Below, in pieces: positions 1 to 64,000 of a stretch of 64,000 bases of DNA. The notes beneath the pieces were generated by a model. That model was not told the DNA's origin. It saw only the letters and a list, made by a program, of their open reading frames with translations, and ran no database searches. The first letter of the stretch is position 1; each line of letters begins with the position of its first letter. Source of the DNA: Actinomycetota bacterium (lineage in GTDB: Bacteria; Actinomycetota; Actinomycetes; Nanopelagicales; Nanopelagicaceae); the NCBI GenBank assembly GCA_947372165.1, contig CANBSP010000006.1, forward strand, positions 1-64,000. Direction: 5' to 3'. The position numbers and the translations under genes were made by a program.

Positions 1-177
1 GCCGCTTCTTGTACCAATGCCACGGCGAGTATTTCGGGTGGAACAAAAACGGGCGGTGGTGGCGGCAACGTCTTATCCGGAACCTACAACACCGGCCTAA
101 CAACTGGGGCAACCCTTTCTGTGGTCGCAGATCGAAATGCGCTGGCTAAAGCTGGCGTTGCAATTACTATTCCCTGA
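1..177 (+). CDS. C-terminal fragment of a probable secreted protein (5' end outside window)
   Basis: Frame 1 is open from the first base to a TGA at 175-177, giving 58 residues with no internal stop. The fragment is rich in Gly, Thr, Ala and Ser and contains a run of five glycines, followed by a Val/Ala-rich end. This composition is typical of linkers or repeat regions in exported proteins, and the next gene is also exported. I recognise no domain, and the N-terminus lies outside the window. Confidence 0.55.
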   Translation, partial: AASCTNATASISGGTKTGGGGGNVLSGTYNTGLTTGATLSVVADRNALAKAGVAITIP

Positions 178-232
178 TTAAGTAAGGTGGAGGGATTAGT
201 CTTGTTCTAAATCCTTCAAAGATCCGACCCGC

Positions 233-238
233 TATAAT
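233..238 (+). promoter_or_regulatory. -10 element TATAAT, leaderless promoter of the 245 gene
   Basis: A perfect TATAAT lies exactly 6 nt before the ATG at 245. Transcription starting about 7 nt after a -10 box would begin on the start codon. No purine-rich ribosome binding site precedes the ATG. The best TTG-type -35 candidate (202-207) is too far away (25 bp). Confidence 0.7.
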
Positions 239-244
239 TCCGTA

Positions 245-1633
245 ATGAAAAAGCTAGCAAAGATCTTCGTTCTGATGGCATTTCTTATCACCAATTTCCA
301 GATGCCGTTAGCTCATGCAACCCTGGCAGCTCCCGCATTTACCCTTTCATCAGGATCAGGGGATGCCACGATGAGATCTTCGTATAGCGGATACACCATC
401 AGTTCTACTGGTGGCGCGGTCGATAGTTGGTCGATAGCACCTTCTTTAAATAATGGTCTTACTTTCAGCACAACGACGGGCCTGATCTCTGGAATTCCAA
501 CAATCGCACAAGGAAGAACCACTTACACAATTACTGCTCATAATACGACGGGAGATGCCAGTCAGACCTTTGGACTTCTGATCTATGCGCCATTAATTGA
601 TGTGCAATCAGCATCACCATCTTCTTCTTATTTTGGTTCACTTGTGACGCTCTCCGGCGTTAATTTAGATGTCGCAACCGCTGGTTCAATTGCATATACC
701 GATCCATCAACTCATGATGAATATTCAGCAAGCATCTCAAGTTTTATTTCCCAGAGTGCAACGAGAGTCTCGTTCTATCTGCCCGCACAAGGGACTTTTA
801 CCAAGATGCGAATGTCTCCATTTTTTCTTTCATACAATCAAATTGTGCCAATTGGCTTGACCTGGCGCGTTAGTTTGAGTCAGACAGGCCTAAATACCCA
901 GAACCAGAGCGAAGCTACTCTCGTCATAAATAGTGTTCCGCCAACTCCTACAATCTTGGCGCCGGCAAGCAATGTCGCAATCAACGGGATTGTCGGATCT
1001 CCACTTTCGTTAGCTTTCTCCATGATTGGCACTGCTCCATTCTTTGTGACTGCTTCAGGTGCCCTTCCTGGCGGCCTCTCCATGACATCTGCGGGTCTGA
1101 TCTCGGGTACTCCTACAACAGCAGGAACATCGACTCTCAATTTCACCGTGCAAGATTCGTTATTTGGACCAGCTGCATCCGTTTCAGGCATCAGCTTTGT
1201 GATTGCACCTGCGCCGACGCCGATCCCAGACCCGCTCCAACTTTCGAAAATCACAAGTATCTCCACATCAACGGGGATAGCTGGAGAATCGACTCCAATA
1301 GTGATTCAAGGAAAATTCATTGAAAAGGTCTCTGCCATTCAAATCAATGGAATCGGCATCACTTCTGGATCATGGGTTCAGACTCCAACTACTCTCACAT
1401 TTAACGTCCCAGCAAAGGCCGTGGGCACATACGCGATCCAGATCTTTAACGGATCAGCCCCAGTATTGTCAGAGCAATCTCTGACAATCGCTGCGCCAAC
1501 GTCCCAGAACTCTGCTCCAAAGAAGACCAGCAAGCCGAAAGTGATCTACATTCAATGTAAGAAGGCCGGTCGCGGGACACGTGTTGTGTATGGGACAAAT
1601 CCACTCTGTCCGGCGGGATATTTAAAGAAGTAG
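245..1633 (+). CDS. Secreted protein with Ig-like (He_PIG) and IPT/TIG-like domains
   Basis: The 462-residue product begins with a Sec signal peptide (basic MKK, hydrophobic core, cleavage near residue 26-29 after AHA). Two segments have the putative-Ig (He_PIG) signature, around GLISGIPT (residues 79-86) and GLISGTPTTAGT (residues 285-296). A segment near residues 120-230 and another near 335-420 resemble IPT/TIG beta-sandwich folds. The last 30 residues carry two cysteines and end in CPAGYLKK, a basic tail that looks like a conserved C-terminal motif. A surface or extracellular binding role is likely, but the ligand is unknown. It has its own leaderless promoter. Confidence 0.65.
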   Translation: MKKLAKIFVLMAFLITNFQMPLAHATLAAPAFTLSSGSGDATMRSSYSGYTISSTGGAVDSWSIAPSLNNGLTFSTTTGLISGIPTIAQGRTTYTITAHNTTGDASQTFGLLIYAPLIDVQSASPSSSYFGSLVTLSGVNLDVATAGSIAYTDPSTHDEYSASISSFISQSATRVSFYLPAQGTFTKMRMSPFFLSYNQIVPIGLTWRVSLSQTGLNTQNQSEATLVINSVPPTPTILAPASNVAINGIVGSPLSLAFSMIGTAPFFVTASGALPGGLSMTSAGLISGTPTTAGTSTLNFTVQDSLFGPAASVSGISFVIAPAPTPIPDPLQLSKITSISTSTGIAGESTPIVIQGKFIEKVSAIQINGIGITSGSWVQTPTTLTFNVPAKAVGTYAIQIFNGSAPVLSEQSLTIAAPTSQNSAPKKTSKPKVIYIQCKKAGRGTRVVYGTNPLCPAGYLKK

Positions 1634-1658
1634 TGCCCATGCCTTTAGGGGCCCACTT

Positions 1659-1949
1659 ATGCCAGACCAACTTCTCATCGAAATCCGAGTTCGTCCCAAT
1701 GCCTCCCGAAATAAGGTGGGAGGAGTTGCGGGCGATCCACCTCGGTTAGTTGTGGCGGTTCAAGCACCAGCTGTTGATGGGAAAGCGAACGCTGCCGTGA
1801 TTAAAGAGTTTGCCAAGGCTTTTGATCTGCGTACTAGTGCTTTCACAATAGTTCATGGCGAGTTAGCACGGGATAAGAGAGTGCTGATTAAGGGCGAACT
1901 GGCTGCACTCACCGGTAAATTTGAAGCGCTCTGTGGCACCCTCTTCTAA
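1659..1949 (+). CDS. DUF167 (YggU-like) family protein
   Basis: This 96-residue protein matches the small DUF167/YggU family: an N-terminal strand IRVRPNASRNKVGG, then PAVDGKANAAVIKEFAKAF and a C-terminal strand ending KRVLIKG. The whole protein is one alpha/beta domain of the usual length. The biochemical function of the family is unknown. It begins 25 nt after the preceding gene, with an AGGGG stretch upstream of the ATG, and could be read through from it. It converges with the membrane protein gene on the other strand with a 4-nt gap. Confidence 0.8.
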   Translation: MPDQLLIEIRVRPNASRNKVGGVAGDPPRLVVAVQAPAVDGKANAAVIKEFAKAFDLRTSAFTIVHGELARDKRVLIKGELAALTGKFEALCGTLF

Positions 1950-1953
1950 CTAA

Positions 1954-3150
1954 CTACTTCCGTCCAGTCATCACTTTCAGAAGGCGGATGATCTTCTTGC
2001 GCCAGCGTTTTCCTTGCTGGAGTGGATTTACTTCTAATATCTGCATATGTACAGGCTCACCAGGTGTCTTAACATCCTTGAGGGCAGGGCTGCTCTCATC
2101 CAGTGAATCAGCGATGCGTTCCATATTTCCAACAATTGAGACGGCGCGAACTAATTGATCTTGATTTACCTCACCTGCGAGGTCAAAGAGGTGTTCGGCA
2201 AGTAGTCGGCTGCCCAGTCGTAGATCATGGGCGACGTTATCTATCTGATCGATATTGCTATGTAATTCAATATATTCAATCTTCGTCAGAATTGCCGAGC
2301 CAGTTTCAAGGAGAGCCTGCGCAAGTTCGCCGTAACCGGACATAAAGTTCTCGCCAGAGACTGCGGCATCAAAGAGTGCGCGGGCGATGGTGCGAACTTG
2401 GACGATCGTATGCTCGATGGCGACACCAGAGATGTAGAGCGCATCTGCGTCATCTTCCTCTTCCATCGGTGACCACCGTGCATAACGCTTTGCTTCTAGG
2501 GCTTGGGCACGAAGTTTTGGAATCTCTTCAATCAGTACGCGACCCTTTGCCAGCCACTTGCCTGATGTGACCTCGTCATAGCCACTGACTACTCCCTCGG
2601 CCATCTCAGTCAGAAGCGCTGCGCAATCTTCGCCGAGTTGTGAGATCGCAGCTTCAGTTCGTCCCTTTGGGGTAGAGGCATGCGAGAAGTATGAAAAGAC
2701 GATTGCGATGCCGGCGCCAACCAACGTTGAGAGCAGGCGATGCACAGCGGTGCTGCCGCTTACGCCAGGCCCAATAACAATGAGAGCGGTGACTGGGACG
2801 TTTACAGATGCGACTTCGCCAAGGTGCAGTGCACGAGCCACAACCGAACAAAGTAAGACGGTGGATGCGACTGCGATAAAACCGAGGTGGAAGATACCAA
2901 CGGTGCCGAGTGCGACGCTGGCGCCGATTGCGGTTCCGACAATTTGACCGAATCCCTCGCGGACTGATTTGTAGAGCGAGATTCGAATTGAGAGGGCGCA
3001 GACGATTGCTGCCACAACTCCACCACTCTTGATAAAGGTATTGCCGATCAGCCAGGCTGTGCCTGAAGCGGCGGATGCGACAGTGATCTGGCGGACCCAG
3101 ACTTGACGGTCGGTAAAGAGCTTGATGGTGCGACGGTAGAGGGTCTTCAC
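1954..3150 (-). CDS. Aromatic-acid-exporter-like (ArAE/DUF939, FUSC-like) membrane protein
   Basis: The product has 398 residues. Roughly the first 160 form a cluster of hydrophobic segments (about five or six membrane helices), followed by a long helical cytoplasmic half and a basic C-terminus. This layout, with the early VREGFGQIVGTAIGA segment, fits the ArAE/DUF939 group related to FUSC exporters. The substrate is unknown. The start is GTG. A weak GAGAGT hexamer lies 6 nt upstream on the minus strand (3157-3162), matching the spacing of the leaderless promoters in the window. It diverges from the amidase gene across 62 bp. Confidence 0.7.
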   Translation of the reverse strand: MKTLYRRTIKLFTDRQVWVRQITVASAASGTAWLIGNTFIKSGGVVAAIVCALSIRISLYKSVREGFGQIVGTAIGASVALGTVGIFHLGFIAVASTVLLCSVVARALHLGEVASVNVPVTALIVIGPGVSGSTAVHRLLSTLVGAGIAIVFSYFSHASTPKGRTEAAISQLGEDCAALLTEMAEGVVSGYDEVTSGKWLAKGRVLIEEIPKLRAQALEAKRYARWSPMEEEDDADALYISGVAIEHTIVQVRTIARALFDAAVSGENFMSGYGELAQALLETGSAILTKIEYIELHSNIDQIDNVAHDLRLGSRLLAEHLFDLAGEVNQDQLVRAVSIVGNMERIADSLDESSPALKDVKTPGEPVHMQILEVNPLQQGKRWRKKIIRLLKVMTGRK

Positions 3151-3200
3151 CAGAAGACTCTCCGTTCGGGTCCCATTGCTCGCATAGGCCTATTCTCTCC

Positions 3201-3206
3201 TATTCT
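3201..3206 (+). promoter_or_regulatory. -10 element TATTCT, leaderless promoter of the amidase gene
   Basis: TATTCT lies exactly 6 nt before the ATG at 3213, and no Shine-Dalgarno sequence precedes the ATG. A second TATTCT copy sits 10 bp upstream at 3191-3196. Confidence 0.65.
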
Positions 3207-3212
3207 TTACCC

Positions 3213-4577
3213 ATGACTTCACGCGAACAGGTAGAAATCGCCCTCAATAAGATCGCCACGATTGATCACGCAGGTTACGAGCTTCGCTCGGTCCTCGCAG
3301 TGCGTAGCGAAGCACTTGCACTTGCAGATGCAGATGCATATGACAAGGCAGGTAAAGATCTCCCACTCGCTGGTCGGCCGATCTTGATCAAAGACAATAT
3401 TGAAGCAGTGGGCCTGCCAGGCACTGCTGGATCACTCGCCCTTGCCGATGCAACTGTGCTCTCTGATTCACCACTTGTTACACGTTTAAAAGATGCAGGT
3501 GCGATCGTTATCGGCGCCACCAATCTCTCTGAGTGGGCAAATATCCGATCGACCAAATCAACATCCGGTTGGTCTGCCATGGGCGGCCTCACTGCAAACC
3601 CATGGATTCATAAGCACAGCGCAGGTGGGTCATCATCTGGATCTGGCGCTGCAGTTGCTGCAGATTTAGTACAGATGGCAGTTGGCTCTGAGACAGATGG
3701 TTCGATCATCTGCCCAGCATCAGTGAATGGTTGCGTAGGCATTAAGCCAACAGTTGGATCTGTTCCACGAGAGCAGATGGTTCCAATTAGCGGATCACAA
3801 GATTCCCCTGGTCCAATGGCGCAGACAGTTGCCGATGCGGCACTTCTACTTGAAGTAATGACCGGGCAGAGTGGGTTTGTATCGGCGCTCTCTGAAACTG
3901 CAGGTATCCGAATCGGTGTAGTCAAGAATTGGATGACCTCCAATGATGGAACTAATGCGCTCTTTCAGAGTGCAGTGGATGCGCTCGCTAAGGCTGGTGT
4001 GACTCTTGTCGATATCGATATCCCAACGCCGAAAGATCAAGTGGGCGATGATGAGTATGACGTTCTCAAGCACGAACTCCACTCCGACCTCGGTGCATAT
4101 TTAAAGAGCCGACCAGGTGCAAAGGTGCAATCACTGGCTCAGGTTGTGGCATTTAATCTCCAGAACCGTGAGACCGAGATGCAGTACTTCAAGCAAGAGA
4201 TCTTCGATGAGGCGCTCCAGATCGGTGGTCGCGGTCCGAAGTATCAGATGAAGCGCGATCGCAATCTGAACTGGGCGAAGTTGACCCTGGCCAAGGCGCT
4301 CTCTGATGTTGATGTTCTTATCGGCTGTTCCTATTCACCAGCTTGGGTATCACGCTTAGGTGAGGGCGATAGCTTCAGTGGCAGTTCGTGGATCACCACT
4401 GCGCCATCGATCGCTGGTGCACCGATCGGTGCCGTCCCAATGGGACTCGTCGAAGGCCTGCCAGTTGCGCTCGGCGTTGTGGCCGCCCGCAACAACGAGG
4501 TCGCCTTGGTACGCGCTATGGCTGCGATCGAAGCTGCCTTGGGACTTGGCGTCCTGAAGCCAACCTTTATTAAGTAA
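3213..4577 (+). CDS. Amidase-signature family amidase
   Basis: This 454-residue protein is a full-length amidase-signature (AS) hydrolase. The catalytic Lys is K60 in ILIKDN, the Gly/Ser-rich loop AGGSSSGSGAAVA lies at about 137-149, and the nucleophile is expected at S164 in ETDGSI. These give the Ser-cisSer-Lys triad. AS enzymes hydrolyse carboxamides. The gene is not beside gatC or gatB, and the protein is closer to stand-alone amidases than to GatA, so a catabolic amidase is more likely than tRNA amidotransferase. The substrate cannot be read from the sequence. The ATG is set by the leaderless promoter. Confidence 0.85.
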   Translation: MTSREQVEIALNKIATIDHAGYELRSVLAVRSEALALADADAYDKAGKDLPLAGRPILIKDNIEAVGLPGTAGSLALADATVLSDSPLVTRLKDAGAIVIGATNLSEWANIRSTKSTSGWSAMGGLTANPWIHKHSAGGSSSGSGAAVAADLVQMAVGSETDGSIICPASVNGCVGIKPTVGSVPREQMVPISGSQDSPGPMAQTVADAALLLEVMTGQSGFVSALSETAGIRIGVVKNWMTSNDGTNALFQSAVDALAKAGVTLVDIDIPTPKDQVGDDEYDVLKHELHSDLGAYLKSRPGAKVQSLAQVVAFNLQNRETEMQYFKQEIFDEALQIGGRGPKYQMKRDRNLNWAKLTLAKALSDVDVLIGCSYSPAWVSRLGEGDSFSGSSWITTAPSIAGAPIGAVPMGLVEGLPVALGVVAARNNEVALVRAMAAIEAALGLGVLKPTFIK

Positions 4578-4678
4578 GCGAGAATTTGGGCCGATTTCGG
4601 GCATAAATCCACTAGATCGTGGGTTCTATCTACCGCTGACCACAATTTCTGGGCAGGCGAGCCGTCAGGTAACCCCGA

Positions 4679-4714
4679 TAGGCTTTACCCGATCGACCCA
4701 GTCCCACAGGAGGT
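4679..4714 (+). promoter_or_regulatory. clpC promoter -10 and strong ribosome binding site
   Basis: TAGGCT at 4679-4684 is a candidate -10, and TAGGCT recurs as a -10 candidate at other genes in this window. AGGAGGT at 4708-4714 is an almost ideal Shine-Dalgarno sequence 6 nt before the clpC ATG. clpC is therefore leadered, unlike many of its neighbours. The 143-bp spacer upstream shows no clear -35 box, CIRCE element or HspR-type inverted repeat. Confidence 0.55.
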
Positions 4715-4720
4715 ACCGAA

Positions 4721-7228
4721 ATGTTTGAGCGCTTTACCGATCGAGCTCGACGCGTAGTTGTTCTAGCGCAAGAAGAAGCTCGCATGCTCAACCACAACTA
4801 CATCGGCACCGAGCACATCCTCCTCGGACTCATTCACGAAGGTGAAGGCGTTGCCGCCAAAGCGCTCGAAGCACTTGGCATCTCACTTGAAGGCGTTCGC
4901 GCACAAGTTGAAGAGATCATCGGCCAAGGCCAGCAGGCGCCATCAGGACATATTCCATTTACTCCACGCGCAAAGAAAGTTCTCGAACTATCACTTCGCG
5001 AAGCGCTTCAACTCGGCCATAACTACATCGGCACCGAACATATTCTTCTCGGCCTCATTCGCGAAGGTGAAGGCGTAGCAGCACAAGTACTCGTCAAGCT
5101 GGGCGCAGATCTCAACCGCGTCCGCCAGCAAGTTATCTCACTCCTCTCTGGTTACCAAGGAAAAGAGACTGCCGCATCTGGTGGTCCAGCAGAAGGAACA
5201 CCATCTACTTCACTCGTCTTAGATCAATTCGGTCGCAACCTCACACAAGCGGCACGCGAGGGCAAGCTCGATCCAGTCATTGGCCGTGAAAAAGAGATCG
5301 AACGCGTCATGCAAGTTCTCTCACGTCGCACCAAGAACAACCCAGTCCTCATCGGTGAACCAGGTGTTGGTAAGACTGCAATCGTTGAAGGCCTCGCCCA
5401 AGCAATTGTGAAGGGTGATATTCCAGAGACGCTTCGCGATAAGCAGCTCTACTCACTCGATCTCGGTGCACTTGTCGCTGGATCGCGTTACCGCGGTGAC
5501 TTTGAAGAACGCCTCAAAAAGGTCTTGAAAGAGATCCGTACTCGCGGCGATATCGTCCTCTTCATCGATGAGATCCATACTCTTGTTGGCGCCGGCGCAG
5601 CAGAAGGCGCTATCGATGCGGCAAGCATTCTGAAGCCAATGTTGGCTCGCGGCGAACTCCAGACAATCGGCGCCACAACTCTTGATGAGTATCGCAAGCA
5701 CTTCGAGAAGGATGCAGCTCTCGAGCGTCGCTTTCAACCAATTCAAGTTGCCGAGCCATCAGTGACTCACACGATCGAAATCCTTAAGGGACTTCGCGAT
5801 CGTTACGAATCTCATCACAAGGTTTCCATCTCAGATGGTGCACTTGTCGCTGCTGCGACCCTTGCTGATCGCTATATCTCTGATCGATTCTTGCCAGATA
5901 AGGCGATCGATCTTATTGATGAAGCGGGATCACGTCTTCGCATCCGCCGCATGACAGCGCCGGCCGAACTTAAAGAGTTTGATCTCAAGATTGCAGATGC
6001 TCGCAAGGCGAAGGAATCAGCGATCGATGGTCAAGATTTCGAGAAGGCTGCCTCATTCCGTGATGATGAGAAGAACCTCATCGCCGAGCGCGCCGAACGC
6101 GAGAAGACCTGGAAGGCCGGAGATCTCGATCAGGTCGCCGAAGTTGATGAAGAGTTGATTGCCGAAGTTCTCTCTAACTCAACCGGCATCCCAGTCTTCA
6201 AGCTCACCGAAGAAGAGACTGCTCGTCTGCTTCGCATGGAAGATGAATTACACCGTCGCGTTATTGGTCAAGATCAAGCGATCAAGGCGCTCTCACAAGC
6301 GATCCGCCGTACTCGCGCAGGTCTCAAGGATCCAAAGCGCCCGGGCGGCTCATTTATCTTTGCTGGCCCATCAGGTGTCGGTAAGACCGAACTCTCTCGC
6401 ACACTCGCCGAATTCCTCTTCGGTGATTCAGATGCCTTGATTCAACTCGATATGTCCGAGTATTCCGAGAAGCACACAGCTTCCCGTCTCTTCGGTGCAC
6501 CTCCTGGCTTCGTCGGTTATGACGAGGGCGGACAGCTCACCGAAAAGGTGCGTCGCAAGCCATTCTCAGTGGTTCTCTTCGATGAGATCGAGAAGGCCCA
6601 CCCAGATATCTTCAACACCCTTCTTCAGGTATTAGAAGATGGTCGCCTCACCGATGCCCAAGGTCGCACAGTTGATTTCAAGAACACTGTCATCATTATG
6701 ACCACCAACCTCGGTACCCGCGATATCTCTAAGACTCTTGGTCTTGGCTTCCACAACTCATCAGATGTACTCGGTAATTACGAGCGCATGAAGGCGAAGG
6801 TCTCTGATGAACTCAAGAGCCATTTCCGCCCAGAGTTCTTGAACCGTATCGATGACATCGTCGTCTTCCATCAATTGTCCGAAGCTGACATCATCCAGAT
6901 TGTTGATCTCATGATCGCAAATCTTGACGAGCGTCTTCGCGCAAAGGATATGACGATCGAACTCACATCGGCTGCGAAATCACTTCTTGCGGCACGCGGA
7001 TACGATCCACTCCTGGGTGCACGACCATTGCGTCGAACCATCCAACGCGAGATCGAAGATATCCTCTCGGAAAAGATCCTCTTTGGTGATGTAAAGCCAG
7101 GGGAGATCACACTCGTTGATGTTGAAGGCGAAGGCCCAACAGCCACCTTCACATTCCGCGGTGTTCCAAAGGCGACTATGCCCGATTCACCAGAGGATCT
7201 CACCAGCGCAACTGCGCCAACTGATTAA
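4721..7228 (+). CDS. clpC: ClpC, ATP-dependent Clp protease ATPase subunit
   Basis: The 835-residue product has the complete ClpC order. Two Clp_N repeats (residues about 1-145, each with [13 protein letters not shown]) are followed by AAA+ module 1 with Walker A GEPGVGKT at 212-219 and [10 protein letters not shown]. Next come a UVR-like coiled segment near 420-460 and AAA+ module 2 with Walker A GPSGVGKT at 549-556. ClpC unfolds substrates and feeds them to ClpP in the cytoplasm. Its convergent neighbours mutY and radA are also found near clpC in other actinobacteria, to my knowledge. The gene is intact and ends within a 12-bp palindrome (7221-7232) that also holds the mutY stop. Confidence 0.97.
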
Positions 7229-8067
7229 TCAGCTAACTTAAACCTAGAATTGCCGGCACCCTCGATGAGGTGGTCGGCGATCAGGCTTTTCAGGGCCTTC
7301 TCGGATTGATCCTTGTCATGCCAGATCGCAATAAGTGAACTCTTACTTGCCACCTTATTTTCTCGAAGATGTTGAATGATCTGCCCGCGGCATTGGCGAT
7401 CGGTTCCGGTCCATCCTTGGCTTCGTTTGGCGACCTCACTCTTTGGATAACCAGCCGCACGCCAGGCGCATGAACTCATTACCGGACACTGCTCACAGAG
7501 CGGTGATCGAGCAGTGCAGACCAGCGCCCCGAACTCCATCGTGGCCGCTGCCCAGAGCGCACCATTAGATGGAATCAACTCAGTACGAATACGCCGTTCG
7601 ACTTGGGATGGTGAAGAGGAAGGGGATTCGACACCATCAATCGCTCGAGCAAAGAACCTGCGGATATTGATATCCATTACGAGCGTGCTCTCACCATAAG
7701 CAAACGCGGCGATCGCAGCGGCGGTGTATTCACCTACCCCTGGCAGAGTCCGCAGATCTTCAATCGATCTTGGGACTTCGTTATCAAAGCGAGTCGAAAT
7801 AATTCCTGCTGATTCATAGAGTCTGGTCGCACGCCGGGGATAGCCAAGGCGACCCCACGCAGTGATTGCATCTGATCGCTTGCTGGCGGCAAGGTCTGCT
7901 GGTGTTGGCCATCGATCGAGCCACTCGTGCCACTTAGGCAGGACTCGATTAACTGGAGTCTGCTGCAACATAAATTCCGAGACCATAACGCCCCATGGTG
8001 TTGTGTTGCGCCACGGAAGATCGCGCTTATTCTCCTCAAACCACTCGAGGATTGGTTCTGCTTTCAT
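7225..8067 (-). CDS. mutY: A/G-specific adenine glycosylase MutY
   Basis: The protein has 280 residues and the features of MutY: catalytic Glu E31 in VSEFMLQQT, helix-hairpin-helix LPGVGEYTAAAI (108-119), and catalytic Asp D132 in MDINIRR. A [4Fe-4S] loop has Cys 184, 191, 194 and 200 in C-x6-C-x2-C-x5-C spacing. It removes adenine mispaired with 8-oxoguanine. The C-terminal 8-oxoG-recognition (NUDIX-like) domain is largely absent, so the enzyme is at the short end of the family. Its ATG overlaps the radA stop by one base, so it is the second gene of a radA-mutY operon. Confidence 0.93.
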   Translation of the reverse strand: MKAEPILEWFEENKRDLPWRNTTPWGVMVSEFMLQQTPVNRVLPKWHEWLDRWPTPADLAASKRSDAITAWGRLGYPRRATRLYESAGIISTRFDNEVPRSIEDLRTLPGVGEYTAAAIAAFAYGESTLVMDINIRRFFARAIDGVESPSSSPSQVERRIRTELIPSNGALWAAATMEFGALVCTARSPLCEQCPVMSSCAWRAAGYPKSEVAKRSQGWTGTDRQCRGQIIQHLRENKVASKSSLIAIWHDKDQSEKALKSLIADHLIEGAGNSRFKLAD

Positions 8068-9443
8068 TATCCGATCTTGACGCGGGCAATCGCTTGTTCG
8101 AGTCGTGCTACTTCCATGATCTCAATGCCCGCAACCTTGATCTCTGAACCAACGGGAACCATGGCCCGCTTGAAACCGAGTCGTGCAGCCTCAGCGATAC
8201 GTTGTTGGGCACCCGTTACTTTACGGATCTCGCCCGCAAGGCCAACCTCGCCAATCGCCACTAAGTCAGATGGAAGTGCTAATCCCTTTGCCGCTGATGC
8301 GACAGAGAGTGCAACTGCAAGATCAGCTGATGGTTCATTCATCTTCATGCCACCGACGGTCGCAACATAAACATCGCGGCCAGATAGGCGGATATTGGCC
8401 CGCAGCTCTAGGACCGCTAAAGTCATTGAGGTACGGGGGTTATCTAGCCCTGATGTGACTCGGCGCGAGTTACCAAAGTCGCGACCTTCAGCAACAGGTA
8501 GACCAACGAGTGATTGAATCTCGGCAAGAAGTGGTCTGCGTCCTTCGAGTGCAACGGTCACGCAGGTCCCCGGGACTGGCTCGCTATGGCGAGTAGTAAA
8601 GAGTCCGGTTGGATCGGTGAGTGACTCAATACCGTTCTCGGTCATATCAAAGCAGCCGACCTCATCAGATGCGCCAAAGCGATTCTTCATGGCACGAATC
8701 AAACGCAGGCGTGAGTGACGCTCGCCTTCAAAATTAAGGACAACATCAACAAGGTGTTCGAGCAAACGCGGTCCAGCAATCGATCCATCCTTTGTCACAT
8801 GACCTACAAGAACGACTGTGATATTTCGATCCTTAGCGATGCGAATCAATGCACCGGCAATCTCGCGCACCTGAGTGACGCCACCTGGCGCACCCTCAAC
8901 CGCAGCTGATGCGATAGTTTGAATTGAGTCGATGATCAGAAGTTGTGGTTGGACTTGATCGATATGGGCAATTACAGCACCAAGTTCGGTCTCGGCTGCA
9001 AGCCAGAGATTGGGATCGATCGCATTGAGTCGTTCGGCACGAAGTCTTACTTGAGAGGCAGATTCTTCACCGCTGATATAGAGCGCAGTGATTTTTTGGC
9101 GCGCACTTTCGGCTGCAACAGAGAGCAAGAGAGTGGACTTACCAACACCCGGCTCACCTGCGAGCAAGATTGCTGCGCCAGGAACTAATCCACCGCCGAG
9201 AACACGATCTAATTCAGAGACGCCACTTGTTCGGGCCTTGGCACGTTCGAGACTTACATCGCCAATTGGAGTCGCAGCTGTTGTAACAGTGCCGGCTATG
9301 AGTGAGAGCTTCTTTGGTGCAGCTAACTCTTCAACGCTGCCCCAGGCTTGGCATTCGCCACATCGACCAACCCACTTAGTGCTGGTCCAACCGCATTCGG
9401 TGCAGCGGAATGGATCTTTCGCAGGAGCTGAATTCTTGGCCAC
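8067..9443 (-). CDS. radA: DNA repair protein RadA (Sms)
   Basis: The product has 458 residues in the order expected for RadA: a C4 zinc finger (C14, C17, C28, C31), a RecA-like ATPase with Walker A GEPGVGKS at about 96-103, the RadA-specific KNRFG motif near residue 255, and a C-terminal Lon-protease-like domain with PSADLAVALSVASA. RadA drives branch migration in recombination repair. The start is GTG, placed exactly 6 nt after a TAGGCT -10 box on the minus strand, which supports this start and a leaderless transcript. mutY follows in the same transcript. Confidence 0.95.
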   Translation of the reverse strand: MAKNSAPAKDPFRCTECGWTSTKWVGRCGECQAWGSVEELAAPKKLSLIAGTVTTAATPIGDVSLERAKARTSGVSELDRVLGGGLVPGAAILLAGEPGVGKSTLLLSVAAESARQKITALYISGEESASQVRLRAERLNAIDPNLWLAAETELGAVIAHIDQVQPQLLIIDSIQTIASAAVEGAPGGVTQVREIAGALIRIAKDRNITVVLVGHVTKDGSIAGPRLLEHLVDVVLNFEGERHSRLRLIRAMKNRFGASDEVGCFDMTENGIESLTDPTGLFTTRHSEPVPGTCVTVALEGRRPLLAEIQSLVGLPVAEGRDFGNSRRVTSGLDNPRTSMTLAVLELRANIRLSGRDVYVATVGGMKMNEPSADLAVALSVASAAKGLALPSDLVAIGEVGLAGEIRKVTGAQQRIAEAARLGFKRAMVPVGSEIKVAGIEIMEVARLEQAIARVKIG

Positions 9444-9449
9444 GGGGAT

Positions 9450-9455
9450 AGCCTA
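9450..9455 (-). promoter_or_regulatory. -10 element TAGGCT, leaderless promoter of radA
   Basis: On the minus strand TAGGCT is followed by 6 nt and then the GTG start of radA. No Shine-Dalgarno sequence is present. Confidence 0.65.
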
Positions 9456-9504
9456 ATCCCGAGCACTGACTCGCGCGCCCGATCTTTTTCAGGCTAGAAG
9501 GCGG

Positions 9505-10320
9505 TTATTTCTGGTTGGCGGCGGTCGCTGGGTGAATAACGAAGAGCGGCAGTGAGCGCTTCTCGAGATCGGCTTGGGTAATGCGAATCGCTTCAACACG
9601 GGCGTCGCAGTACTTTGCCAACTCGGCATACCCAGACGGTCCCATCAAAGTTTCGAGTTCTACTTTATTGGACTTATAAACAGGTTCGCGGCCAACATGA
9701 GCATCGGTATTTGCGGTGCAGTACCAATCGAAATCTTCGCCGCCATCGCCCCAGGCTTTGCGTTCGTATTCGCCGATTACGGTGACTGAAACAGTTTGGT
9801 CGCCTACTTCGCGATTCTCAAATGAACGTCTAATCGGAAGTTGCCAGCAGACATCAGGCTTTGTCTCAACGAAATGGACGTCCTCTTTGAGTGCAAGGTG
9901 ATGGAGAACGCAACCAAAGCTGCCGCTATAGCCAGGTGCTTCATGGCCGACACGATTAAGGAAGATACAACTGTTATCAACCATTCGAGTCTTGCGATCT
10001 TTATCGAAGCCGACTTCAGAGATATTAAGTCTGCTGCCCTTCATCTTAGAATGGGCCTCGTCGTAGTACTGCCACATATCTGGAGTGAGTCGCTCGGCAA
10101 TCTTGAGTGTGCGAATCTCATCGGCCTCATCTGAGTAATAAGCGCCATCAGAACAGCAACCAGCATCGGGCTTGTCGGCATCAATGCCACAACAACCCGA
10201 ACCATAAATACAGGTGAAGTACGAGGTTAACCAGGTGAGATCGCACTTAAAGATCTCTTGGGGATTCGCGGGATCGGCGAACTCAACCCAGTCGCGCGCA
10301 AAGTTTGGTGATACCTCCAT
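9505..10320 (-). CDS. Cys-rich conserved protein, possibly metal-binding
   Basis: The product has 271 residues and no signal peptide or membrane segment. A cysteine-rich segment near residues 37-57 (TCIYGSGCCGID, then GCCSDG) is followed by more conserved-looking Cys, His, Asp and Trp positions, including SGSFGCVLHHLAL and KPDVCWQLPIRR. This pattern suggests a bound metal or Fe-S cluster, comparable to YkgJ or DUF3109 type Cys-cluster proteins, but I cannot assign the family firmly. I believe similar proteins occur widely in actinobacteria. Two TAGGCT hexamers, 13 bp apart, lie upstream on the minus strand (10331-10336 and 10344-10349). The nearer one is 10 nt from the ATG. Function unknown. 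Confidence 0.6.
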   Translation of the reverse strand: MEVSPNFARDWVEFADPANPQEIFKCDLTWLTSYFTCIYGSGCCGIDADKPDAGCCSDGAYYSDEADEIRTLKIAERLTPDMWQYYDEAHSKMKGSRLNISEVGFDKDRKTRMVDNSCIFLNRVGHEAPGYSGSFGCVLHHLALKEDVHFVETKPDVCWQLPIRRSFENREVGDQTVSVTVIGEYERKAWGDGGEDFDWYCTANTDAHVGREPVYKSNKVELETLMGPSGYAELAKYCDARVEAIRITQADLEKRSLPLFVIHPATAANQK

Positions 10321-10330
10321 AGTGAGCGTA

Positions 10331-10349
10331 AGCCTAGTTAATGAGCCTA
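10331..10349 (-). promoter_or_regulatory. Two TAGGCT -10-like hexamers upstream of the Cys-rich protein gene
   Basis: The minus strand carries TAGGCT twice with a 13-bp period. The proximal copy is 10 nt before the ATG, which predicts a leader of only a few bases. Only one copy need be used. Confidence 0.4.
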
Positions 10350-10420
10350 GAAAGTGTTAATCCCAGGTGCAGGTAATCGACCTCTGGCTGAACAACCGAT
10401 GGCGAGAGTGGCTGGTTCGG

Positions 10421-10426
10421 TAGAGT
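10421..10426 (+). promoter_or_regulatory. -10 element TAGAGT, leaderless promoter of proC
   Basis: TAGAGT ends exactly 6 nt before the proC ATG at 10433. There is no Shine-Dalgarno sequence. Confidence 0.6.
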
Positions 10427-10432
10427 TCGGTT

Positions 10433-11230
10433 ATGAGTAAATGCGTGGGGATCATCGGCGTTGGCAATATGGGAGAGGCCCTCTTGGCAGGGTTGATTCA
10501 GGCCGGCCACCCTGCTGGCCAGATCTGTATCACCGACAAGCGCGAAGAGCATGCCGCTGATCTCGCCAAGAAGTATGGCGTCACCCTACAAACTCTCTCG
10601 GGTATCGCAGCTGAATGTGAAGTCATCTTGGTAGTCGTCAAGCCAACAGATTTGGTCACAACTCTTGAGGCGATGAAACCAACATTGGGGCCACGCGCCA
10701 GCATCGTCTCCTTTGTTGCCGGCAAGACGATCTCTGGCATCGAATCAATCGTTGGTGGCGATCATTGCGTTATTCGTGTGATGCCAAATACTCCAACATT
10801 GATTGGCAAGGGAATGTCGGCGATCTCCCCGGGCACACATGCAAATAACGACGATCTCGCATTCGTCACTTCATTCTTAGGCGCAAGTGGCAAAGTTGTT
10901 GAGGTTGAAGAAGATCTTCAAGATGCAGTGACGGCTACAAGCGGATCGGGCCCGGCATATTTCTTCGCCTTTGTTGAAGCAATGATCTCAGGTGCTGTGG
11001 CATTGGGAATAAGCCATGATGTTGCTACCGAGTTGACTGTTCAGACGATTATTGGCGCAGCCGGAATGCTCGAACTCAGTGGTAAGGATGCCAAGACTCT
11101 GCGCGAGAATGTCACAAGCCCCAATGGCACAACTGCGGCGGCATTGGCAACGCTCGGAGATTTCAATCTCGAGAATATTGTTCACCAAGCGATGGCAGCA
11201 GCTGCAAAGCGATCTGCCGAACTTGCTTAA
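10433..11230 (+). CDS. proC: Pyrroline-5-carboxylate reductase ProC
   Basis: The product has 265 residues. The N-terminus has the NAD(P)-binding Rossmann signature GVGNMGEALLAGLI (residues 7-20). The C-terminal half carries the P5CR signature region, with AVTATSGSGPAYFFAFVEAM near residues 164-183. It catalyses the last step of proline synthesis, reducing 1-pyrroline-5-carboxylate to proline in the cytoplasm. The length is normal. The stop TAA overlaps the ATG of the next, secreted protein by one base, so the two are translationally coupled although no functional link is evident. Confidence 0.93.
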   Translation: MSKCVGIIGVGNMGEALLAGLIQAGHPAGQICITDKREEHAADLAKKYGVTLQTLSGIAAECEVILVVVKPTDLVTTLEAMKPTLGPRASIVSFVAGKTISGIESIVGGDHCVIRVMPNTPTLIGKGMSAISPGTHANNDDLAFVTSFLGASGKVVEVEEDLQDAVTATSGSGPAYFFAFVEAMISGAVALGISHDVATELTVQTIIGAAGMLELSGKDAKTLRENVTSPNGTTAAALATLGDFNLENIVHQAMAAAAKRSAELA

Positions 11231-12150
11231 TGAAAAGTAGAATTCTCACAGCCACTCTGGCACTCTCCCTTCTTTTCGTACTTCCTGCGCAGGCTGCAAC
11301 CAAGTCGATCAAAATCGCTAACCTTCCAATACTTGCCTCTGGCTCTTTCTTCCAAGGTAAGGGCGGACAATGGTTTGATACCCTCATTTCTAAGCGCGCT
11401 ATCTATCTCGTCGGCACATCCGAACCTTCAACTGGGCCCACTCAGGGCGAAGTCATTGCCTTAAGCCCCATCACTGGTGCCCAGATGTGGGACCTGCCCA
11501 TCCCAGGCAACTTTGATGCAGTCGCAAGTGCCGCAACCCTTGATGCAGCAGGAAATCTCTGGGTCGCAGGAAGTACGAGTGTTCCGGTGGCCACACCAAC
11601 CCCCACACCAACCCCCACATCTTCGCCCCCCGGAGTTGTGAACCCTGGTGGAGTTGTTGTCACTCCGGTGCCACCGACCAGAGCAGGACTCACGCACATC
11701 ACTGTCTGGGAGATCAATCCAGATGGATCACTCATCACTACATTTACCTATAACGCACCGGATGTTCTGCTGCCATCGACGATTGCCTTCGTAAAGAGTT
11801 CATTAGTTATCACCGGAAATGATTTTCAAGTAACTATGTCCAAGGTTGGCGTATTTAGTAAATTTATCTCGGCCAGTTTTGCCATTAAGAAGGCAGCTAC
11901 TTCGAGTTCACTCAAAGATGGCCTCTACATCTGGAAGAGCTATGTTGCTCATGGATTAATTGCTGGTGTGAGTGGTGTGAAATCAACAGATGTGAATCGC
12001 GTGCTGCTTAAGGTCGGAAGTCGAACTGGCACGATCTATGGCGCATACCGAATCGCGGGCTTACAGCTGAAATTCGATTACCTCGCTGGTGTTGGGGTTG
12101 TTCTTACTACTTCAACCCCAACTGGCTACGCGATCTCAGTTCTTAAATAG
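11230..12150 (+). CDS. Secreted protein with Pro-Thr linker, beta-propeller-like
   Basis: The 306-residue product has a Sec signal peptide (residues about 1-23, cleavage after AQA). The first region (about 30-115) has strand-like segments such as AIYLVGTSE and NLWVAGSTS that recall blades of a propeller. A TPTPTPTPT linker near residues 122-130, encoded by about 2.3 copies of a 12-bp unit (11592-11619), separates it from a second half with similar strands. I recognise no catalytic motif. The start overlaps the proC stop (TAATG). The 3' end overlaps the convergent metalloprotease gene by 15 bp. Function unknown. Confidence 0.6.
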   Translation: MKSRILTATLALSLLFVLPAQAATKSIKIANLPILASGSFFQGKGGQWFDTLISKRAIYLVGTSEPSTGPTQGEVIALSPITGAQMWDLPIPGNFDAVASAATLDAAGNLWVAGSTSVPVATPTPTPTPTSSPPGVVNPGGVVVTPVPPTRAGLTHITVWEINPDGSLITTFTYNAPDVLLPSTIAFVKSSLVITGNDFQVTMSKVGVFSKFISASFAIKKAATSSSLKDGLYIWKSYVAHGLIAGVSGVKSTDVNRVLLKVGSRTGTIYGAYRIAGLQLKFDYLAGVGVVLTTSTPTGYAISVLK

Positions 12151-14520
12151 ACGCAGCGCACCGTTCACACCGGCGATCGCATACTTCTGATTGTTTAATG
12201 TGATCCAATCGAAGCGAGCGGTATTTGAGAAATCCAAAGTCGAGACGAGTGAGATGCTCTTATCTGTCGTATTCATCGCACACAATCGGTCTTGGCAGTT
12301 ATAGAGAATCTTTGTGCCATCTGTGGCGATCGCAGCCGATGGTGTGCCGAAGTTATCTGATGGGGCATTTGCGACGAGGGTTGTGCCCGTCAGCGTCGCC
12401 CATCGCACTTGATCGGCCTTAGGCAGTGAGATGCCCGAAGATGCGAGCCAAGCCCCTGAAATAACGCCCTTATTCGCAGTGATCGCAATGTCATACCCGG
12501 CAATAGTTGTTGCGCCGCCTGCTGGATCCGTGGTCGAGTAGACCCAATCTTCTGGGTAGGCGGTCTGCCTTGTTGCGAAGCGAATCTCTCCCTGGGTGGG
12601 AGTCTTATCTTGGTTCACCTGAAGAACAGAGTCGTAGAAGAGGTAGACGTTATTGCCGACACTCGTTGCTTTGAGGTGGAACCCAACATCGCCAGTCGTG
12701 CGGTTATCAGTAGCCCGATCACCATCAACGAGTTCGTAATTCCACTTTCCGGCAACCTTCGTTGCACCCAAGAGGATGCCCTGTGAATCATCGCGATAGA
12801 AAACCTGCAGGCCAGCCGTGGTCACGACGCAAGCATTTGAAACTGAGACATCACTAGATGTGAGGACGCGGACTGGATCTTTGTAATCATTAATAGCGCT
12901 ACCGTTGCCATCAACGACTTCATAGCTCCACTTCTTGCCATCGTAAGTTGCATGGCGCAGGTCTTTATCTTTCAGATCTGAATAGAAGATATTGAGAGTC
13001 TCGACCTTGCCTACTTTAGAACTACAGAGTGAGAGTGCTCCGCTCACATCATTGGTCGTCTTACCTAATTTCGTTGAGTTGCCATCGACAACGATCGAAC
13101 TCCACTTCTTGCCATCAAAGGTCGACATCTTCAATGTGCCGCTCTTGCTATCGGTATAGACGACGATTGGCTTACCTGCATATGTACTGGTCGCCATAAA
13201 TTTGGCATCAGCAGTCGGATCAATGATCGAACTCTTCCACGTTGTTTGCGGAACCACATTGTTCGTTGTGGCAGCAGGAGAAGATCCATATTGAGTATTA
13301 GCCGCAGCCACACTAAAGGAGTAATTACCACCATTGCGCAAACCCGTGACGGTAATAGGACTTGATGTGCCGGTGATAACTTGGCCAGTCTGGTTTACCT
13401 TGACGGAGTAGGTCTCAACGTGCGCGGTGCGAGCATTAGCAGGAGCATCGAAGGTAATAATCGCTGATTTATCAGCGACGAGCGCCTTCACATTACGCGG
13501 CACGGTAGGTGCGGCTGTTGCAACGCCTACTGGTGGCTTGGTCAGCATGTCTTGGAACATGGCCAGAACCAATGGCCCTGGATCATGGAAGACGGTTGCC
13601 GCATTCAATGCTGGGCACATCACGGCATTCTCGCCGCTCTTACCAAATGTATTTTGATCCATATGGCTCACTGAAGATCCGCCCTCATAAGGGTTGGGCG
13701 TATAGAGCTTTGGTTTCACGCCAGCATTTGCAGCGACACCGCGTGCACCAGACCAGACCAAAGTGTTGACGAGAGCAGTGCCAAGTTCGGGAGATGGTGA
13801 AGCTAGATCAGAGAGCCTGGATCCATCTGGTGTCTGGGCATATGCATCGTATGGAGTTGGCTGATCGATTGATCCAAGTTTGAAGTAAGGGTCATATGAA
13901 TCATTGGATAAGAAACCAAGGCCATGACCCAATTCGTGAAGGAGGATTGATTCCAAATCATATTGATTAGGTGGGCAATTTCCATCGGTTCCGAGGTAGA
14001 ACGTGCGAGCCATTACTGAGTTGATATGAATATCAATTTCGGGATTTGCAGGGTCAAGATCTTTACCGGCAAGGGAATTTGCCATCGCAGATGGGTACCA
14101 GAGATCAGGATCGGGTGCGCCGACAAAGCCGTGGAAGAACTTCACTGGTGTTGCTGACGCGAGAACACTGTTCGACGCCTGACGGGCATATGTGGCATTA
14201 ATTGTTACTGGTGTTGCTGATTTCCAATTGAGCGCCCAGGAATCTGCAGCAGCTTGAATCGCAGCCTTCTCATTCTCGGGGACGTTGATGTAATTAAGAG
14301 TAAATGTGCTCTGTGCGGTCGCACTCTTTGGGTGAGTAGGCGCAGCTGTCGCCGGCTTTGTCACTGATTGAGCTGTTGATGTACCCGCGTAATAGTTGGT
14401 CCACCCGGCAGGCACCCACTGGACTGTGGAGGCTTGGGCCGATGAGATGGGCAGAGTGAGCGCTGCAGCCGTACCAAGTGTGAGCGCGAGGGCTCCGGCG
14501 ATCTTGAATGGGGAACGCAT
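12136..14520 (-). CDS. Large secreted zinc metalloprotease with FN3 and propeller-like C-terminus
   Basis: The product has 794 residues with a Sec signal peptide (cleavage near AQA, residue 30). Near residue 190 it carries SILLHELGHGLGFLSND, a zincin HEXXH motif followed by GLGFLSND. The position that holds the third zinc ligand in classical metzincins is a Ser, so the third ligand must lie elsewhere. A fibronectin type III-like module follows at about 340-425 (PRNVKALVADKSAIITFDAP). The last 370 residues contain repeated DGKKWSSIVVDGNS-like blades. Export and the protease core suggest extracellular protein degradation. A TAGGCT -10 box lies 8 nt upstream of the ATG (14529-14534). Confidence 0.75.
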   Translation of the reverse strand: MRSPFKIAGALALTLGTAAALTLPISSAQASTVQWVPAGWTNYYAGTSTAQSVTKPATAAPTHPKSATAQSTFTLNYINVPENEKAAIQAAADSWALNWKSATPVTINATYARQASNSVLASATPVKFFHGFVGAPDPDLWYPSAMANSLAGKDLDPANPEIDIHINSVMARTFYLGTDGNCPPNQYDLESILLHELGHGLGFLSNDSYDPYFKLGSIDQPTPYDAYAQTPDGSRLSDLASPSPELGTALVNTLVWSGARGVAANAGVKPKLYTPNPYEGGSSVSHMDQNTFGKSGENAVMCPALNAATVFHDPGPLVLAMFQDMLTKPPVGVATAAPTVPRNVKALVADKSAIITFDAPANARTAHVETYSVKVNQTGQVITGTSSPITVTGLRNGGNYSFSVAAANTQYGSSPAATTNNVVPQTTWKSSIIDPTADAKFMATSTYAGKPIVVYTDSKSGTLKMSTFDGKKWSSIVVDGNSTKLGKTTNDVSGALSLCSSKVGKVETLNIFYSDLKDKDLRHATYDGKKWSYEVVDGNGSAINDYKDPVRVLTSSDVSVSNACVVTTAGLQVFYRDDSQGILLGATKVAGKWNYELVDGDRATDNRTTGDVGFHLKATSVGNNVYLFYDSVLQVNQDKTPTQGEIRFATRQTAYPEDWVYSTTDPAGGATTIAGYDIAITANKGVISGAWLASSGISLPKADQVRWATLTGTTLVANAPSDNFGTPSAAIATDGTKILYNCQDRLCAMNTTDKSISLVSTLDFSNTARFDWITLNNQKYAIAGVNGALRLFKN

Positions 14521-14528
14521 AATCGGGA

Positions 14529-14534
14529 AGCCTA
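14529..14534 (-). promoter_or_regulatory. -10 element TAGGCT of the metalloprotease gene
   Basis: Minus-strand TAGGCT lies 8 nt before the ATG, which predicts a leader of 0-2 nt. Confidence 0.5.
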
Positions 14535-14590
14535 CCTATCTGAGAGGATTGGTACTAGCGGAAGTAGCCCCAAATTGGCCACTCCCAGCA

Positions 14591-14612
14591 TATTTTCAGC
14601 AGAGAGAGGGGG
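14591..14612 (+). promoter_or_regulatory. TATTTT -10 candidate and purine-rich RBS of the glutaredoxin-like gene
   Basis: TATTTT (14591-14596) could serve as a -10 box. The stretch AGAGAGAGGGGG just after it ends about 6 nt before the GTG start and can act as the ribosome binding site. This is a leadered start, unlike several neighbours. Confidence 0.4.
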
Positions 14613-14618
14613 TGGCTG

Positions 14619-14855
14619 GTGCGCGAGGTAACGATCTATTCCAGGTCCGGCTGTCACCTCTGCGAGGTGGCTCATCAGACTCTTATTGCTCTGCAAGGTG
14701 ATGCCGAATTTTCCATCACTCAGATCCTGATCGATCACGAGCCCAATCTCATTGAACTACATGGCGAGCAAGTCCCAGTTATCCATATTGATGGCAAGCC
14801 ACATGATTATTTCAGAGTTGATCCGGTGCGATTTCTTGCAGCAGTGCAAAAGTAA
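14619..14855 (+). CDS. Glutaredoxin-like (DUF836) thiol protein
   Basis: This 78-residue thioredoxin-fold protein starts at GTG. An N-terminal strand VTIYSRSGCHLC carries the redox CxxC (C12, C15). The segment VPVIHIDGK supplies the cis-proline, as in glutaredoxin and DUF836 proteins. The length equals one minimal domain. It probably performs thiol-disulfide exchange in the cytoplasm; the partner is unknown. It converges on the XPB helicase gene, leaving 8 nt between the stops. Confidence 0.8.
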   Translation: MREVTIYSRSGCHLCEVAHQTLIALQGDAEFSITQILIDHEPNLIELHGEQVPVIHIDGKPHDYFRVDPVRFLAAVQK

Positions 14856-14863
14856 TAAAACTC

Positions 14864-16498
14864 TTAAATATCGTCGGCATCAATGATGCGATATGCATAA
14901 CCTTGTTCGGCTAAGAAGCGCTGACGATTCTGCGCAAAATCTTGATCCACGGTATCTCGCGCAACTAATGAGTAGAAGCGAGCACTGCGACCATCGGCCT
15001 TTGGGCGAAGGACGCGGCCAAGTCGTTGGGCCTCTTCTTGACGCGAACCAAAAGTACCTGAGACTTGGATAGCGATAGTTGCATCAGGGAGATCGATTGA
15101 AAAATTTGCAACCTTAGATACGACGAGACATTTAATCTCACCAGATCGATAGAGATTGAAGAGCTCTTCGCGTTCCTTGATGGGAGTCTCACCCTTGATG
15201 ACTGGCACACCTAATTCAGCACCCAGCGCATCAAGTTGATCAATATATTGTCCAATAATGAGAACTTGCTCATCTTTGTGCTTCTCTGCAAGAGCGATCG
15301 CAACCTTACGTTTTGTCTCAGTCGTTGAACAGAAGCGATAACGATCTTCTTGCTCGGCAGTTGCGTAATGCATTCTCTCTGCATCAGTGAGGTTGATGCG
15401 AACTTCGACGCAATCGGCTGGAGCGATGTATCCCTGTTGTTCGATCTCGCGCCATGGCACGTCATAACGCTTGGGACCAATAAGTGAGAAGACCTCACCC
15501 TCCATGCCATCTTCGCGGACGAGCGTCGCGGTTAGACCAAGGCGGCGGCGGGATTGAATATCAGCGGTAAACCTAAAGACTGGCGCTGGTAATAGGTGGA
15601 CTTCGTCATAGATGATCAAGCCCCAATCGATCGCATCAAAGAGATCGAGGTGGGCGTAGACACCCTTCTTGCGGGTCGTGAGAACTTGATAAGTCGCGAT
15701 CGTTACAGGGCGGATCTCTTTTTTAGCACCGGAGTATTCCCCGATCTCATCCTCATGAAGAGAGGTCCGCTTCAACAATTCATCACGCCATTGACGGGCC
15801 GCAACAGTATTGGTTACCAGAATCAAGGTTGTGGCCTTGGCATGAGCCATTGCAGCTGCTCCAACAATCGTCTTACCTGCACCACAAGGAAGGACGACGA
15901 CACCTGATCCGCCGTGCCAGAAACCTTCGGCAGCTAACTCTTGATATTTACGAATCGTCCAGCCATCTTGGTTGAGTGAGATCTCATGGGCCTCGCCATC
16001 AACATAACCAGCGAAATCTTCAGCAGGCCATCCCAACTTTAAGAGCGCTTGCTTGAGGAAGCCGCGTTGGCCTGGATGAACAATGATCGTCTCATCATCA
16101 ATCTGCAGCCCCAACATAGGTGCGATCTTCTTGCCCCGAGTGACTTCTTTTAAGACCGCCGGGTCGTGCGAGACGAGGGTAAGGCCATGGACCGGATGAG
16201 CTTCTAACCGCAGGCGACCATAACGCGACATCGTCTCTGCGATATCAACGAGGAGTGCGTGAGGTACAGCAAAGCGCGAATACTTTAAAAGGGTATCGAT
16301 CACATGTTCGGCATCAAGTCCGGCAGCGCGTGCATTCCACAAGCCAAGGGGTGTGAGGCGGTAGGTATGGATATGTTCGGGTGACTTCTCGAGTTCGGCA
16401 AAGGATGCGATCTGCCGGCGACATTCATCAGACAAGATGTGATCAACATCGAGGAGAATCGTCTTATCGCTCTGAACAATCAGTGGACCATCGGTCAC
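14864..16498 (-). CDS. XPB/ERCC3-type DNA repair helicase
   Basis: The product has 544 residues and is a superfamily 2 helicase of the XPB (Ssl2/ERCC3) type. An N-terminal damage-recognition-like domain spans about 1-150. Walker A is PCGAGKT at 204-210, the DEVH box is at 298-301, and the XPB-specific RED motif is at 328-330 in LVREDGMEGEV. The second RecA domain ends in QEEAQRLGRVLRPK. In eukaryotes XPB opens DNA in nucleotide excision repair; the bacterial homologue has 3'-5' helicase activity. The GTG start overlaps the upstream M20 peptidase stop (GTGA). Two genes upstream in the same operon is the usual actinobacterial partner protein. Confidence 0.92.
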   Translation of the reverse strand: MTDGPLIVQSDKTILLDVDHILSDECRRQIASFAELEKSPEHIHTYRLTPLGLWNARAAGLDAEHVIDTLLKYSRFAVPHALLVDIAETMSRYGRLRLEAHPVHGLTLVSHDPAVLKEVTRGKKIAPMLGLQIDDETIIVHPGQRGFLKQALLKLGWPAEDFAGYVDGEAHEISLNQDGWTIRKYQELAAEGFWHGGSGVVVLPCGAGKTIVGAAAMAHAKATTLILVTNTVAARQWRDELLKRTSLHEDEIGEYSGAKKEIRPVTIATYQVLTTRKKGVYAHLDLFDAIDWGLIIYDEVHLLPAPVFRFTADIQSRRRLGLTATLVREDGMEGEVFSLIGPKRYDVPWREIEQQGYIAPADCVEVRINLTDAERMHYATAEQEDRYRFCSTTETKRKVAIALAEKHKDEQVLIIGQYIDQLDALGAELGVPVIKGETPIKEREELFNLYRSGEIKCLVVSKVANFSIDLPDATIAIQVSGTFGSRQEEAQRLGRVLRPKADGRSARFYSLVARDTVDQDFAQNRQRFLAEQGYAYRIIDADDI

Positions 16499-17592
16499 AT
16501 TAAATCCTTAATAAATGCAGAGAGGAGCGAGATTCGGGCTGGAATTGTTGAAGCCAAGATATGTTCGTGTGGTGCATGAGCCCCGTCACCAACTGCGCCG
16601 AGCCCATCAAGGACCTTCGCCCCGGCCGCTGCGGCAAAATTGCCATCGCTCGCCCCGCCAACGCTCGCGCTTCCGATCGGCGAGAAACCAATCGACTTCG
16701 CCACGCTTTCAAGCCGGTTATAGAGATCTTCTGTAGCAGTTAACTCCAACGGTGGTCGATTTATTCCGCCACTTACTTCGATGCGCGCTTCTGGGTGCAA
16801 TGGCGTCATGGCGCGGATTGCAGATTGGACTCTCTCCATCTCTGCCATCGTAAATGAACGGCTATCGACATCAAGGGTCGCTACTGCCGGAACGGTATTG
16901 GTTGTGGTCCCAGAGTGTAGAGTGGTTGGAACAACAGAGGTTCCGAGCTCGTTATTTTCTAGTGCTGCAAGTGCAGTAACAATGCGAGCGATCTCAATAG
17001 ATGCGTTGATGCCCTTTTCTGGTTCAAGGCCGGCATGAGCTGCGCGACCAATCAGCTTAATTGAATACATCGACGTACCTTTTCGACCAACCTTCACCTT
17101 GCCATCAAGTGATGCTTCAGTAACGAGAACTGCTTCGGCCGATGCACTAACTCGCTTTATAAGATCGCGAGATGTCTTGCTTCCAAGTTCTTCATCGGTA
17201 GTCGCAATCAGTGCAACTTTATTAGCAGCTTCAGGAATTTCTTTGATGGCATAGAGCGCTTGCAAGAAACCGGTCTTCATATCGAAGATTCCAGGTCCAG
17301 ATATTTTGTCACCGTCGACTTTCCACAGTGGGAGATAGGAGTCAATGGGCCATACGGTATCTAGATGAGTCAAGATAACAATCGATGGATTTTCTGCGCC
17401 CCACCAGAAAACTGGGCGACCATTCTCATCAAAGATCTTTGCCGGCTTACCTAATCTCTCGGTCGCAATCTCGTTAGCAAGTGCGATTACTGAGCGGCAG
17501 GCATCGAGATCTTCGCTTGGGGATTGGAGTTCTACCAATCGCTGGAGGTCGGCCAAGAAGCTCATCGTCATATTCTGCCGTACTTCACTCAC
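16495..17592 (-). CDS. M20-family zinc peptidase / deacylase
   Basis: The 365-residue protein has the M20 metal-site motifs: THLDTVWP with H76 and catalytic D78, bridging D104 in GIFDMKTG, and the E134/E135 pair in TTDEELGS. A dimerisation insert follows. The family includes carboxypeptidase G2, ArgE and DapE; the sequence around HLDTVWP most resembles CPG2-like carboxypeptidases. A GTG start at 17592 gives an 8-bp overlap with the upstream gene; ATGs 7 or 9 codons later are alternatives. Its place between two genes of a DNA-repair operon is odd, and I see no functional link. Confidence 0.85.
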   Translation of the reverse strand: MSEVRQNMTMSFLADLQRLVELQSPSEDLDACRSVIALANEIATERLGKPAKIFDENGRPVFWWGAENPSIVILTHLDTVWPIDSYLPLWKVDGDKISGPGIFDMKTGFLQALYAIKEIPEAANKVALIATTDEELGSKTSRDLIKRVSASAEAVLVTEASLDGKVKVGRKGTSMYSIKLIGRAAHAGLEPEKGINASIEIARIVTALAALENNELGTSVVPTTLHSGTTTNTVPAVATLDVDSRSFTMAEMERVQSAIRAMTPLHPEARIEVSGGINRPPLELTATEDLYNRLESVAKSIGFSPIGSASVGGASDGNFAAAAGAKVLDGLGAVGDGAHAPHEHILASTIPARISLLSAFIKDLM

Positions 17593-19750
17593 CCGGCGCA
17601 GATTGCGCTGGAGCTACGCCTGTTATGCGGGGGATTCGGAACTGAGCGATCTCACCGGTCGCATGGTCACGGGCGACCAAGGTGCCAAGTGAGATGGAGA
17701 GTGGATCAACAAGGCGATTCGAGACACCACCATTGGAATCGGCATAACCGATCGTGATGCTCGCCTGCTCTTCAATATATTGATTGAGCAGATCAAGGGT
17801 TTCATTTGCAGTCGTACGCGGAACCTCACGAGGCTTGTGTGATGTCGCCTTTTCACCAGCGCGAAGTGCTCGAACTGCAGCGGCAATGATCTTCTCGGTC
17901 GGAGCAGAATTTTCAGTAATGACGCGTGGTGGTCGTGGCCGACTCTTGGCGCGACGGATCGCGGGAGCAGAGATCAAAATACCAGTGCCATTCTCAACGG
18001 CAGGTAGATAACTTGCCTCGCGAAGTCGAGCAACTAATTCGTTGATCTCAACATCAGCAATGAGAACTTGTGGGGCCAACTTTCGAAGTCGGAGATCTTC
18101 AAGGTTCTTATCATGGATGATTTGAGCGATGAGCCCCTCATCTTCACAACGAATATATGAGTTGGCATGTCCGACGCGAAGACGACCGTGACGCTTGGCG
18201 ACATCATTGATTAAATATTCAAGTGGTTGCGGCATCGCAGTCCTTGAGGTCTTCTTTAAGAAGTCACGGATACTTTCGCCGGTCTTGCCGTGATCGAGCG
18301 CCCTGCGAATTGATCCTTCAGTAAAACGATAGACAGTTGCGCCGCCACGGCTCTCGATATCGGCGAGTGTGCCCATCTCATTTGCAATCTCAATGGTAAG
18401 TGGCCCCGGAGCGATCGCACTGTTATCAGCTTGAATCAAGATGTGGTCGACTGGCGCAGGAAGCGCTGCTTCGACACCAAGGTCTGAACCAGAAATGAGC
18501 GACTTTCCAAAGGAAGAGATGGCACCCTGGCCAGTGATACCAAGCCACTCGGCTTCGCGCAGAGCCCAAGTGAGGTAATCATTATTTGTTCGGGTTGGGA
18601 GATCGAATTTCATGCGATCTTGAAGTGAGGAGATCTCAGGATCTAACTCTGGAATAGTCGTGAGCAGCCCCAATAAGGTGCGTTTTAAGCCAGCAACGCC
18701 AGCGCGATCGAGTTCGGGACCGAGTGCTGCAACGCTCTTGGAATCACCCTTGCCAATCAATCCGGCAACGCGCGATGTCTCTAACCACAAGGTGACGAGT
18801 GTCTGCCAACGATCTTCTACGCCCTTTGTGAGCCAGAGATCAAAGGCGCTGGTGGGCAGGATCTGATCATCAGTATCAATAACGATCAAGCCACCGAGGA
18901 ATAGAACCTCTGCGACGAAGGCTGTGCAACTCTCATCGATACCAAGATGTTCGGCGGTCCGCTTAAGATCGCGAACACCAAGGCCACCGGATCGAAGGGC
19001 TGATGGCGGTTCATCTGACCAGTGATGTGCCAGTTCTTCGGCCCAACGGATAAAGGTTGAGATATTTGCAATCGCAGCGAGGTCTACCGCTTTCTGCTTT
19101 CGGGTAGCGCCCTTCACAATGGGTGCGGTGAGCTGTAACTCCTTAAAGACTTTTCCGCCACGAAGATGCATCGCAACTTCTCGAGGCAAGAGCAATGTTT
19201 GCGAATCAAAGGCGATGAGGAAGTTATTCTCAAGCAGCCACGTGATGGTTGGATTCGCTTTCTTCACATCTGCTACTTGACCACGTGGTGGACCCCAGAC
19301 CATCTTGTTCAATAATTCGATTGCACCTTTAGGGGCGCTATCGAGTGCATCGATGTTAATTTTCTTGGTGGCGATCGGTCCAAGACCTGCCGGGTTCTCA
19401 CCGATGAGAGTGCGAACATTTGCCGGGATCCGGAATTTCTCACCATCGGCATAAATAAGGGCGCGCTCTTCCAAGGTCGCTAATGCTGTCTTTGCGCTCT
19501 TATCAGTGATTCGCAATAGTTCTAATGGCGTAAATGGATCGGCAAGGGTTACTGCCGCGGTGAGAATATCGAATTCAAATTTATTCAGTGCATCTCTGGA
19601 TCGCAAGATACTTGGCATGGAAGAGGCACGCGCCGCCAGTGCAGAGAGATCTGTAGGTACTGGCGAGAGTAGATCAGGCCGGGCCGCAAAGAGGCGGGCA
19701 ATCTCTGCATCGCTTTTAGCGCGCAGGGCATCGGCAAATGAGCTAGACAT
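17585..19750 (-). CDS. Helicase_C_3 / WYL-like protein, conserved partner of bacterial XPB
   Basis: The product has 721 residues. It lacks Walker motifs but resembles the actinobacterial proteins annotated as XPB/Ssl2-like helicase conserved C-terminal domain (Helicase_C_3), whose mycobacterial member I recall as the neighbour of the XPB gene. The middle holds winged-helix-like segments. The last 60 residues (ITIGYADSNGG, then LVARDHATGEIAQFRIPRI) resemble a WYL ligand-binding domain. The gene opens an operon with the M20 peptidase and XPB. A role as accessory factor or regulator of XPB is inferred from context. TAATCT on the minus strand (19760-19765) lies 9 nt before the ATG. Confidence 0.75.
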   Translation of the reverse strand: MSSSFADALRAKSDAEIARLFAARPDLLSPVPTDLSALAARASSMPSILRSRDALNKFEFDILTAAVTLADPFTPLELLRITDKSAKTALATLEERALIYADGEKFRIPANVRTLIGENPAGLGPIATKKINIDALDSAPKGAIELLNKMVWGPPRGQVADVKKANPTITWLLENNFLIAFDSQTLLLPREVAMHLRGGKVFKELQLTAPIVKGATRKQKAVDLAAIANISTFIRWAEELAHHWSDEPPSALRSGGLGVRDLKRTAEHLGIDESCTAFVAEVLFLGGLIVIDTDDQILPTSAFDLWLTKGVEDRWQTLVTLWLETSRVAGLIGKGDSKSVAALGPELDRAGVAGLKRTLLGLLTTIPELDPEISSLQDRMKFDLPTRTNNDYLTWALREAEWLGITGQGAISSFGKSLISGSDLGVEAALPAPVDHILIQADNSAIAPGPLTIEIANEMGTLADIESRGGATVYRFTEGSIRRALDHGKTGESIRDFLKKTSRTAMPQPLEYLINDVAKRHGRLRVGHANSYIRCEDEGLIAQIIHDKNLEDLRLRKLAPQVLIADVEINELVARLREASYLPAVENGTGILISAPAIRRAKSRPRPPRVITENSAPTEKIIAAAVRALRAGEKATSHKPREVPRTTANETLDLLNQYIEEQASITIGYADSNGGVSNRLVDPLSISLGTLVARDHATGEIAQFRIPRITGVAPAQSAPGE

Positions 19751-19789
19751 AAGTGTCCTAGATTACCGAGGATTTGGGTGGATGATTTA

Positions 19790-20557
19790 CTACTTGCGGC
19801 GAATGCGCGGATTGAGCGCAGTCGTGAGAGTGGCGAGCCTGGAGATGATCGGTGTGATCAACTTCTTCAAGAGGCGAGCCCTACGGAAATCGTGGATCGG
19901 CCAGTGATCGCGGAGCGCACGGACCTGAAGCAAGGTATCTGGGTTGATAACGCGCGGCTTGCCAACAGCCTCAAGGAGTGGAATATCGTGATGGCTATCT
20001 GAATATGCATAAGAATTTCGCAGATCAATATTTTGTGACTTTGCCAGAGCATTCACGGCGATCGCCTTCTCTTGCCCGTGAAGCAGATTTCCTTCAAGTT
20101 GGCCGGTATAGATTCCATCAGCGACTTGAGCAACTGTTCCGAGCGCACCAGTGAAACCTAACTTTGATGCAATCAGGTCAGCCATCTCACTTGGTGATGC
20201 AGTGATGAGCCAGACCTCTTCGCCAGCGTTGAGATGATCATGAGCAATCTCGATTGTGCCTTGCCATAGGGCAGGGGAGACATAACGATCGTAGACATCT
20301 GAGGCGAGTGTCTCGAGCTCGCTCACCTTGTGGCCACGGATGAAGTCACAGGCTGCCTGTTGAACTCTGAGAATCTCCTCTTTATTTTCCTTGCCCGTTA
20401 ATTGATAACGAAGGTTGGCTAAGAGAAAGGCGAAGATATCGCGCCTATTGAAGAAGCCCCGTTGATACATCCCACGGCTGAGAAAGAAGAGGGAAGATCC
20501 CTGCATCAGCGTGTTATCGACATCAAAGAAGGCCACTCTTTTCTCAGTGAGTGCCAT
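19790..20557 (-). CDS. HAD-superfamily IB hydrolase (SerB-like phosphatase)
   Basis: The 255-residue protein carries HAD motif I FFDVDNTL with nucleophile D12 and D14, motif II Ser/Thr in WLITASPSEM, and motifs III/IV in YAYSDSHHDIPLLEAVG. The arrangement is that of HAD-IB phosphatases (SerB relatives) with an alpha-helical cap. It probably hydrolyses a phosphate monoester; phosphoserine is possible but not shown. It has its own leaderless promoter and diverges from the cytochrome c maturation operon across 78 bp. Confidence 0.85.
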   Translation of the reverse strand: MALTEKRVAFFDVDNTLMQGSSLFFLSRGMYQRGFFNRRDIFAFLLANLRYQLTGKENKEEILRVQQAACDFIRGHKVSELETLASDVYDRYVSPALWQGTIEIAHDHLNAGEEVWLITASPSEMADLIASKLGFTGALGTVAQVADGIYTGQLEGNLLHGQEKAIAVNALAKSQNIDLRNSYAYSDSHHDIPLLEAVGKPRVINPDTLLQVRALRDHWPIHDFRRARLLKKLITPIISRLATLTTALNPRIRRK

Positions 20558-20563
20558 GTCACT

Positions 20564-20569
20564 ACCCTA
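20564..20569 (-). promoter_or_regulatory. -10 element TAGGGT, leaderless promoter of the HAD hydrolase gene
   Basis: Minus-strand TAGGGT ends exactly 6 nt before the ATG at 20557. Confidence 0.6.
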
Positions 20570-20623
20570 GCGAACCTAACCAACCCAGATCAGCCTCAAG
20601 CGTCAGAGTCTCCGGAGCCCCTT

Positions 20624-20629
20624 TATGAT
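20624..20629 (+). promoter_or_regulatory. -10 element TATGAT, leaderless promoter of the ccs operon
   Basis: TATGAT ends exactly 6 nt before the ATG at 20636. It would start transcription of the five-gene operon ending at 24888. Confidence 0.65.
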
Positions 20630-20635
20630 TAGCCC

Positions 20636-21256
20636 ATGGGGGCCACAATTCACTTTCTTCGCCATGGCGAAGTATTCAATCCAGAGAAGATCCTCTATGG
20701 CCGCCAACCTGGTTGGTACCTCTCAGATCGTGGTCAAGAGATGGCGAAGTCTGTTGCGCAATGGTCGAAGGATCTTGATCTCGGCGCTGTACTTGCATCA
20801 CCACTTCAGCGCGCACAAGAGACCGCTACACCCGTAGCGCAAGCGCACGGTTTGAAAATCATTACCGATGATCGATTGATTGAAGCAGCCAATATCTTTG
20901 AAGGTCAGAAATTTGAGATGGGAAGTGGCGTTCTCAAGCATCCAAAGTCGTGGCGCTATCTCACCAAGCCTTGGGTGCCATCGTGGGGCGAACCTTATGA
21001 AGAACAAGTTGAGCGAATGCTCGCAGCCCTCTTCGCAGCACGCGATGCTGCTGGTGGTAAAGATGCACTCTGCGTCTCCCACCAACTCCCGATTTGGATT
21101 CTGCGATCAGCTGTTGAAGGTCGCCGGATGATGCATGACCCGCGCAAGCGCGAATGCACTCTCGCCTCTGTGACAAGTTTCCATCTCGATGATGATGGTC
21201 TGGTAAGTGGTACTTCATATACCGAGCCTGCAAAGCATCTCCTACCAACTCAATGA
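20636..21256 (+). CDS. Histidine phosphatase (phosphoglycerate mutase family)
   Basis: The 206-residue protein has the RHGE motif (R9, H10, G11, E12) with phospho-acceptor His10, the region LASPLQRAQETATP, and the second His in CVSHQLPIW. It belongs to the dPGM-like histidine phosphatases. The substrate is unknown; glycolytic mutase activity is not implied. It is the first gene of the cytochrome c maturation operon and overlaps the next gene by ATGA. I recall the same order (phosphatase, thioredoxin, ccdA, resB, ccsA) in mycobacteria. Confidence 0.85.
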   Translation: MGATIHFLRHGEVFNPEKILYGRQPGWYLSDRGQEMAKSVAQWSKDLDLGAVLASPLQRAQETATPVAQAHGLKIITDDRLIEAANIFEGQKFEMGSGVLKHPKSWRYLTKPWVPSWGEPYEEQVERMLAALFAARDAAGGKDALCVSHQLPIWILRSAVEGRRMMHDPRKRECTLASVTSFHLDDDGLVSGTSYTEPAKHLLPTQ

Positions 21257-21816
21257 AACGGACTCTTGCGCTCGCTTGCGCGCTCATCACACTGGGACTC
21301 TTAACAAGTTGTTCGAGCGGTGGCCTCTCCAAGTCGAATGAGAATGCCTTTGTCTCAGGTTCTGGAGTTGCTGTCTATATCAATCCCGCTGATCGCAAAC
21401 CAGCACCAGATATGATGGGTCCGACTCTCTCCGGCAAATCGCTCAAGATTGCCAAGAACCAAGAGGTCGTTGTGAATGTTTGGGCGTCGTGGTGTTCACC
21501 ATGTCGCGCCGAAGCGCCGTTGTTAGCAGATTTCGCCACACGATATGCCGGCAAGGTTCAATTCGTCGGTATCGTCACTCGAGACAATATTTCTTCTGCC
21601 GCCTCTTTTGTAAATCGCTTCAAGATTCCATATCCGAACTTCATTGATGACTCATTATTAGCTGCCTTTAGAGGGTCATTGGTACCCAATGCGATCCCAA
21701 CGACGTTGATTATTGATGCTAAAAACCGAGTCGCGGTACGGATCAGTGGCGAAGTTACCTTCGCGCTTCTTGATTCCATGATTAAAAAGGTAGCTCTGGA
21801 TACCGCCCATGCATAA
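21253..21816 (+). CDS. ccsX: TlpA/ResA-like thioredoxin lipoprotein (CcsX)
   Basis: The 187-residue product has a lipoprotein signal with lipobox LTSC (C20) and a thioredoxin fold with the redox motif WASWCSPC (C81, C84). Proteins of this type on the outer face of the membrane reduce the heme-binding cysteines of apocytochrome c. CcdA, encoded next, supplies electrons. The start overlaps the phosphatase stop by 4 nt and the stop overlaps ccdA by 8 nt. ResA is an equally valid name. Confidence 0.88.
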
Positions 21817-22540
21817 CTTCTTCACGAATCAGATCCTGAGCGGAAACCTATTACTAGCCCTGATTGTCGCCCTCATCGCCGGACTTATCTCTTTCTTCTC
21901 GCCATGCGTTCTGCCACTTGTTCCTGGTTATCTCTCTTATGCAGCAGGTATGACTGATGTGAAGAGCAAAGGTCGAGTAGCACTTGGCTCGATCCTCTTT
22001 GTTGCTGGCTTCTCTGCACTCTTTATCTCCTATGGCGCACTCTTCGGTTCGCTCGGTTCAAAGATCAGCAACAGCTCACATTGGCTCACCATTGTCTTAG
22101 GTCTCTTAACAATTCTCATGGGCGTCATCTTCCTTTTCAATCAACGGTTCTATCGATCCTTCAAGCCACAATGGAAATCGAGCGCCGGTCTTATGGGAGC
22201 GCCTCTTCTCGGTTTTCTCTTTGGTCTTGGTTGGACTCCTTGCATTGGCCCAACACTTGGTGCAGTGCAAGCTCTCTCACTTCAATCATCGAGCGCTTCT
22301 CGTGGCGCGCTCCTGAGCGTTGCATACTGCGCAGGTCTGGGTCTTCCGTTGATTACCATCGGATTGTTCTTCGATCAATCTGCGAAGTTACGTCGATCAA
22401 TCTCACGACAGGGTGATCTCATGACAAAGTTTGGCGGCGCCTTCTTGATCGTTATTGGTCTTCTCCAGGTCTCAGGACTCTGGCTCTCACTCATGAACGC
22501 GCTACGAGATCTCATCTCAGGATTTATCCCGGTGGTTTAA
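21809..22540 (+). CDS. ccdA: CcdA, thiol-disulfide electron carrier of the membrane
   Basis: The 243-residue protein has about six membrane helices. Its two redox motifs are [16 protein letters not shown] near the N-terminus and [12 protein letters not shown] in the middle, the hallmark of CcdA / the DsbD membrane core. It carries electrons from cytoplasmic thioredoxin to the exported thioredoxin CcsX. The length is normal. The ResB gene begins directly after the stop (TAA then ATG). Confidence 0.93.
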
Positions 22541-23986
22541 ATGAATATTTTCCAATGGATGTGGCGCCAACTCACGAGCATGCGCACTGCTCTCATTTTG
22601 CTTCTCGCACTTGGTTTGGCATCGATTCCTGGTTCGCTCTTCCCGCAGCGCAATCAGAATCCCATGAAAGTTCAGGACTTTTTTAAGGCTAATCCGACCT
22701 TGGCACATTGGCTGGATAAGGCGAAGATCTTTGACCTCTATTCATCCCCATGGTTTAGCGCGATCTATATCTTGCTCTTCATCTCTCTTATCGGTTGCGT
22801 TCTACCTCGATCGTTCGAACATGCGAAGGCGATCGGTAAGAAACCACCACTTACGCCACGTTTTCTCGATCGAATGGAAGGCTTCGCCGAACTCGATCGC
22901 CCAATCGAGGGTGCACTCGATGATGCCCAGAAGTGGTTAAAGAAGAATCGCTTCCGAATCCGCCGAGAAGAGAGTTCGATCTCTGCAGAGAAGGGTTACT
23001 CACGAGAGACGGGTAATTTGCTCTTCCATCTCTCGCTCATTGTCATTCTCTTTGCCGTCGCTACCGGTGGTCTCTATGGCAGCAAGGGTGAAGCGATTCT
23101 CAATGTTGGTGATCGTTTTATCAATACTCCGACTTCATATGACAATATCTCATTCTCTAAATTCCAACGCGAAGGCGATATGGCGCCTTTCTCACTACGC
23201 ATTCTCGACTTCAAAGCGAGTTATGATGTTAAGACGAATGCGCCCACTGATTACACGCTGCAGGTCGCGGCAGCAAATCCAATTGGTAGTAAAGAAGAAG
23301 TGAAGATAATTAAAGTAAATAGCCCTCTGACCTACGGCAGTACCAAGGTATACCTGCAAGCTAATGGTTACTCACCTGTCGTTGCAGTTCGCGATAAGAC
23401 CGGGAAATTAATCTTTGAAGGTCCAGTCACCTTCTTGCCACAAGATGGGAACCTCACATCAATCGGCGCAATCAAATTACCTGATATGACACCCCAGATC
23501 GGCATGGTTGCATCGTTCTTGCCGACTGCAGATCGATCAGCGACTCGTGGCGCATTCTCAGCTTTCCCAGAAGTTCTCGACCCACGGCTCTTAGTCTCAG
23601 TCTGGATGGGCGATCTCGGCCTTGATAATGGCACGCCGCAATCTGTCTATCGAGTGGATACGAGCAAGATGCAACGCATCGGCCTCAAAGCGCTGGGATT
23701 AGGTGATGTTTATAACTTTGGTCAGGGGACGCTCACCTTTGAGGGGTATCGATCCTGGGTCAACCTGCAGATAGTTGATGACCCTGGAAAGATGTACGCA
23801 TTGGTTGGAGCGATCTTGGCAATCCTTGGGTTACTGACATCACTCTTTACACGCCAGCGCAGAATTTGGATCAAGATCGATAGTCGTGTTCAAATTGCTG
23901 GGTTGGCAAAGAATGGTGTTCCGGGGCTCGATGAAGAGTTGTCGGCGCTACAAGCAGCGCTCATGAGTAAGTCAGAGGAGGCATAA
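22541..23986 (+). CDS. resB: ResB / Ccs1, cytochrome c synthase subunit
   Basis: The 481-residue membrane protein fits ResB. The first three transmembrane segments lie near residues 17-35, 65-85 and 163-182. A large extracytoplasmic domain (about 190-425) follows, then a last helix near 430-450. ResB and CcsA form the System II heme channel and cytochrome c synthase. ResB sits between ccdA and ccsA in the operon. No unusual features. Confidence 0.9.
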   Translation: MNIFQWMWRQLTSMRTALILLLALGLASIPGSLFPQRNQNPMKVQDFFKANPTLAHWLDKAKIFDLYSSPWFSAIYILLFISLIGCVLPRSFEHAKAIGKKPPLTPRFLDRMEGFAELDRPIEGALDDAQKWLKKNRFRIRREESSISAEKGYSRETGNLLFHLSLIVILFAVATGGLYGSKGEAILNVGDRFINTPTSYDNISFSKFQREGDMAPFSLRILDFKASYDVKTNAPTDYTLQVAAANPIGSKEEVKIIKVNSPLTYGSTKVYLQANGYSPVVAVRDKTGKLIFEGPVTFLPQDGNLTSIGAIKLPDMTPQIGMVASFLPTADRSATRGAFSAFPEVLDPRLLVSVWMGDLGLDNGTPQSVYRVDTSKMQRIGLKALGLGDVYNFGQGTLTFEGYRSWVNLQIVDDPGKMYALVGAILAILGLLTSLFTRQRRIWIKIDSRVQIAGLAKNGVPGLDEELSALQAALMSKSEEA

Positions 23987-23991
23987 CAGAT

Positions 23992-24888
23992 ATGACATCA
24001 CGCAATCTCGCCTATCTATCTAATTATGCGATCTACTCCTCGATGGTGCTCTACACGATCGCCTTCTTCTCGCATGCGGTTGAAGTCTCTTTCTCGGTAA
24101 AGAACACCGAAGAGTCTGAGAAGACGACCTTTGATTTCTCTCGCACTGATCGCGCTGGTCGTATCGGAACCGCGATGATGATCCTTGGTTTCATATTCCT
24201 CTTCGCAGGTGTCATTCTCCGCGGCGCATCAGCACATCGCGTGCCATGGGGAAATATGTACGAGTTCTCGATTACTGGTGCCATGGCATTTAGTGGGGCC
24301 TACCTCTTCGCTCTTGCGAAATATAAGTTGCGTTGGCTTGGTCTTCCAGTATCGATTGCAGTCTTACTCACACTTGGTACGGCAATCACCGTCTTATATC
24401 GGCCAAGCGCACCATTGGTGCCGGCGCTGAAATCAACCTGGCTTGCGATCCATGTATCTGCTGCAATTGTTTCTGGTGGAGTCTTCTTACTCGCCAATAC
24501 GATCGCCGCTACCTATCTCTATCTAGATCGTATGGAGGCACGTGGTGAGAGAAGTGCATGGGCTAAGAAGTTGCCGACACTTGAAGTCTTGGATCAACTC
24601 TCTTATCGTCTCGTCGCTTTCGTCTTCCCACTCTGGACATTTGCAGTAATCGCCGGAGCTATCTGGGCTGAATCTGCTTGGGGTCGCTACTGGGGTTGGG
24701 ATCCAAAGGAGACCTGGGCATTCATTACGTGGGTTGCTTACGCCGCATATCTTCATGCCCGCGTGACAGCTGGTTGGCGTGGCCGCAAAGCAGCATGGCT
24801 ATGTCTCTTCGCCGGTTCGACATTCCTCTTTAACTACGTCTACGTAAATATCTGGGGCACAGGGCGCCACACATATTCAGGTCTCTAA
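23992..24888 (+). CDS. ccsA: CcsA (ResC), heme handling / cytochrome c synthase subunit
   Basis: The 298-residue polytopic protein has the tryptophan-rich heme-handling motif YWGWDPKETWAFITW near residues 231-245, diagnostic of the CcsA/CcmC/CcmF family, and conserved external histidines such as in WLAIHVSAA. Together with ResB it attaches heme to apocytochrome c. A GAGGAGG sequence ahead of the ATG overlaps the end of resB. The gene closes the operon. An 8-bp triple repeat lies just behind it. Confidence 0.93.
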   Translation: MTSRNLAYLSNYAIYSSMVLYTIAFFSHAVEVSFSVKNTEESEKTTFDFSRTDRAGRIGTAMMILGFIFLFAGVILRGASAHRVPWGNMYEFSITGAMAFSGAYLFALAKYKLRWLGLPVSIAVLLTLGTAITVLYRPSAPLVPALKSTWLAIHVSAAIVSGGVFLLANTIAATYLYLDRMEARGERSAWAKKLPTLEVLDQLSYRLVAFVFPLWTFAVIAGAIWAESAWGRYWGWDPKETWAFITWVAYAAYLHARVTAGWRGRKAAWLCLFAGSTFLFNYVYVNIWGTGRHTYSGL

Positions 24889-24899
24889 CGGGTTTTGTT

Positions 24900-24923
24900 A
24901 GCGGTCCAGCGGTCCAGCGGTCT
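24900..24923. repeat. Three tandem copies of an 8-bp unit (AGCGGTCC)
   Basis: AGCGGTCC occurs twice, then AGCGGTCT, without spacers. The array fills most of the 33-bp gap between two convergent genes and touches the stop codon of the minus-strand gene. Confidence 0.9.
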
Positions 24924-25191
24924 AGAGGTTTCTTAAGAAATCTGGGTTGTCATCCGGTGGAATATCGCGGGTAGGCCCGCGGCGAGGTGGACGAGTTGAA
25001 CCACCATTGTTCTTGCGGCCCCACAGAATCCAGAGAAGTGAACCGATTAATCCAAAGAGAATGACGATGATCAACCAGGCCCATTTAGGCCATTTGATAA
25101 AGCTCTCTTGTGGCTTGCGAGCAACATCAAAGAGAGCGTAAATCTGCACGCCGAAACCGAGAAGGACTAAGAGCGCATCTAGCTTGATCAT
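24922..25191 (-). CDS. Small membrane protein with PLDc_N (phospholipase D-nuclease N-terminal) domain
   Basis: The 89-residue protein has two hydrophobic helices (about 5-23 and 38-57) with the intervening FDVARKPQESF and ending WILWGRKN, the pattern of the PLDc_N/Cardiolipase_N module found alone in many actinobacterial small proteins. A charged proline-rich tail follows. Function unknown; it lacks any catalytic HKD motif. It starts 9 nt after the menA stop, so it is the last gene of the menE-menA operon. Confidence 0.75.
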   Translation of the reverse strand: MIKLDALLVLLGFGVQIYALFDVARKPQESFIKWPKWAWLIIVILFGLIGSLLWILWGRKNNGGSTRPPRRGPTRDIPPDDNPDFLRNL

Positions 25192-25200
25192 GGTCGTAGT

Positions 25201-26073
25201 TTATCGCTTTGCAAGCAGTGCCATGGCAAGAGTGGTTGAGAGAATTAAGTGCAACCGGCCCACCTTGCCGAGCAAGGGAATGAGATCGGCGCCCTTTGCA
25301 CCATCCCAGATCGAGCGTGAGATCACCGCCGTTGTTGGAAGTAAGAGGAGAGTGGCAACTGCCCACGGTGTGATGGTGATGCAGATCAGGCAGACGATAT
25401 GTGCGCTCATCAAGAGTCCAATGAAGGCGATTCGAGCATTGTGATCACCAAGACGTACCGCGAGAGTTCGCTTCCCGACAGTCGCATCCTTTGGTAGATC
25501 GCGCAGGTTGTTAATAGCCAAGATCGCACAGGCGAGCGACCCAACTGGGATCGCGACAAGGAGGGATTGCCAGGAGATCTTCTCTGATTGAACGAGATAA
25601 CTGCCAACTGTGGCAACAATGCCAAAGAACATAAAGACCGAAACTTCACCGAACCCTTTGTAGCCATAAGGGTTCTTGCCGCCGGTGTAATACCAAGCAG
25701 CGAGAATGGAGATTGCGCCGACACCGACTAACCACCACGATGTTCGAGCGCTGAGTATTAATCCGATAACTGCTGCAAAGGAGAAGGTGAGAATCGCGGC
25801 GCGCTTTACTGCTTCTGGTGTTGCAAGGCCGCTGCCGACGAGACGAATCGGTCCGACTCGCACTGCATCAGTGCCACGAACACCATCTGAATAATCGTTC
25901 GAGTAATTCACGCCGACTTGAAGGGCGAGGCTTACAAGTAGGGCCAAGATCGCATTGATCATGTTGATGTGCACGTGATCGGTATGGCGAAGAGCAGTTC
26001 CGACTAATACGGGGGCGATGGCGGCAGGCAGGGTCTTAGGCCGTGCACCAGCAATCCACTTATTTTCAGGCAT
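25201..26073 (-). CDS. menA: MenA, 1,4-dihydroxy-2-naphthoate polyprenyltransferase
   Basis: This 290-residue UbiA-family membrane enzyme has both Asp-rich motifs: NDYSDGVRGTD (about 59-69) and NNLRDLPKDATVGKRTLAVRLG (about 188-209). About eight or nine helices are visible. It joins a polyprenyl diphosphate to DHNA, giving demethylmenaquinone. The prenyl donor is probably made by the synthase at 47633 and the product methylated by UbiE at 31894. The ATG overlaps the menE stop by one base (TAATG). Confidence 0.93.
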   Translation of the reverse strand: MPENKWIAGARPKTLPAAIAPVLVGTALRHTDHVHINMINAILALLVSLALQVGVNYSNDYSDGVRGTDAVRVGPIRLVGSGLATPEAVKRAAILTFSFAAVIGLILSARTSWWLVGVGAISILAAWYYTGGKNPYGYKGFGEVSVFMFFGIVATVGSYLVQSEKISWQSLLVAIPVGSLACAILAINNLRDLPKDATVGKRTLAVRLGDHNARIAFIGLLMSAHIVCLICITITPWAVATLLLLPTTAVISRSIWDGAKGADLIPLLGKVGRLHLILSTTLAMALLAKR

Positions 26074-27119
26074 TAACCGAGTCTGCCAAAGATTTCGGCG
26101 AGAGTCTTGCGATCGGGCTTACCGAGGGCTGTGAGAGGTAACTCAATTTGGGGTGCGAAGCGCTTAGGCGATGCGTGAGGGCCAAATCGCGCACGTAGTC
26201 GCTCGCGGACCAACGCTTCATCGATCGGGCCATCGGAGGCGATCGCAAGTGCTTGACCCCATTCTGGATCAGGCAGGCCAATTGCGATGTATCGCTGAGT
26301 CGAACCATCGTTGAGAAACTCTGTAATCGCGCTAAGAGAGAGTTTCTCACCGCCAGTGTTGATCTGATCATCGATTCGACCAGTGACAGTCAAGATTCCA
26401 TCTTTCATTTCACCGGCATCACTTGTTCTAAAGGGACGATCACTAAATGCTTCTTCACCAAGATATCCGATCGCCTTCATCGGGCCATTGAGTTCGATGA
26501 CACCATCAACTATTTCGATCGTTACACCATTGAGGGCTTCGCCGTTATAGACGCAGCCACCCGACATCTCGGTCATTCCATAACTTCGTACAACATTGAT
26601 ACCAGCCATTCCCGCCGCATTTAACAATTCACGAGGAGTTGCGGCTGCGCCAACTAATACCGCTTTGGCATTCATCAAATGTTCGAGCAATTGTTGATCG
26701 CCATTGAGCGCTCGATGTAGTTGAGTTGGCACAATCGCCGTGAAATCTGCATCGTCATCAACACCAACAAGATCACTGCCTAACGCGAGTGATCTGACGA
26801 GAACATTTACGCCAGCAATATGCGTTGTGGGCAGAAGCAGAGACCATCGATCACGGGCTGTCGCACCTAAATAGTCATGTGATGCATCTGCTGATGAGAG
26901 AAGTGCCGAAGCTGAAAGAGCGACAGATTTAGGAGCGCCGCTCGATCCACTTGTTGGAAGAACTACAGCGCAGCCGGTTGGCACGGAAGTGAAGGTTGTG
27001 GCACCAAATGCAAGAGCTGGGCCGTCGCCGTAGAGAAGATCGCGCAGAACCTCGAGTTGTTGTGCAATTGCCCACTCTGCGGGCACGCTCATCAGAGGCT
27101 GCAGTGACGAATTCTCCAT
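26073..27119 (-). CDS. menE: MenE, o-succinylbenzoate-CoA ligase (short form)
   Basis: The 348-residue adenylate-forming enzyme has the AMP-binding P-loop LPTSGSSGAPKSVAL (54-68), A5 motif YGMTEMSGG (180-188), hinge region TGRIDDQINTGGEKLS (near 240-255) and a C-terminal lysine motif GKPDRKTL. About 100 residues of the N-terminal domain seen in enterobacterial MenE are missing, a short form I believe common in actinobacteria. It activates o-succinylbenzoate for MenB. It diverges from menB with only 20 bp between start codons. A TAGCCT hexamer 9 nt upstream is the best -10 candidate. Confidence 0.88.
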   Translation of the reverse strand: MENSSLQPLMSVPAEWAIAQQLEVLRDLLYGDGPALAFGATTFTSVPTGCAVVLPTSGSSGAPKSVALSASALLSSADASHDYLGATARDRWSLLLPTTHIAGVNVLVRSLALGSDLVGVDDDADFTAIVPTQLHRALNGDQQLLEHLMNAKAVLVGAAATPRELLNAAGMAGINVVRSYGMTEMSGGCVYNGEALNGVTIEIVDGVIELNGPMKAIGYLGEEAFSDRPFRTSDAGEMKDGILTVTGRIDDQINTGGEKLSLSAITEFLNDGSTQRYIAIGLPDPEWGQALAIASDGPIDEALVRERLRARFGPHASPKRFAPQIELPLTALGKPDRKTLAEIFGRLG

Positions 27120-27127
27120 GATGGACG

Positions 27128-27134
27128 TAGGCTA
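27128..27134. promoter_or_regulatory. Bidirectional -10 element TAGGCTA between menE and menB
   Basis: On the plus strand TAGGCT (27128-27133) ends exactly 6 nt before the menB ATG. On the minus strand the overlapping TAGCCT (27129-27134) ends 9 nt before the menE ATG. One heptamer could therefore serve both directions, with only one polymerase able to use it at a time. Confidence 0.5.
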
Positions 27135-27139
27135 TCGGC

Positions 27140-28018
27140 ATGAGCAAGCCGATCAAACGCGAAGCCGGTTCCCGCACTATCCCCGCATGGGCGATAGGCG
27201 AAGGTGGCGAAAAGTTCACTGATATCCGTTATGAAGTCGCTGAAGGCATGGCGAAGATAACGATCAATCGCCCAGAGGTACGTAACGCCTTCCGACCACA
27301 GACCCTCTTTGAATTAGAACGCGCCTTTAGTTTGGCCCGAGATAACGAGCAGGTTGGCGTCATCATCTTCACGGGTGAAGGAAGCGAAGCATTCTGTTCG
27401 GGCGGAGATATCAATGTTCGTGGTGATGATGGCTACCTCGGTGATGATCCATTAGCGAAGAAGGGCATTGGTCGCCTCAATGTTCTCGATCTTCAGATTC
27501 AGATTCGTCGCTTACCAAAGCCAGTCGTCGCCATGGTCGCCGGTTGGGCGATTGGCGGCGGACATGTTCTCCATGTCGTCTGCGATCTTACGATTGCAGC
27601 AGATAACGCAAAGTTTGGTCAGACCGGACCGATGGTTGGATCTTTTGATGGTGGATATGGCGCAGGGTTGCTCGCTGCACATGTTGGCCAGAAGAAGGCG
27701 CGCGAAATTTGGTTCCTCTGTCGCCAATACGACGCAGCTGAAGCACTTGATATGGGATTAGTAAATACAGTTGTTCCGGTTGCCGAACTTGAAGCCGAGA
27801 CTGTCTCATGGTGTCGCGAAATGTTGCGTCACTCACCAATGGCCCTTCGCCTCTTAAAAGCTGGCCTCAATGCCGCCGATGATGGCCTTGCTGGTGTGCA
27901 ACAACTTGCTGGCGATGCAACCTTGCTCTTCTACATGTCAGAAGAGGGGCAAGAAGGTCGTAACGCCTATCAAGAGAAGCGCGAACCAGATTTCAGTAAG
28001 TTCCCTAAGCGCCCGTAA
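27140..28018 (+). CDS. menB: MenB, 1,4-dihydroxy-2-naphthoyl-CoA synthase
   Basis: The 292-residue crotonase-fold enzyme shows MenB landmarks: [14 protein letters not shown] near residues 48-61, the oxyanion-hole region [14 protein letters not shown] near 92-105, and [15 protein letters not shown] near 159-173, which belongs to the ring-closing active site. It cyclises o-succinylbenzoyl-CoA to DHNA-CoA. menC follows 5 nt later and menD overlaps menC, so menBCD form an operon from the leaderless promoter at 27128. Confidence 0.95.
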
Positions 28019-28023
28019 TCGTT

Positions 28024-29007
28024 ATGAACTTCCCCGCCGAACTCCTGAGGGATTTCACCGTGCTCTCCATTCCGATGAAGGCACGCTTTCGAGGAATTGA
28101 TCACCGAGAAGTCACACTCTTTCGCGGTGATGCCGGCTGGAGTGAGTTCTCACCATTTGTGGAATATGACGCAGCCGAATCAAGTACCTGGTTAAAAGCA
28201 GCGTTGGAGAATGCTTATAAGCCTTGGCCCGAACTCTTTCGCGAGAGCATAGAAGTTAACGCCACCCTTCCTGTGGTCCCGGTAGATCGTGTCCCCGAAA
28301 TCCTTGCGCGCTTTCCTGGCTGCACAACAGTCAAAATTAAGGTCGATGATTTCGAGAATGGTGCCGAGCTCGTTGAGGCGACGTTGGATTATCTGCCAGA
28401 TGCGAAGATCCGACTCGATGTCAACGGTGGTTGGACCCTTGAAGAAGCGCTCTTGCATCTCTATGACTACAACCTTCGCTTCGGTGCGATCTTTGAATAT
28501 ATCGAACAACCGTGCGCTGCACTTGATGACCTCAAGAAGTTAAAGCGCGAAGTGCCCTTCAAAATTGCAGTCGATGAAGGAATTCGAAAGCATCTTGATG
28601 CACAGATGGAACTCATGGATCACTATGCAGATATCGCAATTCTGAAATGGGCACCAGTCGGCGGTATCGAGGCGGCACATCAACTTGCTAGCAGAATTGG
28701 CTTACCAGTTGTTATTTCAAGTGCGCTAGAAACTGGAATCGGTATCAGTGCGAGTCTGGCACTCGCCGCATCTTTCCCACAGCTTGATTATGCCTGCGGT
28801 CTCGGGACGGTCTCACTTTTAGAATCTGATATTTGCGAACCTGCACTCGTACCGATCGATGGTCGAATCGAAGTACGTCGACCAGAACCAGTGCCAGCAC
28901 TCTTGGCAAAGTACCAAGCTGCGCCAGAGCGCGTAGAGTGGTGGCGTAAACGGATCACCGATATTTGGGGCGATGAAAGTTTTCAGGAAGGGGGCGAGTG
29001 GTTATGA
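28024..29007 (+). CDS. menC: MenC, o-succinylbenzoate synthase
   Basis: The 327-residue enolase-superfamily protein shows catalytic lysines in TVKIKVDD (K104/K106), metal ligands D132 (RLDVNGGW), E161 (YIEQP) and D184 (AVDEG), and the second catalytic lysine K208 in ILKWAP. It dehydrates SHCHC to o-succinylbenzoate. It starts 5 nt after menB and its TGA overlaps the menD ATG. Confidence 0.92.
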   Translation: MNFPAELLRDFTVLSIPMKARFRGIDHREVTLFRGDAGWSEFSPFVEYDAAESSTWLKAALENAYKPWPELFRESIEVNATLPVVPVDRVPEILARFPGCTTVKIKVDDFENGAELVEATLDYLPDAKIRLDVNGGWTLEEALLHLYDYNLRFGAIFEYIEQPCAALDDLKKLKREVPFKIAVDEGIRKHLDAQMELMDHYADIAILKWAPVGGIEAAHQLASRIGLPVVISSALETGIGISASLALAASFPQLDYACGLGTVSLLESDICEPALVPIDGRIEVRRPEPVPALLAKYQAAPERVEWWRKRITDIWGDESFQEGGEWL

Positions 29008-30581
29008 GCATGAACGCAACCACGTTAGCCCGAGCCACGGTTCGTGAATTACTCGAACTTGGAATCTGTGATTTCATTATTTCACCAGGATCTCGGAATG
29101 CACCGTTAACTATCGCAGTCTATGAAGCGGCTCAAGCAGGTTTGGCCGATCTCCACACTCGGTTAGATGAACGCGGGGCAGCCTTTTATGCACTCGGTGT
29201 CGCAAAGGCCAGCGGTCAGTATGCGGTCGTCATATGCACCAGTGGTACGGCGGTTGCTAACTATCATCCTGCTGCGCTTGAGGCTTTTCACTCTGATATC
29301 AATGTCCTCTTTCTCACTGCAGATCGTCCAGCGAGGTTGCGCAATACCGGTGCCAACCAGACCACCTTGCAAGATGGCATCTTGGCTCCGATCGAAACTT
29401 TCGATTCAGCTGCGCCACTCGAACTCTCAGAGATTCTTACTGGGGGGCCAGCCCATATCAATCTGCAATTTGATGAACCATTGTTGAGTAATGATGAGAG
29501 CAATTGGCTCGACGGCTTTGCGTTAAGAGATCAAGAGCGTGAAGAAGAATCCCGTACGAATATCGACCTAGCCCCTGCTGGCGTACTTGTAGTCGGACAT
29601 GATCGCGCTGGTCTCTCGGTAGAAGCGATTGAAGAGTTTGCAGATATTCTCGATTGGCCAGTGATCGCCGAAGATCCACTTTCATTCCCGTCATCACTTG
29701 CCCACGCTTCACTCTTCTTAGCTGATGAAGTTATCCGCGGTGCATTGCAGACCAAAGAGGTCATCATTATTGGCCGGACCACCCTCTCTCGCAGCATTAA
29801 CTCATTTATCTCCGAAGCTGATCGAATTATCGTGGTTGATCCGCGGACGGAATATGTTGATATTGATCGAAGCGCTGACCTGGTACTCACACACCTTCCT
29901 CACATCACCAAGCATTCGACGCCAATCGAGTGGAGCACTCTTTGGGAGAAGGCGGCGCTTTCAGCACATGCCATCTTGCCTAAGAATGCGCCATGGAGTG
30001 AACAGAGCGCCCTTCGAAAGATCACGGCTGACATCCTTGATGAATCTGCGCTCTTCATTGGATCCTCTCGGCCAATCCGAGATATTGAAGGCTTTGCAAC
30101 ACCGCGCTCTGGATTGAGTGTCTTTGCTAATCGAGGTCTAGCTGGAATCGATGGAAATATTGCAACCGCTTTTGGTATCGCCAGCAGATTTGAACGCACC
30201 TATGCCATCGTTGGCGATCTCACCTTCTTGCACGATATTTCGGCCCTGGTAAACCCGGTGACCGATAACCTCACCATCTTCGTCGTCGATAACAATGGTG
30301 GTGGAATTTTCTCAACTCTGCCGCAAGCGGGAGTAAAAGGTTTCGATGAGATATTCGGGACTCCGCATGACCACGATCTTGCAAAGATCATTAGTGGTTT
30401 CGGAGTACCAGTCGTACGAGTGAAGAGTGAGAGCGACCTCGGCCACATCATCGCATCACAAGAGGATGGACTTCACTGCGTGGTGGTAGAGGTGCCAAGT
30501 CGAGGAGAGAATGCCGCAGAGTTAAAGAAGCTGTATCAGAGTGTTGCGAGTGCCGTCCGCATCGGAATTAACTTAGCCTGA
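29004..30581 (+). CDS. menD: MenD, SEPHCHC synthase (ThDP enzyme)
   Basis: I chose the ATG at 29004, giving 525 residues, because it forms an ATGA overlap with the menC stop and follows a GGAAGGGGG sequence. A GTG at 28998 and an ATG at 29010 are alternatives. The N-terminal domain has the conserved ISPGSRNAPLT; the C-terminal domain has the ThDP motif from GDLTFLHD to VVDNNGGGIF. The enzyme condenses isochorismate with 2-oxoglutarate. The 3' end overlaps the convergent isochorismate synthase gene by 46 bp. Confidence 0.93.
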   Translation: MSMNATTLARATVRELLELGICDFIISPGSRNAPLTIAVYEAAQAGLADLHTRLDERGAAFYALGVAKASGQYAVVICTSGTAVANYHPAALEAFHSDINVLFLTADRPARLRNTGANQTTLQDGILAPIETFDSAAPLELSEILTGGPAHINLQFDEPLLSNDESNWLDGFALRDQEREEESRTNIDLAPAGVLVVGHDRAGLSVEAIEEFADILDWPVIAEDPLSFPSSLAHASLFLADEVIRGALQTKEVIIIGRTTLSRSINSFISEADRIIVVDPRTEYVDIDRSADLVLTHLPHITKHSTPIEWSTLWEKAALSAHAILPKNAPWSEQSALRKITADILDESALFIGSSRPIRDIEGFATPRSGLSVFANRGLAGIDGNIATAFGIASRFERTYAIVGDLTFLHDISALVNPVTDNLTIFVVDNNGGGIFSTLPQAGVKGFDEIFGTPHDHDLAKIISGFGVPVVRVKSESDLGHIIASQEDGLHCVVVEVPSRGENAAELKKLYQSVASAVRIGINLA

Positions 30582-31765
30582 CTTTCGGCAAGCTCATCTG
30601 CCGGATTTGAGCCGGCGACAATTCCACAGCCGGCGAAGATTCGAACGCTATCCCCGGAGTCGTTGATCAGGCCGCACCGAAGCGCGATACCTATCTCACC
30701 ATCTCCGCGTGCATCAATCCAACCAACTGGGCCGGCGTAGCGACCACGCGACATGCCTTCGAGGTCGGTGATCAAATCTTTCGCCTTAGAAGTTGGAGTT
30801 CCGCAGACAGCAGCAGAGGGATGAAGCGCTTTAATTAACGTGAAGATATCTGCGTGAGATGCACTCTCATTGACCACACCGGTCACATCAGTTGCCAAGT
30901 GCATAACATTGGCAAGGTGCAAGACAAACGGGGAGTCGGGCACATTTGTTGATGAGCAGTATGGAGCAAGCGCTTCTGCGACCGATCGCACGGCATATTC
31001 GTGCTCTTCTAAATCTTTCGATGACTTGGCAAGTGATCCAGCAAGAGCGAGATCTGCCGATTCATTTCCCGTCTTTCGGATAGTGCCAGCGAGCACTCTC
31101 GATGTGACGAGTGATTTACTTAAGCGAACGAGTAGCTCGGGCGTTGCACCGATGAGATTCTCAATGAGAAAGACCCATGTGGATGGATATTGATTCTCTA
31201 AGAGTTGAAGTAAACGTTGAGTATTGATCGGTTGATCACTGTGAACGACGTTATCGCGGGCGAGGACAACCTTTTCTAGATCGCCAGATTTGATATGTGA
31301 GATCGCGCCATCGACCCGAGCCATCCATTCGGTATCTGAGAGTGCACCACCGGAATAGGTCAGAGCCGGAGAAGATTCTTCGGATGTAAATGCTCTGATT
31401 TTTGGCTGTGGGCCATCACCGATCCAAGTGATCCACGAACTCTTACCCTTGCGACCAACAATGATCTGCGGAATAACGAGTTCAGAGCCATCATTCTCAT
31501 CAAATGCGAATGAGGTAAAGAGAATGGGGCCAGTCCCTGATCCGTGGACATTATTCTCGATCGCAAGTTGTGAACGTTGCTCCATCCACCATTTCGATGC
31601 CTCATTGAAGCGATCGGGTCCGGTGAGAATCTGGCGGGCATAAGAACCGAAGCCGATCAGTCCTTCACCACCACGAATCCAGGAGGCCGTGAGATCAAAG
31701 TCAGTACGAATCGCGGAGAGGTCTGGGTGCTCGCCCAAGATCTCGGTCGTGATACGTGTAGACAT
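30536..31765 (-). CDS. menF: Isochorismate synthase (MenF/EntC family)
   Basis: The 409-residue chorismate-binding enzyme has the general-base lysine segment HIKSGDLEKVVLARDNVV near 175-192, HPSAAVCGTP near 312-321 and the C-terminal GRYAGPVGWIDARGDGEIG. These match isochorismate synthases rather than anthranilate synthase. It feeds MenD, whose gene it faces tail to tail with a 46-bp coding overlap. The pathway context supports MenF; a salicylate or siderophore role is unlikely without partner genes. Confidence 0.88.
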   Translation of the reverse strand: MSTRITTEILGEHPDLSAIRTDFDLTASWIRGGEGLIGFGSYARQILTGPDRFNEASKWWMEQRSQLAIENNVHGSGTGPILFTSFAFDENDGSELVIPQIIVGRKGKSSWITWIGDGPQPKIRAFTSEESSPALTYSGGALSDTEWMARVDGAISHIKSGDLEKVVLARDNVVHSDQPINTQRLLQLLENQYPSTWVFLIENLIGATPELLVRLSKSLVTSRVLAGTIRKTGNESADLALAGSLAKSSKDLEEHEYAVRSVAEALAPYCSSTNVPDSPFVLHLANVMHLATDVTGVVNESASHADIFTLIKALHPSAAVCGTPTSKAKDLITDLEGMSRGRYAGPVGWIDARGDGEIGIALRCGLINDSGDSVRIFAGCGIVAGSNPADELAESQAKLIPMRTALATL

Positions 31766-31881
31766 ACAGAGGAGTTAAGCGGGTTTACGCCTTCGTGACA
31801 AAACGAAAATACCCACGATTGGCGAAATAAGCCGTGAATCTACGCTCGGCCCTAAAAGTTGTGTGAAAAGCCCACTGGGAC

Positions 31882-31887
31882 GAGAAT
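31882..31887 (+). promoter_or_regulatory. Weak -10-like hexamer GAGAAT 6 nt before ubiE
   Basis: GAGAAT ends 6 nt before the GTG start of ubiE. It lacks the first T of the TANNNT consensus but has the A at position 2, the final T and the same spacing as the other leaderless promoters. The rest of the 128-bp menF-ubiE divergent spacer holds no gene that I can see. Confidence 0.35.
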
Positions 31888-31893
31888 ATCTGC

Positions 31894-32589
31894 GTGAGTA
31901 ATGCAGCCGATCTCAACAAGGATCCCGAAGAAGTCGCATCGATGTTTGATGGCGTCGCAAAGCGATATGACTTCCTCAATGATCTATTAAGTCTTGGTCG
32001 CACCAAGGCCTGGCGAAAAGTCGTTACCTCGATCATCAATCCAAAGCCAGGAATGAAGATTCTTGATATTGCAGCTGGAACCGGTTCATCCTCCCGCCCC
32101 CTCGCAGATAAGGGCGCCGATGTCATCTCCCTTGATTTCTCAGCTGGAATGCTCGCTGCCGGACGAAAGCAGAACCCAGATCTCACCTTTATCCAAGGTG
32201 ATGCCCTAAAGCTGCCCTTCCCAGATCAAAATTTTGATGTCACCACGATCTCCTTTGGCCTTCGGAATACCCAGAACACAGCGGCAGCCCTCGTTGAGGC
32301 CTATCGAGTCACAAAGGTTGGCGGCAAGATCGTGATCGCCGAATTTAGCCACCCAACAAATCCGCTCTTCCGCCTTATCTATATGCGCTACCTGATGCGG
32401 GCACTCCCAGTCTTGGCGAAGAAGATCGCCTCCAACCCCGAGGCGTACATCTACCTCGCCCAATCGATCCAGGCTTGGCCAAATCAGAAGGCGCTGGCGA
32501 AGATTATGGAGGGGGCCGGTTGGAGCAAGGTCGCTTGGCAGGACCTCACCCTTGGCATCGTTGCGGTCCATATCGGCCAGCGTTCTTAA
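31894..32589 (+). CDS. ubiE: UbiE/MenG, demethylmenaquinone methyltransferase
   Basis: The 231-residue class I SAM methyltransferase starts at GTG. Signature regions are MFDGVAKRYDFLNDLLSLG near 18-36, motif I ILDIAAGTGSSSRPLA near 55-70 and VTTISFGLRNTQN near 118-130, all typical of UbiE/MenG. It makes the last methylation step to menaquinone. It lies directly upstream of the complex I operon, whose electron acceptor is its product, but nuoA has its own promoter candidate. Confidence 0.93.
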   Translation: MSNAADLNKDPEEVASMFDGVAKRYDFLNDLLSLGRTKAWRKVVTSIINPKPGMKILDIAAGTGSSSRPLADKGADVISLDFSAGMLAAGRKQNPDLTFIQGDALKLPFPDQNFDVTTISFGLRNTQNTAAALVEAYRVTKVGGKIVIAEFSHPTNPLFRLIYMRYLMRALPVLAKKIASNPEAYIYLAQSIQAWPNQKALAKIMEGAGWSKVAWQDLTLGIVAVHIGQRS

Positions 32590-32621
32590 GGCCCCTCTGT
32601 GTTCGACCTCGATCTAAAAAA

Positions 32622-32637
32622 TGTGGCCTGCGCCACA
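32622..32637 (+). promoter_or_regulatory. Inverted repeat abutting the nuoA -35 box (possible operator)
   Basis: TGTGGC, a 4-nt loop (CTGC) and GCCACA form a perfect 6-bp dyad that ends directly before the -35 hexamer of the nuo promoter. The A-run lies upstream of it, so it is not a plus-strand terminator. Confidence 0.45.
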
Positions 32638-32665
32638 GTGACAATAGCCCTCTAACGCATAGACT
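32638..32665 (+). promoter_or_regulatory. nuo operon promoter (GTGACA, 16 bp, TAGACT)
   Basis: GTGACA (32638-32643) matches the -35 consensus at 5 of 6 positions. TAGACT (32660-32665) is a TANNNT -10 box after a 16-bp spacer. The -10 ends 9 nt before the nuoA ATG, so the leader would be only about 2-3 nt. Confidence 0.6.
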
Positions 32666-32674
32666 TTCAGCGTC

Positions 32675-33034
32675 ATGAATCTCTATATCCCGATTCTTGT
32701 TATAGGCGCAGTTGGATTTGGTTTCGCCGCCTTCTCTGTCGCCATCGCCGCAATTACTGGGCCAAAGCGCTACAACCGCGCTAAATCCGAAGCCTATGAA
32801 TGCGGTATCGAGCCATCTCCACAAGCAGCTGGTGGCGGTCGTTTCCCGGTGAAGTACTTCCTCACTGCGATGCTCTTCATCGTCTTTGATATTGAAATCG
32901 TCTTCCTCTATCCATGGGCTGTCACCTTCGACAAGCTCGGACTCTTTGGTCTCGTTGAAATGGTGATCTTTATCCTCACCGTCTTTGTTGCCTATGCCTA
33001 TGTCTGGCGCCGCGGTGGATTGGAATGGGATTAA
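32675..33034 (+). CDS. nuoA: NuoA, complex I membrane subunit
   Basis: The 119-residue protein has three membrane helices with the NuoA landmarks YECGIEPSP (near 44-52) and FDIEIVFLYPWA (near 72-83). It belongs to the membrane arm beside the quinone chamber. It is the first of 14 subunit genes in canonical order and is followed by nuoB after 3 nt. Confidence 0.95.
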   Translation: MNLYIPILVIGAVGFGFAAFSVAIAAITGPKRYNRAKSEAYECGIEPSPQAAGGGRFPVKYFLTAMLFIVFDIEIVFLYPWAVTFDKLGLFGLVEMVIFILTVFVAYAYVWRRGGLEWD

Positions 33035-33037
33035 CAC

Positions 33038-33592
33038 ATGGGTCTTGAAGAGAAGTTACCTTCCGGAATAGTTCTCACATCCGTTGAGAAGCTTGCTGGT
33101 TATATGCGCAAGAGCTCACTCTGGCCTGCGACCTTCGGACTGGCCTGCTGCGCGATTGAAATGATGGCAGCTGGTGCGGGTCGTTATGACCTAGCTCGCT
33201 TTGGAATGGAAGTATTCCGCGCATCTCCTCGCCAAGCAGATCTCATGATCGTTGCTGGTCGAGTTTCAAACAAGATGGCACCAGTACTTCGTCAGATTTA
33301 TGATCAAATGGCCGCTCCAAAGTGGGTTATTGCCATGGGTGCATGCGCATCTTCGGGTGGAATGTTTAACAACTATGCGATTGTGCAAGGTGTCGATCAC
33401 ATCGTGCCAGTAGATATCTATCTACCAGGATGCCCACCACGTCCTGAAATGTTGATGGATGCGATCTTGAAGCTGCACGAAAATATCGGCGATGCCAAAC
33501 TCGGCGTCAATCGCGAACGCATCATTCGCGAGACTGAAGCTGCTGCGCTCGCTGCCAAGCCAACTCTTGAGATTAAAGGCCTGCTCGCATGA
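33038..33592 (+). CDS. nuoB: NuoB, complex I subunit carrying cluster N2
   Basis: The 184-residue protein contains the N2 [4Fe-4S] ligand motifs: tandem cysteines in [10 protein letters not shown], Cys in GACASSGG and Cys in [11 protein letters not shown]2 passes electrons to menaquinone. The stop overlaps the nuoC start by 4 nt (ATGA). Confidence 0.96.
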
Positions 33593-34227
33593 GTGAAGAT
33601 AAGGGATCATTCGGAGTCCACGGCACCGGTGATACATCTGGATATAGCGGTTTAGTCCGCACGCAGATCACTCCGGGATCCTCAGAACGCCCATTTGGCG
33701 GATACTTTGATGATCTTGCAGATGATCTAGAACGCGCATTCCCCGCCTTTAGCGATGCGATTGAGAAGATCGTTGTTGATCGCGGCGAGCTCACACTTTA
33801 TGTAAAGCGCACACATCTCTTTGAGACTGCAATGGCGCTTCGCAACACCGAAACTCTTCGCTTTGAGATGTGCATGGGAGTTAATGGCGTGCACTATCCA
33901 GAAGAGACTGGACGCGAACTTCACGCCGTCTACTCACTCTTATCTCTCACTCACAATCGTCGCATTCGACTTGAAGTTGCCGTCCCAGATGCCGATCCAC
34001 ATCTGCCATCATTGGTTGAGGTCTGGGGCGGAATCAATTGGCACGAACGCGAGAGTTACGACATGTTCGGAATAATTTTTGATGGCCACCCAGGATTGAC
34101 TCGCATCTTGATGCCAGATGATTGGCAGGGGCATCCGCAACGAAAAGATTATCCACTGGGTGGAATTCCAATCGAATACAAGGGCGCTACAACACCACCG
34201 CCTAGTGAGAGAAGGTCATACCGATGA
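33589..34227 (+). CDS. nuoC: NuoC, complex I 30-kDa subunit
   Basis: The 212-residue hydrophilic subunit shows the 30-kDa signature [20 protein letters not shown] and the C-terminal QRKDYPLGG. The N-terminal 30 residues are a poorly structured extension. The protein binds NuoD in the connecting arm. It overlaps both neighbours by 4 nt. Confidence 0.95.
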
Positions 34228-35564
34228 CAACTCACTCTGATGCATATGCAGATTCGCGCGAGACAACTGAAGGTCGGGTCTATTCCGTCACTGGTGGCGA
34301 TTGGGATTCACTCGCAACCGAGATCGGTGCAACGAAAGAGGAACGTGTTGTCGTCAACATGGGCCCACAACACCCATCCACACACGGTGTACTTCGCATC
34401 ATTCTCGAACTTGAAGGCGAGACTGTCACTGAAGTTCGTTGCGGTATCGGATATCTCCACACCGGTATTGAGAAGAACACTGAATATCGTTCATGGACGC
34501 AAGGTGTCACTTTCGTTACCCGCATGGATTACCTTGCGCCAATCTTCAATGAGACCGCTTACTGCTTGGCAGTGGAGAAGCTCCTTGGAATAACCGATGA
34601 CATTCCAGAACGCGCCAGCGTTATTCGCGTCTTGATGATGGAACTCAACCGCATCTCTTCTCATATGGTGGCGCTCGGTACTGGAGCCCTCGAACTCGGC
34701 GCACTCTCGCCAATGATCTTCGCCTTCCGGGATCGTGAATTAGTCCTCGATCTCTTTGAGAATATCTCTGGCCTACGCATGAATATGGCCTATATCCGCC
34801 CAGGTGGGGTTGCTCAAGATATTCCTGCCGGCGCTATCCAGAAGATTCGCGAGACCGTAGATCAGTTGCGCATCAACTTTAAGGATAATGAAAAGCTCTT
34901 GGTCGGCAATACGATCTGGATGAAGCGCACCCAGAACATCGGTTACCTCGATCTAGCTGGCTGCACCACTCTTGGAATTACTGGTCCGGTACTTCGATCA
35001 ACTGGCCTGCCATGGGATCTGCGTAAGACTCAACCATATTGTGGCTATGAGAATTATGACTTCGATGTCATCACCACAGATTCTGCTGATGTCTACGGTC
35101 GCTTCCTTATTCGCATGCAAGAACTCGAACAATCACTTCGCATTGTCGAACAAGCATGTGACAAGTTAGAGAAGCTTGCAGGCCAACCTGTCATGGTTGC
35201 CGATAAGAAGATTGCCTGGCCATCACAACTCTCTGTTGGCGGCGATGGAATGGGTAACTCACTCGAACATATCCGCGAGATTATGGGAGAGTCAATGGAA
35301 TCCTTAATCCATCACTTCAAGTTAGTAACCGAAGGATTCCGAGTACCTGCTGGACAGGCATATGTTGCAGTGGAATCACCTCGCGGTGAGACCGGTGTTC
35401 ACTTGGTCTCTGATGGCGGAACTCGTCCTTACCGTGTTCACTTCCGCGAACCTTCCTTTAATAACCTGCAATCAACGTCGGCAATGTGTGAGGGCAGCAT
35501 GATTGCAGATGTGATTGGCGCAATCGCATCAATTGATCCGGTTATGGGAGGCGTAGACCGCTAA
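34224..35564 (+). CDS. nuoD: NuoD, complex I 49-kDa subunit
   Basis: The 446-residue protein carries [14 protein letters not shown] near residues 45-58, the quinone-site His/Tyr region ([10 protein letters not shown]) and the C-terminal [22 protein letters not shown]. NuoD and NuoB form the menaquinone reduction site. The TAA overlaps the nuoE ATG by one base. Confidence 0.96.
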
Positions 35565-36190
35565 TGTGTTATTCATCAGAGCAGATCGCAATCATGGATT
35601 CGATCATTGCGCGTTATCCTCGTAAGCGTTCGGCGATTATGCCGCTTCTTCACTTTGTTCAGTCGATCTCTGGTTTCGTTACCCCAGAAGGCATCGAGAC
35701 TATTGCCGAAAAGCTAGAACTCAGCACGGCAGAAGTAACTGCTGTTTCAACCTTCTATACCCAGTACAAATCAGAGCCTGTGGGCGAGTATCACGTAGGT
35801 ATCTGTACCAACACCCTCTGCGCCGTCATGGGCGGAGATGCAATCTTTGATGCCGTCAGCGATCACCTTGATATTGCTAACGATGAGATGACAAAAGATG
35901 GCAAGGTCTCACTCGAACGTATCGAGTGCAATGCCGCTTGTGATTACGCTCCGGTTGTCATGGTGAACTGGGAGTTCTTTGATAACCAGACCGTGCAGAG
36001 CGTGAAAGATCTCGTTGATGGTGCACGTGCAGGAAATCCTCCTGCCCCAACTCGCGGACCAAAGACGCTTCGTACGTGGAAAGAGAACTCAGCTGTCCTT
36101 GCTGGACTCTCTGATGGTCTTTCAGGTGAAGGTCCATCTGCCGGAGGCCCATCACTCCTTGGTTTGAAATTATCGAAAGAGGGCAAATGA
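35564..36190 (+). CDS. nuoE: NuoE, complex I 24-kDa subunit
   Basis: The 208-residue protein has the thioredoxin-like [2Fe-2S] ligands: CTNTLC (C-x4-C) and CNAAC (C-x3-C). The last 45 residues form a Gly/Ser/Pro-rich extension beyond the core domain. NuoE pairs with NuoF in the NADH dehydrogenase module. It overlaps nuoF by 4 nt. Confidence 0.95.
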   Translation: MCYSSEQIAIMDSIIARYPRKRSAIMPLLHFVQSISGFVTPEGIETIAEKLELSTAEVTAVSTFYTQYKSEPVGEYHVGICTNTLCAVMGGDAIFDAVSDHLDIANDEMTKDGKVSLERIECNAACDYAPVVMVNWEFFDNQTVQSVKDLVDGARAGNPPAPTRGPKTLRTWKENSAVLAGLSDGLSGEGPSAGGPSLLGLKLSKEGK

Positions 36191-37491
36191 GCAAGATCTC
36201 ACCCGTTCTCTCAGCACATTGGGATGAAGCAGATTCATTCACCATCGAGGGTTACAAGCGTCATGGTGGATATAACGCTGCACTCAAAGCGCTGGCAATG
36301 GAACCTGATGCAGTAATTGCACAGATTAAAGATTCGGGACTTCGTGGTCGCGGTGGCGCAGGCTTCCCAACCGGAATGAAGTGGAGCTTTATCCCACAAG
36401 GCGACGGCAAAGAGCATTACCTCGTCGTCAATGCTGATGAATCCGAGCCTGGTACTTGTAAGGATATGCCGCTTCTTATGGCAAACCCACATGTACTCAT
36501 CGAGGGCATGATCATTGCTTCATATGCGATTCGCGCTAATTACGCTTTCATCTATATTCGCGGTGAAGTTGTGCACGTTGTTCGTCGAGTGCAGGAAGCA
36601 ATTGCCGAGGCATATAAGGCAGGAATGCTTGGTAAGAATATCGGCGGAAAAGGTTTTGATTTAGAACTCGTTCTTCATATCGGAGCAGGTGCCTATATCT
36701 GCGGTGAAGAGACCGCACTCCTTGATTCACTCGAAGGCTTCCGCGGCCAACCGCGCCTTCGCCCACCATTCCCAGCTATTGCTGGGCTTTATGCCCGTCC
36801 AACTGTGGTCAATAACGTGGAATCCATTGCTAGCGTGCCAGCAATCATTGATCGCGGTAATGACTGGTTCCAAGGAATGGGTACCGAGAAGAGCAAGGGA
36901 TTCACCTTGTACTCACTCTCCGGCCACGTGACCAACCCAGGTCAGATCGAAGCACCACTCGGAATCACACTTCGCGAACTACTCGAACTCGCTGGGGGAG
37001 TCCGCGTCGGGCATTCACTGAAATTCTGGACACCTGGTGGTTCATCCACTCCGCTCTTCACCGCAGAACATCTTGATGTACCTCTGGATTACGAAGGCGT
37101 TGCAGCTGCGGGATCGATGCTTGGTACAAAAGCTCTGCAGATCTTCGACGAGACCACGTGCGTTGTTCGTGCAGTGCTTCGCTGGACCGAGTTCTATAAG
37201 CATGAGTCGTGCGGAAAGTGCACACCATGTCGTGAAGGTACATGGTGGCTGGTGCAGATGATCCGCGATCTCGAAGCTGGCAAAGGAACTCCTGCCGATC
37301 TCGACAAGCTCATTGATATCACCAACAACATTGCTGGCCGATCATTCTGTGCACTTGCAGATGGCGCAGCTAGCCCAATCATCTCTTCCATCAAATACTT
37401 CCGTGCTGAATATGAAGCGCACCTCACTAACGGTGGCTGCCCATTCGATCCAGCGAAATCCACACTCTTTGCGACAGTAGGGCAAGCATGA
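36187..37491 (+). CDS. nuoF: NuoF, NADH-binding subunit of complex I
   Basis: The 434-residue protein has the FMN/NADH site GLRGRGGAGFPTGMKW (near 50-65), NADESEPGTCKD, and the N3 [4Fe-4S] ligands in ESCGKCTPCREG plus SFCALADG. Presence of nuoE, nuoF and nuoG shows a NADH-oxidising complex I rather than an 11-subunit form. It overlaps nuoG by 4 nt. Confidence 0.96.
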   Translation: MSKISPVLSAHWDEADSFTIEGYKRHGGYNAALKALAMEPDAVIAQIKDSGLRGRGGAGFPTGMKWSFIPQGDGKEHYLVVNADESEPGTCKDMPLLMANPHVLIEGMIIASYAIRANYAFIYIRGEVVHVVRRVQEAIAEAYKAGMLGKNIGGKGFDLELVLHIGAGAYICGEETALLDSLEGFRGQPRLRPPFPAIAGLYARPTVVNNVESIASVPAIIDRGNDWFQGMGTEKSKGFTLYSLSGHVTNPGQIEAPLGITLRELLELAGGVRVGHSLKFWTPGGSSTPLFTAEHLDVPLDYEGVAAAGSMLGTKALQIFDETTCVVRAVLRWTEFYKHESCGKCTPCREGTWWLVQMIRDLEAGKGTPADLDKLIDITNNIAGRSFCALADGAASPIISSIKYFRAEYEAHLTNGGCPFDPAKSTLFATVGQA

Positions 37492-39821
37492 GCACCGAGA
37501 TCACAACCGATGTAGAGATGATCACTGTTGTCATCGATGGCTTTGATGTCACAGTTCCAAAAGGAACTCTCGTCATTCGCGCCGCTGAAAAACTTGGGAT
37601 CCAGATTCCACGTTTCTGCGACCACCCATTGCTCTCACCAGCAGGCGCATGTCGCCAATGCCTCGTTGATATTGAGATTAACGGCCGGGCATTCCCGAAG
37701 CCACAAGCCTCATGCACCATCCCAGTTGAAAACGGCATGATCGTGAAGACCCAGCTGACTTCAGAAGTCGCTGACAAGGCCCAAAAGGGCATCATGGAAC
37801 TCTTACTGATTAACCATCCACTTGATTGCCCAGTCTGCGATAAGGGCGGAGAGTGCCCACTTCAGAATCAAGCAATGAGCAATGGTCGTGAGGTATCTCG
37901 GTACGAGGGCGTGAAGCGTACTTATGAGAAGCCAACCGCTATTTCATCTCAGGTTCTGCTCGATCGCGAACGTTGCGTCCTCTGCGCGCGTTGCACCCGC
38001 TTTAGTGAAGAGATTGCTGGCGATCCATTCATCACACTGAATGAACGTGGCGCATTGCAGCAAGTTGGAATTTACGAGAAAGATCCATTCCGTTCGTACT
38101 TCTCTGGCAACACCGTGCAGATCTGCCCAGTCGGTGCACTCACTGGCGCTTCTTATCGATTCCGGTCACGACCATTCGATCTCGTCTCAACACCATCAGC
38201 GTGCGAACACTGCGCATCCGGTTGTGCGATGCGAACCGATGTACGTCGTGGCAAGACACTTCGTCGTCTCGCGGGTGAAGATGCTGAAGTCAACGAAGAG
38301 TGGAACTGCGACAAGGGTCGCTGGGCATTTAAATACATCAGCAGTAAAGAGCGCGTCACAACTCCTATGGTTCGGGGTGCTGATGGCGAACTCCATGAAG
38401 CATCATGGCCAGAGGCACTTGCTCGTGCTGCTGCTGGACTGAAAGGAAAGCGCGCTGGGGTACTTGTCGGCGGTCGCAGCACGATTGAAGATTCTTATGC
38501 TTATGCAAAGTTTGCTCGCATAGCTCTCAATACCAACGATATTGATTTCCGCGCGCGGCTTCACTCTGATGAAGAGGCAGCATTCCTTGCATCAATCGCA
38601 GCGCAGATCACCACTACATATCGCGATCTCGATAAAGCTGATCACGTCGTACTTGTCGATTTCGAACCAGAAGATGAATCACCAATCGTCTTCCTCCGTC
38701 TTTATAAGCAAGTACGTAAGCGTGGTCTCAAGGTTTCGACCGTTGCACCACTTGCTAGCCGTGGCTCACAAAAGCTTGGTGCGACAGTGCTTTCTAGCCT
38801 CACAGGTCTCACACTCACCGAGAAGTCAGTAATTCTTGTTGGCGAACGTGCCGCTGAAACAATCGGCCGCTTCACTGCAGTCGCAAGCCTTGCTTCTTCT
38901 TCTGGCGCTAAAGTCGCATGGATTCCACGTCGTGCCGGTGAATTCGGCGCACTCGTTGCTGGCGCACTCGGCAACCTCTTGCCAGGCGGCCGTCCAGTAA
39001 GTGATGCAGCAGCTCGCGTTGATATTCAAACTGCGTGGGGCGTAGATGCTCTTCCAGTAAAAGAAGGAAAAGCGACTTGGGAGATCTTGGAAGCTGCAAC
39101 CGATGGCCGCATTAATGCAGTTGTTGTCGGCGGAGTAGATCCACTCGACATCTCAGCTGAAGCGCTCGGACAGTTGCTCGATACTTCTACCTTTGTCCTT
39201 TCACTCGAAATTGCGCACTCTGCAATCACCGCAATCGCAGATGTCGTATTGCCGGTTGCCGCAGTATCGGAGAAGAGCGGATCATTCCTGAACTGGGAAG
39301 GACGCCCACGCTTCTTTGAGAAGGCGATTACAGATTCGCTCACTCGCAGCGATACTCGAATTCTCTCCGCCCTTGCAGATGAGATGGGTTCGCCGATCAA
39401 TCTGCCATCAGCAAAAGCTGTTGCAAGAGAACTTCAAGCTATTGGCAAGTGGGATGGGGCTCGTGCGAGTGCACCTGTCGTCGCGCCACTATCGTTGCCA
39501 ACTCCAGATGGCGATCATGCAATCTTGAACTCATGGCGCGAACTTCTTGACCTTGGCACACTCCAAGCAGGCGAAGAGAATCTCGCTGGAACTGCTCGTC
39601 CGGTAGAAGCTGTGATCTCAGCTGCTCGTGCCGCGCGGTTGGGTGTCACAACTGGTGATGCAATCACCATCTCGACCGGTCGTGGCTCAATCACTTTGCC
39701 AGCACGCATTGGTGAGATCGAAGAGAGCGCAATATGGCTTCCTCGAAATAGCGCTGGTTCACAATGTATTGCCAATCTCGGTGCCGCAAGCGGTCTAGTT
39801 GTAAAGGTGGCAAAGGCATGA
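37488..39821 (+). CDS. nuoG: NuoG, complex I 75-kDa Fe-S subunit
   Basis: The 777-residue protein has a ferredoxin-like N-terminus with [2Fe-2S] ligands ([15 protein letters not shown]), N5 with its His ligand ([14 protein letters not shown]), N4 (CVLCARC, ICPVGAL), and also an N7-type site (CEHCASGC, then WNCDKGRW), which only some bacteria have. A degenerate molybdopterin oxidoreductase domain follows. nuoH begins inside its last codons. Confidence 0.95.
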
Positions 39822-41044
39822 ATGCTGCAGCGCTCATTGGTCACGATCCTGGCTGGCTCATCGCCGTTAAGGGCTTGATCGTCTTCGTTCTCTGCGTCCT
39901 ACTTACCCTTATGTCGGTCTGGGGCGAACGTCGCATTGTTGCTCGAATGCAGATGCGCCTAGGGCCAAATCGGGTCGGCCCATTTGGACTTCTTCAATCT
40001 CTCGCGGACGGTGTAAAGCTTGCCCTTAAGGAAGATCTCATTCCCAAGGCAGCTGATCGAATCGTCTTTGTTATTGCACCAGTTATCAGTGCAACGACAT
40101 GTTTTATGGCCTTCGCAGTCATGCCACTTACCGGTGAAGTAAACCTCTTTGGCCACAAGACCGTTATGCAACTGACAGATTTACCTGTTGGCGTGCTCTA
40201 TGTCTTAGCAATTGCATCAGTTGGCGTCTATGGAATCGTTCTCGCCGGTTGGTCCTCTGGATCTACCTACCCACTTCTTGGCGGTCTTCGATCAAGTGCC
40301 CAGGTAATCTCTTATGAAGTTGCAATGGGACTTTCACTAGTCGCCGTCTTCATCTACTCGGGATCGATGTCGACATCAGATATCGTCGCAGCTCAACATA
40401 AGTGGTGGTACGCAGTTGTTCTCTTCCCATCATTTGTCATCTACGCAATTTCGATGGTCGGCGAAACTAACCGTGCGCCATTTGATTTAGCCGAAGCCGA
40501 AGGCGAGCTCGTAGGTGGCTTCCACACCGAGTACTCATCCCTTAAATTCGCACTCTTCTTCCTCGCTGAATACGTGAATATTGTTGCTGTCTCATCTCTT
40601 GCAACGACACTCTTCCTCGGCGGATATCACGCGCTCCCAGGTCTTACCTTTACCGAACATTGGCTAGGTGGCTGGTTCTGCATGGTCTGGTTCTTCGCCA
40701 AGGTTATTGGTTTCTTCTATCTCTTTGTCTGGCTTCGTGGCACCTTGCCTCGGATGCGTTATGACCAATTTATGAAGTTCGGTTGGAAGGTTTTGATTCC
40801 AACCTCACTTCTCTGGATCTTGGTTGTTTCAACACTTCGCGTCATGTCTGCTCGCGGCGAACCACGCGTTCTGATCGCCGCATTTACCTTCGGAATTGTC
40901 TTACTGATTATGGCTGCGACATCTCTCTATGAGCGCGCCACCCGTCAGGGGAATGTTGAAGGTCTGCCAGATAGCAGCGCCGAACCATCCTTCCCGGTTC
41001 CACATGTTCAAGGTATCAATCGAGTGGAGAGCAACAATGGATAA
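39818..41044 (+). CDS. nuoH: NuoH, complex I membrane subunit at the quinone channel
   Basis: The ATG at 39818 overlaps the nuoG stop by 4 nt and gives 408 residues with about eight helices; longer in-frame extensions lie inside nuoG and are not credible. Signatures are [35 protein letters not shown] and [17 protein letters not shown]. The subunit links the quinone chamber to the proton path. A polar C-terminal tail of about 35 residues runs beyond the last helix. Confidence 0.95.
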
Positions 41045-41657
41045 CTTAACCCCACGCGATAGTGAGTATGGCCTAGAGAAGGCGGCTTCTGAGAGCAAGC
41101 CAATCTTGGATCAATCTGCAGGATCATTCTTTAAGCAGCTCCTTGGATTCTGGGTCACCTTCGTTACTCAATTCAAGAAGGTCAATACCGTTGAATATCC
41201 AGAGGTTAAAGAGCCGACTGCCGAACGTTTCCATGGCCGTCACCAACTCAATCGCCATCCCGATGGCTTAGAGAAGTGCATTGGCTGCGAACTCTGTGCT
41301 TGGGCCTGCCCAGCAGATGCGATCTATGTCGAAGGTGGAGATAACACACCGGATGCTCAGTACTCACCGGGCGAGCGATACGGCAAGGTCTATCAGATTA
41401 ACTATTTGCGTTGCGTCTTCTGCGGTCTCTGCATCGAGGCTTGCCCAACTCGCGCATTGACGATGACCAATGAATATGAATTGGCAGATGACTCTCGCCG
41501 CAAATTGATCTTTGAGAAGGAAGATCTCTTAGCGCCGCTTCGCCAAGGAATGTTGATGCCGCCTCATCCTATGTATCCAGATTCAACAGATACCTCGTAT
41601 TACAAGGGTGAAGTCACTGGCTCGCACCCATCACAGGAGTCGAACCCTCATGTTTAA
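41037..41657 (+). CDS. nuoI: NuoI, complex I 23-kDa ferredoxin-like subunit
   Basis: The start at 41037 overlaps nuoH by 8 nt and gives 206 residues. Two [4Fe-4S] motifs are clear: [12 protein letters not shown] and [12 protein letters not shown], which hold N6a and N6b. The first 70 residues form an amphipathic and membrane-facing extension. The end overlaps nuoJ by 8 nt. Confidence 0.95.
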
Positions 41658-42426
41658 TATGTCGCTCCAGGTAGGAAGCACACACACACCCGAGGCAGTT
41701 CTCTTCTGGGTTCTTGCTCCTATGGCAGTACTCGCAGCTCTTGGCATGCTCCTTGTAAAGAAGGCGGTGCACTCTGCGCTATTGCTCGCCTGGGTAATGA
41801 TCACTCTTGCAATCTTCTATATTGCCGAAGATGCACTCTTCCTTGGAATTGTTCAGGTGGTCGTCTATACCGGCGCCGTCATGATGCTCTTCCTCTTTAT
41901 TCTGATGTTGGTCGGCGTCGATAGCTCTGACTCACTCGTTGAAAATATTAAAGGCCAACGTCCAGCTTCGATTCTGGCGGCAGTTGGTTTTGGTGGCCTC
42001 TTGATCTCACTTATTGGTCGCGCGATCTCTTCGCATGATTCGGTCGGCCTCTCCATCGTCAATACCGATGGAAATGTTCAAGCGATTGCACAGGCTCTCT
42101 TTACTCAATATGTCTGGGCCTTTGAAGTAATTTCAGCGCTCTTAATCGTCGCGGCACTTGGTGCGATGGTCTTAGCTCATAGCGAACGAAAGCACCTCTC
42201 ACAGCGCCAACTTTCGGTCAATCGCTTCCGTCAAGGATCGCTGGCAGATACTGCAGGACTGCCGGCATCTGGTGTCTATGCACGACATAACGCAGTCGAT
42301 GTCCCAGCGCTCTTGCCTGATGGCACACCAGCGCCAAGTTCAATATCTGCAACTCTGGCGGCGCGCGGTGACATTATCGCGACCGCCCCATTCGAACTCC
42401 AGATTCATGAAGCGGAGGAGAATTAA
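41650..42426 (+). CDS. nuoJ: NuoJ, complex I membrane subunit
   Basis: The ATG at 41650 gives 258 residues. About five helices end near residue 178, with the conserved [20 protein letters not shown] in the third. The remaining 80 residues form a polar tail, longer than in enterobacterial NuoJ. The stop TAA overlaps the nuoK ATG by one base. Confidence 0.93.
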
Positions 42427-42725
42427 TGGATATCTCGAATTACATCTACCTATCAGCGATTCTCTTCACCATCGGTGCGATCGGCGTCATCGTTCGCCGT
42501 AATGCGATCGTCGTCTTTATGTGTGTTGAGTTAATGCTCAATGCCGCAAATCTCGCATTCGTAACCTTTGCCCGTATCAATGGCAATATCGATGGTCAGA
42601 TCGCATCCTTCTTCACGATGGTTGTGGCTGCCTGCGAAGTAGTCGTTGGACTGGCGATTATCGTGACGATGTATCGCTCACGTCGATCAGCATCTGTCGA
42701 TGATGCTAGTTTGTTGAAGCGATAA
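42426..42725 (+). CDS. nuoK: NuoK, complex I membrane subunit
   Basis: The 99-residue protein has three helices with the NuoK pattern [17 protein letters not shown], including the conserved membrane Glu (E36), and a second glutamate in [11 protein letters not shown] (E72). Both are part of the proton path. The length is typical. Confidence 0.95.
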
Positions 42726-42727
42726 CC

Positions 42728-44617
42728 ATGACAACTCGATCAGATCTCGTCTTCCTCATCGCTCTTCCGCTCTTTAGCTCGGCGCTCCTCTTACTACTTG
42801 GCAAGATTGCCAATAAGTGGGGCCACCTCTTCGCGACCGTGATCTCGGCATCTACCTTTGGAATCGGTCTCTACGAATTCTTTGCCATGCGCTCTCGATC
42901 AGGGGATGCTCGGGCTGCCACCCAGCACCTCTTTGAGTGGATCTCAGTGGGCACCTTTAAAGTCGATGCCTCATTACTCCTGGATCAGTTGAGTATCTGT
43001 TTCGTTCTCTTAATTACCGGCGTCGGAACCTTGATTCATATCTATTCGATCGCCTATATGTCCCACGATCTCGATCGACGTAGGTTCTTCGCCTACCTCA
43101 ACCTCTTCGTTGCTGCGATGCTCTTGCTCGTCCTCGGCGACTCCTACCTCAATCTCTATGTCGGATGGGAAGGCGTCGGTCTTGCCTCATATCTCCTCAT
43201 TGGTTTCTGGAACCAGAAGCCGGCTTATGCCGTTGCCGCAAAGAAAGCATTTGTAGCTAACCGCGTTGGCGATGTGGGCCTCTCACTTGCGATCATGATC
43301 GCCTTTACACAATTTGGATCAGTGACCTTCGCTGGCGTTAAGAGTGGCGCTGCCTCAGCCTCACCTGCCGCGCTCACCGCGATTGGCGCGATGCTTCTCC
43401 TTGCAGCTGCAGGTAAATCTGCACAATTCCCATTGCAGTCGTGGCTCGGCGATGCGATGGCTGGTCCGACTCCAGTCTCAGCTCTCATTCACGCAGCGAC
43501 CATGGTCACCGCTGGCGTCTACCTCATCACCCGTTCAAACTTCATCTTTGATGCTTCTGCAACGGCACGTCTGCTCGTCGTCATCGTTGGTGCAATCACA
43601 CTTCTCTTCGGAGCGATTGTTGGTACGGCGAAAGATGATATTAAGAAGGCGCTTGCTGCCTCAACAATGTCGCAGATCGGTTACATGATCTTGGCAACGG
43701 GGCTTGGACCAGTGGGTTACGCCTTTGCGATCATGCATCTTCTCACTCACGGCTTCTTTAAGGCGAGCATGTTCCTTGGAGCAGGTTCGGTTATGCACGG
43801 CATGAACGATGAAGTAAATATGCGCCGTTATGGTGCACTTGGTCGAGTGATGCCGATTACCGCCATCACCTTCGGGCTTGGTTACTTAGCAATTATTGGT
43901 GTCCCACCATTTGCTGGCTTCTACTCAAAAGATAAGATCATTGAGACTGCCTTTAACGCTGGTGGAAGTAAAGGAATTCTCCTTGGCGGAGCAGCACTTC
44001 TTGGTGCCGCAATCACCGCTTTCTATATGACTCGAGTCTTTGTACTTACCTTTATGGGAAGCAAGCGTTGGGATGATCAAGCCCACCCACACGAGTCGCC
44101 ATCACTTATGTGGATTCCAATGGTCTTGCTTTCAGTCGGGTCAGTCGCATCAGGCTTCTTATTAAGCAAGGGGAGCGCGCTCGTTCATTGGCTTGCACCA
44201 GTTGTAAATGCCTCTGATTCAGAGGGCGGCGTCGAGCTCATGAAGCCAATCGTCGTCTCCGCACTCGCACTGGGTGTTGTGGTCCTTGGTGTTATGACTG
44301 CAATCATTAAGTACGGTCGTAGCGTCCCAGTTGAAGCACCTGAAGGGTCACTGCTTACCCGCTTCGCTCGTCGCGACCTCGGTCAAGATGATCTCAACCA
44401 TCGCCTCTTAGTCCTACCTGGCCAGGCAATCACTCGCACACTTGTCTCAACGGATTACGGATTCATCGATGGCATCGTTCGGGCTGTGGGTTGGACACTT
44501 GGCTACATCTCTACCTCACTCAAGAAGATTCAAAATGGTTACGTCCGTAGTTATGCGCTCTTGATGACGCTCGGTGCAATCGCCCTTCTCGCAACGATCT
44601 GGTTGGTGACCCTATGA
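42728..44617 (+). CDS. nuoL: NuoL, antiporter-like complex I subunit
   Basis: The 629-residue protein has the Mrp-like antiporter core ([17 protein letters not shown], then [20 protein letters not shown]), with key Glu and Lys residues in place, and a C-terminal extension with the lateral helix and final anchor (ending ATIWLVTL). It overlaps nuoM by 4 nt. Confidence 0.95.
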
Positions 44618-46119
44618 GCCTCTTAACACTTCTCGAACTCACGCCACTTCTTGGGGCGGTACTTCTCTATGCCGTACCACGACAGAATGCCAAGCTCATC
44701 AAGCAGGTCGCTTTCGGGTTATCAGTTGTGACGCTTGTGGTCTCTGGCCTTATGGCCTATCGCTTTAAGACCAATGCCACTGGAATGCAATTTGTTGAAT
44801 CTCATTCGTGGATCTCAAACTTTGGCATTCGCTATGCAGTGGGTATTGATGGCATGGCGCTGGTATTGATTCTTCTCACGACTATTCTGACACCGATCGT
44901 CTTTCTCGCCGGTTGGAATGAAGCTGATAATGGTCGATGGAGCGTGCGTACCTTCTATGTCTTGATGCTCGTCCTAGAAAGTTCGATGATCGCAGTATTT
45001 GCGGCTACCGATGTCTTCCTCTTCTATGTGATCTTTGAGGCGATGTTAATCCCGGTCTACCTCCTCATCGGCGGCTATGGCCGAGGCGAACGTTCGCAAG
45101 CTGCCATGAAATTCTTGCTCTACTCACTCTTTGGCGGCCTCTTAATGTTGGCCTCATTGATCGGTATCTACATCATCTCGACCAATCAAATTGGCGGAAC
45201 CTTCGATCTGGCAAAGCTTGCGACGCTGCAGATTGATTCTGGAACCGAGAACTTCCTCTTCTTAGGATTCTTCATCGCCTTCGCAATTAAGGCGCCGCTG
45301 TGGCCATTCCATACCTGGTTACCGGGGGCCGCGAAATCTGCGACGCCGGCAACATCAGTTCTGCTCTTGGGCGTGCTCGATAAGGTCGGCACCTACGGAA
45401 TGATCCGCTTCTGTATCACCCTCTTCCCGCATGCGACGAAGACCTTTACCCCATTGATTATTGTGCTCGCGATCATCTCTATTCTTTATGGCGCCTTCCT
45501 TGCGATCGGCCAACGCGATATCAACGGACTGATCGCCTTCACATCCATTAGCCACTTCGGCTTCATCGTCCTTGGCATCTTCGCGATGACGTCACAAGGC
45601 CTTTCTGGTGCAACGCTCTATATGGTGAACCACGGATTCTCGACCGCCGCACTCTTCATAGTTGCAGGCTGGATGGTTGCTCGTCGCAACTCATCCCAGA
45701 TCGAAGATTTCGGTGGCCTACAGCGAGTCACGCCAGTTATGGCTTGGTGCTTCTTTATCGCTGGCATGTCAGCGCTCGCGCTACCTGGTATCTCAAGTTT
45801 CGTGAGTGAATTCTTAGTCCTCGTCGGAACCTTCACTCGATATCCAGTCGCAGCGATCTTTGGAACGACTGGCATCGTCCTTGCCGCGCTCTACGTCTTA
45901 ATCACGGTTCAGCGATCACTTCACGGTCCAACCACTGCAGGGAATGAAGAACTCAAGGATCTCAATCTGCGTGAGAAGATTGCAATTGCTCCAGTCATTG
46001 CCATCTTGATTCTGATGGGCTTCTTCCCGAAGCCAATCTTGAATTGGATTAATCCAAGTTCGCAGCAGACGATGCAGGCTGCTGGATATTCAGATCCGCT
46101 TCCGAAGGCAGGCAAGTAA
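44614..46119 (+). CDS. nuoM: NuoM, antiporter-like complex I subunit
   Basis: The 501-residue protein has about 14 helices and the NuoM motifs [20 protein letters not shown] and [18 protein letters not shown]. It is one of three proton-pumping modules. The TAA overlaps the nuoN ATG by one base. Confidence 0.95.
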
Positions 46120-47633
46120 TGTTCACATCACCACACCTCAATTACGGACTCCTTGCCCCAATCCTCATCATTTTGGCTGGTGCACTTGTCGGAGTCGGCG
46201 TTGAAGCATTTGTTCGCAAAACTCTTCGTGCGACCGTTCAACTCTGGGTTGCACTCGCGACAGTCCTTGTAGCCGTTGTGGATCTCTTTATCGTTCGCAA
46301 TCAACGATCCACCACCATTGCGATCGATTCAGTGACCTTTGATGGCGCAACCGTCTTTATGCAGGGCACCATCTTGGTTTTAGCCTTCTTTGCACTCCTT
46401 CTCATCTCAGATCGTGGCAGCTTCGTCGCCCAGGCATCAGCTATTCCTGGATCTCAAGATGAAGTAAGCGCAGATTTAGAAGGTAAGAGTCAGACAGAAG
46501 TCTTCCCGCTCACGCTCTTTGCGATCAGCGGAATGATGCTCTTCCCGGCGGCTACCGATCTCATCACTCTCTTTGTCGCCTTGGAGATCCTCTCCCTACC
46601 GCTCTATCTGATGGCTGGTCTCTCTCGCCGCCGTCGCCTCCTCTCGCAAGAGGCTGCACTTAAGTACTTCTTACTTGGCGCATATTCGTCGGCCTTCTTC
46701 CTCTTCGGTGGCGCCTTCCTCTACGGATACTCCGGCTCGCTCTCACTCAATGGCATTGCGGCTGCAGTTGCAGCAAGTGCTGGCAACGACATCTTCTTAC
46801 TCTTAGGCATCATCTTCTTGATGGTTGGACTGCTCTTTAAGATCGGCGCTGCCCCATTCCATTCTTGGACTCCCGATGTCTACCAAGGTGCACCGACTCC
46901 GATCACCGGCTTTATGGCTGCTTGCACCAAGGTCGCGGCAGTTGGCGCAATGGCGCGAATCTTCTATGTGGCACTCTCTGCCGATCTTGTGCAGTGGCGA
47001 CCAATCATCACCGTCATCAGCATCATTACGATGCTTCTGGGCGCGATTGCAGCTATGACGACGCGGGATGTGAAGCGCACACTTGCCTTCTCATCTATCG
47101 CCCACGCAGGCTTCCTTCTCATCGGCATCGTCGCACTCAATCAATCAGGTTTGAAAGCAACGCTCTTCTACCTGGTTGCTTATGGTTTCGCCACGTTGGG
47201 TGCATTCTCAGTTGTGACGCTAGTTCGCGATTCGGCAGGTGAAGTAACCGATATGAATCGTTGGGTTGGCCTTGGTAAGAAGTCACCACTTATTGCTGGC
47301 GCTTTCTGCCTCTTCCTTCTCAGTTTCGGTGGAATTCCACTGACAAGCGGATTCATCGCAAAGTTCTCGATCTTCACAGCAGCATATGAGGGTGGAAACA
47401 CAACGATTGTGGTCTTTGGTGTGCTCACCAGCGCAATTGCACTCTTCTTCTATCTTCGCGTGATTGTTCTTCTCTTCTTCACCGAACCAAAGAGTGATGC
47501 AGTGAGCGTCTCTATCCCATCACCGAAGGTCAGTTTTGTACTTGCAGCAAGTGCGATTGTGACTATTGTTCTTGGTGTGTACCCATCAATCTTGCTCAAT
47601 ACCGCACAGAGCTTCGCAACCTTCCTTCGTTAA
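46119..47633 (+). CDS. nuoN: NuoN, antiporter-like complex I subunit
   Basis: The 504-residue polytopic protein has LFVALEILSLPLYLMAGLSR, KYFLLGAYSSAFFLFG and GAAPFHSWTPDVYQGAPTP, the NuoN signature. It completes the 14-subunit set. The stop overlaps the start of the polyprenyl synthase gene by one base, so the two are coupled. Confidence 0.95.
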   Translation: MFTSPHLNYGLLAPILIILAGALVGVGVEAFVRKTLRATVQLWVALATVLVAVVDLFIVRNQRSTTIAIDSVTFDGATVFMQGTILVLAFFALLLISDRGSFVAQASAIPGSQDEVSADLEGKSQTEVFPLTLFAISGMMLFPAATDLITLFVALEILSLPLYLMAGLSRRRRLLSQEAALKYFLLGAYSSAFFLFGGAFLYGYSGSLSLNGIAAAVAASAGNDIFLLLGIIFLMVGLLFKIGAAPFHSWTPDVYQGAPTPITGFMAACTKVAAVGAMARIFYVALSADLVQWRPIITVISIITMLLGAIAAMTTRDVKRTLAFSSIAHAGFLLIGIVALNQSGLKATLFYLVAYGFATLGAFSVVTLVRDSAGEVTDMNRWVGLGKKSPLIAGAFCLFLLSFGGIPLTSGFIAKFSIFTAAYEGGNTTIVVFGVLTSAIALFFYLRVIVLLFFTEPKSDAVSVSIPSPKVSFVLAASAIVTIVLGVYPSILLNTAQSFATFLR

Positions 47634-48619
47634 TGTCACTAGGAATCCCGCAGCTCGATCCTGATCTGGAAGCCTCACTCACCGCCGATATGGCGCGGGT
47701 GGAGACACTGCTGCGCTCACATATTGAGGGTGAATACCCACTTGTTATTGAGACCTCGCGCCATCTCGTTGAGGCCGGGGGAAAGCGGTTACGCCCACTC
47801 CTCACCCTCCTAGGCGCTCAATTTGGGGATCCCGCAGCGGGTGGCATTGTTGAGGCGGCAGTCGTCTGCGAACTCACCCATCTTGCGACGCTCTATCACG
47901 ATGATGTGATGGATGAAGCGACCTTGCGTCGAGGTGTAGAGAGTGCGAATAATCGTTGGGGCAATACCGTAGCGATTTTGACCGGTGATTATCTCTTCGC
48001 CAAGGCCTCTCAACTCCTGGCCGACCTCGGGCCCGAGGCAGTACGACTTCAGGCAATAACCTTTGAACGACTTGTTATCGGCCAGATCACCGAGACCCAA
48101 GGGTCCACCGAAGGACTTTCTCAGATTGATCACTATCTTCAAGTCATCTCTGGAAAGACGAGTTCGCTGATTGCAACAAGTATTCGCTTTGGCGCAATGC
48201 TTTCTGGCGCCGATAACGCGACTACCGAACAACTCACCAAGTATGGCGAGTTAATCGGCACACTCTTTCAACTCGCTGACGATGTCATTGATATCTCGAG
48301 TGAGAGCTCTGAATCGGGCAAGACCCCAGGGACTGATCTTCGCGAAGGTGTACCAACCCTCGTCACTCTCCACATACTGCACTCTGATGACCCTGCCGAT
48401 GCGCAATTGCGGGCAATTCTCTCGGCGCCAATTACTGATGAAGAAGTGGTCGCCAAAACTCTAGCGACATTGCGCAACCATCGTGCTCTTGAGCAAGCTC
48501 GAGAGATTCTTCGCGACTATGCCGATCAGGCGCGCGCGATGATTAAAGATATTCCGACTGGCCCAGCAAAGGACGCGCTACTTAATTTGTGCGATGCGAT
48601 CATCACTCGAAGCGCTTGA
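47633..48619 (+). CDS. Long-chain polyprenyl diphosphate synthase (quinone tail)
   Basis: The 328-residue trans-prenyltransferase has the first Asp-rich motif DDVMD (90-94) and the second one in QLADDVIDI (near 218-226). The residue pattern before the first motif (LTHLATLYHDD) lacks bulky aromatics at the chain-length floor, in line with C35-C45 products. Its coupling to nuoN and the nearby menA point to the menaquinone side chain; exact chain length cannot be read. The 3' end overlaps the convergent RarD-like gene by 42 bp. Confidence 0.9.
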   Translation: MSLGIPQLDPDLEASLTADMARVETLLRSHIEGEYPLVIETSRHLVEAGGKRLRPLLTLLGAQFGDPAAGGIVEAAVVCELTHLATLYHDDVMDEATLRRGVESANNRWGNTVAILTGDYLFAKASQLLADLGPEAVRLQAITFERLVIGQITETQGSTEGLSQIDHYLQVISGKTSSLIATSIRFGAMLSGADNATTEQLTKYGELIGTLFQLADDVIDISSESSESGKTPGTDLREGVPTLVTLHILHSDDPADAQLRAILSAPITDEEVVAKTLATLRNHRALEQAREILRDYADQARAMIKDIPTGPAKDALLNLCDAIITRSA

Positions 48620-49477
48620 TTTAACGAGGTCCAAACCAAGGGCAAATAATGCGCCCCAAATAATAAAGAAGCCAATCCAACTTCCAAGTGACATCTTTTC
48701 GTGGCGAAGAGATACGCCAATGATGAATTGAAGAGTTGGAGTGATGTATTGAAGAAGGCCAATAATCGTGAAGGGCAGGCGATTTCCTGATCCATTAAAG
48801 AGTAAGAGCGGGATGGCTGTGACAACGCCTGCGCTCATCAAGAGGATTGTTAATCCAGCGCTATGGCCGAAGTGGGAGGTACCTTGCTTGGTTAAGAAGA
48901 GCAGGTAGCCAGCATAAAAAGGGAGCGAGAGTAAGGTTTCGATCGTGAGACCTTGAAGTGCGGGGATTCCAAGCTGCTTCTTGATAACGCCATAACTACC
49001 CCACGAGAGAGCCAGTGTCAGTGCAATCCAAGGTGGTCGACCATAATCGATCGTCAGGACAATGACTCCAACTGCGGCAATCCCAACCGAGACCCACTGC
49101 AACCAGCGCATTCGCTCCTTAAGCAGGAGGACTCCAAAGGCGATGATGATCAGTGGGTTGATGTAATAACCGAGTGCGCATTCGACAACATGACCGTGAT
49201 TAACTCCCCAGATATAAACAATCCAGTTGATAGAGATCAAGATCGATGTAGCGACTAACTTCAAGGTGACCGTCCATCGCTTCATGAGATGGAACGTCGA
49301 CCTTAACTGCTGCGATGCTGTGAGTGCAATGAGGCAGAAGAGCAGCGTCCAGGCCGATCGATGGGCAACGATCTCAATCGAACCTGATGGTTCAAGGAGT
49401 GGCCAATAGAGTGGGAAGAGCCCCCAGATTGTGTAGGCGCTAATACCAAAGATGAGACCGAGTTTGTAACTCTTCAT
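48578..49477 (-). CDS. rarD: RarD-like EamA/DMT transporter
   Basis: I chose ATG at 49477 (299 residues) over a TTG one codon upstream. The protein has ten hydrophobic helices and RarD-type features: GISAYTIWGLFPLYWP at the N-terminus, HRSAWTLLFCL near 40-50 and VNHGHVVECALGYYINPL near 93-110. RarD proteins are DMT-superfamily permeases; the substrate is unknown. It starts 9 nt after the yajQ stop and is the second gene of that transcript. Confidence 0.85.
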   Translation of the reverse strand: MKSYKLGLIFGISAYTIWGLFPLYWPLLEPSGSIEIVAHRSAWTLLFCLIALTASQQLRSTFHLMKRWTVTLKLVATSILISINWIVYIWGVNHGHVVECALGYYINPLIIIAFGVLLLKERMRWLQWVSVGIAAVGVIVLTIDYGRPPWIALTLALSWGSYGVIKKQLGIPALQGLTIETLLSLPFYAGYLLFLTKQGTSHFGHSAGLTILLMSAGVVTAIPLLLFNGSGNRLPFTIIGLLQYITPTLQFIIGVSLRHEKMSLGSWIGFFIIWGALFALGLDLVKSSASSDDRIAQIK

Positions 49478-49486
49478 CAATGCTGG

Positions 49487-49978
49487 TTAGCGATAATTCG
49501 TAAATTGAACTGCGAACTCCCATGGGTGATCTTTCACCATCGCGATGGCAACCTGAAGATCATCACGGCTCTTACTCGTCACGCGGAGTTCGTCACCTTG
49601 GATCTGCGTCTTGAGTGACTTTGGACCTTCATCACGGAGCAACTTTGCAATTTTCTTCGCGTTCTCGGTGGAGATTCCTTCTTTGAGTGTGCAGGCAATC
49701 TTGTAGATCTTGCCACTCAGTTGTGGAGTGCCGGCATCGAGGTGCTTGAGTGAAACTCCACGCTTTACCAATTTATCTTTCAGGACTTCAAGAGCGGCCT
49801 TCGCCTTCTCTTCAGTATCGGCTTCGATATTGATTTTGCCAGTGCTCTTCTCAAGCTTGGTGCCAGTATTTTTGAAGTCGAAGCGAGTATCGATCTCGCG
49901 TTCTGCCTGATTGAAGGCGTTATCGACCTCCATCTCATCGATCTTGGAGACGATATCAAAGCTGGAATCTGAGGCCAT
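49487..49978 (-). CDS. yajQ: YajQ family nucleotide-binding protein
   Basis: The 163-residue protein starts [20 protein letters not shown] and ends [13 protein letters not shown], both typical of YajQ, with two ferredoxin-like repeats. Some family members bind cyclic di-GMP or nucleotides and some act as transcriptional co-regulators; the role here is unknown. It has a leaderless promoter with TAAAGT. Confidence 0.92.
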
Positions 49979-49984
49979 GTCGCT

Positions 49985-49990
49985 ACTTTA
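49985..49990 (-). promoter_or_regulatory. -10 element TAAAGT, leaderless promoter of yajQ
   Basis: Minus-strand TAAAGT ends exactly 6 nt before the ATG at 49978. Confidence 0.6.
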
Positions 49991-50020
49991 TCTCGCTCTT
50001 AATCTCACTCGGTGCCAGGC

Positions 50021-50983
50021 TCAGAGTTGCTTCAAGAGCTCTTGAACTCGTTCTGCCGATGGATAGGAAGATTGAGTGCCAAGTCGAGTAACGCTATCTG
50101 TGGCGCAGAGGCAGCCAAGGCGGATCGCCGCTTCATCGGAGAGCCCCAGGGCGAGGCCAACGGCGAAGGAGCCAACCAAAGCATCGCCAGCCCCAGTCGT
50201 ATCCAGAGCCTTTACCTTTGGCGCCGAAACGCGAACAACTCGGCCATCTAAGGTCGTAAAGGCAGCCCCAGCCTCACCAAGGGTGACGGCAAAACGGGTA
50301 GAGAGACGGCTAGCGAGTTCAAGGATGATCTCATCGCTCGTTGGAGCCAGCCCTTCTGGGTGCATTGCGGCAAATTCGCTCTCATTAGGCATCACCCAAT
50401 CGCTGACTGCAAGAAGATCTGCAGTGATCGGGGAGTAAGGAGCGGGGTTGAGGATAGTTGGGATGCCCTTTGCCCTGGCGGCTCGAAAAGCGGCAGCGGT
50501 GACGTTCTGAGGGATCTCCAACTGGCCAACAACGACCGAGATATTGCCCAAACCCTCAATGGCAGATTGAGACTGCTCCTCTGTCATCAGATTATTTGCA
50601 CCCGGCACGATCAAGATGCGATTCGTTCCATCCGGTTCTACCCAGATCGGTGCGACGCCACTTGCGCCAGGAGCTCGGCGAACAAAATCTGTATTAATCC
50701 CTTGAGATTCGAAATTCTTGAGAGTACTGTCGCCAAAGAGATCATCGCCCAAGGTATTTACCATGGCAACTTTTATGCCAAACCTTCTTGCCATGCTCGC
50801 TTGGTTCGCACCTTTGCCACCGAAGCCAATGACAAAACTATCTGCTAGCAGTGTCTGCCCGCGATCTGGAATTTTTTTGGCATAGGTCACCATGTCAGTC
50901 ATCGTGCTACCGACTACGACAATCTGCGGTTCTTTACCCTGGCTTTCCTGGCTTTCCTGGCTTTCCTGGCTTTCCTGGCTCAT
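50021..50983 (-). CDS. rbsK: Ribokinase-like PfkB sugar kinase with repeated N-terminus
   Basis: The 320-residue PfkB-family kinase has VVVGSTMTDMV, the substrate glycines GGKGAN (55-60) and the catalytic DTTGAGDALVGSF near residue 260. Ribokinase is the best family match. It would phosphorylate ribose released by the nucleoside hydrolase and glycosylases encoded divergently. The N-terminus carries five Ser-Gln-containing repeats (ESQ) before the kinase fold begins at residue about 20, encoded by a 9-bp tandem array. No clear RBS precedes the ATG. The gene diverges from the Bmp transporter gene across 213 bp. Confidence 0.85.
   Translation of the reverse strand: MSQESQESQESQESQGKEPQIVVVGSTMTDMVTYAKKIPDRGQTLLADSFVIGFGGKGANQASMARRFGIKVAMVNTLGDDLFGDSTLKNFESQGINTDFVRRAPGASGVAPIWVEPDGTNRILIVPGANNLMTEEQSQSAIEGLGNISVVVGQLEIPQNVTAAAFRAARAKGIPTILNPAPYSPITADLLAVSDWVMPNESEFAAMHPEGLAPTSDEIILELASRLSTRFAVTLGEAGAAFTTLDGRVVRVSAPKVKALDTTGAGDALVGSFAVGLALGLSDEAAIRLGCLCATDSVTRLGTQSSYPSAERVQELLKQL
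50939..50980 (-). repeat. 9-bp tandem repeat in the 5' end of the ribokinase gene
   Basis: The plus strand shows CTGGCTTTC four times and then a partial copy (CTGGCT), starting at 50939. On the coding strand each unit adds Gln-Glu-Ser. The copies are identical, so copy number could change without shifting the frame. Confidence 0.95.
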
Positions 50984-51020
50984 CTGGCCCCAATTCCCTT
51001 AACACATCACTTAACTCACT

Positions 51021-51034
51021 TAACAATATTGTTA
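51021..51034. promoter_or_regulatory. Perfect 14-bp palindrome TAACAATATTGTTA (operator candidate)
   Basis: The sequence is identical to its reverse complement over 14 bp. It lies in the divergent spacer between ribokinase and the Bmp transporter gene, 22 bp upstream of the -35 box of the latter. On the minus strand its TTGTTA half could overlap the ribokinase -35. It resembles a dimeric repressor site; the regulator is not in the window neighbourhood. Confidence 0.55.
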
Positions 51035-51055
51035 CTAATTACCTAGAGGAATGAC

Positions 51056-51084
51056 TAGACATGAATCTACTCCTGGCTTAGGCT
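51056..51084 (+). promoter_or_regulatory. Promoter of the nucleoside-transporter operon (TAGACA, 17 bp, TAGGCT)
   Basis: TAGACA (51056-51061, 5 of 6 to TTGACA) and TAGGCT (51079-51084) are separated by 17 bp. Transcription would start near 51091, leaving a leader of about 105 nt that ends in AAGGAG (51182-51187), 9 nt before the ATG. The leader contains the dyad TCCAT-GCAT-ATGGA (51143-51156). It is one of few long leaders in the window. Confidence 0.55.
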
Positions 51085-51196
51085 CGGTGCAATCGATCTG
51101 CCTAAACCCACCCTGGTAGAAGTGGACGGTATTCACGAACTTTCCATGCATATGGAGACATTGAGTGATCCCTCTTAACATAAGGAGAAAGACCTA

Positions 51197-52264
51197 ATGC
51201 AGAAGAAGACTCTAGGAAGAGCGTTAGCTGGCGCAGTTGCTGCAGGCCTCGCACTTTCTGTTGTATCACTAACTGGAACAGCTGCTTCAGCTGCACCAAA
51301 GAAGATGATTGGTATCGCCTTCGATCTTGGTGGAAAAGAGCAACCTGGTTTTAACCAGCTCGCATACATTGGTTACAAGACGTTCGCGAAGACCAACCCA
51401 GGCTGGACCGAAAAGGATCTCCAGGGTAATGGCGGAGATACAGATGCTTCACGCGCACAGCGCCTCAAGCTTCTCATCAGCGCTGGTTGCAACCCAATCG
51501 TTGTTGTTGGCTACTCATATGAGAACGCTCTCAAGACAGTTGCAGCAGCAAATCCAAAGATCAAATTCTCAATCGTCGATGACAATATCGATGGCGCAGC
51601 AAACGTTGAGGGTCTCCTCTTCCACGCTGAAGAAGGTTCATACCTCGTCGGCATGGCAGCAGCACTCACAACAAAGACAAATAGCGTCGGCTTCATTGGT
51701 GGCGTAAATATTCCTTTGATCCAGGCTTTCGAAGCAGGATTCAAGGCTGGCGTTTACAAGGTCAATCCAAAGATCAAGTACCAGTCAACCTACGCATCTA
51801 ACCCACCTGATTTCAGCGGATTCAATGCTCCTGATAAGGGACATGAAGCAGCTCTTGGTATGTACCAGAACGGTGCAGACGTTGTTTACTCAGCAGCTGG
51901 TTCAACCGGTCAGGGTGCACACAAGGCAGCCTTTGAACTCGGTAAGGGTCACTGGTCAATCGGTGTAGATGCTGATGAAGCTCTTTATGCGTCAAACGCT
52001 AAGTACAAGTCTGCAATCTTGACTTCTGCACTGAAGAACGTTGACGTCGGTGTCGCTTCATTCTTGAGCGATGTCGTTGGCAACACCTTCAAGCCTGGTG
52101 CTCACTTCTTTGATGCATCTAATGGTGGAGTTGGTTTCACAACTACAGGAAACTACCTCTCAAAGGCAACTGTTGCGAAGTTGAATGCTATTAAGTACTC
52201 ACTCGCTTCAGGTGCAATCGTTGTACCAACAGATCCAACAAAGGTAACCCTTCCACAGGGTTAA
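51197..52264 (+). CDS. Bmp/PnrA-family nucleoside-binding protein (ABC transporter)
   Basis: The 355-residue protein has a Sec signal peptide (cleavage near ASA, residue about 32) and a Bmp (PF02608-type) fold: GIAFDLGGKEQPGFNQLAY, NPIVVVGYSYENAL, EGSYLVGMAAAL and VVYSAAGSTGQGAHKAA. Characterised family members bind purine or other nucleosides and feed NupABC-type transporters, which matches the downstream ATPase and permeases. It has no lipobox cysteine, unlike most Gram-positive binding proteins, so how it stays at the cell surface is unclear. A hairpin follows the gene. Confidence 0.88.
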   Translation: MQKKTLGRALAGAVAAGLALSVVSLTGTAASAAPKKMIGIAFDLGGKEQPGFNQLAYIGYKTFAKTNPGWTEKDLQGNGGDTDASRAQRLKLLISAGCNPIVVVGYSYENALKTVAAANPKIKFSIVDDNIDGAANVEGLLFHAEEGSYLVGMAAALTTKTNSVGFIGGVNIPLIQAFEAGFKAGVYKVNPKIKYQSTYASNPPDFSGFNAPDKGHEAALGMYQNGADVVYSAAGSTGQGAHKAAFELGKGHWSIGVDADEALYASNAKYKSAILTSALKNVDVGVASFLSDVVGNTFKPGAHFFDASNGGVGFTTTGNYLSKATVAKLNAIKYSLASGAIVVPTDPTKVTLPQG

Positions 52265-52316
52265 TTCGTTGATCTCGTTATAAGTAGAAATAAGTAAGAA
52301 GTAATAGAAGTAAAAG

Positions 52317-52348
52317 GTGGTGGTCTTTGGGAAACCAGAGGCCACCAC
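52317..52348 (+). terminator. Hairpin with 14-bp stem and GAAA tetraloop between binding protein and ATPase genes
   Basis: Positions 52317-52330 pair with 52335-52348 over 14 bp, with two G-U pairs, closing a GAAA loop of the GNRA type. A T-rich stretch (CGTTTTAACTTTATCT, 52353-52368) follows. This looks like a partial terminator or 3'-end stabiliser that would leave the binding protein mRNA more abundant than the rest of the operon. Confidence 0.8.
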
Positions 52349-52382
52349 ACTTCGTTTTAACTTTATCTAATTTTATTTAACG

Positions 52383-52414
52383 TAAAATATGCTTACTTTC
52401 AACGATGAAAGGGT
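52383..52414 (+). promoter_or_regulatory. -10 candidate TAAAAT and RBS before the ABC ATPase gene
   Basis: TAAAAT (52383-52388) may allow a second promoter after the hairpin. AAAGGG (52408-52413) lies 7 nt before the TTG start and is the best ribosome binding site. Confidence 0.4.
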
Positions 52415-52420
52415 CTTACC

Positions 52421-53935
52421 TTGTCACTCGCAATTGAATTAAAGGGTATTGAGAAGAATTACCCAGGTGTGGTCGCCAATCACGATGTAGATATCACCAT
52501 CGAAAAGGGCAATATCCACGCAATCATCGGTGAAAATGGTGCGGGCAAATCCACATTGATGAAGATCCTCTACGGCATGGTGAAGCCAGATGCTGGCACC
52601 ATCTCTATCTTCGAATCACCCGTCACAATCAAATCTCCTCAAGATGCCATTGGCCTTGGGATCGGAATGGTTCACCAACACTTTATGTTGGCAGATAACG
52701 CCACAGTCCTAGAGAACATCGTCCTAGGAAGTGAACCAATGAAGGCAAAGGTCGTTGTGGACTATGCCAAAGCCCGTGAGAATCTCCAGAATATTATTAA
52801 GACCTACGGCCTCGACATTAACCCTGATGACTTAGTGGCTGATCTTGGTGTTGGCATGCGGCAACGCGTTGAGATCGCAAAGGTTCTCTTTCGCGGTGCA
52901 AAGATTTTGATTCTCGATGAACCAACTGCAGTTCTGGTCCCGCAAGAAGTGGATGAACTCTTTAAAAACCTCAAGGTCTTGACTGCCAATGGCCTGACCA
53001 TCATCTTCATCTCCCACAAACTCGATGAGGTCATGGCTATTGCAAATAGCATTTCGGTAATGCGTCGCGGTACTACTGTGGCAGAGCTTGTTCCAAGTAA
53101 GACGAATAAGAAAGAACTTGCTGAATATATGATTGGTGGCGAGCTCCCATCGCCACGGCCTGCAACAACGAAGCCTCGTGACGAGAAAGTTCTTGTTGTT
53201 GAAAATGCCAGCATTAATGATCGAACTGGCCGCGAAGTCCTCCACAGCGTTAACCTGGAGATTCATGCTGGCGAGATCTTGGGGCTAGCTGGTGTTGAAG
53301 GAAATGGTCAGGACGAGCTCATTGAGATGATCATGGGATTGGTGAAGCCAGATTCAGGATCAGTGACGACCGTCGGACTTGATACTCGAGAGAGTTCCCT
53401 TCGAGAGATTCGAGATCATGGCGTGGGTTATATCCCTCAAGATCGTCAACGTGATGGTCTGCTGATGGCAGCGCCATTATGGGAGAACCGGATCTTGGGC
53501 CACCAAGAGACGAAGCCGATGTCTAATGGCCTCTGGATTGATAAGGGTGCAGCGAAGAAGGATTCACAACGCATCATTGAAGAGTTCGATGTTCGTACGC
53601 CAAGTAATAGCGTCTCAGCTAACGCCCTCTCTGGTGGAAATCAACAGAAATTTATCGTGGGACGTGAGATGGCAGGGGATCCAAAGATGTTGATCGCCGC
53701 TCAGCCAACACGTGGCGTCGATGTAGGTGCTCAGGCAATTATTTGGGATCACCTCATTGAGGCAAGACTTAATGGAACCGGAGTTCTCTTGGTTTCTGCT
53801 GATCTTGATGAACTCTTCAAGCTCTCCGATCGAATCGCAGTCATCTTCCGCGGCACGATCGTTGATTACTTAGATCCACGAACTACCACGCCTGAAAAGC
53901 TGGGCTTGGCAATGACAGGAGAGAAGATCGCATGA
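52421..53935 (+). CDS. Nucleoside ABC transporter ATPase (two fused domains)
   Basis: The 504-residue protein starts at TTG and has two ABC domains. Domain 1 has Walker A GENGAGKST (37-45), Walker B ILILDEPTAVL and the atypical signature VGMRQRVEIAK. Domain 2 has a P-loop lacking the usual Lys (GVEGNGQDE), signature LSGGNQQKFIVGREM and PTRGVDVGA. Fused ATPases with a weak second P-loop are the rule in the RbsA/NupA class of sugar and nucleoside importers. It overlaps the first permease gene by 4 nt. Confidence 0.9.
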   Translation: MSLAIELKGIEKNYPGVVANHDVDITIEKGNIHAIIGENGAGKSTLMKILYGMVKPDAGTISIFESPVTIKSPQDAIGLGIGMVHQHFMLADNATVLENIVLGSEPMKAKVVVDYAKARENLQNIIKTYGLDINPDDLVADLGVGMRQRVEIAKVLFRGAKILILDEPTAVLVPQEVDELFKNLKVLTANGLTIIFISHKLDEVMAIANSISVMRRGTTVAELVPSKTNKKELAEYMIGGELPSPRPATTKPRDEKVLVVENASINDRTGREVLHSVNLEIHAGEILGLAGVEGNGQDELIEMIMGLVKPDSGSVTTVGLDTRESSLREIRDHGVGYIPQDRQRDGLLMAAPLWENRILGHQETKPMSNGLWIDKGAAKKDSQRIIEEFDVRTPSNSVSANALSGGNQQKFIVGREMAGDPKMLIAAQPTRGVDVGAQAIIWDHLIEARLNGTGVLLVSADLDELFKLSDRIAVIFRGTIVDYLDPRTTTPEKLGLAMTGEKIA

Positions 53936-55035
53936 AGAAGCTCAATAAACTCTTCTGGGCACTCGCTGCACCAGTAGCTGCAATTATCTTTACTCTGATC
54001 TTTGTCTCCATCATCTTGCTCTTCAAAGGAGCCAACCCGCTCTCCACTTTCCAGTTGATCGCAAGTTATGGAAGTCAAACAGACAATATTGTCGCCGAAC
54101 TCAATCAGACTGTTGCCTATTACCTAGCAGGTGTTGCAGCGGCAATTGGTTTCCGAATGCTCCTTTTCAACATTGGTATCGATGGTCAATATCGGTTAGC
54201 GATCTTTTTCGCAGCGGTAGTTGGCGGAGCAACTAATCTTCCGCCCTTCCTCGAAGTCCCGCTCATTGTTATCACTGGTATGGTCGTTGGCGCGCTATGG
54301 GCATCGATCGCTGGTTACCTCAAAGTGAAGCGCAATATCTCCGAAGTTATCTCGAACATCATGCTCAATACCATCGCCTCCGGCTTGATCATCTACCTCC
54401 TCCAACCAAGTCGACTCGGTTTAAAGGGGAAGAGTTCAGATAACTTGGCAACGCCAATGATTCCAAAATCCGGGTGGATGCCGACCTTCCATATCTTCGG
54501 TGGCCAGCTCTATAGCTTTGGTCTCGTTGCTATTGCGGTAGGCGTTCTCTACTGGATCGTTCTCAATAAGAGCGTCTTCGGTTTTAACCTACGTGCGACC
54601 GGAATGTCATTTAGAGCAGCCCGCGCCAGTGGTGTGAATGCACCGCGGATGGTCTTCATCACGATGGCGATCTCTGGTGGAATCGCTGGACTTACTGGCA
54701 TGGGTGAGCTCTTAAGTAATACTCACACCTACAGCCTCGCATTTCCAACCGGTTATGCGCTCACTGGCTTGGCGCTTGCTCTTTTAGGGCGAAGTAATCC
54801 CATCGGTATCGCAATCGCTGCTTTCTTCTGGTCATTCCTCGAGCAGGCTGCGCCTGCCTTAGATCTTAACGGCGTGCCTAAAGAGATCGTCATGATGATG
54901 CAAGGAACTATCATCTTGGCAACAGTGACTGCTTATGAAATTGTTAAGCGAATTACACGTCGTCAACAGCAACGCCTGGTTGGAGCCTCCGAAGCCCCAC
55001 GGGTCGAAGCTGCTGAGAAGGGAGATAAGAAATGA
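53932..55035 (+). CDS. Nucleoside ABC transporter permease 1 (NupB/YufP-like)
   Basis: The 367-residue protein has about nine to ten helices and the BPD_transp_2 pattern: FRMLLFNIGIDGQYRLAIFF, VKRNISEVISNIMLNTIASG and a late ALTGLALALLGRSNPIGIAI. It pairs with the next permease to form the channel. Its start overlaps the ATPase stop (ATGA) and its stop overlaps the second permease (ATGA). The last 30 residues are a charged cytoplasmic tail. Confidence 0.88.
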   Translation: MKKLNKLFWALAAPVAAIIFTLIFVSIILLFKGANPLSTFQLIASYGSQTDNIVAELNQTVAYYLAGVAAAIGFRMLLFNIGIDGQYRLAIFFAAVVGGATNLPPFLEVPLIVITGMVVGALWASIAGYLKVKRNISEVISNIMLNTIASGLIIYLLQPSRLGLKGKSSDNLATPMIPKSGWMPTFHIFGGQLYSFGLVAIAVGVLYWIVLNKSVFGFNLRATGMSFRAARASGVNAPRMVFITMAISGGIAGLTGMGELLSNTHTYSLAFPTGYALTGLALALLGRSNPIGIAIAAFFWSFLEQAAPALDLNGVPKEIVMMMQGTIILATVTAYEIVKRITRRQQQRLVGASEAPRVEAAEKGDKK

Positions 55036-56285
55036 GTAACTCCCAAGCAGGCACAAAATCGATCGGTAATCGCCTTTGGAAGATCATCACATCGCCATCG
55101 CGGATGATGCTGACAGTTGGTGCCGTCGTCATCTTGGTCTCAGTTATACGCCAATTCACTGGTATTGATGACATAACATCCCCAGGTGCTACCGGTGCAA
55201 CTATTCGATTTACGATTCCAATCTTGATGGCAGGACTTGGTGGCCTCTGGGCCGAACGTTCTGGTGTTATCAATATTGGACTTGAAGGAATGATGATTCT
55301 CGGCACCTGGTTTGGTGCCTGGTTCGGTTTCCTTTATGGGCCATGGGTTGGAATTCTTGCTGGTGCCATTGGTGGTGCAATTGCCGGCCTACTCCACGCA
55401 GTCCTCACAGTCCGCGTAGGTATCGATCAAGCGGTCTCTGGTCTTGCCATTAACCTGCTCGGGGCCGGAACAGCGCGCTTCCTCTCAGGCGTCTTCTTTA
55501 TCGGCAAAGGCGGAGATGTAAATATCTCACCTCAAGTGAACTCGACTGGTTCATTTACCGTCCCAGGTTTGAGCCCATTCCTCACAACGATCGCTCACAA
55601 ACATATTCTGGTTATCTCAGATATCGCCGGTGTCTTTGCGGGATTTGTCACCAAGATCAACTGGGCCTCACTTGTCATGTTCTTGGCCTTGCCGCTAACA
55701 GCGTGGATTCTTTGGAAGACTCGATTCGGTCTTCGGATGCGCTTCTGTGGTGAGAACCCGGTCGCGGCTGAATCGTTAGGTGTTAACGTTTATCGCACCC
55801 GCTTCATCGCCTTGGCAGTCTCTGGCGGTTTAGCTGGTCTCGGCGGCGCATATATCTCGATCGTCTCTACCGGAAATTACCTCGAAGGCCAGACCGCCGG
55901 TCGCGGTTATATTGGTCTTGCTGCAGTGATCTTCGGCAACTGGACCCCTGCCGGTGTTCTTGGTGGATCCGTTCTCTTTGGACTTACCGATGCGCTCCGC
56001 GTGCGCCAATCAACATCAGTGCACGCCCTCCTTCTTATCGTGATCTCACTTGCCGCTGCATATGGCTTAACCAAGCTTCGTAAGAAGGATTGGAAGGGCT
56101 TCATCATCAATATGGCTATTGCAGGTCTCGTACTTGCCTATTACATGGTGAATAAAGTTGTTCCAGATGAGTTTGTGACCTTCTTCCCTAATCTGACGAC
56201 GATTCTGGTACTCGCATTTCTATCGCAACGATTGCGGCCACCTGCCATGGCAGGTGCTCCGTACCGAAAAGGAGAGGAAGGATAA
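55032..56285 (+). CDS. Nucleoside ABC transporter permease 2 (NupC/YufQ-like)
   Basis: The 417-residue permease of the BPD_transp_2 family has GLWAERSGVINIGLEGMMI near 72-90 and GLAAVIFGNWTPAGVLGGSV near 295-315, typical of the second permease of purine-nucleoside importers. It is longer than usual, with two extra C-terminal hydrophobic segments. The next gene begins 3 nt downstream. Confidence 0.88.
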   Translation: MSNSQAGTKSIGNRLWKIITSPSRMMLTVGAVVILVSVIRQFTGIDDITSPGATGATIRFTIPILMAGLGGLWAERSGVINIGLEGMMILGTWFGAWFGFLYGPWVGILAGAIGGAIAGLLHAVLTVRVGIDQAVSGLAINLLGAGTARFLSGVFFIGKGGDVNISPQVNSTGSFTVPGLSPFLTTIAHKHILVISDIAGVFAGFVTKINWASLVMFLALPLTAWILWKTRFGLRMRFCGENPVAAESLGVNVYRTRFIALAVSGGLAGLGGAYISIVSTGNYLEGQTAGRGYIGLAAVIFGNWTPAGVLGGSVLFGLTDALRVRQSTSVHALLLIVISLAAAYGLTKLRKKDWKGFIINMAIAGLVLAYYMVNKVVPDEFVTFFPNLTTILVLAFLSQRLRPPAMAGAPYRKGEEG

Positions 56286-56288
56286 CCA

Positions 56289-57284
56289 ATGCCACCTTTA
56301 GATTTTTGGGAGTCTAAAGTTCTCAAGAGTCTTGACCCCGTCGTTAAAAATTCGACGCTCGTAAAGGTCAACGAAGCGAAGATCGCAGAAGTCGCTTCAT
56401 GGATGGCATATGAAGAGTTTGCAAAGCCAGATGGCTCCTCACTCTTCAACTTTGGCGATGATCCAGATTTCTTGATGGATCTCACTCTCACGGTGAATAC
56501 GATGAATTTTGCATTCACTAACTTTGGCACGGGCATTAAGTACGAGACTGATTACAACGGTCGTCGTTATAGTGATTCAGAAGCAATGATGGCAAACCTT
56601 CATCGCGCAGTTGCTGAGGGCATTCCATTCTTCGATGGCGCATACCAAGCGAAGATGGTTCGTGCTGATCTCGAACAAGTCTTCCAGGGCACGATTGAGA
56701 TGCCGATGCTCGATGAGCGAGTGAAGATCTTTAATGAGGTCGGAGAGATCCTCGTCGCTAAATACGGTGGAAAGTGGCACAACTTCGTTCGATCCTGTGC
56801 ACCTCGGCTCTATGCCGATGGCAACGGCATCCTCGAACGACTCACAACGGAGTTCCCACGCTTTGCCGATACCTCTGAGTATCAGGGTTCAGAGATCCAG
56901 CTCTACAAGCTGCCACAACTTGGAATCTGGGGGATGCACCTAGCCCTAATGCCACGCAAGGTCTGGGCGTTAGAAGATGCCCATCTGCTCACCGCCTTCG
57001 CGGATTACATCGTCCCCGTTGGGCTTCGCGTCATGGGAATCTTTGAATATGCACCCGAGCTTGAGTCACAGATCAACTCACTCACAGAGGTCCCTCGAGA
57101 CAGTGTCGCCGAAATTGAGATTCGCGCGAATTCGATCTATGTCATTGCGCGGCTGACTGAAGAGATCAATGCCAGACGCGTTGGTTTAGAACCGCTCTTG
57201 ATGCCACAAGTTGATTTCCGACTTTGGAAGGCCTATCACGCAACCCACTGGCCTCACCACCTTACGAGAACGGTTATGTATTAA
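56289..57284 (+). CDS. DUF2419 / queuosine-salvage glycosylase-like protein (Qng1 family)
   Basis: The 331-residue soluble protein matches the DUF2419 (queuosine salvage, Qng1/C9orf64) family along its length: TVNTMNFAF near 68-76, KIFNEVGEILVAKYGG near 146-161, LLTAFADYIVPVGLRVMG near 233-250, VAEIEIRANSIYVIARL near 273-289 and the tail VDFRLWKAYH. Characterised members hydrolyse queuosine 5'-phosphate to queuine. D239 in FADY aligns, from memory, with an Asp of that active site. The gene lies 3 nt after a nucleoside permease gene and directly before a nucleoside deoxyribosyltransferase-like gene, which supports nucleoside cleavage. Substrate here could be queuosine, its phosphate or another modified nucleoside. 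Confidence 0.8.
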   Translation: MPPLDFWESKVLKSLDPVVKNSTLVKVNEAKIAEVASWMAYEEFAKPDGSSLFNFGDDPDFLMDLTLTVNTMNFAFTNFGTGIKYETDYNGRRYSDSEAMMANLHRAVAEGIPFFDGAYQAKMVRADLEQVFQGTIEMPMLDERVKIFNEVGEILVAKYGGKWHNFVRSCAPRLYADGNGILERLTTEFPRFADTSEYQGSEIQLYKLPQLGIWGMHLALMPRKVWALEDAHLLTAFADYIVPVGLRVMGIFEYAPELESQINSLTEVPRDSVAEIEIRANSIYVIARLTEEINARRVGLEPLLMPQVDFRLWKAYHATHWPHHLTRTVMY

Positions 57285-57733
57285 TGAAGATCTACTTTGC
57301 AGGTCCGCTCTTTACCCCGTACGAGCGATCATTTATTGATGAATGTGCTGCGAGATTACGTGCCGAAGGCATGGAAGTCTTTGTCCCACATGAAATCCCA
57401 CTGCCAGATCCAGTGACGCCAGCATTTATCTTTGATGTTGATTCGGCAGCTGTCTTGGGTGCCGATGCAATCCTTGCGCTCCTTGATGGCCCTATGGTTG
57501 ATGATGGAACTGCTGTCGAGATCGGGATCTTCTGGAGTGCGATGCGCACTGACTCCTCTAAAAAAGGAATTGTTGGGTTAGTCACTGATACCCGAGTCAT
57601 CCGCGATCGCAAGATGATTGACGGCAAGGGAATCAACCTCTTTGTGAGAGGCTGCATTGAAGATCGTGGTGCACTCGTTGATAACTTTGATAGGGCCTTT
57701 GAAATCTTGAAGGCATGGCATGAAGAGAAGTAG
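57284..57733 (+). CDS. Nucleoside 2-deoxyribosyltransferase-like protein
   Basis: The ATG at 57284 overlaps the previous stop by one base and gives 149 residues; a longer in-frame reading lies inside the previous gene. KIYFAGPLFTPYER at the N-terminus and DDGTAVEIGIFW (catalytic Glu in EIG, near residue 84) identify the nucleoside 2-deoxyribosyltransferase fold. Family members swap bases between deoxynucleosides or hydrolyse deoxynucleoside 5'-phosphates. Which activity applies is unknown, but it fits nucleoside salvage. Confidence 0.85.
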   Translation: MKIYFAGPLFTPYERSFIDECAARLRAEGMEVFVPHEIPLPDPVTPAFIFDVDSAAVLGADAILALLDGPMVDDGTAVEIGIFWSAMRTDSSKKGIVGLVTDTRVIRDRKMIDGKGINLFVRGCIEDRGALVDNFDRAFEILKAWHEEK

Positions 57734-57745
57734 ATCATCGCGTGA

Positions 57746-58921
57746 ATGCTGACCTCATATAAGACTGTCTTAAAGAAGGATCACTCCTTCTCAACCTTTG
57801 GCTTCGGGATTATTGGCAGGTTGCCACTCGCCATGAACACAGTGGGCTTGGTCTTCCTGATTTCCAGTGTCCGAAAATCCTTCGCATTGGCCGGCCTTGC
57901 CTCCGCCTGTTACACCCTGGCTGGGGCATTTCTTGGGCCTCGGATTGGCAAGCTTGCTGATGTGAAAGGGACCCGAAAGGTCCTTATTCCCATTACTTTG
58001 CTCAACGCCCTCGCGATTACCGGCATTCTGACAATTGGTGTGAAGAACACGCCTGCGCTCTTGGTCAGCGCCGCATTGGCAGGTGCCACATTCCCACAAT
58101 TTGGCAGTTACACCCGCACGAGGTGGAGCCGAACACTTAAAGATGACCGCGAACTCACTGCAGCTCTCTCTTTGGAGTCTGTACTCGATGAGACCGCCTT
58201 CGTTGTTGGGCCAGCACTTGCTGGCTTTCTCTTCGCTTGGCAAGGGTCAAGGTCACCGTTAATCGGTGGTGTGATCTTCCTTCTGATCGCCGGATTTGGA
58301 CTATCACTCACGAGTACCGATCATGCCGGGCATGTTCAGCCTGAAGGTAAACACGGTGGTTTGCTCAAGATTCGATATGTTAAACCGCTACTTGCCACAC
58401 TGGTCTGCATCGGCATCACCTTTGGTGCGCAGTACGTCGTGATCTTGGCAGTTGCACGCGAAGGTGGCAGGGCCGCTGAAGGTGGACTCTGGGTTGGATT
58501 AAATCCGATCGGCAGTACTGTCGCTGGTTTTGCCTTTGGATTTATTCATTGGAAGATCTCGGCAGCGAAGCGATTGACCGCCGCCCTATTCACGATGTCA
58601 CTTGGCACATCAGGACTTGTGATCTTTCATAGTTATCACACAATTATTCTCTGGCTCATTATCGCCGGTGTCGCCATCGCACCAGCTTTGATTTCGGCAA
58701 ATGAACGACTCAAAGAGTTAGTACCAGTTCATCGACTCAATGAAGCTTTCTCATTGCTCGGTGCATCAATCTCACTTGGCATCACGATCGGTGCATCCCT
58801 GAGCGGCGTACTTGTCTCGCACTTTGGCGGCTGGCATGGCTTCGACTTTATGTTGGGTGCAACTGCACTTGCTTGTTTGGTCTCACTCATCGGCATACGT
58901 GGAAAGAAGATGGAGAGTTAA
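57746..58921 (+). CDS. MFS transporter
   Basis: The 391-residue protein has about twelve helices in two halves, with the loop GPRIGKLADVKGTRKVLIP after helix 2 recalling MFS motif A. It resembles drug- and sugar-efflux type carriers of the family. Because it sits in the nucleoside operon, export of unused bases or sugar, or uptake of a related solute, is plausible but not shown. It starts 12 nt after the previous gene; the nucleoside hydrolase follows after 1 nt. Confidence 0.8.
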   Translation: MLTSYKTVLKKDHSFSTFGFGIIGRLPLAMNTVGLVFLISSVRKSFALAGLASACYTLAGAFLGPRIGKLADVKGTRKVLIPITLLNALAITGILTIGVKNTPALLVSAALAGATFPQFGSYTRTRWSRTLKDDRELTAALSLESVLDETAFVVGPALAGFLFAWQGSRSPLIGGVIFLLIAGFGLSLTSTDHAGHVQPEGKHGGLLKIRYVKPLLATLVCIGITFGAQYVVILAVAREGGRAAEGGLWVGLNPIGSTVAGFAFGFIHWKISAAKRLTAALFTMSLGTSGLVIFHSYHTIILWLIIAGVAIAPALISANERLKELVPVHRLNEAFSLLGASISLGITIGASLSGVLVSHFGGWHGFDFMLGATALACLVSLIGIRGKKMES

Positions 58922-58922
58922 G

Positions 58923-59855
58923 ATGGCTATGAGAGTTATCCTCGATACAGATCCAGGCATTGATGATGCCCTTGCCATTCTCCTTCTCGGCGCATCTGCC
59001 GAAATCTCACTTGAAGCGATTACCGTCACCCATGGCAACACCACTGTCGATAAGTGCCTTGCTAATGCGCTGCGACTAGTTGATCTTGCCGGTCTCTCTG
59101 GGGTTCCAGTGGCACGTGGGGCAAGCAGCCCGCTGGTGAAGAGCCTCACGGTTGCGGAAGAGACTCATGGTGATGGGGGACTTGGTTATGCCGTTCTCCC
59201 TGATGCGAAGGGCACAGAAAGCGCGAAGAATGCAATCGATACGATCATCGATCTCGTTCATCAATATCCGCATGAGATAACGATCCTGGCGATTGGGCCA
59301 TGTACAAATATCGCCTTAGCAATCCATAAGGATCCATCGATCATCACCCTGATCGATCGAGTAGTTGTGATGGGCGGGGTTGTTCATGCACCAGGCAATA
59401 TGACGCCAGATGCAGAGTTCAATATCTACTGTGATCCAGAAGCCTTCGATATCGTCCTGCGAGCAGGATTTGATCTGACGATTGTTCCACTCGATGTGAC
59501 ATATCAATGCCTCTTCACTAAATCCCATGTGGCTCGTCTGACATCGGCAAAGCCAGAGATCGCCACCTTTATTGAAGATTCGACTCGCTTCTACATGGAG
59601 TTCCACGATGAGTATCAAGATATTGATGGCTGCGCGATTAATGATCCACTCGCCGCAGCAATTCTCATCAAGCCAGAACTCGTGAAGCTTCGTGATTATT
59701 ACATGACCGTTGAGCTTAAAGGTGAGTTCACCAAGGCGAAGACATCAGTTGATCACTATAAAATTTCGGGAAAGACTCCCAATACCAAAGTTGCGATGGC
59801 GGTAGATGTCGAAGCCTTTATGGATTTCTTCATTGAGCGGATGGCGAAATTATGA
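58923..59855 (+). CDS. Nucleoside hydrolase (inosine-uridine preferring type)
   Basis: The ATG at 58923 gives 310 residues; longer upstream readings lie inside the MFS gene. DTDPGIDDALAIL (8-20) holds the calcium-binding Asp cluster, and GNMTPDAEFNIYCDPEAF and INDPLAAA complete the active site. The enzyme hydrolyses ribonucleosides to base and ribose, and the ribose could be taken up by the divergent ribokinase. It overlaps the first phosphorylase gene by 4 nt. Confidence 0.92.
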   Translation: MAMRVILDTDPGIDDALAILLLGASAEISLEAITVTHGNTTVDKCLANALRLVDLAGLSGVPVARGASSPLVKSLTVAEETHGDGGLGYAVLPDAKGTESAKNAIDTIIDLVHQYPHEITILAIGPCTNIALAIHKDPSIITLIDRVVVMGGVVHAPGNMTPDAEFNIYCDPEAFDIVLRAGFDLTIVPLDVTYQCLFTKSHVARLTSAKPEIATFIEDSTRFYMEFHDEYQDIDGCAINDPLAAAILIKPELVKLRDYYMTVELKGEFTKAKTSVDHYKISGKTPNTKVAMAVDVEAFMDFFIERMAKL

Positions 59856-60604
59856 GTAAGCAGCACCATATCCATCTTGAACCCGGAGATGTTGGTCGGT
59901 ATGTGCTCATGCCAGGAGATCCAGGACGGGTCGAGGTAATCGCCAAGCACCTGGATAACGCAGTTCATATCGCGACAAATAGAGAGTATGTGACCTATAC
60001 GGGTTATCTCGATGGCGTGAAAGTCTCGGTGACATCGACCGGAATCGGTTGTCCATCAGCTGCAATTGCCTTGGAAGAGCTCGTCCGCGTAGGCGCAGAT
60101 ACCTTTATCCGCGTCGGCACATCAGGTGCGATCCAACCTGGGACCAAGAGCAATGAACTGGCCATCATCACTGGTGCAATTCGAGATGAAGGGACGTCGA
60201 TCCACTACTTGCCGCCAGAGTTTCCTGCCGTGGCCAACCTTGAGATCGTGCAAGCGCTACGCAAGGCGGCGACCTCATCGAATACTCCCCATCGCCTCGG
60301 GATCACTCAGTCGAAGGATTCGTTCTATGGCGAAGTTGAGCCCGAACGCTCTGGCGTCCCTGACCGGCTTTTAAAGCGATGGAAGGCGTGGGAGATTGGC
60401 GGGGCAATCTGTTCTGAGATGGAGTCCTCCACCCTCTTTGTCGTTGCATCAATCCTCGGAGTTCGAGCAGGTGGCATTATGGCAATGTGGGCCGATGGCG
60501 AATTTCGTGGTTTGGATTCACTGATCGAGACAGCAATTTCTGGTGTTCGGGAATTAATCAAGGAAGATAGCAAAATTAAGGGAGATAACAATGGAGACAG
60601 CTGA
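59852..60604 (+). CDS. Uridine phosphorylase family protein, copy 1
   Basis: The 250-residue NP-I family phosphorylase has the phosphate-binding region MPGDPGRVEVIA, VTSTGIGCPSAAIALEEL near 56-73, RVGTSGAIQ and the C-terminal EMESSTLFVVA with the ribose-binding Glu. Phosphorolysis gives base and (deoxy)ribose 1-phosphate. Uridine phosphorylase is the closest subfamily. It overlaps the second copy by 14 nt, and both share a 41-nt identical block. Confidence 0.88.
   Translation: MSKQHHIHLEPGDVGRYVLMPGDPGRVEVIAKHLDNAVHIATNREYVTYTGYLDGVKVSVTSTGIGCPSAAIALEELVRVGADTFIRVGTSGAIQPGTKSNELAIITGAIRDEGTSIHYLPPEFPAVANLEIVQALRKAATSSNTPHRLGITQSKDSFYGEVEPERSGVPDRLLKRWKAWEIGGAICSEMESSTLFVVASILGVRAGGIMAMWADGEFRGLDSLIETAISGVRELIKEDSKIKGDNNGDS
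60011..60051 (+). repeat. 41-nt block identical in both phosphorylase genes (copy 1)
   Basis: This block encodes the DGVKVSVTSTGIGC region and is identical to 60762-60802, while flanking third-codon positions differ. Confidence 0.9.
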
Positions 60605-61349
60605 CGGCAAGCAGTATCACATCAATATGAAGAAGGGTGATGTCGGAAAGTATGTGCTCCTTCCCGGTGATCCTGGACGTTGTGAGGCGATCGCTGCGCT
60701 CTTTGATAATCCTGTGCACGTTACACAAAACCGTGAATACAACACGTGGACTGGCACATTAGATGGCGTGAAAGTCTCGGTGACATCGACCGGAATCGGT
60801 TGCCCATCTGCTGCGATTGCGCTGGAAGAGCTCGTTCGTATCGGTGCAGATACCTTTATTCGCGTCGGGACTTCTGGACACATTCAAAAAGATATTAAAT
60901 CTGGCGAACTTGCCATCATTAATGCTGCGATCCGCGATGAAGGCACATCCCTCCACTACATGCCGATTGAATTTCCAGCGATCGCTGATATCAACCTCGT
61001 GTTAGCACTACAACGAGCCGCGAAGAAGACCGGTGCAGTTCATAGAACGGGCATCACGCAATCGAAGGATTCGTTCTACGGTCAACATGAGCCAGAGCGC
61101 ATGGGCGTTGGTCCAGATCTCCTTAATCGCTGGCGAGCATGGGAGATCGGCGGGGCGCTCTGTTCAGAGATGGAAGCTTCTGCGCTCTTTGTCATCGCCT
61201 CCATGCTGCGCGTGCGGGCGGGGGGAGTGATGATGGTTCATGGTGTTGATCCAATGCCGCCGCTCGATATTCTCTTGCAGACTTCAGTTCAGGCGCTTCG
61301 CGAGATCATCGCCGAAGATAAGGCGAATGGTCGGGCGGTAGATCTATAA
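60591..61349 (+). CDS. Uridine phosphorylase family protein, copy 2
   Basis: The 252-residue paralogue of the previous gene keeps LPGDPGRCEAIA, VTSTGIGCPSAAIALEEL, RVGTSGHIQ and EMEASALFVIA. It differs in the base-binding half (for example MPIEFPAIADINL and HEPERMGVGPDLL), so base specificity may differ between copies. It is the last gene of the operon. Its end overlaps the convergent DUF3107 gene by 6 bp. Confidence 0.88.
   Translation: METADGKQYHINMKKGDVGKYVLLPGDPGRCEAIAALFDNPVHVTQNREYNTWTGTLDGVKVSVTSTGIGCPSAAIALEELVRIGADTFIRVGTSGHIQKDIKSGELAIINAAIRDEGTSLHYMPIEFPAIADINLVLALQRAAKKTGAVHRTGITQSKDSFYGQHEPERMGVGPDLLNRWRAWEIGGALCSEMEASALFVIASMLRVRAGGVMMVHGVDPMPPLDILLQTSVQALREIIAEDKANGRAVDL
60762..60802 (+). 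repeat. 41-nt block identical in both phosphorylase genes (copy 2)
   Basis: Identical to 60011-60051; see that entry. Confidence 0.9.
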
Positions 61350-61592
61350 GGTGGTGAAGCCGACCTTACGGTCTGCTGCATTCCCAGCCTCTACATAAGC
61401 AATCTTTGCGTGCGGAACCAGGATCTGACGACCCTTGGTGTCAGAAAGTGAGAGCGCCTTGCCAGAATCGAGCGCCTCTTGCACCTGGGCGATCACCTTC
61501 TCAATCGACTGATCGATCTCGTACATAAGGTCGACGCCGGTATCTGCGATACCGATACGGAGGTCTGTTGTTGTCTTGCTCTCTTTTGCCAT
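61344..61592 (-). CDS. DUF3107 family protein
   Basis: The 82-residue protein has DLRIGIADTGVDL and IPYVE-like KIAYVEAGNAADRKVGF at the C-terminus, the pattern of actinobacterial DUF3107. Function unknown. The gene follows a TetR gene on the same strand, an arrangement I recall from mycobacteria (TB9.4 beside a TetR regulator). It has its own leaderless promoter within the 20-bp gap behind the TetR gene. Confidence 0.85.
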   Translation of the reverse strand: MAKESKTTTDLRIGIADTGVDLMYEIDQSIEKVIAQVQEALDSGKALSLSDTKGRQILVPHAKIAYVEAGNAADRKVGFTTL

Positions 61593-61598
61593 GACCTA

Positions 61599-61604
61599 AC
61601 CTTA
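61599..61604 (-). promoter_or_regulatory. -10 element TAAGGT, leaderless promoter of the DUF3107 gene
   Basis: Minus-strand TAAGGT ends exactly 6 nt before the ATG at 61592 and sits just behind the TetR stop codon. Confidence 0.6.
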
Positions 61605-61612
61605 ACCTGAAA

Positions 61613-62221
61613 TTACTGGCTCTGCTTTGGGAAGCCGCCGATACCGCGCCAGATCTGGGTAGCGACAAGCTTTACCGCGCTATCGCGATCGATCTTGCCA
61701 TCGCGTTCGAGCCAATGGCGTGCAGCAGATTGCACATTTCCAATGATTCCCACTGCGAGCATCATGGATGCTTCCTTCGGCAAGCCGGTGTCGATAGAGA
61801 TCACGGCAGAGAAAGCTGCAGCGCAGTCATATGTCATACGAGTCAGGCGTTGTCGCACTTGTGGCTCGACGCTCATATCGCTCTCAAAGAGGAGACGGAA
61901 TGCCTCACCTTCGAGATTGATGAAATCAAAGTAGGCGGCGGTAGTTGCTTGGACTCGTTCCCAGTTATCAGTCCGTGATGCAACGGACTTTTGAATCTCA
62001 AAGACGAGTGAATCAATGTGGAGATCAAGAACAGCTAAGTAAAGATCGAGCTTTGACGGGAAGTGCTGATAGAGAACTGGCTTGCTCACATTGGCGCGGT
62101 CTGCGATCTCATCCATCGCGGCGGAGTGATAGCCAGCCTGCGTGAAGACTTCAAGGGCTGCAGCGAGTAATTGTGCTCGACGCTCATCGCGAGGCAACCG
62201 CCCCTTTAAATCAGTGCTCAT
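61613..62221 (-). CDS. TetR/AcrR family transcriptional regulator
   Basis: The start at 62221 gives 202 residues (MSTDLKGRLPRDERR); the open frame extends further upstream but into the divergent mshB gene. The helix-turn-helix is AMDEIADRANVSKPVLYQHF near 34-53, and the rest is the helical ligand-binding domain. The ATG is fixed by TATCCT 6 nt upstream. It diverges from mshB across 45 bp containing a GGGA-AA-TCCC dyad that may be its operator. Effector and targets are unknown. Confidence 0.9.
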   Translation of the reverse strand: MSTDLKGRLPRDERRAQLLAAALEVFTQAGYHSAAMDEIADRANVSKPVLYQHFPSKLDLYLAVLDLHIDSLVFEIQKSVASRTDNWERVQATTAAYFDFINLEGEAFRLLFESDMSVEPQVRQRLTRMTYDCAAAFSAVISIDTGLPKEASMMLAVGIIGNVQSAARHWLERDGKIDRDSAVKLVATQIWRGIGGFPKQSQ

Positions 62222-62227
62222 GGTTGA

Positions 62228-62233
62228 AGGATA
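62228..62233 (-). promoter_or_regulatory. -10 element TATCCT, leaderless promoter of the tetR gene
   Basis: Minus-strand TATCCT ends exactly 6 nt before the ATG at 62221. The divergent mshB promoter uses the same hexamer. Confidence 0.65.
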
Positions 62234-62234
62234 A

Positions 62235-62244
62235 GGGAAATCCC
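62235..62244. promoter_or_regulatory. GGGAAATCCC dyad between tetR and mshB (operator candidate)
   Basis: GGGA and TCCC flank a 2-bp centre, placed between the two divergent -10 boxes where both -35 regions would lie. It is short for a TetR operator, so it may be only the core. Confidence 0.35.
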
Positions 62245-62254
62245 AGGGAGTTGT

Positions 62255-62260
62255 TATCCT
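62255..62260 (+). promoter_or_regulatory. -10 element TATCCT, leaderless promoter of mshB
   Basis: TATCCT ends exactly 6 nt before the mshB ATG at 62267. Confidence 0.65.
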
Positions 62261-62266
62261 CCTCGT

Positions 62267-63127
62267 ATGAGTAAAAAGAGCCTCCTCCTTGTTCATGCAC
62301 ATCCAGATGATGAGACGATCAATAATGGCGCGACGATGGCGATGTATGCCGCCGCTGGCTACAACGTCACTCTCGTCACCTGTACTCGTGGTGAAGAGGG
62401 CGAGATTCTCGTGCCAGAACTTGCTCACCTGGCAGCTGATAAAGAGGATGGCCTGGCCCCTATCCGTGAAGTCGAATTAGCAAATGCCATGGCTGCCTTG
62501 GGAGTAACCGATCACCGATTCCTCGGCGCACCCCATCGCCATTATCGCGATAGCGGAATGATGGGGACCCCACCCAATGATCGCCCCGATGTCTTCTGGC
62601 AGGCCGATCTGGATAGCGCAGCACTAGAACTTGTGGAGATCATCCTCGAGGTGAAGCCGCAGGTATTGGTTACCTACGATGAGTTCGGTGGCTACGGGCA
62701 CCCCGATCACATTAAAGCTCACCAGGTGGCAATGCGCGCAGCAGAGTTAGCACAACCGCAATGGGATATCGCAAAGATCTACTGGAACACGATGCCACGA
62801 TCCGTTATTCAAAAAGGGATCGATGCAATGAAAGCTGCCGGATCAGATTTTATGGGAGTAGAGAGCGCGGATGATCTTCCATTTGCAAAGCCAGATGACG
62901 TGGTTACCACTGCGATGAATGCAAGTGCCTTTGTCGATCAGAAGATGACGGCGATGGCATCCCATCCAACTCAGATTGCCCTCGATGGCCCATTCTTCGC
63001 ACTCTCCAATAATGTGGGATTAAATGTTTGGGGTTATGAGTATTACACCCTCGTTAAGGGTGATAAGGCGGGCGAACTTACACCTGAGGGTTGGGAACAA
63101 GATCTCTTCGCCGGAGTTGTTGAATAA
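62267..63127 (+). CDS. mshB: MshB, GlcNAc-Ins deacetylase of mycothiol synthesis
   Basis: The 286-residue LmbE-family zinc enzyme has AHPDDE (11-16) with metal ligands H12 and D15, and [12 protein letters not shown] with the third ligand near residue 147. [19 protein letters not shown] is the MshB rather than the Mca pattern. It deacetylates GlcNAc-Ins in mycothiol synthesis, supporting an actinobacterial host. It converges with cysS, leaving 1 nt between stops. Confidence 0.88.
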
Positions 63128-63128
63128 G

Positions 63129-64000
63129 CTAGGAGATAACTTCGTAGCTCTGACCCGTTGGCCCATCTTTTACAGCGATCTTGAGTGCGAGTAATTGATC
63201 GCGAAGTTCATCACTTCGACCGTAATCTTTATTAGCCCGTGCGGTTGCTCGCTGCGCTAAGAGATTTGATTGTTCTGGTGTCAGAGTGACTTCGACATCG
63301 GCGCGATCAAGTTCGAGTGCAAAGATCTGATCGAAGGCTCTAAAGATTTCAGCTCGTACCCCTGGCGCGATCGATTCATCTCGTTCGATTCGGCGCAATT
63401 CAATGGCGAGTTCGGCGGTGGCGAGATCATTCATGAGAGTTGCCGAAAGCGATCTAATGATGGCCGCGCTTTCATCCGTCGGAGTACTTGGCCCCCAATC
63501 CTTCAACTTCTTGCGCCAGCGAGTAATCGTCGCATCAGCAGCAGTAAGCGCATCCCAGGTCAGGTCGATCTGGCTTCGATAGCGATTTTCTAGGAAAGTC
63601 AGGCGTAGAGCGAGGGGATCTAAGCCACGAGCTGCGATATCTGAGACGAGAACGACATTACCGGCGCTCTTAGACATCTTCCGGCCCTCAAAGAGTAGAT
63701 GTTCACCATGGATCCAGTGTGCAACCACTTCGTAGCCGGCAGCCGCATTGGATTGTGCTCGTTCATTTTCGTGGTGAGGAAAACGAAGATCGATACCGCC
63801 AAGATGAAGATCGACGTGCCCTGCAAGAAAATGTAATGACATCGCCGAGCATTCAATATGCCATCCTGGAAAGCCGGGACCCCACGGTGAATCCCAGACC
63901 ATCTGTGTGCGATTTCCGGCAGCTTTCCAGAGCGCCCAATCGGCGTGGAATCGTTTTGCACCGTCATCGGTATATTCATATCGATGGCCAGGTTGTAAGG
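63129..64000 (-). CDS. cysS: Cysteinyl-tRNA synthetase, C-terminal part (5' end outside window)
   Basis: The frame stays open to the window edge, giving about 290 residues. It includes ALWKAA, WDSPWGPGFPGWHIECSAM with a zinc-site Cys, DLRFPHHENERAQS, and the KMSKSAGN class I synthetase loop. A helical anticodon-binding domain and the ending IAVKDGPTGQSYEV follow. The mycothiol ligase MshC is a close relative, but SPWGPG, HENERAQS and the intact C-terminal domain favour CysS. An internal ATG at 63902 is not the true start. Confidence 0.9.
   Translation of the reverse strand, partial: LQPGHRYEYTDDGAKRFHADWALWKAAGNRTQMVWDSPWGPGFPGWHIECSAMSLHFLAGHVDLHLGGIDLRFPHHENERAQSNAAAGYEVVAHWIHGEHLLFEGRKMSKSAGNVVLVSDIAARGLDPLALRLTFLENRYRSQIDLTWDALTAADATITRWRKKLKDWGPSTPTDESAAIIRSLSATLMNDLATAELAIELRRIERDESIAPGVRAEIFRAFDQIFALELDRADVEVTLTPEQSNLLAQRATARANKDYGRSDELRDQLLALKIAVKDGPTGQSYEVIS

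Follow-up and report, generated by a model that had tools for sequence, protein, structure and literature searches.

A DUF2419 protein in a nucleoside transporter operon of a freshwater actinobacterium belongs to a distinct subfamily and may be a ribonucleoside N-glycosidase

Introduction

What does a protein of the DUF2419 family do when its gene lies inside a nucleoside transporter operon? Under its Pfam model, any PF10343 gene is labelled queuosine salvage, and Qng1 serves as a signature of queuine users in the sections of PMC11130926 cited here. The question is raised by a gene at 56289–57284 (+) in a 64,000-nucleotide stretch of actinobacterial DNA, the whole of which is called the window below. 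The original prediction was that imported queuosine, or another modified nucleoside, is cleaved inside the cell by the encoded protein.

A DUF2419 protein with a Qng1-like fold

The gene encodes a protein of 331 aa and is preceded, on the same strand, by genes for a Bmp/PnrA-type substrate-binding protein (51197–52264, +; PF02608), an ABC ATPase (52421–53935, +; PF00005, matched in two stretches), ABC permease 1 (53932–55035, +; PF02653) and ABC permease 2 (55032–56285, +; PF02653). It is followed by genes for a nucleoside 2-deoxyribosyltransferase family protein (57284–57733, +; PF05014), an MFS transporter (57746–58921, +; PF07690), an inosine-uridine nucleoside hydrolase family protein (58920–59855, +; PF01156) and two uridine-phosphorylase-like proteins (59852–60604, +, and 60591–61349, +; both PF01048, and both under the curated NCBIfam cut-off). 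The nucleoside ABC operon setting that had been proposed is therefore present, and the gene lies where it was said to lie, between a permease gene and a deoxyribosyltransferase-like gene. Three bases separate it from permease 2, and it overlaps the PF05014 gene by one base if the latter starts at the ATG at 57284, the start assumed here in place of the TTG at 57224 in the list of open reading frames. Upstream of the operon, and divergent from it, is a gene for a PfkB kinase of the ribokinase kind (50021–50983, −), assigned by its profile and its nearest solved relatives. A hairpin of 14 pairs with a T-rich tail occupies 52317–52348, between the binding-protein and ATPase genes; such matches are not evidence of function.

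Membership of the DUF2419 family, as claimed in the original prediction, is confirmed. In a Pfam profile search, the protein matches PF10343 (Q_salvage) at 179.5 bits over residues 60–331 (cut-off 25, E 1.4e-52), and this is the sole PF10343 match in the 1.36-Mb source genome (94.3% complete). No NCBIfam model matches the protein at E 0.001. The nearest PDB sequences are the Qng1 crystal chains 7uk3 and 7u07 (E 1e-42, residues 12–331), and the human Qng1 chain 7ugk aligns at E 1.5e-22. A Qng1-like fold is likewise confirmed by a model made with AlphaFold2 on 48 subfamily rows, that is, 47 of 80 kept loci plus the window protein (alignment A3); its mean pLDDT is 92.1. The structures of StQng1, presumably from Sphaerobacter thermophilus, are its best fold matches. 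For example, Foldseek aligns the model with 7uk3 at E 9.2e-19 and a TM-score of 0.86, and the first nine chains together with the human one give TM-scores of 0.84–0.87 at 23%–30% identity. DNA glycosylases are the next rows, with E-values that lack significance.

The catalytic center is kept. K199 and D231 of StQng1, which are mutated in 7u5a and 7ulc, correspond in the alignment to K207 and D239 of the window protein, and the predicted FADY segment is there and holds D239, opposite D231 of 7u07. Also present, as in Qng1 (7uk3, 7u07, 7u91 and human 7ugk), are E275, E277, R279, D309, W313 and H324. Unlike these similarities, the identity to Qng1 is only 29%–30%, and the equivalents of R200, R317, G92 and Q/H236 are replaced.

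A separate subfamily

Is the protein an ordinary Qng1? A search of the phylum found a PF10343 match in 16 of 396 genomes, 13 of them over the cut-off: the source genome, three genomes (G195, G490 and G408) with proteins 48%–55% identical to the window protein, and nine with what are here called canonical proteins. A scan for relatives of the window protein found 139, of which 80 were kept. By record titles, the subfamily occurs in Nanopelagicales, Acidimicrobiia, Chloroflexota, Acidobacteriota and Gammaproteobacteria, with many records titled only “bacterium” or “Actinomycetota.” Five loci titled Bifidobacterium breve or Streptomycetaceae (L117, L118, L119, L122 and L132) have genes that group with the freshwater order, and these titles look wrong. 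No phage copies of the gene were found in a scan of viral contigs or, at E 0.001, in PHROGs.

In a tree of 96 rows, the 84 subfamily rows and the 12 canonical rows lie at opposite ends of a branch 2.62 changes per column long, with support of 100/100; the tree is midpoint-rooted, long branches meet at the split, and several canonical rows drew a tool warning for unusual composition. The window protein does not group with StQng1 and human QNG1. The canonical set is small: nine actinobacterial genomes from two families contribute ten rows, and the remaining two are StQng1 and part of human QNG1. All 84 subfamily rows carry the catalytic Lys and the catalytic Asp, the latter being the residue whose retention bears directly on the original prediction. 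Nevertheless, 24 positions are at least 95% fixed in the subfamily to a residue absent from the 12 canonical rows. As a yardstick, the 33 rows of the window's own order, Nanopelagicales, differ from the other 51 subfamily rows by 5 fixed differences, with group sizes that differ from those of the comparison giving 24.

Several of these replacements affect residues that are invariant in the canonical set (numbered here as in 7u07). R200, G92 and A170, the same in 12 of 12 canonical rows including St and human, are Leu, Asp and Gly in 84 of 84 subfamily rows (L208, D96 and G178 of the window protein); R317, found in all 11 canonical rows that cover it, is Leu in 83 of 83 (L325). Position 236, Gln or His in canonical Qng1, is Val in 82 of 84. 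Position 207 is Asp in nine and Asn in three canonical rows; at least 73 of the 84 subfamily rows have Gly, Gln, Ser or Thr there. The two groups share K199, Q202, F229, D231, P235, E267, E269 and R271. The window protein is thus a member of a distinct DUF2419 subfamily. Our guess is that R200 and R317 of canonical Qng1 hold the 5'-phosphate. No publication that sets such a subfamily apart was found in the literature on DUF2419, Qng1, PF10343/IPR019438 and a ribokinase pairing, a search that covered open-access papers; Tables S2 and S3 of PMC11130926 may list such neighbors.

Conservation of the locus within the order

How stable is the association with a nucleoside transporter? The DUF2419 gene is present in 16 of 151 sampled genomes of the order and in 5 of 15 genera. 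Permease 2 adjoins it in all 14 stretches from relatives (L020–L033; L034 ends inside the gene and was left out). A PF01156 gene and at least one phosphorylase-like gene are found in 13 of these 14 stretches, and the MFS gene and the kinase in 12 each, with several stretches stopping before the outer genes. The PF05014 gene is inverted in several of them and has no match in L031. A permease 2 match of at least 54% identity (E up to 1e-70) occurs in 16 of 16 genomes with a PF10343 gene and in 0 of 135 without one, and chance was rejected as the cause of this linkage, with the reservation that related genomes are not independent.

A paralog of permease 2, with 43%–48% identity, is encoded in 34 of the 135 genomes that lack the DUF2419 gene. 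In six of the 14 paralog loci fetched from these hosts (L053, L054, L055, L059, L062 and L066, the six inspected), the genes that come after the permease gene resemble, as judged by eye, those for cytidine deaminase and pyrimidine phosphorylase, which suggests that the slot occupied by the DUF2419 gene after permease 2 can hold an enzyme for an imported nucleoside. As a separate observation, a DeoC-type aldolase gene is in the flanks of 21 of 32 loci of the order, downstream in 20 (for example, L109:17080–20299, where an aldehyde dehydrogenase gene comes after it); the window has no match to this aldolase.

A ribokinase homolog as the commonest neighbor

Among solved structures, the window kinase is closest in sequence to ribokinases (E 1e-47), the best of these matches being, we take it, human. 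Its profile score of 269 bits falls short of the curated ribokinase cut-off, 299.65 bits. Aligned with solved ribokinases, the kinase keeps GGKGANQ, QLE and DTTGAGD, which we assume to be marks of ribose binding and catalysis. Outside the order, a ribokinase homolog is the commonest neighbor found, in 30 of 51 loci (L103–L105, L140, L141 and L143–L188), as judged by tblastn likeness in the fetched flanks. It was found in 0 of 9 canonical loci. Indeed, none of the neighbor genes sought was found there with the same queries, in flanks of 0.8–8.1 kb that are shorter than the longest subfamily flanks (10 kb). In 15 of the 30 kinase loci, the kinase gene is divergent from the DUF2419 gene and adjoins it, with left ends 965–1104 bases apart. 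A PF01156 homolog was not found in the flanks of 20 of the 30, several of which are short, making the absence weak. Where no such hydrolase accompanies the kinase, and given its divergent, adjoining position in 15 loci, the source of ribose would have to be the DUF2419 enzyme. The kinase was not seen in 21 of the 51 loci, and in five of the 51 (L145, L155, L159, L173 and L188) the fetched flanks contain no sought neighbor.

Beyond the order, nucleoside genes surround the subfamily gene in two more lineages. Six loci (L143, L144, L146, L147, L148 and L150) have homologs of the window-type binding protein, ATPase, permease, MFS and PF01156 proteins. Among the 11 loci titled Acidobacteriota, six (L162, L166, L168, L172, L185 and L186) have a homolog of ureide permease in their flanks; the Acidobacteriota loci also have PF01156 homologs, a pyrimidine phosphorylase (L184 and L186) or a DeoC-type aldolase (L166, L172, L186 and L187).

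Queuosine metabolism of the host and of other carriers

Could the enzyme provide its host with queuine? The ABC transporter would then import queuosine among other nucleosides, the enzyme would free queuine, and the genome's TGT would insert it. The original prediction noted that tgt is absent from the window; this holds, and the genome's only PF01702 (TGT) match is elsewhere, on contig C2. The search of the genome for YhhQ (PF02592) and QueT (PF06177) came up empty at E 0.001 (94.3% complete), so a queuine supply route was not identified. The order looks like a TGT-only group. TGT is present in 144 of its 151 genomes, and QueA in 0 of 32 (16 with and 16 without the DUF2419 gene). QueT is in 0 of the 32, and YhhQ is in two (G037 and G041), both without the DUF2419 gene, too few to claim exclusion. 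In the sections of PMC11130926 cited here, most Actinomycetota of a gut set are described as having TGT alone and are predicted to salvage queuine. Queuosine may be one substrate of the enzyme, and its cleavage may matter in the order, where the searches turned up no queuine supply route.

There are two observations on the surroundings of tgt. YhhQ (PF02592) adjoins tgt in both G037 and G041 (L081:3996–4475 and L082:5477–5839). In the source genome, an MFS gene is divergent from tgt (L035:6234–7664), and 8 of 21 tgt loci, this one included, have a homolog of at least 45% identity next to tgt; the protein is a candidate base transporter.

Other features of the order argue against queuosine salvage. 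The DUF2419 gene is in 16 of 151 genomes, against 144 for TGT. The TGT pocket motif is GGAL[DN]K in 21 of 21 loci of the order (L002:1438–2679 and 20 relatives), and it is the same in 15 carriers and 6 non-carriers of the DUF2419 gene, which rejects a pocket change tied to that gene. According to the cited part of PMC10723273, GG[LS][AS]G marks a queuine-type and GGLAVG a preQ1-type TGT; the motif of the order fits neither. A preQ1 riboswitch lends the queuosine reading no support either, since nothing in Rfam, the preQ1 riboswitch families among them, scores over its cut-off in the window, and Rfam searches of eight subfamily loci returned one tRNA and nothing else.

The carriers outside the order differ from the host. 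TGT is present in 44 of 48, so an absence of TGT fails as a refutation of queuosine salvage. QueA is present in 41 of the 48 and in all of three more carriers from the phylum search, or 44 of 51. By comparison, QueA is in 2 of 9 canonical genomes, so finding QueA is not enough to rule out queuosine cleavage. Loci of TGT were fetched for 30 of the 44 TGT-positive carriers (14 were left out); one (L198) did not fit the motif pattern, and all 29 readable pockets are GG[LV][AS]VGE, whose Val is that of preQ1-type enzymes. Together, QueA in 44 of 51 and 29 of 29 preQ1-type pockets suggest that free queuine would be of little use in these carriers. In them, queuosine would be completed on the tRNA starting from preQ1, and queuine should be a poor substrate for their TGT. 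The argument holds well for the group but has exceptions: a Bartonella TGT has GGLAVG, and queuine served as its substrate above 500 nM, as given in the cited part of PMC10723273.

Which nucleoside is cleaved?

On balance, we slightly favor a role for the window protein as a ribonucleoside N-glycosidase in nucleoside uptake and catabolism, with the Lys/Asp pair and the DNA-glycosylase-like fold retained. In such a pathway, the Bmp-type ABC transporter would import nucleosides, and the DUF2419 enzyme would split one imported ribonucleoside into its base and free ribose. The divergent ribokinase would then convert the ribose to ribose 5-phosphate. Other nucleosides would be handled by the nucleoside hydrolase, phosphorylase-like and deoxyribosyltransferase-like proteins of the cluster. 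The substrate would then not be, or not only be, queuosine or its 5'-phosphate.

The other readings of the locus explain parts of the data. Queuosine salvage accounts for the Qng1 family and fold, and for a host with tgt and without a QueA, YhhQ or QueT match; we regard it as unlikely, though a serious contender, given the scatter of the gene among TGT-bearing genomes, the unchanged TGT motif and the replacement of canonical-invariant residues. The salvage route proposed for this locus stands as to family, fold, Lys/Asp pair, nucleoside-ABC setting and a genome with tgt and without a QueA match. An ordinary Qng1 for queuine supply is not supported, considering the distinct subfamily, its replaced residues, the QueA and preQ1-type pockets of other carriers, and the ribokinase neighbor. 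Salvage of another 7-deazaguanine nucleoside, such as preQ1 or preQ0 riboside, is improbable. It would suit the outside-order carriers, mostly QueA-positive with preQ1-type readable TGTs, and the Acidobacteriota loci with a ureide-permease homolog: in the cited sections of PMC11130926, an Acidobacteriota ureide permease beside qng1 transports preQ0 and preQ1 but, it seems, not Q, a result unexpected to its authors. It suits the window's own order poorly, where QueA is in 0 of 32 genomes and the TGT pocket departs from the preQ1 type.

It was also proposed that, with unchanged specificity, a kinase would be needed to make a 5'-phosphate. A kinase is indeed conserved nearby, and PDB titles name StQng1 complexes with queuosine 5'-phosphate, as a two-step route like that for pseudouridine would have it: a PfkB kinase would phosphorylate the nucleoside, and the DUF2419 enzyme would hydrolyze the nucleoside 5'-phosphate. 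However, the nearest solved relatives of this kinase are ribokinases, which favors free ribose as a product over a nucleoside 5'-phosphate as a substrate, and the two canonical-fixed Arg residues, phosphate ligands by our guess, are Leu in the subfamily. We therefore consider the two-step route very unlikely.

Returning to the ribonucleoside N-glycosidase, a broader possibility can be put forward tentatively. DUF2419 could hold a second enzyme type, a nucleoside hydrolase of DNA-glycosylase-like fold that cleaves ordinary ribonucleosides and is paired with a ribokinase in several phyla; such an enzyme, now read as queuosine salvage, would not have the fold of any known nucleoside hydrolase or phosphorylase.

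Relation to known systems and implications

The subfamily loci differ from those of canonical Qng1 in having a ribokinase and nucleoside genes nearby, as described above for the nine canonical loci. QueK is presumably a PF01156-like protein, and the window operon includes a PF01156 gene. QueK is a nucleoside-cleaving enzyme of queuosine salvage in the cited sections of PMC11130926 and PMC10723273, and the former places QueK and Qng1 in unrelated families. The six Acidobacteriota subfamily loci with a ureide-permease homolog resemble the Acidobacteriota qng1 of PMC11130926, which in the sections cited is treated as queuine-releasing, unlike the reading of the subfamily given here.

What would follow if the subfamily cleaves other nucleosides? 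A set of Actinomycetota, Acidobacteriota and Chloroflexota would then have been wrongly credited with queuosine salvage. If the qng1 gene of PMC11130926 is of the subfamily, the surprise over preQ0 and preQ1 for its permease, as worded in the part cited, would have a possible cause. Moreover, a candidate nucleosidase would be added to nucleoside use by freshwater actinobacteria. Ten subfamily loci without the kinase (L157, L170, L174, L175 and L177–L182) have nearby a gene of the PF02578 (multi-copper polyphenol oxidoreductase) type; the PF02578 profile was checked on L182 and the ureide-permease profile, PF07168, on L166, and for the remaining loci the counts are based on tblastn likeness.
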